23,027 nucleotides of DNA from IMG/VR virus record IMGVR_UViG_3300004457_000020, positions 1 to 23,027 of that record, one strand, 5' to 3'. Numbering within the stretch: position 1 is the first letter of the stretch; each line of letters starts with the position of its first letter. This DNA is from a virus. The notes under the pieces were generated by a model that was not told the origin of the DNA, ran no database searches, and worked only from the letters and a program-made list of their open reading frames with translations. This document shows positions 1 to 23,027 of this stretch, in pieces. The position numbers and the translations under genes were made by a program.

Positions 1-941
1 CCAGCCCCACTGGGGTTGTTGCGCTGGCTTAGGGGAACGACCGCTTCGGGTCCATCCTCACCAATCATAGCGAGTGTAGGTTTGTTGACAATACCACCTT
101 TAGCAAGCATAGGTATAGACCAACTGCTTAAATCTATACCTACACTACCACCGCCAAGAAATTCGGGGATAGCAACTGAAAAGTTAATACCACTAAAAAG
201 GTCGTTTATAAGACCTATAACTCCGTTTACAGCCCATTTTACCCCATCAACTAAACCTTGACCTATACCCCATAACGCATCACCAGCACCCGTCGCAAGG
301 TTTTTCCAAAAATCAATAGTAAATAAATCGGGAAGAGAAGGTATTGCATCCCACATGCTTGAAAATAAACCTGTAATATAACCCCATGCGGTACTAAATA
401 CGCTTATAATCGCAGTACCAACACCAATAAAGGCTGTTACTACAAAACTAATTGCATTTCCTATTGGTGTAAATACATTATCATTTACCCAAGTCCAAGC
501 CGCACGAAGACCATTCATAAATGAAGTACCTATTGCGCTGGCGGTTTCACCTAACCAAGATAAACCATCACCAATTGGCGAAAATACATTAGCATTTATC
601 CAATCCCAAGCCGCACCAAGACCATCCATAAATAAAGTAGCCATAGCGTCGAATAAGTCACCTGCTACTGTTATAGCAAGTGCTATTGGCTTGAAAAAAT
701 TATCATCTATGTATAGCCATATTGCATCCCAAATGGCAAGAGCATTTGTTTTAAAATCCTCCCACGATTCTTTAACCCCATCAAACCAATCTTTAAAAGG
801 TTGAATAAAATTATCATTTATCCATGTTCCTATATCTTTGAAAACTTTTCCAGCCGCTTGACCAAAACCGGATATACCCCCCGGTAAACCTCCTATGAAT
901 GTTGCCAATGAACCCATTGTTGTTAAGATTGCTGTTACCAT
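1..941 (-). CDS. Tape measure protein (partial, 3' end outside window)
   Basis: This reading frame begins at ATG 941 and stays open to the left edge (313 residues seen). The start overlaps the preceding stop codon as TAATG, with AAGGTG just upstream. The sequence is rich in Gly, Ala, Trp and Phe with hydrophobic stretches. Residues 281-305 read KGGIVNKPTLAMIGEDGPEA followed by VVPLS, a hallmark of phage tail tape measure proteins (known family pattern). The tape measure spans the tail lumen, sets tail length and leaves during DNA entry. Residues 40-162 hold four copies of a roughly 37-residue repeat centred on W(I/V)NDN(V/F)F.P. Its place directly after the chaperone pair is the classical one. 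The hallmark motif is reached only about 280 residues from the start, so the protein may be short for its family unless much lies beyond the edge. The identity is well supported; the total length is unknown. Confidence 0.88.
   Translation of the reverse strand, partial: MVTAILTTMGSLATFIGGLPGGISGFGQAAGKVFKDIGTWINDNFIQPFKDWFDGVKESWEDFKTNALAIWDAIWLYIDDNFFKPIALAITVAGDLFDAMATLFMDGLGAAWDWINANVFSPIGDGLSWLGETASAIGTSFMNGLRAAWTWVNDNVFTPIGNAISFVVTAFIGVGTAIISVFSTAWGYITGLFSSMWDAIPSLPDLFTIDFWKNLATGAGDALWGIGQGLVDGVKWAVNGVIGLINDLFSGINFSVAIPEFLGGGSVGIDLSSWSIPMLAKGGIVNKPTLAMIGEDGPEAVVPLSQRNNPSGA
456..824 (-). repeat. Four approx. 37-residue repeats inside the tape measure gene
   Basis: The core motif recurs at residues 40 (WINDNFIQPF), 76 (LYIDDNFFKPI), 114 (WINANVFSPI) and 151 (WVNDNVFTPI). 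The last two copies are also alike in DNA (around 485-532 and 595-642 on the plus strand, about 111 bases apart), which points to recent in-frame duplication. Confidence 0.75.
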
Positions 942-1243
942 TATTCAGCACCTTCCCAATCTAAAAACGAATAATCTAATTTCACCATTTCCCTGTCACC
1001 TGCTTTTGCTTGTTGCTTGTTTTGTTTGTTTTGTTTGTTTTGTTCTTCGGTTCCAACCATCGCCCAAACGAGTGATTGCTTGAATAATCGAGGGGGCATT
1101 GAGTAAACTTCAAGCAAGGATATTGAGTAGTGTTTAGCAATTGTATAAGCCCAAAGTTCTACTTGAGTTGTTAAATCCTTTTCACTGTCAATTTTATTCT
1201 TGCTTAGAAACTTCTGCACCCTCACTTTGTCGGCTTCGTAAAC
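941..1243 (-). CDS. Tail assembly chaperone, frameshift extension (gpT-like)
   Basis: This open frame lies -1 to the upstream 123-residue gene and continues past that gene's stop to TAA at 943-941. It is probably not an independent gene: the only early start is a GTG at 1225 with no clear ribosome-binding site. The frame is open upstream through the slippery run, reading V-Y-E-A-D-K before that GTG. A -1 slip at the seven-G run would join 117 residues of the upstream protein to about 100 residues here, giving a product of about 217 residues. A gpG/gpGT-like pair between tail tube and tape measure is the standard arrangement in long-tailed phages (known). The sequence contains a low-complexity QNK repeat (about residues 62-72 of the stand-alone frame) and a Trp-rich end. 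It would act in loading the tape measure during tail assembly. Confidence 0.78.
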   Translation of the reverse strand, partial: VYEADKVRVQKFLSKNKIDSEKDLTTQVELWAYTIAKHYSISLLEVYSMPPRLFKQSLVWAMVGTEEQNKQNKQNKQQAKAGDREMVKLDYSFLDWEGAE

Positions 1244-1593
1244 CCCCCCTGCAAAGCCTCCGCCATCTCGTTAGGTTGCGGTAGCACTTTGGAAAGTTGC
1301 TCACCGACATAACCCTTGAGTGACAGTAACTCTTCTGTTGTCAAGGAGGGATTAGTTTTTGTGACCCAATGGGTAAATGCGAATTTCCAATAACCTTTCA
1401 AATTGAGAGATACATCGCCGTTTGATACATTAAACATAGTCTGTGCGGCGGCTTGGATGTCAAGGAATGATATTTCACGAACCCAAACTTCGATGACAGC
1501 ACTTTCGTCTTCGGGGTCAACCCGAATCGTATGCTTAGTTACATCGTCATTCTTCAATAATAGGCTCTTGTTCATCACTACTTGTTTTTTCAT
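1222..1593 (-). CDS. Tail assembly chaperone, zero-frame product (gpG-like)
   Basis: This gene encodes 123 residues and starts at ATG 1593 behind GGAAGTGA, overlapping the end of the preceding SAP-domain gene by 47 bases. A second ATG at residue 7 (1575) is possible, but GTGA sits too close to it. The protein has an N-terminal beta-like part (TIRVDPEDESAVIEVWVREI) and then a helical part, the layout of tail assembly chaperones that bind the tape measure and are absent from the finished virion. The call rests mainly on position (between tail tube and tape measure), size and the -1 overlap with the next frame; sequence similarity alone is weak. Confidence 0.72.
   Translation of the reverse strand: MKKQVVMNKSLLLKNDDVTKHTIRVDPEDESAVIEVWVREISFLDIQAAAQTMFNVSNGDVSLNLKGYWKFAFTHWVTKTNPSLTTEELLSLKGYVGEQLSKVLPQPNEMAEALQGGFTKPTK
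1243..1249 (-). promoter_or_regulatory. Probable -1 ribosomal frameshift slippery site (GGGGGGG)
   Basis: On the minus strand the codons are CAG GGG GGG TTT, so the seven Gs form an X XXY YYZ heptamer (G GGG GGG) in the zero frame. Zero-frame reading ends at TGA 1224-1222, while the -1 frame is open to 941. An SD-like GGAGG lies 7 bases upstream (1257-1261), an element known to stimulate -1 frameshifting in some bacterial genes. I see no obvious downstream hairpin. Confidence 0.7.
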
Positions 1594-2017
1594 TCATTTC
1601 ACTTCCATTGGTTACAGCCACCTCTTCGGTGGGGGCATCCGGTGTTTCTTCGGGGGCTACCTCTTCGGTAGGGCCGTCAGTCACTCCTGCGTCGTTTTGT
1701 TTGAGTCGAAGTACAAGTTCGGCTTTAGTGCCATAAACAGGCAAGCCTTGTTCTTTACATTGTGTCTTCAATTCAACGACCGTTAGGGAATCGTACTGCT
1801 GGATTTCAGCAGGGAATGGTGAAGGTAATTCTTCTTGCACCAATGAGTTAATCTCTTCAACAGGGTTAGCAAGTATGTTAGAAACATGTGCGTGGATAGC
1901 ATGATTATCCATTAGTTTAATCATATTATCACTAAACTTAACACCGTTTGCTTTGCATATCCATTGAGCATATCCAAGCGCACCGAGGCGATTATATTTT
2001 TGAAGTGATTGTTTCAT
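1547..2017 (-). CDS. Tail-region protein with a SAP-like domain
   Basis: The protein has 156 residues. Residues about 75-108 read like a SAP domain: LTVVELKTQCKEQGLPVYGT followed by KAELVLRL, with the typical helix-turn-Gly-Leu-Pro-x-x-Gly-Thr-Lys-x-Glu-Leu core. SAP domains are small helical modules that often bind DNA or proteins. The N-terminus is helical (about 1-70) and the C-terminal 45 residues are very acidic, with a repeated TEEVAPEE/TEEVAV pattern. It follows the tail tube gene and overlaps the chaperone gene, so a role in tail assembly or as a chaperone partner is plausible but inferred. The start at ATG 2017 follows TGTGAGATT, where the upstream stop codon is part of the junction sequence. 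Confidence 0.7.
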   Translation of the reverse strand: MKQSLQKYNRLGALGYAQWICKANGVKFSDNMIKLMDNHAIHAHVSNILANPVEEINSLVQEELPSPFPAEIQQYDSLTVVELKTQCKEQGLPVYGTKAELVLRLKQNDAGVTDGPTEEVAPEETPDAPTEEVAVTNGSEMNEKTSSDEQEPIIEE

Positions 2018-2026
2018 AATCTCACA

Positions 2027-3952
2027 TCAATACTTTGGCACTGCGTCAGTTGCTAAAACCTTGATAGACTTTGGCATAATTTTGAGTGTGGATTTTACTA
2101 CACCTTTGTCTTCGGGGATTTGAAGTGGTGCTTCGATGATGTAATAATCATCAATCAATATAACCATTTTTTCACCAGTAAGGTTCTTTTCAAATATAAT
2201 ACGGATTTGGTTGGTGGTTGAGTCACCTTCACCATTAACACTAAACTCGGTTCCTGTACGCATTTTATGGTAAAATAACGGGTCATCAACTGCGATTTCC
2301 ATTGTCATTTCATACGATGTTTGACCTTCAATCATAAGACTTGCGTTTCTTGCACCAGCGAATGGTACTTGGTCGGTAGAAACGGAACTTGCTTGATAGT
2401 GTCCGTTGATGGTATGGAATGCTTGCATACCTGTTTGACCTGTCAAACTAAATGACATGACTTGAGCAACTTGCTGTCCGGCCAATGCGATACTACCGTT
2501 GTAAAACATAAACGGTTTCTGTGTACCCAATGCAATGCCGGACTCAATACGCTTTTGTGCTGTATGAGCAGTGTCATCAAACATACGGTGAGAGGCATAT
2601 CGTGAATTAGTTCCTTCTAAACGACCAGTATCAGTGTAACAAAGAGCCGCATTGAAGTTTACCGACAGTTTTAGTGCCGCATCATTGTCTGTACTCATAG
2701 TCCAATCTGTAACTTTACAGCCACGGAATACACGAGTCAACTCTTTTGTATCTCCGACTCCACCATCTATGGTTGATTCATCAGTGTCCATATCTCGTCG
2801 GCGTTGAGATACTTCAAGAGCAAATGAAGGTTGAGAACTGCGAGAGAAAAGAAGTCGAGTAACTGGATTTGTAATTACACCCGCTGATGTTACTATAACG
2901 GGTTTAGAACCGGTAGTGTCGGGGTCACGAAGTTTTACATCTGTATCAACCAAGTGTGGGTAAGCCAAAGGTTCATCCAAATATACTCTAAAATCACTTG
3001 CGTGTTGGGATATTCCGATAACACGGCGCACTTCGTGTGGTTTAGCGTTATCAAACAAAAAATCAGTCATATTTCCCGCCCATGCTGATGATGAGTCTGC
3101 ATCGGGTTCATGGTCGCTTACAATAGGAACGAGGGGTGCATCATCACGAATCTCCAAGTAATCTCCAACTGCTATTGCAACACTTGATTGTAAAGTTGTA
3201 GCATCTAAATCAAGGTATGATTGACCTGCGAGTGATGCATTGGCAAGTTGAGTAGTTTGACTACCGGTATCGGGTGAGTTAATCAATTCATTTCCAAGAC
3301 AGTATTTGAGCCAACGAGCAGAATGCATAGCGACTTCAAATGAGCCGCCTTCATTGGTAATTTTACCGGGAACTTGAACAGCCGCATCACGGCCAAGTCC
3401 TACAACATGAAATCGCTTAAGGTCTATTTTGGTTTCCGGTAGGGTGATAGCCGAAGCAATACCCAAGAACTGGTCTGTTTTGACTCTTTCATTCGCTGTT
3501 GTGTGTGTCATTGCTACATCCATTGGCGGAGTTTTGTAAGGTAGGATTTCAAATGTATTACCCGGACCCATAGTTTCCATTGCTGGTGTAAGCATTGCGG
3601 GGGTAATTTTTAATTTTATACCATCATTTTCAACAATAGTAAAAATACGCCCATTACTGGCTAAGTCAGTTAGTAAAACATCATCAGCATTTTGGTCGCT
3701 ATGCCCTTCGGTCCAAACCAGTTGAGAGCCAACCAACATATTTTTTGGGTATTTTAATTTATGGTCGCTATCAAATAATGTTGTATTAACTTGTGCTTTA
3801 AATTGTAATTCTGTAATATTATTTGCCGCCGCAATGACCTTTATTCCGACATCACATGTACCGTCAGTAGCCGGACCGACTCGAATTATCATACCTGTTT
3901 CCGGTGCAAAAGATACTTCTGCTAAATCTCCCTTATACACTGTACTTGGCAT
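2027..3952 (-). CDS. Major tail (tube) protein, enlarged
   Basis: This is a protein of about 641 residues. I chose ATG 3952, preceded by GAGTTGAT; a TTG at 3961 also exists but lies inside that element. The beta-rich C-terminal third (ASLMIEGQTSYEMTMEIAVD ... MVILIDDYYI ... KGVVKSTLKIMPKSIKVL) matches the general pattern of tail tube subunits, which stack as hexameric rings around the tape measure. The central part (about 240-350) looks like an inserted beta module (SYLDLDATT, VGDYLEIRDD, DFRVYLDEPL), which would explain a size two to three times that of usual tube proteins. Position supports the call: terminator upstream, chaperones and tape measure downstream. A sheath protein is an alternative, but no separate tube gene follows. 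Confidence 0.7.
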   Translation of the reverse strand: MPSTVYKGDLAEVSFAPETGMIIRVGPATDGTCDVGIKVIAAANNITELQFKAQVNTTLFDSDHKLKYPKNMLVGSQLVWTEGHSDQNADDVLLTDLASNGRIFTIVENDGIKLKITPAMLTPAMETMGPGNTFEILPYKTPPMDVAMTHTTANERVKTDQFLGIASAITLPETKIDLKRFHVVGLGRDAAVQVPGKITNEGGSFEVAMHSARWLKYCLGNELINSPDTGSQTTQLANASLAGQSYLDLDATTLQSSVAIAVGDYLEIRDDAPLVPIVSDHEPDADSSSAWAGNMTDFLFDNAKPHEVRRVIGISQHASDFRVYLDEPLAYPHLVDTDVKLRDPDTTGSKPVIVTSAGVITNPVTRLLFSRSSQPSFALEVSQRRRDMDTDESTIDGGVGDTKELTRVFRGCKVTDWTMSTDNDAALKLSVNFNAALCYTDTGRLEGTNSRYASHRMFDDTAHTAQKRIESGIALGTQKPFMFYNGSIALAGQQVAQVMSFSLTGQTGMQAFHTINGHYQASSVSTDQVPFAGARNASLMIEGQTSYEMTMEIAVDDPLFYHKMRTGTEFSVNGEGDSTTNQIRIIFEKNLTGEKMVILIDDYYIIEAPLQIPEDKGVVKSTLKIMPKSIKVLATDAVPKY

Positions 3953-3962
3953 GTTAATCAAC

Positions 3963-4412
3963 TCATGGTATTGCTTCTGCGAGAATTACTACTTCTATTT
4001 GGAATGTCATTCGGAATAATTGTTTACTGCGGTCGGAAAGGTCGGTGCGAGTTTTGAAAACTAAACGGTCAAAACTTACTCCATCTCCCTTTCTTTTGCT
4101 GTGAACAACCCTCCGCACTTCGTTCTCAAGTGATTGCAGATGCTTCCTACCCTTAATTGTTCGCATGTCAACAGTGATATTTATACGGGATGTTACGAAA
4201 TCATAAAACAATTCCGGTGCTTCTTCGTTGTGTGCTGTCTCATAACATAACACATAATCATGCCGTTGAAGGTCAAGACGCTTACCTCTTTCCGGTGAAG
4301 TGTCTGCAATATCAAGCACTATAGGGCGGATATTGGATGTATTAGCCCTATTCCATTCAGTTTGAAACAGCCCTATAACGACATCAAGTGATTCAGTCCA
4401 TGTTGCGACCAT
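3963..4412 (-). CDS. Neck / tail terminator-like protein
   Basis: The protein is about 149 residues long. The start is taken as ATG 4412, overlapping the upstream stop as TGATG with GGTGG upstream; TTG 4415 is the alternative. It has an alternating alpha-beta pattern, with a central helix rich in Arg and Lys (KGRKHLQSLENEVRRVVHSK) and a final strand FRMTFQIEVVILAEAIP. This resembles tail completion and terminator proteins, which cap the tail tube and join it to the head (family pattern from memory). The position between connector genes and tail tube agrees. No catalytic motif is seen. Confidence in the exact neck role is moderate. Confidence 0.6.
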   Translation of the reverse strand: MVATWTESLDVVIGLFQTEWNRANTSNIRPIVLDIADTSPERGKRLDLQRHDYVLCYETAHNEEAPELFYDFVTSRINITVDMRTIKGRKHLQSLENEVRRVVHSKRKGDGVSFDRLVFKTRTDLSDRSKQLFRMTFQIEVVILAEAIP

Positions 4413-4786
4413 CAAATACCACCTTCAACTTTTTCACTAAGTGCTTTATAATTTAAAGGAATAATAAAACCACCTTTATATTCAAGGTTATTTTCCGCTA
4501 TTTTAGGATTCTGCCGTAACATTGCATCATCAGTGGCTTTCAAAAGTTTCTCCATTTCTTTTTCACTTGCTTGTTTTTTACTTGAAGTGTTAAAGTAATC
4601 ACTCTCTCTTTTTTGTAACCCTTGAGCAGTAGCCTCTATTTGCATCATTCGTTCTCGGAAATCTTTGGGATTTTGAGTAAACTCTTCACGCATTTGTTCT
4701 TGAAAAAACCTATCTTTAAGATACATTTCAATAATACCAGCGTGAAGTTCATTTCCGCCTTTTTTGGAATCACGGTTAATACTCAC
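4412..4786 (-). CDS. Hypothetical neck-region protein
   Basis: This 124-residue protein starts with GTG 4786, overlapping the stop of the connector gene as GTGA. It is strongly charged and mostly helical (EMYLKDRFFQEQMREEFTQN, then a Lys/Glu-rich stretch), with no membrane segment or cysteines. Its slot between connector and terminator is where HK97 gp10-like head-tail joining proteins or minor tail proteins usually sit, but I do not recognise the sequence. The C-terminus contains KGGFIIPLNYKAL, which could form a short beta hairpin. No function is assigned. Confidence 0.6.
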   Translation of the reverse strand: MSINRDSKKGGNELHAGIIEMYLKDRFFQEQMREEFTQNPKDFRERMMQIEATAQGLQKRESDYFNTSSKKQASEKEMEKLLKATDDAMLRQNPKIAENNLEYKGGFIIPLNYKALSEKVEGGI

Positions 4787-6357
4787 TCAAAGACCACCAT
4801 TTCAACATACTTTGGTAGGGTTCGGTCAATTTCGGCTTGGTAGAGTTGCACCTTGCTTGCAAGGTCAATGTTCTGTGTTCCTTCGGGGATAAGCACTGAA
4901 CGGTCATCGGACATAAGTAATTCAATTGCTACCATCTTAGTGCAGACATCTTCAATTGCTTTTTCTAAATATCTTTCACCGTAAATGTAACTGGTTTTGA
5001 TTGCATTCCATTCAAAGAACGGATAGGAGTTGTTGAAGTAAATAATACCCATTTCAAAGTCACACCACCAGTCACGGAGTCGGCCACTGTCACCACTACC
5101 ACTACCGCCCTGTAGGTCAACTACGAGTGATTGTTGAGTGATTGTGCCAGTAATAGCATCTAAAGCACCGGTAACTGCTGTACATCCTGTAAACGATGTA
5201 GCAGTTTTACCTGTATATCCGAATACATCACCGCTTGCATCTATGGCTACACCAGCATTTACAAAGTCTGTAGTGGATGCAACATTGATTGTAGTCGCAG
5301 AAACATTGGCATCATAACTACTAAAAGTAGTAGTAGCCGAAGTTGTTTGGTCTATTTCAATATCCGAAGTTGTAGTAACAATGCTACATACTTCACCACT
5401 TTTTACACCCCTCATACTTGTAACCTTAACAACACCAGTGCCGTAATCAGCATTTGCCGTAGCATAAAACTCGTTATGAATAGCAACATTTGAAGTTGAG
5501 CCTTCTAAAGTAAAAGCAGGTACAAACTCTACAGCCGCTTTGCTTACACGGTCTTCTTTGTTTATGAGGTCAGCAAAGTTTTGAGCAACAGCGGTGGCAT
5601 CAAAGTCATCACGCCACTGTCCTGTACCTGTTCCTTGAGTAAGAGTGGCTACGCTACCATTACCGGGTGACATGTAGATGCTTGCCGAAGCAAGGTCGGA
5701 GACATCATTAAAGTTGATACGGGCTTCTGCCGCACCAATTTCACGGTAATCAGCGCCTTGCCATAATTCAAGGCGAAGGATTTGTTGAATATTCCTAAAA
5801 AGCAGGGGTGCAGTGCCGACATAATCAGTATAGTATCGTCGTCGGTATGGTTTGTAGGTATCGAAATTGATATACTCGGCTGAAACCAAATAAGGTCGCC
5901 AAGCGTTGCGAGTAAGATTGTCTATGCGGTCTTGCATTTTGAGAATAACATGGTCCACTTTGTCTTTTGTCATACCACGAGTACGACCATTACTAAACGA
6001 TGCTTGATTTTGCACATAGGTGTTGTCAGTGGCTTCATAAGTAGCCGCCGTAATACTACCAGTAAAAGCCAGTTTTACACCACTGGCTGAACTGGTGATA
6101 GCGGTAATAACTTTTTCAAAACCCATAGGGTCAGTATCGGAGTATATCAGTATGGTATCACCCACACTGAATCCTATATTTCGATAGTCGCCACCAGTAA
6201 CAAACACACCATCAGTTGCACTGTCGGAACTTACAAGAACAGCCTCACTTGGGCCAATGTCGAGTAGGTCAGCGACTTTTTGGGCGGTAGTGTACACAGT
6301 TTCGGAGGGGTAGAGAGGCCGAGTTTCCGGCTCACCGGGACTGAATACTATTGGCAC
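4783..6357 (-). CDS. Head-tail connector/adaptor protein with inserted beta domains
   Basis: The protein has 524 residues and starts with GTG 6357 behind GGGAGGG. Residues about 129-207 (DKVDHVILKMQDRIDNLTRN, then WRPYLVSAEYINFD and RNIQQILRLELWQG) and the helical end (ERYLEKAIEDVCTKMVAIEL, LYQAEIDRTLPKYVEMVVFE) look like the gp6/gp15-type adaptor that docks under the portal ring. Two Ser/Thr/Ala-rich beta modules are inserted: about 36-115 (VGDTILIYSDT ... VITAITSS) and about 340-410 (ATTINVASTTDF ... FGYTGKTATSFTG). Similar modules appear in the tail tube and the 177-residue protein. The size is several times that of simple connectors because of these insertions. Identification is by position and pattern, so it is probable rather than certain. 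Confidence 0.6.
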   Translation of the reverse strand: MPIVFSPGEPETRPLYPSETVYTTAQKVADLLDIGPSEAVLVSSDSATDGVFVTGGDYRNIGFSVGDTILIYSDTDPMGFEKVITAITSSASGVKLAFTGSITAATYEATDNTYVQNQASFSNGRTRGMTKDKVDHVILKMQDRIDNLTRNAWRPYLVSAEYINFDTYKPYRRRYYTDYVGTAPLLFRNIQQILRLELWQGADYREIGAAEARINFNDVSDLASASIYMSPGNGSVATLTQGTGTGQWRDDFDATAVAQNFADLINKEDRVSKAAVEFVPAFTLEGSTSNVAIHNEFYATANADYGTGVVKVTSMRGVKSGEVCSIVTTTSDIEIDQTTSATTTFSSYDANVSATTINVASTTDFVNAGVAIDASGDVFGYTGKTATSFTGCTAVTGALDAITGTITQQSLVVDLQGGSGSGDSGRLRDWWCDFEMGIIYFNNSYPFFEWNAIKTSYIYGERYLEKAIEDVCTKMVAIELLMSDDRSVLIPEGTQNIDLASKVQLYQAEIDRTLPKYVEMVVFE

Positions 6358-6370
6358 ACATTACCCTCCC

Positions 6371-6913
6371 TCACGATTTAAGAATACTCCAAGCATCACG
6401 CATAGGAACATCACGAGAGTTCATGATACGGCGCATGTGTTCAGCCTCCTTATCGGGGTTGAACTCTTCTTCGGGCGATTTACCTGCTTGCCATCGTTGC
6501 ACTTTAGGGTCGCCATCATCTACTTTAGGGTCATCCGGTATATCATCACGGAGTTTACCTTCACTGTCAAACAAATCGGGGGTTTCGGGTTTTTCTTCAC
6601 CTGCAAACTCACCATCAATAGCGGCTCGCTCACCTTCGACATCGGGTTCGGTAAGCGATTCTTGGAGGGTTTGCCCCTCAAAGGGTAGCCTCTCGCCCAT
6701 AAACTTGAGTCCATGCTTCTCCGGGTTCTCTACAGCATCCCTCATGAGCATATCACGAGACTGTGTGAATTGTTCACCTTGAACATCGTTACCAGCATCA
6801 CGGAGAGAAGAAGCGGCTTGCTTATTCGCCCATTGTTGAAGGCGCATTTCTTCACCACCTGCGGTGAGAATTTTCTGTCGGTTTGGCTGTAATGCTTTAA
6901 TTAAAATCTTCAT
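6371..6913 (-). CDS. Hypothetical acidic head-region protein
   Basis: The protein has 180 residues, with ATG 6913 preceded by GTGATACT. It is hydrophilic and strongly acidic in the middle (about 85-160, rich in Asp, Glu and Pro), with a helical N-terminus (EEMRLQQWANKQAASSLRDA) and no cysteines. The last residues, VPMRDAWSILKS, carry an MxxAWxxLK motif that recurs in three other small proteins of this window. It lies between the Zn-ribbon genes and the connector, so it is probably virion-associated or an assembly factor. I do not recognise a family. Confidence 0.65.
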   Translation of the reverse strand: MKILIKALQPNRQKILTAGGEEMRLQQWANKQAASSLRDAGNDVQGEQFTQSRDMLMRDAVENPEKHGLKFMGERLPFEGQTLQESLTEPDVEGERAAIDGEFAGEEKPETPDLFDSEGKLRDDIPDDPKVDDGDPKVQRWQAGKSPEEEFNPDKEAEHMRRIMNSRDVPMRDAWSILKS

Positions 6914-6922
6914 AGTATCACA

Positions 6923-7102
6923 TCAGTATTGTGGTTCAAAGCCGGGTTGTTCCATCGCCGCCCTACAATGAGGACATGAGTTAGAGGGGTTACGCATACC
7001 TGCGGGTGCATCAAAATAACCCCCACAGTTCCTACATTCGTGTCCAACAATTTCGCCTTCACGAGCCTTTAAAATCTTCCACGCTTCATTCATTGCTTTC
7101 AT
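6923..7102 (-). CDS. Small zinc-ribbon protein (AWKILK motif)
   Basis: The protein has 59 residues from ATG 7102. That start sits in CTGTGATATTATG, where the TGA is the stop of the preceding gene and GTGA serves as ribosome-binding site; a longer in-frame start at 7129 would overlap the upstream gene and has no better signal. C23-x2-C26 and C43-x2-C46 form a four-cysteine zinc ribbon (ECRNCGG ... SCPHCRA). The N-terminus MKAMNEAWKILKAREG carries the recurring AWxxLK helix. The function is unknown; it could be a minor virion or adaptor protein. Confidence 0.75.
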   Translation of the reverse strand: MKAMNEAWKILKAREGEIVGHECRNCGGYFDAPAGMRNPSNSCPHCRAAMEQPGFEPQY

Positions 7103-7106
7103 AATA

Positions 7107-7406
7107 TCACAGCCTGTTCTTTTCGTCACGGTCGCCTAAGTTGTAGTCCATTGGTTTTTCGCAACTACCACATGAGGCTCTCCATAAAAAATGGAGGAAA
7201 CCGCAGTGGACACAGCGTGTACCTGCACCAATGTTTAACACATCACCGATATTACGATTTCGGTTGCGTTGTTCCGAAGTAATACCTTTTAGTGGTTCTT
7301 CTTCGTTAATTACAGCCGAAGAACCGTAGTCTGTATCTACTTTTACGCCTTGTTTACTTGACCTTACCATATCGCTAAGGTCGAGAGAGCGCATATCAAA
7401 TCCCAT
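7107..7406 (-). CDS. Zinc-ribbon protein, hypothetical
   Basis: This 99-residue protein starts at ATG 7406 behind TGAGGTGAGTAGGT, where TGA is the stop of the previous gene. The first 60 residues are polar and without clear structure, with RNRNRN at 48-52. C65-x2-C68 and C79-x2-C82 (RCVHCGF ... SCGSCEK) make a compact zinc ribbon near the C-terminus. It lies in the head-tail region between beta-rich decoration-type genes and the connector. No family is recognised. The ribbon argues for protein-protein or nucleic-acid contact rather than catalysis. Confidence 0.75.
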   Translation of the reverse strand: MGFDMRSLDLSDMVRSSKQGVKVDTDYGSSAVINEEEPLKGITSEQRNRNRNIGDVLNIGAGTRCVHCGFLHFLWRASCGSCEKPMDYNLGDRDEKNRL

Positions 7407-7417
7407 ACCTACTCACC

Positions 7418-7621
7418 TCAAGCGAGTTGGTATGTTACCATGACAAATATATTACCCAAAACCGGGAATACTTCGGTATCAATTACAGAACTTGTACTAC
7501 TTGAATCTGCAACTGCTTGAATAAGGTCTTCAACAGCCGCCGCCCATGTAGCCGTCGCCCCTACTTCTTTAGGGGAAAAAGGGCCGAAGCACTTTACGCC
7601 AACTTTGGTTAGGGAAGCCAT
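7418..7621 (-). CDS. Small hypothetical head-region protein
   Basis: The protein has 67 residues, with ATG 7621 preceded by GGGTGACTTAG, a good ribosome-binding site. The sequence is rich in Val, Ala and Ser with a likely strand-helix-strand order (VGVKCFGPF, AVEDLIQAVADSS, VFPVLGNIFVMVTYQLA). There is a single cysteine, no signal peptide and no motif I can name. Its setting among decoration-type proteins suggests a small virion component. The coding call is supported by the start signal, tight spacing and lack of any alternative. Confidence 0.65.
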   Translation of the reverse strand: MASLTKVGVKCFGPFSPKEVGATATWAAAVEDLIQAVADSSSTSSVIDTEVFPVLGNIFVMVTYQLA

Positions 7622-7636
7622 CTAAGTCACCCGCCA

Positions 7637-8170
7637 TCAGCGTTGACCGAGAATCCACCAGCGGCCATCTTGAGTATGCGCTGTGCTTGTTGCACCGAGA
7701 TTACCATTACCGAAAACTACCCTGTTGTTAGTTTCATCAATACTCACTGATAAAGAACCATCAGTCAAGGTAATTGCCCCTCCGTATGGTCCTACTTTGA
7801 AAAGTACTGCATCATCGGCTACTGCTTCAAGTACACCTGCACCAATAGTCAAAGCAGTTGCACTTGCAATAGCCGTAATGACTCCAATAATAGTTCCTGT
7901 GGAACTGTAAATAGTCTCTCCGACATTGAAGTGAAGGCGCACATCTGCGGTATCAACGACCATTGCTGTGTCGCCAATTGCCATGTTGTCGCCATCATTC
8001 AATTGAATAAGTGTGGAGTGCAGACTTGTTACATGTCCACCAGCCGCAAAAACTGTTGAGAGTTGTCCATCAAATGATACATCAGTACCACCATCAGTAA
8101 AAGTTCCAGTCAACATGAGCATATCGCCCATTACATGTGTTCGTATATCAGTTGTATTTCCTGCCGCCAT
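7637..8170 (-). CDS. Beta-rich virion protein (decoration- or fibre-like)
   Basis: The protein has 177 residues, with ATG 8170 behind GAGATGATTTATC. It is almost entirely beta-like and rich in Gly, Thr, Ala and Asp. A module VGETIYSSTGTIIGVITAIA followed by SATALTIGAG resembles small barrel domains found in other phage head and tail proteins and in the connector and tail tube here. The end reads GRWWILGQR. It contains no cysteines or charged clusters. A capsid decoration or fibre-like role fits the composition and the position next to the capsid genes, but I cannot name a family. Confidence 0.55.
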   Translation of the reverse strand: MAAGNTTDIRTHVMGDMLMLTGTFTDGGTDVSFDGQLSTVFAAGGHVTSLHSTLIQLNDGDNMAIGDTAMVVDTADVRLHFNVGETIYSSTGTIIGVITAIASATALTIGAGVLEAVADDAVLFKVGPYGGAITLTDGSLSVSIDETNNRVVFGNGNLGATSTAHTQDGRWWILGQR

Positions 8171-8213
8171 GATAAATCATCTCTTGTTATTTCTTTGGAG
8201 TTTCTTACTTAAC

Positions 8214-8534
8214 TTAAAGGTTACTCAAATGTTCTTCTACAAGTTTGAGTGCGGCTGTCTTTGTAAGATAGCCACTACCAGTAGATACTTCGTTGTTATT
8301 CATCCAATCGAGTATGTCTTTACGACTCCAACCCGTGTCGGGCAAACCGTCATTATCTGCGTCTGTGGTTACTTCCTCTTCACCTTCAATCAAGAAGTGT
8401 GATGCAGGGAGTGTGTGTCGCCACTCATTGACCCATTCTTGAGTCACTTGATTGACTTTACCACGAGTCCACACACCAATACCATGTCGCATCGGGCGTT
8501 CAAAGAACGGTCCCAAAAAAGTTACCGTAGGCAA
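8214..8534 (-). CDS. Head-region protein with a C-terminal HeH/SAP-like helical domain
   Basis: The protein has 106 residues. The start is TTG 8534 (MPTVTFLGPFF...), chosen because TGAGGTGAATAACC precedes it, with the previous gene's stop inside that element. The N-terminal half is beta-like (VTFLGPFFERP, GIGVWTRGKVNQV), similar in pattern to the small FluMu-type proteins found after capsid genes. An acidic linker follows (EGEEEVTTDADNDGLPD). The last 37 residues (SRKDILDWMNNNEV ... TKTAALKLVEEHL) resemble an HeH/LEM/SAP helix-extended-helix module. The product may link capsid or connector to DNA or another protein; that role is inferred. Confidence 0.6.
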   Translation of the reverse strand: MPTVTFLGPFFERPMRHGIGVWTRGKVNQVTQEWVNEWRHTLPASHFLIEGEEEVTTDADNDGLPDTGWSRKDILDWMNNNEVSTGSGYLTKTAALKLVEEHLSNL

Positions 8535-8545
8535 GGTTATTCACC

Positions 8546-9055
8546 TCAACCAAGAACCATGAAGGTGCAAGTAACATTGTCAACTGCGCCTTCTGCGTGG
8601 AACTCCAAACAAGGGAGTACGCCATTATTTTTTGTAGGTACAGAACTACCGTTGTCTTTACCAGTGTTGGTAAAGATAACCGAGAGGGTCTTGTCTGCAA
8701 GAGGCATAGTAGTTCCAAGAATTGCTACAATCTTTGAAGCACCTGCTGTGATAATTATCGGTGATACTGCCGCATCTTCAAGGTTAAGTTCAACTGTGAC
8801 CATACGAAGACTTCCACCAGCATTGGTGGTGTTGGTGTTCTTTGCTTTGAATCCATCGAGTGCGCCGGGGTATGAACCTGCCGCCGCACCGCCGTCAAGC
8901 CATGCTGTTTCACTTACTGGTGTACCAGTTCTCATGTCTAAGTCAAGAAGGACACTAACTGCTGTAAATTTAGCGTCATCTGCTTTAAACTGTAGGCCGT
9001 TAAAAGCCTTGTCTGTTGCGAGCGTTGCATCTGTGGGGTATATTACTACTGTCAT
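8546..9055 (-). CDS. Probable capsid decoration or stabilisation protein
   Basis: The protein has 169 residues and begins at ATG 9055 behind GGAGATGA with an A-rich leader. It is beta-rich (TAVSVLLDLDMRTG, LRMVTVELNLEDAAV, KTLSVIFTNTGKDN, NVTCTFMVLG) with Gly/Ala/Thr linkers. It follows the major capsid gene directly, the usual place for decoration proteins that trimerise on the capsid surface. The strong start signal would suit a protein made in large amounts. No diagnostic motif is seen, so the call is by position and composition. Confidence 0.55.
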   Translation of the reverse strand: MTVVIYPTDATLATDKAFNGLQFKADDAKFTAVSVLLDLDMRTGTPVSETAWLDGGAAAGSYPGALDGFKAKNTNTTNAGGSLRMVTVELNLEDAAVSPIIITAGASKIVAILGTTMPLADKTLSVIFTNTGKDNGSSVPTKNNGVLPCLEFHAEGAVDNVTCTFMVLG

Positions 9056-9093
9056 AATTTTTCATCTCCATATATTTTTTTTCTCAATCACCA

Positions 9094-10194
9094 TCACTTT
9101 AGGTCACGGACTGAACCGTGTCCTCCGAAGAAAGTAGTCCATAGTTCTCCCATAGTTCGGTACATTCCTTCTTGTCCAAGACGGTTGATTGCGAATGGGT
9201 CGCCGGTTTCGATACCGGACTCAAAGTATTGCGTAGGAATAGCAGTAGAGAAGTAGAGGTAATCCGTGTCGAGGAAATACATACGGCTCAATGTGTCTGC
9301 TTGAACATCCTTAGATGGAATAATTGGCACACCGTTGTAGGTAGCGACGATAAATCCTGCTTCAATACCCGGAACACCCTTAACTCCATTGTAGGTAGGG
9401 GTGATACGCTTTTCTTCCATAAATCGTTGTTGCGATTGGAGAAGTTGTTGAAGGCGCATCAAAGTGTCATATCCAGTGAGGATGACCTTTGGATTTCCAC
9501 CACGAGTCCAGCACTTTTGGAACAAAGAGTCCAAGTGGTCGAGTGACAAAGTTCGGTCAGTACCGGAGTTAGAATCTTCTTCTGCAACGGACCAAGAGTT
9601 TGCACTTCGGTCAATTGAGTAGATGTCTTCTGCGGAACCAGCAACGAGGCCAGTAGCGATACGGTCAAGAGACTCAAAATCGTTTCCAGCAACAGTAGCC
9701 TTGTCAACAGTGAGCATTTTGTTAATATGTTCTGCGTGATGCTTACCCATTTCTTCTTTGAGGATTGAACGAATGTCGCCCAGTCCATCATCTTTGTCAG
9801 CAAGGAACATTGCGGTTTCGCTCATGTCGAATGTGTGAACAATCGTCTTTGGCTTTGCGGCAATGTGTTGGAAAGTAGGCTTGGTAGTGTCCGGTAGGGT
9901 TGCGTTTTCTGCAACACCGCCGCCAACAGCAAACGAAGGTCGCTCGGTGATGACTCGCCATCCACTGCGTTCCCACGGTCGCTTTGGTAGAATTGAAAAT
10001 GCGTTGAACTCTTGGTTCAATTGTGACCAAACTTTGCGACCATAAATCGCTTGGTATGTTCCTGCTGTTGTACTCATCATTGGGCTGTCAGCCTTGAGTA
10101 ATTCACTACCGGAGTAGGAATATCCCATTGCATTGCCAGCACCGTAAAAGTACCGTTCCATGTCAGTTACGCTTCGTATGTAATCTCTTGCCAT
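9094..10194 (-). CDS. Major capsid protein (HK97 fold)
   Basis: The protein has 366 residues, with ATG 10194 preceded by an A-rich leader and GGAGTGATATTAG. The order matches the HK97 family: an N-terminal arm, an E-loop/spine-helix-like region (KTIVHTFDMSETAMFL, IRSILKEEMGKHHAEHINKM), DKATVAGNDF, then the P/A-domain region (NPKVILTGYDTLMRLQQLLQ) and the late strand pattern FIVATYNGVPIIPSKD ... SRMYFLDTDYLYF. This is the shell subunit that assembles on the scaffold encoded just upstream and expands after proteolysis and DNA packaging. Position directly after the protease-scaffold gene agrees. No separate delta domain is evident at the N-terminus, which fits a scaffold made from another gene. 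Confidence 0.88.
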   Translation of the reverse strand: MARDYIRSVTDMERYFYGAGNAMGYSYSGSELLKADSPMMSTTAGTYQAIYGRKVWSQLNQEFNAFSILPKRPWERSGWRVITERPSFAVGGGVAENATLPDTTKPTFQHIAAKPKTIVHTFDMSETAMFLADKDDGLGDIRSILKEEMGKHHAEHINKMLTVDKATVAGNDFESLDRIATGLVAGSAEDIYSIDRSANSWSVAEEDSNSGTDRTLSLDHLDSLFQKCWTRGGNPKVILTGYDTLMRLQQLLQSQQRFMEEKRITPTYNGVKGVPGIEAGFIVATYNGVPIIPSKDVQADTLSRMYFLDTDYLYFSTAIPTQYFESGIETGDPFAINRLGQEGMYRTMGELWTTFFGGHGSVRDLK

Positions 10195-10226
10195 CTAATA
10201 TCACTCCATTATTTTTTTTATTTTTT

Positions 10227-11117
10227 TCAAGCCCCTCGTGTTACCGATGAGGCGAGATTATGAACTTCATCCCAAGACATGTTGCTCAAGTCTTGAGTGG
10301 ATGGTACTTCAACATTAGAGAAAGAAGCCGACTTTTGAATAGTCGTTGCCCCTGTAGCCATGTTGTCAATGCGCTCACTAAGTGAGTTAATTGACTTCAT
10401 AACTTCACTCAATGGTTGACGAGCATCAAATTGTGCTTTTTCAATTTGTTGTTTTGCGATAAGTTGTTCGTTAGCAAAACGACTTGAGAATTGTGATTCA
10501 AGGTCGCCACGGAATCCTTGTTCCATTGCGGCGGCTTTGTAAACTTCGTAAGCGGCTTCAACATCGGATGCTGAAACATTGTTTGGGTGAATGTAACCTT
10601 TGCTCATTGAAACAGGTCCAAGTGCGCCGGATGGTGTTTTGCCACCGGATGTAGTAACTGCGCTAATAGCACCAGTTGAAGGAGAACCGTTTTCTTGACC
10701 TCGGCCACGAACTTGTCCACCAAAGTAATCAGCACCATCAACGGCATCGGGATTATCGAAGCCGCCCATTTGTGATTTTTCTAAGTTATCAAAATGGTTT
10801 CGTGCTTCTCCGGTATTAACACCAGCGGATTTGAGGGTGTCTTCCATCCAGTTAAGGTATTCGGCTGTAATTACATCGCTGTATTCACTCTTTTCAAACG
10901 GGTTGTCTTTCTTTTCAGTCATCTTTTCATCATCCTTTTTATCATCGTCTTTATCTTTAGCGGCGAATGGGTTTTCCGATTCTTCTTTATCTTCGGAAGA
11001 ATCTTTCTTTTCATCAATAGCATCTTTGAGTGCGGGAGGTAGTTCTCCTTTTTCCATTGCGTCAAGTCGTGCTTCAAGTCTGTTCATTACATTGTTTAAA
11101 TCGTTATTTTCTGTCAT
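10227..11117 (-). CDS. Nested scaffold protein from internal start (lambda Nu3-like)
   Basis: Within the protease gene, an in-frame ATG at 11117 (residue 198 of the long product, MTENNDLNN) is preceded by AAGGAGGACACCACA, the best Shine-Dalgarno match in the region, at 8-base spacing. It starts exactly after the protease domain ends (INPEAQFRILKEDTT). The product of about 296 residues would be free scaffold: an N-terminal amphipathic helix, charged linker and C-terminal MSWDEVH helix. Lambda and other phages make scaffold from a nested in-frame start in the protease gene (known precedent). Expression here is inferred from the signal alone. Confidence 0.65.
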   Translation of the reverse strand: MTENNDLNNVMNRLEARLDAMEKGELPPALKDAIDEKKDSSEDKEESENPFAAKDKDDDKKDDEKMTEKKDNPFEKSEYSDVITAEYLNWMEDTLKSAGVNTGEARNHFDNLEKSQMGGFDNPDAVDGADYFGGQVRGRGQENGSPSTGAISAVTTSGGKTPSGALGPVSMSKGYIHPNNVSASDVEAAYEVYKAAAMEQGFRGDLESQFSSRFANEQLIAKQQIEKAQFDARQPLSEVMKSINSLSERIDNMATGATTIQKSASFSNVEVPSTQDLSNMSWDEVHNLASSVTRGA

Positions 11118-11708
11118 TGTGGTGTCCTCCTTAAGAATACGAAATTGCGCTTCGGGGTTAATCCCTTTTTCGCAAATCGTAATTTCGTGCAGTTCCATTT
11201 TACTTATTTCTTGGTAATCTCCGTGTGTTCCATCGGATTTACGCACTCTCTTGAATGCTTGTCCACCAATGGAAAATCCTTGCAGATTACCCTTACGGAT
11301 TTCTGCGGCTACTTCACGAGCCTTTTCAATGTCGTTACGAAGTGAAACAACGACAAACATACCAGCATCATCAACTTCGGATTTCCACATCCGACCATTT
11401 GAATCTACATAGGAATCAATAACTTCTCCTACTTGAATGTTAGAATGAGCGAGTTGAACATTGCGGAACTTCTCACTCTTCATGAATCCGCCAAAAGCAT
11501 CCTTTAGTGCTGAACGGGTAATAAGGTCGCCTTGTTTATCCACCAGTTCAACTGATGCATACCCAGCGATAACCATATCGGAACTGCCCTTAATGAGAGC
11601 AATGCCGGAGGTAGGTCGCTTTAGGGACAACATTACCCTTCGATTCTTCGTCATGGTATATAGACTGTATCTTTCACACTGAAAGAGTCGGAGTACCATC
11701 TTCATCAT
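10227..11708 (-). CDS. Prohead protease fused to scaffold
   Basis: The longest frame has 493 residues from ATG 11708. ATG 11654 (MTKNRRV), just after the upstream stop, is an equally possible start, and neither has a strong ribosome-binding site. Residues about 43-192 are an HK97-type prohead serine protease: VIAGYASVELVDKQGDLI, catalytic His88 in VQLAHSN, Ser146 in LQGFSIGGQA, and the family motif MELHEITICEKGINPEAQF. The remainder is scaffold-like: a charged coiled region (about 205-275), a Gly/Ser linker, a helical stretch (SASDVEAAYEVYKAAAMEQG) and a C-terminal motif NMSWDEVHNLA. The protease would cut scaffold and capsid N-termini during maturation. An internal start at residue 198 probably also yields scaffold alone. 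Confidence 0.88.
   Translation of the reverse strand: MMKMVLRLFQCERYSLYTMTKNRRVMLSLKRPTSGIALIKGSSDMVIAGYASVELVDKQGDLITRSALKDAFGGFMKSEKFRNVQLAHSNIQVGEVIDSYVDSNGRMWKSEVDDAGMFVVVSLRNDIEKAREVAAEIRKGNLQGFSIGGQAFKRVRKSDGTHGDYQEISKMELHEITICEKGINPEAQFRILKEDTTMTENNDLNNVMNRLEARLDAMEKGELPPALKDAIDEKKDSSEDKEESENPFAAKDKDDDKKDDEKMTEKKDNPFEKSEYSDVITAEYLNWMEDTLKSAGVNTGEARNHFDNLEKSQMGGFDNPDAVDGADYFGGQVRGRGQENGSPSTGAISAVTTSGGKTPSGALGPVSMSKGYIHPNNVSASDVEAAYEVYKAAAMEQGFRGDLESQFSSRFANEQLIAKQQIEKAQFDARQPLSEVMKSINSLSERIDNMATGATTIQKSASFSNVEVPSTQDLSNMSWDEVHNLASSVTRGA
11118..11130 (-). promoter_or_regulatory. Strong internal ribosome-binding site for the scaffold
   Basis: GGAGG (complement of 11126-11130) with the spacer ACACCACA leads to the in-frame ATG at 11117. 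It lies at the domain boundary between protease and scaffold, which is what a nested scaffold gene needs. Confidence 0.65.
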
Positions 11709-14700
11709 CTAAAACGATAGACTCGTCTGCATCTGTCTTCATTTCAATGTGTGTGATAGGTTTTTTCTCGTCATCCCCCGAATCTACATCCCTTTCTTGT
11801 TCTTCGGGTCTTTTTTTGCCATCGTAGTCGGGTAAATTGCTCTCTTCTGTCAATTTAGTAGGGCCACTTGGCGACTCAACTGGCGTTGCCATGTCTATTC
11901 CTAAGCCTCTTGGCCCTGTCCAAGTGAGTTTTTCTTTAGCCAGTAGGTCTAAAGCCCGACTAATTACCTCAAGTGCCTTCTTTGTTGAGGGTTTGAGAAG
12001 TCGGTTGTCATCTTTTTCTTCTAATATACCAGCCGATTCATCTTCTTGTTGTTCACGAGTAGGAATTTCTTCTTCATCCATTACATTTGATTTAACAAGG
12101 TGGCCTTCAAGCATCAATGGTGCTAATGGATGCCAATATGGATGCAAACTTTCTGCTAATGTAAGTGAATAATTCGATTTTGTTAAGTCACCTAATGCGG
12201 CAGAAGGGTTATGTAAGTACCAATGGTCTTCAATTCTTGATACTTGATATGAAACAGTATCAACATCTTTGAGTATTACTTGTAATACACCATCATTGTA
12301 TTCTAAATCATGTGGAATAAGAATTGGTGCAAATGATTTTGTCATTAAATCAAGAGATTCAGCACTGGCCGCACCTTCACCTTCACCTTCACTTTCAATT
12401 TCACGAACTTGAACATTGAATACATCACGGTCTTTTCTGCGTTTCTTTGTAACACCCGTTACAGTTGCTCTTATAATGTCACCAACTTTGAAAGTCCGTT
12501 GTTGATTATGGGCTGTTCCTACATCCATGTAAAATTGATTCTTGTAAGTAACAGCACGATTACCTAACGACTCTCCATCAATGATTGGTCCTGCACCTAA
12601 TTGATATGTGAATGGTCCTTTACCTCTACGGTCAAGAACTATAAAATTAAAGTCACGGCTTTTGCGTAGTAACAACCACTTAGGATGACGACGCTCTCCT
12701 TTCATGTAAGTTGACTTATTATCACGCAACAAAACAATTTTATGTTCTTCTTGTAATATCTTTACTGCGTCTTCAAGTCCTTCTTCATCAGTCATTTTTG
12801 TATCATGCGGTCCGGGTATAATGACATTTTCGTGACTGTCAAACTGCCCTCTTAGGATTTTCATACGCTCATGCATCAACATTTCTGCTACATTTGTATC
12901 ATCGTAAGTAATAATATCAATGATGTTTAAATCCTCTTCACCTACTATACCATCAATAACAAAATTATTATCATTCAGTTCAGCAAGACTTTCTTTGAAT
13001 GCTTTCTTTAATCCTACTTTACGACCATTTTCATCGTAAGTGGTAATTTCATCGTCGTTTTGTACGATAATAACCCGCTTACCATCATACCATTTACTCA
13101 CTACCCATGAACCACTAAACCCTCGTAAGTGTTCAAGGTCACTTAAATCAAAAATACGATGCATAGGTCTTACAGGAGGAACCCATTTAGCGTCTTCGGA
13201 TTTTGTCAGCATAACATCGGGATTTAAAAGAGAAGTAATGTAATCACTCATTTCACTTAAGTTAAGAGCAGTAGGGTTTTCTTCTCCTATCACATTAAAA
13301 GTTTCTTTATCATAATCTAAAAACGGTGGAGTTGGATTTGGATGAGGTGGCATTGACTCAAGTAGTTGTTTAGTTTCCGGTGTTCCGTGAATTTCTTCTA
13401 ATGCGCCTTGCCAAGTAGGATGATATAATTGAGGTTCAGTAAATGTACCAATCGTCGGTTGCCCTTGAGCATCAAACTCAAAACCAAACGATGACTGTTG
13501 AGGTACAGCAGAAGAATGCACCATATCAGCACCAGTGTGTGTAGGCATGATACCAAAAGAAGAAGGGTTCACTCCACCAATAGGAACCGGGTCTGTGTCA
13601 ATACCTACTTTTCTTACCGATTCTATTCTTGGTGTCATGTTATCATCATTAACTGCATCAACATCTAAAGATACAATACCATCGAGGCGATTTTTAGTTC
13701 TACGGGTGTAGCGTTTTTTATTACCACTACCAGCACCTTCTCGGTTATGCACATCGTTATCACTGGCTGAATAATACGATAAACCATTATTTTCCATATT
13801 AGAACCAAATTCTTTTGTATTAAAATGATTTATGGCGTGTCCAACAGTATTATGAATAGGGTGTGTTTTCCAATTTTTATGTCTTGATTGTGCGCTATCA
13901 ATAGCATGGTGTAAACCGTTTTCTTGATGGTCTTGAGCAAATTGCTCATCTGCATGCGTTCTATGAAGCATAAAGTCATCGTTAAACTTACCACTTGTCA
14001 TTAACTGTCCTACTGTAGAAACATTCAAAGGAACTTCTCTTGCATTTGACTCATCAATTATTCGCTGTACATGTTGTCTTAAGCGTGATTTTTGTTCGCT
14101 GGTTTTACCTTCTAAGCCCATACCTTCTAAGACTTCATCCGGTGTCATGTTACCGTTTAATTCAAAACTGTTATCGAGCATATGACTCATAACATTTCGA
14201 TGAAACCCTTTTTGTTGTGGTCTAACTTCTTTTGTACTATCTTGCATACGATACACAGACGATTTGATACCGTGAACATCATGGTCTGCATTAGCAATCC
14301 ATCGTTCAGCATCATGCATCAACCGGTCGTGATTTGCCATAAACTTTACAGGGTCGTTAATATCAAAGTGGCTTGGGTCATGTTCCATCACCATTGGATA
14401 AAGTTTTTTTGCGGCTTCAAGTACAGCCTTTCGACTGTTTTTTGCAATATTGTGTGTTACACCTGCATCTTTTTTCCACCAATTACTCGCTTTACCAAGT
14501 ACGGCTTCTGCTGAACGGTTTTGTATTTTGTTTAATTCAGCCTGTCCTTCATATAATTCTTGACGCATTGCTTCAATCTCTTCGGGTGTATCAGCGTATT
14601 GCATTTGTTCCGAAATTTCATTAAGTCTTTCATTCAATTGAGTTTCTTTTTCCATAGCGGGTAACATACTACCAAACTTCAAAGCGGTGTTGATAGTATT

Positions 14701-17508
14701 TGTAGTAAATACTGTATCTGTAGTGGGTTTTATAGAAGTACGGTTTTCTTGGTTTTTATTTTTAGCCTCTTCACCTTTTCTTTGTCGAAGACTAAACTCA
14801 AAACCATTTAACCATGTTTTAAAACCGTCTAAATCTCCTTCATTTAATGCAGAACCCGTTTCTTCTAATCTGTTTTTAATGTCACTATACATAGGGTCGT
14901 CTTCTTCTAAATGATTTATGGTGTTATGAATACGAGAAGGTGAGTTAGTACCTCCTTCTTTTGCTATTGCTGTTAAAATACGCATGTTTTTAGCGGTTTC
15001 GGGGCTTTGAATATATTCTGCGTGTTTTTTAGCATTTTCAAAATTAACATTCTTTGAACCCCAACCCATGAAATCCATATAGTCTTCATGGTCCACACCA
15101 AAACTTACTGGTATCTTACCACTTACTAAATCTTTTATTGATTGAACCGAGTTTTTCTGTGGCTTGTGTGGGTCATTTGTATGGCCCAACATTGTTTTTC
15201 GCCAGTGTTGATTTCTTGATTTATTGAGAATAGGAGTGTCCGATGAGTTAGCACCATAAGTTGCTTTAGGTGGCGAAGTTGTAAGTGGATGATGTGATAT
15301 AAGATGACTCATGTAATCCAATCCGCTGTATTTTTTCTTATCATCGGGAGACATATGACGAAGTGTATATTGCAATTGAGGGTTATATGATGATTTATGC
15401 GTTGTCCAGTTATGTTTATCACCGCTGGATAGTTTTGTATAAGTATTAGCGGGTGAAAATATATCTTGTAAAAGTTGGTTGTTTGTATTATAAACAAACT
15501 TTTTCTTTGATTTTTTACCTTCGATTACATCTGTATATTCACCTATTGATTTATCTACTTCGGGTCCAAAATGCATACCTAAAGATGCATTGAGGTCATT
15601 AGGGTGTAAAACCCCACTATCTTTTAATTCAAATAATGACGATGATGACGGGTATGACATGTCTTTTGGTTTTTCTTTAAATGAAGTTTGAGTGTTTAAT
15701 GTATTACCAGTAATAGGAGTAGGTTCTTTTTTTCCGGTTAATTGTTGATAGGCTTGCTCGATTTTTTCTTCTTCTGTTAATTTATCTTCATTATGTGCTA
15801 CACTATGAATAACTTCATTATAAGTAGCCATTGTCAAACCAGCACCACCATACTGTGCAAATGGTTTACTCCAAAACTTTGCAGGTCCAATGGTGTGATT
15901 CCCACCTTTACCAAATTGCCAATGTTCGGGTTTTTCTTCATCGGGATGCGGGCCGTGTGGTGACTGTAAATAAGCAATGTCTGTTCGCATTTCTTTTGCT
16001 CTACCGTTTAAAGTGCCACGCTCTTTAGCCTCACTCTCCATTTCTTCAATGTGATGAAGTGGGATAATAGGTGCATCCATTTCTCCATATATCGGGTGTT
16101 GTGAAAGCGGTTTTCTTGTTTTTGGGTCATATCCAGCAAGAAATAATACATCTTCTATCGGCATACGAGCCAATTCGGGATTGGTAATTTTTCTTTTTTT
16201 GTAGTGATTACGAGTACCTTTTTCTAAATCTTTTAATGAGTATTCATCTTCAACTTTTTTACTATCTAATCCGAGTCTTGGTAAGATATTAAACTCATTA
16301 CCTACACCCTCTTCAATTCCATGACGGTCGTGAATTGCTTCAATAATATAGTCGGACATAGGTTTATCTCCTATATCATAGGAATGAACCCCTTTTCCAA
16401 TTGCTGATTGATTAAAAGGGTTGCCCTCTTTTCTGTAATCTGTTTCATTTGACTCTTGACGCAAATGACTTCTTGGGCCGTTATGCCCTGCTTCTCTTAC
16501 CGCCCAATTCATTTCCGGTGTACGACGCATAAGATTATTCCAAGCCAATCGAGCCGAAGGTATATGTTCACCATTAGGGAGTTTAATTGCATCATGGTCA
16601 TCAACACCTTTTTCAGTTATATGACGCATAACAGCGGTGCGTTCTTCGGGATTTAACCATTCAAGACCAAGATGGTAGCCTTCTTGACCTAATCCTACAG
16701 CGTGGTTATCACCGTTTTCATCGGCAACATACCCGCCACTTTGCCATTGTTTGGCTCTTTGATTAAAATGGTCCACTTTTAAACGGTTTTCTGTTTCTTC
16801 AACTGAACGCCCTTCACTGATATATTTATCTTTTAATTCAGTGTTAAGTTTACTCCATCGCCGGTAGTCTCGATTGTATAAATCAAATTGATGTCTGTAT
16901 TCGGATTTATTTGTTCTTAATGAGCCTAAGATTTTTTTGTTGTTAAAACCTGTAAGTAATGGACTTTTCTTTTTTTCTAAGTGAGCGTGAAACTTCTGTT
17001 CCATTTCTTTTTCTTTTTCAGCATGACCGCCAAAAATATGACTTCGTAACATTTCTACATAACCAGCATTACCAGTTTCAGCATCCATTTTTAAAAGAGG
17101 GTGCATACCATGATGAAAAGGAAAATTATGTTCTTTGTAAGGATGTGACGCAGTAGGAGTGTATCGAGGCCAAACTGCGTGTGATTCGTGCAATCCGTCA
17201 GCACCGGATAACTGGTTTTTCCATACATGGTTTGTTGGCTCTCCATGAGTATGATGGTGTGCAAGAAGGAAACCCGGACCTTCTTTGTATTTTTTATCAT
17301 CATCAAGCGTTATTTCATCTTTTTTTTCGCTTGCTTTTTGAATAGTTTCAGCCGTATATTTTAATGACTTAAGTAAATTATCAGTGGGGGCTTTTTCTAA
17401 AGACTCCCAAGCAATAATATATTCAGCGGCATTAAACTCTAAATCATTACCATCTTCTAAAGACAGTAAGAAATCATCCTTAGCGATATTGAATTGTTCA
17501 GCAACCAT
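11674..17508 (-). CDS. Giant head-region protein with C-terminal degenerate DNA-ligase-like domain
   Basis: The protein has 1944 residues, with ATG 17508 behind GGCGGTGTAGGT. It fills a quarter of the window between small head genes and the protease. Residues 1-1400 are hydrophilic and rich in His, Asn, Lys and Glu; 84-136 is a His-rich patch (LLAHHHTHGEPTNH, FHHGMHP). I recognise no domain there. Residues about 1440-1630 align by pattern to the adenylation domain of ATP-dependent DNA ligases (SGSWVVSKWYDGKRV; NNFVIDGIVG; NIIDIITYD; HKIVLLRDNKSTYMKGERR; PKWLLLRKS), followed by an OB-fold-like part (FKVGDIIRATVTGVTKKRRK). The catalytic Lys position is Trp1473, with Lys1472 shifted by one; the motif III Glu, motif IV Glu (His1589) and motif V Lys residues also look lost. 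It is probably an inactive binding module. The C-terminus is acidic. It may be a virion or ejected protein, which is inferred. Confidence 0.75.
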   Translation of the reverse strand: MVAEQFNIAKDDFLLSLEDGNDLEFNAAEYIIAWESLEKAPTDNLLKSLKYTAETIQKASEKKDEITLDDDKKYKEGPGFLLAHHHTHGEPTNHVWKNQLSGADGLHESHAVWPRYTPTASHPYKEHNFPFHHGMHPLLKMDAETGNAGYVEMLRSHIFGGHAEKEKEMEQKFHAHLEKKKSPLLTGFNNKKILGSLRTNKSEYRHQFDLYNRDYRRWSKLNTELKDKYISEGRSVEETENRLKVDHFNQRAKQWQSGGYVADENGDNHAVGLGQEGYHLGLEWLNPEERTAVMRHITEKGVDDHDAIKLPNGEHIPSARLAWNNLMRRTPEMNWAVREAGHNGPRSHLRQESNETDYRKEGNPFNQSAIGKGVHSYDIGDKPMSDYIIEAIHDRHGIEEGVGNEFNILPRLGLDSKKVEDEYSLKDLEKGTRNHYKKRKITNPELARMPIEDVLFLAGYDPKTRKPLSQHPIYGEMDAPIIPLHHIEEMESEAKERGTLNGRAKEMRTDIAYLQSPHGPHPDEEKPEHWQFGKGGNHTIGPAKFWSKPFAQYGGAGLTMATYNEVIHSVAHNEDKLTEEEKIEQAYQQLTGKKEPTPITGNTLNTQTSFKEKPKDMSYPSSSSLFELKDSGVLHPNDLNASLGMHFGPEVDKSIGEYTDVIEGKKSKKKFVYNTNNQLLQDIFSPANTYTKLSSGDKHNWTTHKSSYNPQLQYTLRHMSPDDKKKYSGLDYMSHLISHHPLTTSPPKATYGANSSDTPILNKSRNQHWRKTMLGHTNDPHKPQKNSVQSIKDLVSGKIPVSFGVDHEDYMDFMGWGSKNVNFENAKKHAEYIQSPETAKNMRILTAIAKEGGTNSPSRIHNTINHLEEDDPMYSDIKNRLEETGSALNEGDLDGFKTWLNGFEFSLRQRKGEEAKNKNQENRTSIKPTTDTVFTTNTINTALKFGSMLPAMEKETQLNERLNEISEQMQYADTPEEIEAMRQELYEGQAELNKIQNRSAEAVLGKASNWWKKDAGVTHNIAKNSRKAVLEAAKKLYPMVMEHDPSHFDINDPVKFMANHDRLMHDAERWIANADHDVHGIKSSVYRMQDSTKEVRPQQKGFHRNVMSHMLDNSFELNGNMTPDEVLEGMGLEGKTSEQKSRLRQHVQRIIDESNAREVPLNVSTVGQLMTSGKFNDDFMLHRTHADEQFAQDHQENGLHHAIDSAQSRHKNWKTHPIHNTVGHAINHFNTKEFGSNMENNGLSYYSASDNDVHNREGAGSGNKKRYTRRTKNRLDGIVSLDVDAVNDDNMTPRIESVRKVGIDTDPVPIGGVNPSSFGIMPTHTGADMVHSSAVPQQSSFGFEFDAQGQPTIGTFTEPQLYHPTWQGALEEIHGTPETKQLLESMPPHPNPTPPFLDYDKETFNVIGEENPTALNLSEMSDYITSLLNPDVMLTKSEDAKWVPPVRPMHRIFDLSDLEHLRGFSGSWVVSKWYDGKRVIIVQNDDEITTYDENGRKVGLKKAFKESLAELNDNNFVIDGIVGEEDLNIIDIITYDDTNVAEMLMHERMKILRGQFDSHENVIIPGPHDTKMTDEEGLEDAVKILQEEHKIVLLRDNKSTYMKGERRHPKWLLLRKSRDFNFIVLDRRGKGPFTYQLGAGPIIDGESLGNRAVTYKNQFYMDVGTAHNQQRTFKVGDIIRATVTGVTKKRRKDRDVFNVQVREIESEGEGEGAASAESLDLMTKSFAPILIPHDLEYNDGVLQVILKDVDTVSYQVSRIEDHWYLHNPSAALGDLTKSNYSLTLAESLHPYWHPLAPLMLEGHLVKSNVMDEEEIPTREQQEDESAGILEEKDDNRLLKPSTKKALEVISRALDLLAKEKLTWTGPRGLGIDMATPVESPSGPTKLTEESNLPDYDGKKRPEEQERDVDSGDDEKKPITHIEMKTDADESIVLDDEDGTPTLSV

Positions 17509-17511
17509 ACC

Positions 17512-17536
17512 TACACCGCCTCATGATAGCGGTGTA
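17512..17536 (-). promoter_or_regulatory. Hairpin covering the ribosome-binding site of the giant gene
   Basis: On the minus strand, TACACCGC and GCGGTGTA form a perfect 8-base inverted repeat around a 9-base loop, ending just 3 bases before ATG 17508. The 3' arm contains the GCGGTG that serves as ribosome-binding site, and the loop contains the TGA stop of the 56-residue gene. Ribosomes ending the upstream gene would open the stem, a typical translational coupling layout (inferred). Confidence 0.6.
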
Positions 17537-17691
17537 AACTGTGGACAAGCAAAAACATCCATACCATCATTTAATTTGCAACCTTCACGGATGTTTCCAC
17601 CACATGTTTGACAAGCAATTGGTGAACCGCTTTCAGCCGATTCCCGCATTGATGCTTTAGGATTTGCTTTTTTGATGGCTATTTTTGACAT
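17521..17691 (-). CDS. Small zinc-binding protein
   Basis: This 56-residue gene runs from ATG 17691 (MSKIAIKKANPKAS) to TGA 17523-17521. It has C27-x2-C30 (ACQTCGGN), then C38 (EGCKL) and C49 (FACPQF), a plausible four-cysteine zinc site. The start follows TATTGATGTGGTAAC, where TGA is the previous gene's stop. The N-terminus is basic. It fills the space between the 156-residue Cys-rich gene and the giant gene with no room to spare, which supports it being real. It is likely translationally coupled to the giant gene. The function is unknown. Confidence 0.7.
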   Translation of the reverse strand: MSKIAIKKANPKASMRESAESGSPIACQTCGGNIREGCKLNDGMDVFACPQFTPLS

Positions 17692-17700
17692 GTTACCACA

Positions 17701-18171
17701 TCAATACTTTCTTTCAGTTCCGCCTTCTGCATCTTCTCGTTCAGCACCAGTTCCGGCGTGTGGATTCATACGACCGCCGAGTTTACCTAAGTCAACTTTC
17801 TTGTCATGCTTATCTCGCTTTGGTTTACCATCTTCGTATTCAATGGTATTACCGTTGGTAGTATAGTAAGCGGTTTTTGTTTGTCCACCGGATTCAGTAA
17901 CCATGTGAGGGTTGACATCAGTAATTTTTTCTTTAGGGATAGGTGTCGGGTTAGCCATTGGGTCGCCCTTTTCCATTTTTCCACCACAGCCCATCTTCAT
18001 GCAACCCATTTTGTTCATCTTAGAACCACACTTAGGACAGTCTTTACAATTACAATCACCTTTACAATCGCACTTTGCTTTCTCAATTGTATTTAATCGA
18101 GTGTTAAACATATACGCTTTCTCAAGCATCTGTGTCACTTCGTAACTGTTTTCTTCAAATCTTGGCTTCAT
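17701..18171 (-). CDS. Cysteine-cluster (metal-binding) head-region protein
   Basis: The protein has 156 residues from ATG 18171, behind GAGGTATAATT that contains the upstream stop TAA. Residues 34-62 hold eight cysteines in 29 residues (CDCKGDCNCKDCPKCG, then GCMKMGCGG) with many Lys and Met, a metallothionein- or ferredoxin-like density rather than a simple ribbon. The N-terminus is a helix (EVTQMLEKAYMFNTRLNTIE). The C-terminal half is polar and basic-acidic mixed (KPKRDKHDKKVDLGKLGGRM). It lies between portal and giant protein, so it may be a minor head protein. I recognise no family; metal binding is inferred from cysteine spacing. Confidence 0.72.
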   Translation of the reverse strand: MKPRFEENSYEVTQMLEKAYMFNTRLNTIEKAKCDCKGDCNCKDCPKCGSKMNKMGCMKMGCGGKMEKGDPMANPTPIPKEKITDVNPHMVTESGGQTKTAYYTTNGNTIEYEDGKPKRDKHDKKVDLGKLGGRMNPHAGTGAEREDAEGGTERKY

Positions 18172-18173
18172 AA

Positions 18174-18509
18174 TTATACCTCATTTACTTTTGCTGTCTG
18201 TGCAAGTTCGTGAATATCATCCCACGACATATTATGGAATGCTTCGTTTGTTTGAGGTACAGAAGACCTCTCACCTTTCATTATTGAGCCGTCATTCATA
18301 TCATTTCGGAAAGCATCATTCATGACATTTTCCGTAAGAGGTGTAGTGGCTTTTACCAAGCCCATTTTCTTTAGCATAATACTTGGATTTGATACCATCT
18401 TACGAAGGCGTACATTTTCTTGTTTAAGTGATTCAAGGTCGTTATCCATGTTTTCCATTTTAGTAATCAATACTCCCATTAACCGTTCCGCATCCGATTG
18501 TTCAGTCAT
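18174..18509 (-). CDS. Mini scaffold-like protein sharing the MSWD C-terminal motif
   Basis: The protein has 111 residues from ATG 18509, behind TGAGGTGATTAGAT, with the upstream stop inside the element. Residues about 8-40 form a coiled coil (LMGVLITKMENMDNDLESLK). The C-terminus reads NMSWDDIHELAQTA, almost the same as NMSWDEVHNLASSV at the end of the protease-scaffold protein, and both are preceded by a VPxT element. Both also begin MTE followed by a helix. The gene therefore looks like a shortened paralogue of the scaffold: coiled coil plus a terminal capsid-binding helix. It may act as an assembly chaperone or a portal-capsid linker. The similarity is seen directly; the role is inferred. 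Confidence 0.7.
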   Translation of the reverse strand: MTEQSDAERLMGVLITKMENMDNDLESLKQENVRLRKMVSNPSIMLKKMGLVKATTPLTENVMNDAFRNDMNDGSIMKGERSSVPQTNEAFHNMSWDDIHELAQTAKVNEV

Positions 18510-18520
18510 ATCTAATCACC

Positions 18521-18877
18521 TCATTGTTGGTAGCGGCCAAATGTGCCACTTACACGAGTATAGTTTGAGTTTTTAACACCAGTGCTTACAGTGCCGGAGA
18601 GTCGTTGTCCTTGTAGGGATTGAGCCGATGCTGGTCGGTCTTCAAACTTCATAACAGGTACGCCACCAGCGTAAATATCATTTGGTCCTTGAGTTAAAAC
18701 GCTTTCGGATTTAGTAATAGCCGCAGACAAATCTTCGGAAAGAAAGTCTGCTACCTTACGCACTTCATTCAAATGTTGCTTTGCCAAGTTAGCATTACCG
18801 CTTGTTAGCGCAGTAATAAATGCCTTTTGGTGTTCTTCCATCTTTCTCGCCATTGGGTCCATTTTAATTAAATCCAT
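18521..18877 (-). CDS. Hypothetical head protein downstream of portal
   Basis: The protein has 118 residues from ATG 18877 behind GGTAGGGCTGAAT. The first 70 residues are helical (ARKMEEHQKAFITALTSGNA; AKQHLNEVRKVADFLSEDLS), and the rest is polar and rich in Gly, Ser and Thr, ending SGTFGRYQQ. It has no cysteines and no membrane segment. It follows the portal after a 43-base gap and precedes the mini-scaffold. It could be a portal-associated or minor head protein; I recognise no family. Confidence 0.65.
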   Translation of the reverse strand: MDLIKMDPMARKMEEHQKAFITALTSGNANLAKQHLNEVRKVADFLSEDLSAAITKSESVLTQGPNDIYAGGVPVMKFEDRPASAQSLQGQRLSGTVSTGVKNSNYTRVSGTFGRYQQ

Positions 18878-18920
18878 ATTCAGCCCTACCTTATCCCATG
18901 TTGTTGCTCTTTAAGAGTCT

Positions 18921-20708
18921 TTATGCACCCTTGAAGTTTCTTGCATTCATAAGAGCATTACTATTTTGCTGTCCAATAGAGGGTGGTGGGCCTCTTTGTT
19001 GAACACTTGTTACTGGGGAACCGCTACCAGCCGATGTGCGGCGTTGCGGTGCGGCTGGCCCTCTATCACGAAGTCCCATGCCTTGACCTCCGGGTTGCGG
19101 AGGGGGCATTGGCATTCCACCTTGCGGCATACCCGGAGGCATACCTCTCATTGGCATTCCACCCATTGGCATTCCACCCATAGGCATTCCACCCGGAGGT
19201 GGCATACCGCCACCCATTGGAGGTGGTGCGCCGCCCGGAGGTGGTGCGCCGCCCGGAGGTGGTGCGCCGCCCGGAGGGGCGGCAGGTTGAGGTGGAGGCT
19301 TACGATAGACAAATCGAATATCACTACTGGATTCACCGTCAATTAAATCTGCTACAAAGCCAAGTGCTGTCATACGCTGTGCAACATTTAATTCTTGTTC
19401 ATCACGGCGTAGTCGAGTGATTTCATCTTCTTCTTCATTTGGATAAAGAGTAAGTTTCCAATCGTGAACGCCCATTTGTTTGAGCATTTTAGGGAACAAA
19501 ACATCGGTATAGATTTTTTGTCCAAACTCAACAGCACGATTTGTAACAAGGATTTGCATACCTTCATTACTTAATCCACCGGATTTACCACTGTCAACCA
19601 TGAATACACTTGATACACCGAAGTAAGCGGCTATACGATTGCGTATTTCATCCCGAACAGCGGTGTACTGCATTTCTTCTAAGGTGTCCATAAACTTAAT
19701 CCAGTTTACACCACCACGGCCTGTTTGACTTTCAATACCGACTTTCGGAATATAGTGAGGGTCCCGTTCCATTTTCTCATCAACTGATTTCCAAAACGAT
19801 TTCATTGACTCAAGGTTATCAGTAGTTACCGAAATAATACCTTTTGGCATTCTTCGCTTTTGATATGCAGTGTACATGTAATTGTCCATTGCTGTGAGAG
19901 TCATGGCTTGTCGCCACATGGTGTTGACAGGTGAACGGCCATACAATTTTGTTGGATTGTATTTACTTAAGTGGAGGACTTCACCTTCAATGAAGTATTG
20001 TGTTTTACCGCTACCAGCCATATTAACATAATGAACATCAAACAAATCCATACCACATGTTTCACAAGTATCGTCTTCTGCGTGAGTCTTTACTTGGTCA
20101 CGATGAATACGACACACCTTATATCGCCCACCACGAACACCACGCTTATCAGCAACAATACGCATAAAGATAGGGTCGCCACGAATCATTTCTTTAACAC
20201 GGAAAAAAGCAACTTCTTTTGATTCCGGGTCAATATAGTATTCTTTGACTAAAATTAAAAACGCATCATCAACGATGTTAAGGTCGTTTTCAACTTCATT
20301 AAGAAGGTGAATAAATTGTTGGTCCATGCTATTGTTTTGTTCTAACAACCATTTTACATATGTTAATTCTTGATGGTCGGGTTCACGAACTGGTCCTTGA
20401 CATACACTGCAAACTTCAACATCGTGTTGAAATTCTTCGCTACATTCTGTGCATTTTTTATGAAACTTCTTCTCAAAGAAATGCCCTCTTCGGAACATCT
20501 CTTGACGGATTTTTGAAAGAACAGTGCGGAGAATCAAACATTCTGTACTTACTGCATAAAGCGCAGGTATGGTAATACCTTGCGCCATTACTGGTTCTTG
20601 AATACCACTTGTCCAAAGTGGCATAGTTGGAGTTGGCGACTCCTTTCGCTTGAATGGTTTTCCAAGTGTAGTGATAAATCGGCTAATTCTACTGTTATCG
20701 TCTGCCAT
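18921..20708 (-). CDS. Portal protein with zinc-binding insertions
   Basis: The protein has 595 residues. ATG 20708 overlaps the previous stop as TGATG behind GGAGGGACTT. The portal ring sits at one capsid vertex and passes DNA during packaging and release. Family signs are VLHLSKYNPTKLYGRSPVNT, the following helices, KRRMPKGIISVTTDNLESM and IRNRIAAYFGVSSVFMVDSG, then NRAVEFGQKIYTDVLFPKML. Two unusual insertions are seen: C86-x2-C89 with C100-x2-C103 (KCTECSE ... VCSVCQG), and C199-x2-H202 with C215-x2-C218 (VCRIHRD ... TCETCGM). The C-terminal 120 residues are a Pro/Gly/Met-rich repetitive tail. The overlap with the LAGLIDADG gene suggests coupled translation. Confidence 0.87.
   Translation of the reverse strand: MADDNSRISRFITTLGKPFKRKESPTPTMPLWTSGIQEPVMAQGITIPALYAVSTECLILRTVLSKIRQEMFRRGHFFEKKFHKKCTECSEEFQHDVEVCSVCQGPVREPDHQELTYVKWLLEQNNSMDQQFIHLLNEVENDLNIVDDAFLILVKEYYIDPESKEVAFFRVKEMIRGDPIFMRIVADKRGVRGGRYKVCRIHRDQVKTHAEDDTCETCGMDLFDVHYVNMAGSGKTQYFIEGEVLHLSKYNPTKLYGRSPVNTMWRQAMTLTAMDNYMYTAYQKRRMPKGIISVTTDNLESMKSFWKSVDEKMERDPHYIPKVGIESQTGRGGVNWIKFMDTLEEMQYTAVRDEIRNRIAAYFGVSSVFMVDSGKSGGLSNEGMQILVTNRAVEFGQKIYTDVLFPKMLKQMGVHDWKLTLYPNEEEDEITRLRRDEQELNVAQRMTALGFVADLIDGESSSDIRFVYRKPPPQPAAPPGGAPPPGGAPPPGGAPPPMGGGMPPPGGMPMGGMPMGGMPMRGMPPGMPQGGMPMPPPQPGGQGMGLRDRGPAAPQRRTSAGSGSPVTSVQQRGPPPSIGQQNSNALMNARNFKGA
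19151..19274 (-). repeat. Tandem repeats coding for the portal's Pro-Gly-Met tail
   Basis: Three exact copies of an 18-base unit (plus-strand 19221-19238, 19239-19256, 19257-19274) encode PPPGGA repeats. Three near-exact copies of a 15-base unit (19151-19195) encode GGMPM. They are in-frame and markedly G+C-rich against the AT-rich surroundings. Confidence 0.85.
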
Positions 20709-22006
20709 CAAAGTCCCTCCGCATATCCACCTATGGTATCAGCATCCAATCCCCACTTAGACAAGAGGTTATCGGCTTTCTTTTTATCATCTTTCCAATT
20801 ATTGAAAGTGACAAGTTTATGTAATTCGTCTTTTCTTAATTTATCTTTAGTGTCAATAAAAGTTAAAACAGCCTTTGCCTGTAGCGATTTCATTTTTAAA
20901 TGTGGTAAGATACCTTTGAGTAATTGGCGTAAATCATCCTTTGATTGAAAAACAAGGCGGTGAAGACTCCGATTACTATTTTTATGTATTTTTTGATTAA
21001 GCACTAATCGGCCACATCCTAACGATTTATGTAGATTTTCGCAGTGGTCTTTACCTCTATCACCTGTTGCAACAAATGTTGCTCTTGGTTCACCTCTTTC
21101 ACTGATAAAAATACTCCCGTCAGCGTCAAGGAAACCTGCGGCATACGCCCAAATGTCTTTGATAATCAAACCGTGTGTTCCCATCTTAACAAAAAGACCA
21201 CGACTGTGCGCTCGATAAATGTCTAATTCTTCTCCGTACATTTTGATAAGCATACCAACTTTACTTGGTGTGATTGATTTATGTAAAACCCCAACACCAC
21301 GCCGAACAATTTCACGACTACTTAATTCACCGTCAATTTCTAATTGCTTTGAAATATATTCAAGGGTGTTTTTATCATCTTTTGAAATTGAGTCAATTTG
21401 ATGTAGAGTACCACGCCACATTTTTTGAGCATCTTTACGCATTTGCATAGCGTCAACCCAATTTTCTTGTTCAGCGGTTCCCCAGTTATCAAGGTCATTT
21501 AACATTGAAAGAACAGAAGTTGCTTTCAAAAACATTTGACACGCCTGTTGAAGTCCTGTCTTTCTTGTTTCGCCAAACTTTCGCAGTGATTTTAATGAAC
21601 GGTCGGTTAAACCCATGTAACGAATACTTTCTTGCAAACCATCACTCCATGATAGATTGTTAATAGTAGCCTCAACTTCCATCGCTTTAATAGTTCTTAC
21701 ATCATTGATGATGTCGTCAATCATATTACGATTGCTTTTGTCATTACGCCGCATCTTTCGACACATACGAATAATTGAATTAGCATCTTTACCATATGTA
21801 GATTCAAGCCAACCATCGCCGTTTTTAGCAAAACCGTATGATTTTATTTCATCATTCAAAAAAAGCGTTGAGTCTTTTTTAATTGGTACGCTTTGGTGAA
21901 TATAATTTGGATGTTGAGTAAGGCTGTTGTAAACGCTTTTGGTGAAATCGTCACCTACAATAGCAGGTGCATCATACACATCTCCGACAATCGCACTACC
22001 CCACAT
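20708..22006 (-). CDS. Protein with LAGLIDADG-type homing endonuclease domain
   Basis: The protein has 432 residues from ATG 22006 behind GAGGTAGTCAAT. Residues 285-300 read IWAYAAGFLDADGSIF, a clear single LAGLIDADG helix with the acidic D296, followed by a beta-rich stretch and helices (RATFVATGDRGKD, LHRLVFQSKDDLRQLLKGIL) as in one LAGLIDADG domain. Single-motif enzymes act as dimers on DNA (known). Residues about 213-275 (LEYISKQLEIDGELSSREIV ... FVKMG) look like a winged helix. Residues 1-210 are helical and unrecognised. It sits immediately before the portal, where a terminase is often found, and overlaps it by TGATG, so it is built into the operon. It may be a homing enzyme or a domesticated packaging or regulatory protein. 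Confidence 0.75.
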   Translation of the reverse strand: MWGSAIVGDVYDAPAIVGDDFTKSVYNSLTQHPNYIHQSVPIKKDSTLFLNDEIKSYGFAKNGDGWLESTYGKDANSIIRMCRKMRRNDKSNRNMIDDIINDVRTIKAMEVEATINNLSWSDGLQESIRYMGLTDRSLKSLRKFGETRKTGLQQACQMFLKATSVLSMLNDLDNWGTAEQENWVDAMQMRKDAQKMWRGTLHQIDSISKDDKNTLEYISKQLEIDGELSSREIVRRGVGVLHKSITPSKVGMLIKMYGEELDIYRAHSRGLFVKMGTHGLIIKDIWAYAAGFLDADGSIFISERGEPRATFVATGDRGKDHCENLHKSLGCGRLVLNQKIHKNSNRSLHRLVFQSKDDLRQLLKGILPHLKMKSLQAKAVLTFIDTKDKLRKDELHKLVTFNNWKDDKKKADNLLSKWGLDADTIGGYAEGL

Positions 22007-22027
22007 ATTGACTACCTCATTGTCCTA

Positions 22028-22345
22028 TCATTTAGTCCTTACCACCAAAACGCTCTTGACAATTGTAGGTTTTCCGCCTACTCCTTGTTTCTTTGCTCGT
22101 TTTCTTTTGGTGGCGGCTTGCTTTTGTCCTGTTGACATTGAGCCGCTGGTTTTGGGAGTTTTATTGCTTACTTTTATGCTGGGTCTGCACTTTGGATAAC
22201 CCTTGCTTGATTTACTTGCTTTAGAACGGCCACATGGAGGATGCTTGCCGTCTTTGTTTTTGCGTGATACATCTACCCACTTTTCTTTGAACCATCGGTT
22301 CAAGTCTTTTACGATAAGAACATCGTAGCAGGTACATTGAGTCAT
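22028..22345 (-). CDS. Basic small protein of the CGR/YPKCRP (DUF5872-like) type
   Basis: The protein has 105 residues, with ATG 22345 directly after the stop of the tiny Cys-rich gene (TGA ATG). The core WFKEKWVDVSRKNKDGK ... PCGRSKASK ... YPKCRPSIKVS ... MSTGQKQAATKRKRAKK matches, from memory, a small basic family widespread in marine phages and large viruses (DUF5872/DUF6321-like). The function of that family is unknown; the many Lys and Arg suggest nucleic-acid binding. Additional cysteines sit at the N-terminus (QCTCYDV). Family naming needs a profile search; the coding call is firm. Confidence 0.72.
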   Translation of the reverse strand: MTQCTCYDVLIVKDLNRWFKEKWVDVSRKNKDGKHPPCGRSKASKSSKGYPKCRPSIKVSNKTPKTSGSMSTGQKQAATKRKRAKKQGVGGKPTIVKSVLVVRTK

Positions 22346-22507
22346 TCAAAGTACACCGACCATTTTCTTAATGTCTTTTTGTTTGTCAATAAGAGCGTAG
22401 CAAGGACACTTCGGAGAAGAAGCCGAGCATTGGTTTCCTTCAATCATACAGACGCATGGTGTTTTTTTAGTGCCACCGCAACAGCAAGAAGGTTTCTTAA
22501 GTTTCAT
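22346..22507 (-). CDS. Tiny cysteine-rich protein
   Basis: This gene encodes 53 residues (MKLKKPSCCCGGTKKT...) from ATG 22507, overlapping the upstream stop as ATGA behind GGGGAAG, to TGA 22348-22346, which directly abuts the next ATG. It has eight cysteines (positions 8, 9, 10, 18, 20, 27, 34, 36), including CCC, CVC and CPC. This suggests metal binding. The basic end (DKQKDIKKMVGVL) is helical. The exact abutment with both neighbours supports a real gene. No family is recognised. Confidence 0.68.
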   Translation of the reverse strand: MKLKKPSCCCGGTKKTPCVCMIEGNQCSASSPKCPCYALIDKQKDIKKMVGVL

Positions 22508-22689
22508 TTTTTCTTCCCCTTTTTCTTAAACTTACCTTTGCAGTATTGTACAGCCCATCCATTGGCATAGGCTGATGGGTAAACATCAAACTTCTTTTTT
22601 GCGGCGGCTTTACCGGCAGGGCATAGTTTCTTTTCTAAAAAATCAAAAGCACTATCCATGCCTACACAGTGACCGCAATTGCAACTCAT
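22504..22689 (-). CDS. Small protein of the YPSAYAN type
   Basis: The protein has 61 residues from ATG 22689, spaced 5 bases behind GGTGA; a GTG at 22698 is in frame but lies inside the signal. The core LCPAGKAAAKKKFDVYPSAY followed by ANGWAVQYCKG is a pattern I remember from many marine virus genomes, often near the CGR/YPKCRP protein as here. C3, C5 and C8 form an N-terminal Cys group, and MDSAFDFLEKK is a variant of the recurring MxxAWxxLK helix. The C-terminus is a Lys run. The function is unknown. Confidence 0.72.
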   Translation of the reverse strand: MSCNCGHCVGMDSAFDFLEKKLCPAGKAAAKKKFDVYPSAYANGWAVQYCKGKFKKKGKKK

Positions 22690-22690
22690 A

Positions 22691-23026
22691 TCATTCACCA
22701 GTATTTTGTTGAGGTGCTGGTGGCACTGAACTCATTAACTCTTGGTCCAAATGACCGCATTTTTCGCAAAGCCCTAAGTAATGATAATACGGTTCATTAC
22801 ACTTTGAGCAATTGATATTTTCATTACTTAGTACATAAGGTGAATTACCTTTACCGTAATCATATTGTCTTTCTTCTTTTAAAAATTGCCAAGCATCATC
22901 CATTTTCTTTTTATCATCGGGGTCAGCGGTATGTTCCGGCGACTTAGGCGGCTTACCACCAAGTGCGATTACAACAACCATGCCTTTCTTTTTCTTTTTA
23001 TCGTCTTCTTTCATGGTACTAACCAT
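22691..23026 (-). CDS. Zinc-ribbon protein (AWQFLK motif), start may lie beyond window
   Basis: At least 111 residues are seen. The first ATG is at 23026, one base from the window edge, so the true start is uncertain; ATG at residue 5 or 16 (MVVVIALGGKPP) is also possible. A Lys-rich N-terminus is followed by KKMDDAWQFLKEERQ, then C73-x2-C76 and C87-x2-C90 (NCSKCNE ... LCEKCGH), a zinc ribbon, and a Pro-rich end. It is built like the 59-residue protein at 6923-7102 (AWxxLK helix plus ribbon). The function is unknown. Confidence 0.68.
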   Translation of the reverse strand: MVSTMKEDDKKKKKGMVVVIALGGKPPKSPEHTADPDDKKKMDDAWQFLKEERQYDYGKGNSPYVLSNENINCSKCNEPYYHYLGLCEKCGHLDQELMSSVPPAPQQNTGE

Positions 23027-23027
23027 C

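Follow-up and report, generated by a model that had tools for sequence, protein, structure and literature searches.

A predicted ligase-derived pseudoenzyme in a giant head-block protein of magrovirus-type archaeal tailed viruses

Results and discussion

Gene organisation and identity of the virus

The window analysed here is the whole 23,027-nt stretch of IMG/VR record IMGVR_UViG_3300004457_000020 (positions 1 to 23,027). Nearly all of its coding lies on the minus strand, which carries a portal gene, three small ORFs, a gene for a 1944-aa protein, a head maturation protease gene, the major capsid protein (MCP) gene and tail genes (Table 1). The protease gene lies directly downstream of the giant ORF and overlaps it by 35 bases. 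The order portal, giant protein, protease, MCP was found to be constant in all sufficiently long loci, and the homologues of the giant protein, about 1700-2150 aa in length, occupy the same gene position. Upstream of the portal gene, an ORF at 20708-22006 (minus strand) matches the HNH/LAGLIDADG-type endonuclease family phrog_5046 in its C-terminal part (E 2e-9) and may represent a homing endonuclease that has inserted close to the terminase, and a basic protein of 105 aa encoded at 22028-22345 (minus strand) matches DUF5872 (E 1e-11).

Table 1 Features of the window; residue numbers are those of the giant protein and tallies are over 130 homologous sequences
Feature	Coordinates	Strand	Evidence or remark
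MCP	9094..10194	-	PF17236; phrog_24667 (E 2e-58)
Head maturation protease	10227..11708	-	PF04586 (E 3e-9); phrog_23555
Giant head-block protein, 1944 aa	11674..17508	-	ORF; ligase-like domain near C-terminus
Ligase-like OB-fold part, residues ~1626-1712	12373..12633	-	structure match to Pfu ligase 2cfm
Ligase-like nucleotidyltransferase (NTase) domain, predicted catalytically dead, residues ~1440-1625	12634..13191	-	predicted structure, hhalign
Motif V counterpart WLLLR, from W1611 (ligases: WxKxK)	12664..12678	-	L1613 and R1615 opposite the lysines
Family signature STYMKGERRHPKW, between motifs IV and V	12676..12714	-	nearly invariant
Motif IV counterpart HKIVLLRD, from residue 1589 (ligases: EGxxxK)	12721..12744	-	K1590 opposite Glu, R1595 opposite Lys
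Motif IIIa counterpart NIIDII	12910..12927	-	D1531 kept: D 128, E 2
Motif III counterpart DGI, residues 1519-1521 (ligases: DGE)	12946..12954	-	I1521 opposite Glu
Motif Ia counterpart DENG (ligases: SRxG)	13024..13035	-	Glu 1493 in place of Arg: E 98, D 8, R 0
Motif I counterpart KWYDGKR, residues 1472-1478	13075..13095	-	W1473 (13090-13092) at nucleophile Lys site
Portal protein, upstream of giant gene	18921..20711	-	PF04860; phrog_18178 (E 4e-66)

The window MCP shares 36% identity with that of HVTV-1 over 99% of its length, and both the HK97-type MCP and the portal are related to those of Druskaviridae haloviruses, as is characteristic of Magrovirales. A family B DNA polymerase, also a mark of that order, is encoded in 11 of the 16 longer family records, including the window's close relatives G002 and G011; the 23-kb window stops short of this region. 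Judging by this gene profile, which fits, the window comes from a magrovirus-type archaeal tailed virus, and its kinship points to Poseidoniales (marine group II, MGII archaea) as the host.

The distribution of the ligase-like domain described below was assessed in a sample of 80 loci picked by their MCP, independently of the domain itself. It was present in 53 of these loci; the 27 without it comprise 17 halovirus-like contigs (L263-L279), three loci with a compact head block and no giant gene (L280, L281 and L336) and seven in which the contig stops before the giant gene. No provirus with the domain was found in the bacterial and archaeal genomes searched, and neither the domain nor the giant protein had a match in a named phage collection.

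Ligase fold of the giant protein

A Pfam and PHROGs scan of the 1944-aa protein revealed no domain besides a ligase match, the sole credible hmmscan match of the whole protein being DNA_ligase_A_M (E 0.002). Against PF01068 the window protein alone scored 18.2 bits, under the 26.2 cut-off, and 26.5 bits with both stretches. Across the family, PF01068 was matched by all 29 scanned members (best E 1e-7), TIGR00574 (dnl1) by 28 of the 29 and five NCBI ligase models by 24 to 28. A PDB search with the family profile ranked archaeal ligases first (4eq5 of Thermococcus sibiricus, E 5e-6). Single ligase sequences were uninformative in hhalign; the signal was obtained with a profile of 11 phage ligases, which aligned to the family with a probability of 95% (E 2.8e-8). 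The N-terminal DNA-binding domain of archaeal ligases (PF04675), which phage ligases can lack, was not found in a Pfam scan of the giant protein.

Structure prediction with AlphaFold2 from 29 close homologues only gave an unusable model (pLDDT 54). Diverged relatives were reached via the capsid protein, and a domain of 35-50% identity was found in their giant proteins; prediction from 59 sequences then gave a model of residues 1426-1736 with a pLDDT of 88 and a pTM of 0.82. ATP-dependent DNA ligases led its Foldseek matches in the PDB, with mRNA guanylyltransferase and LigD lower among the best 50. VIA-align superposed the model on the Pyrococcus ligase 2cfm with a Z score of 22.5 over 285 residues, and on the NTase domain of human Lig1 with a Z score of 20-21 (2.4 Å, about 175 residues). 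The predicted structure thus has an NTase fold followed by an OB fold, as expected of a ligase, and the two parts together span residues 1440-1712 (nt 12373-13191, minus strand). In one clade (L304/L305/L311-L315/L321/L328/L338 and others) the OB part is missing and the NTase part is kept. We conclude that the domain derives from the core, NTase plus OB, of an ATP-dependent DNA ligase.

Loss of the active site

Residues at the ligase motifs were tallied over 130 distinct homologous sequences from 371 loci, many of which overlap. When the family was aligned by profile to intact phage ligases, W1473 rather than K1472 stood opposite the nucleophile Lys, a site occupied by Trp in 66 sequences, Tyr in 20, His in 13, Met in 10, Gln in 8, Phe in 8, Leu in 5 and Lys in none. 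The Glu of motif III is replaced by Ile, Val, Thr, Met, Ala or Leu in 130 of 130. At motif IV the Glu position holds D, K, E, P, Q, G or S, with Glu in 19 of 130, and the Lys position is Arg in 126. The first Lys of motif V has become Leu, Met, Val or Ile in every sequence, and the second, Lys in two of the 130, is mostly Arg, Ala or Thr. The RxDK of motif VI is absent from the end of the OB part, the ligase alignment ending before this motif. Residues of the fold shared with ligases are kept, namely G1476 (130 of 130), R1478 (129), R1548 (130) and W1611 (130), as is D1519 of the motif III counterpart. The domain therefore fails what defines an active ligase at the motif I Lys, the motif III Glu, the Glu and Lys of motif IV and the Lys pair of motif V. 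Since the whole family has lost the nucleophile together with the residues that handle the nucleotide and the metal, neither formation of lysyl-AMP nor nick sealing would be expected by known ligase chemistry. As judged from these alignments and the model, the domain must be catalytically dead in that sense, a true pseudoenzyme, and residues 1440-1712 almost certainly constitute a DNA-ligase-fold pseudoenzyme.

Could the activity have shifted to K1472? This Lys lies one residue off the canonical site in the window's own clade (72 of the 130 sequences), and an active nucleotidyltransferase using it as a displaced nucleophile could be imagined on that account. Elsewhere in the family the position is Val, Ile, Ala, His, Thr, Ser, Asp, Leu or Cys, a variability that argues against a shifted active site; it is W1473 that aligns with the nucleophile, and the losses extend to motifs III, IV and V, so that the combination of a nucleophilic Lys1472 with intact metal-binding residues was not seen. 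The homologues nearly refute this reading, to which we attach hardly any credence. Noncovalent binding of ATP or another nucleotide, in the role of a sensor, is very improbable too: the Arg and Gly of motif I, D1519 and D1531 are retained, but the residues that hold the nucleotide (the motif III Glu, the Glu and Lys of motif IV and the motif V Lys) are replaced.

An earlier note on this DNA, made from the sequence alone, had described a ligase-like NTase and OB fold with every catalytic position altered, inside the head-gene block. The strings that it quoted (KWYDGKR, DGI, HKIV and WLLLRK) are exact, and the fold is borne out by the model and its superposition on ligases, as it is by the profile searches against ligase families. 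The replacement of the nucleophile and of motifs III, IV and V holds across the 130 homologues, and the domain does lie between the portal and protease genes. The interval given, 12600-13200, was right for the NTase part and too short for the OB part, which reaches about 12373. The exchange of Lys and Trp at motif I did not prove common to the homologues: K1472 is limited to the 72 sequences mentioned above, and what all 130 share is a nucleophile site without Lys.

Conservation and selection

The ligase-like domain is the best-conserved stretch of the giant protein. By the Nei-Gojobori method, comparison of the window with eight relatives gave dN/dS values of 0.028-0.085 for residues 1440-1715, 0.19-0.35 for residues 1-1399 and 0.08-0.15 for the C-terminus; with synonymous sites almost saturated, it is the contrast between regions alone that is meaningful. 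The domain is under strong purifying selection. About 19 residues are invariant among 59 diverse domain sequences. An invariant patch, described by PMHRIF, LRGF(T,S)GxW and LRDxxSTYMxGExxHPKW, is what selection preserves, rather than the old catalytic residues. Loss of every catalytic residue, and of the OB part in one clade, might suggest a functionless relic in decay. A stretch that is the best conserved of its protein, with a dN/dS of 0.03-0.09 and these invariant positions, does not behave as one, and the low dN/dS rules this explanation out, leaving it next to no probability.

A second strongly conserved stretch was observed near the C-terminus of the giant protein, at residues 1861-1890 (TGPRGLGIDMATPVESPSGPT); it is also kept in the clade without the OB part.

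Function of the domain

What has to be explained is a dead ligase core with a constant place close to the C-terminal end of a giant protein, the gene of which lies between portal and protease in magrovirus-type archaeal tailed viruses. Judging by the position of its gene, the giant protein may be present in the virion. We propose, with a probability of roughly 0.55, that a ligase-descended pseudoenzyme has come to serve head assembly as a docking or structural module, a reading suggested by its position, its conservation pattern and the loss of the ligase residues. The old ligase surface would now belong to a head-assembly or internal virion protein, and would dock onto a head component such as the portal, the scaffold or the protease; packaged DNA, bound in a non-ligase mode, would be a less likely target.

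DNA binding of a more ligase-like kind was also considered, the earlier note having proposed a role in binding nicked DNA or DNA ends in the virion or in packaging. That the dead ligase would bind such DNA, or duplex DNA, in the head or at packaging appears rather unlikely. The ligase fold is itself a DNA-binding one, most of the family has retained the OB part, which is weakly basic (+3 in the window), and the motif I Arg is retained in 129 of the 130 sequences. Against this, the net charge of the NTase part is negative (-10 in the window, with a family median of -7), the motif Ia Arg has given way to Glu or Asp in 106 of the 130 and is Arg in none, one clade lacks the OB part, and the Pfam scan detected no PF04675. 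In viral ligases the motif Ia Arg contacts the 5' phosphate of the nick; its loss, together with the acidity of the domain, argues against classical nick binding. DNA binding through another face or a local basic patch is likewise less likely than docking. The pseudoenzyme part of the earlier interpretation consequently stands, and nick or end binding is left unsupported. A search of the literature turned up no relevant case of an inactive ligase that is a virion protein.

In HVTV-1 the comparable slot between portal and protease holds a 1313-aa protein with a zeta kinase and an ADP-ribosyltransferase, and in phage P1 the proteins DarA and Hdf are located inside the head (PMC12810830). The presence in the HVTV-1 slot of a different multidomain protein, without detectable homology to the giant protein, makes it a serious, albeit improbable, alternative that the giant protein is internal and ejected together with the genome, as the Dar proteins of P1 are, the dead ligase then being cargo or a host-targeting part. 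The giant protein showed no homology to HVTV-1 gp113-gp116 in profile comparison, and the domain is much more conserved than is usual for a host-targeting module.

Other short segments of head-block proteins were observed that may bear on assembly. The protease and a small ORF between the portal and giant genes (18174-18509, minus strand) share the C-terminal motif MSW[DE][DE][IV]Hx[LM]A (tails NMSWDEVHNLA and NMSWDDIHELA), which is kept at both C-termini in most of the sampled relatives and resembles a scaffold or capsid-targeting tail common to the two proteins. Short segments are also shared among several head-block proteins of Druskaviridae (L183; HVTV-1 gp115, gp116 and gp114 relatives), one of which, WVSDPTEQAPNRWT...GEHRYQETKP, occurs twice in gp115; these are possible capsid-sorting tags.

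The domain is a clear and widely conserved pseudoenzyme within a head-gene block, and as such allows a direct test of the reuse of an enzyme fold in virus assembly.

The published magrovirus ligase

Published accounts rank magroviruses with the most abundant viruses of the marine plankton and credit them with near self-sufficiency in DNA replication and a nearly complete replisome, of which an ATP-dependent DNA ligase, present in almost all genomes, is a part (PMC10160649, PMC10768690, PMC12999244); a ligase also appears in the profiles of Aoguangviridae (PMC10768690) and Apasviridae (PMC12999244). The 'ATP-dependent DNA ligase' of a group A magrovirus was published as adjoining the prohead protease gene (magrovirus ligase reports: PMC7318539, PMC10160649). 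This is the same adjacency as that of the giant gene, and the ligase of the published group A contig is therefore very probably the giant protein. The published protein is described as a replication enzyme, whereas the giant protein carries a dead domain in the head block.

We searched 41 magrovirus-like records (18 of at least 85 kb), and 40 of them had no PF01068 match beyond the giant protein. The remaining record, G030 (L423), encodes elsewhere in its genome a stand-alone ligase of 379 aa in which every motif is intact (E 2.5e-21), and its recovery indicates that the search does find true ligases. An NAD-dependent ligase was sought in 10 records and found in none. Since many of the records are fragments, a missing ligase does not prove absence. 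As the protein at the protease-adjacent position has been reported as a working ligase, the inventory of magrovirus replication proteins probably needs correcting; if the magrovirus 'ligase' is mostly the dead head-block domain, the published inventory is in error and magroviruses rely on the host for this enzyme.

Comparison with known systems

HVTV-1, a related archaeal tailed virus, likewise has a large multidomain protein, gp115, whose gene is placed between those of the portal and the protease. Gp115 and the giant protein differ in content, gp115 combining the kinase and transferase domains named above, and no sequence homology can be detected between them, nor did the giant-protein profile show homology to HVTV-1 gp112-gp116 and gp119.

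The domain shares with ATP-dependent DNA ligases (PF01068; Pfu 2cfm, T. sibiricus 4eq5, human Lig1/Lig3) the order of NTase and OB parts and the structural Gly, Arg and Trp positions. In these enzymes the nucleophile Lys, the motif Ia Arg, the Glu of motifs III and IV and the motif V Lys are intact, whereas in the giant protein they are replaced. Archaeal ligases further possess an N-terminal DNA-binding domain; none was detected by the Pfam scan in the giant protein, where the ligase-like domain is embedded in a head-block protein. The phage-type ligase of G030 is intact and encoded by its own ORF in a virus that also carries the dead domain, its giant protein belonging to the clade without the OB part.

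As to origin, among the viral ligases tried those of the halovirus-like contigs L276 and L279 scored best with one family profile, and those of L276 and G030 with the other. All of these scores were weak, and cellular archaeal ligases outscored the viral ones. It is nevertheless tempting to regard the dead domain as a halovirus head-block ligase gene that was fused and then inactivated. A wider scenario can be offered tentatively, as a possibility on the doubtful side: magroviruses would have made a ligase into an essential non-catalytic head component, by which the giant protein is docked onto the portal or the packaged genome; the dead state would be ancestral to the whole group, and the related haloviruses would have kept the ligase gene of that head block intact. 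The contigs L276 (3059-4537) and L279 (408-1943), whose MCP is related, do encode stand-alone ATP-dependent ligases of about 500 aa in the head block, upstream of the protease, and an N-terminal DNA-binding domain was also detected in that of L276. Unlike the dead domain, these ligases are separate genes and retain the motifs KLDG, DAE, EGxxLK and WIKxK.
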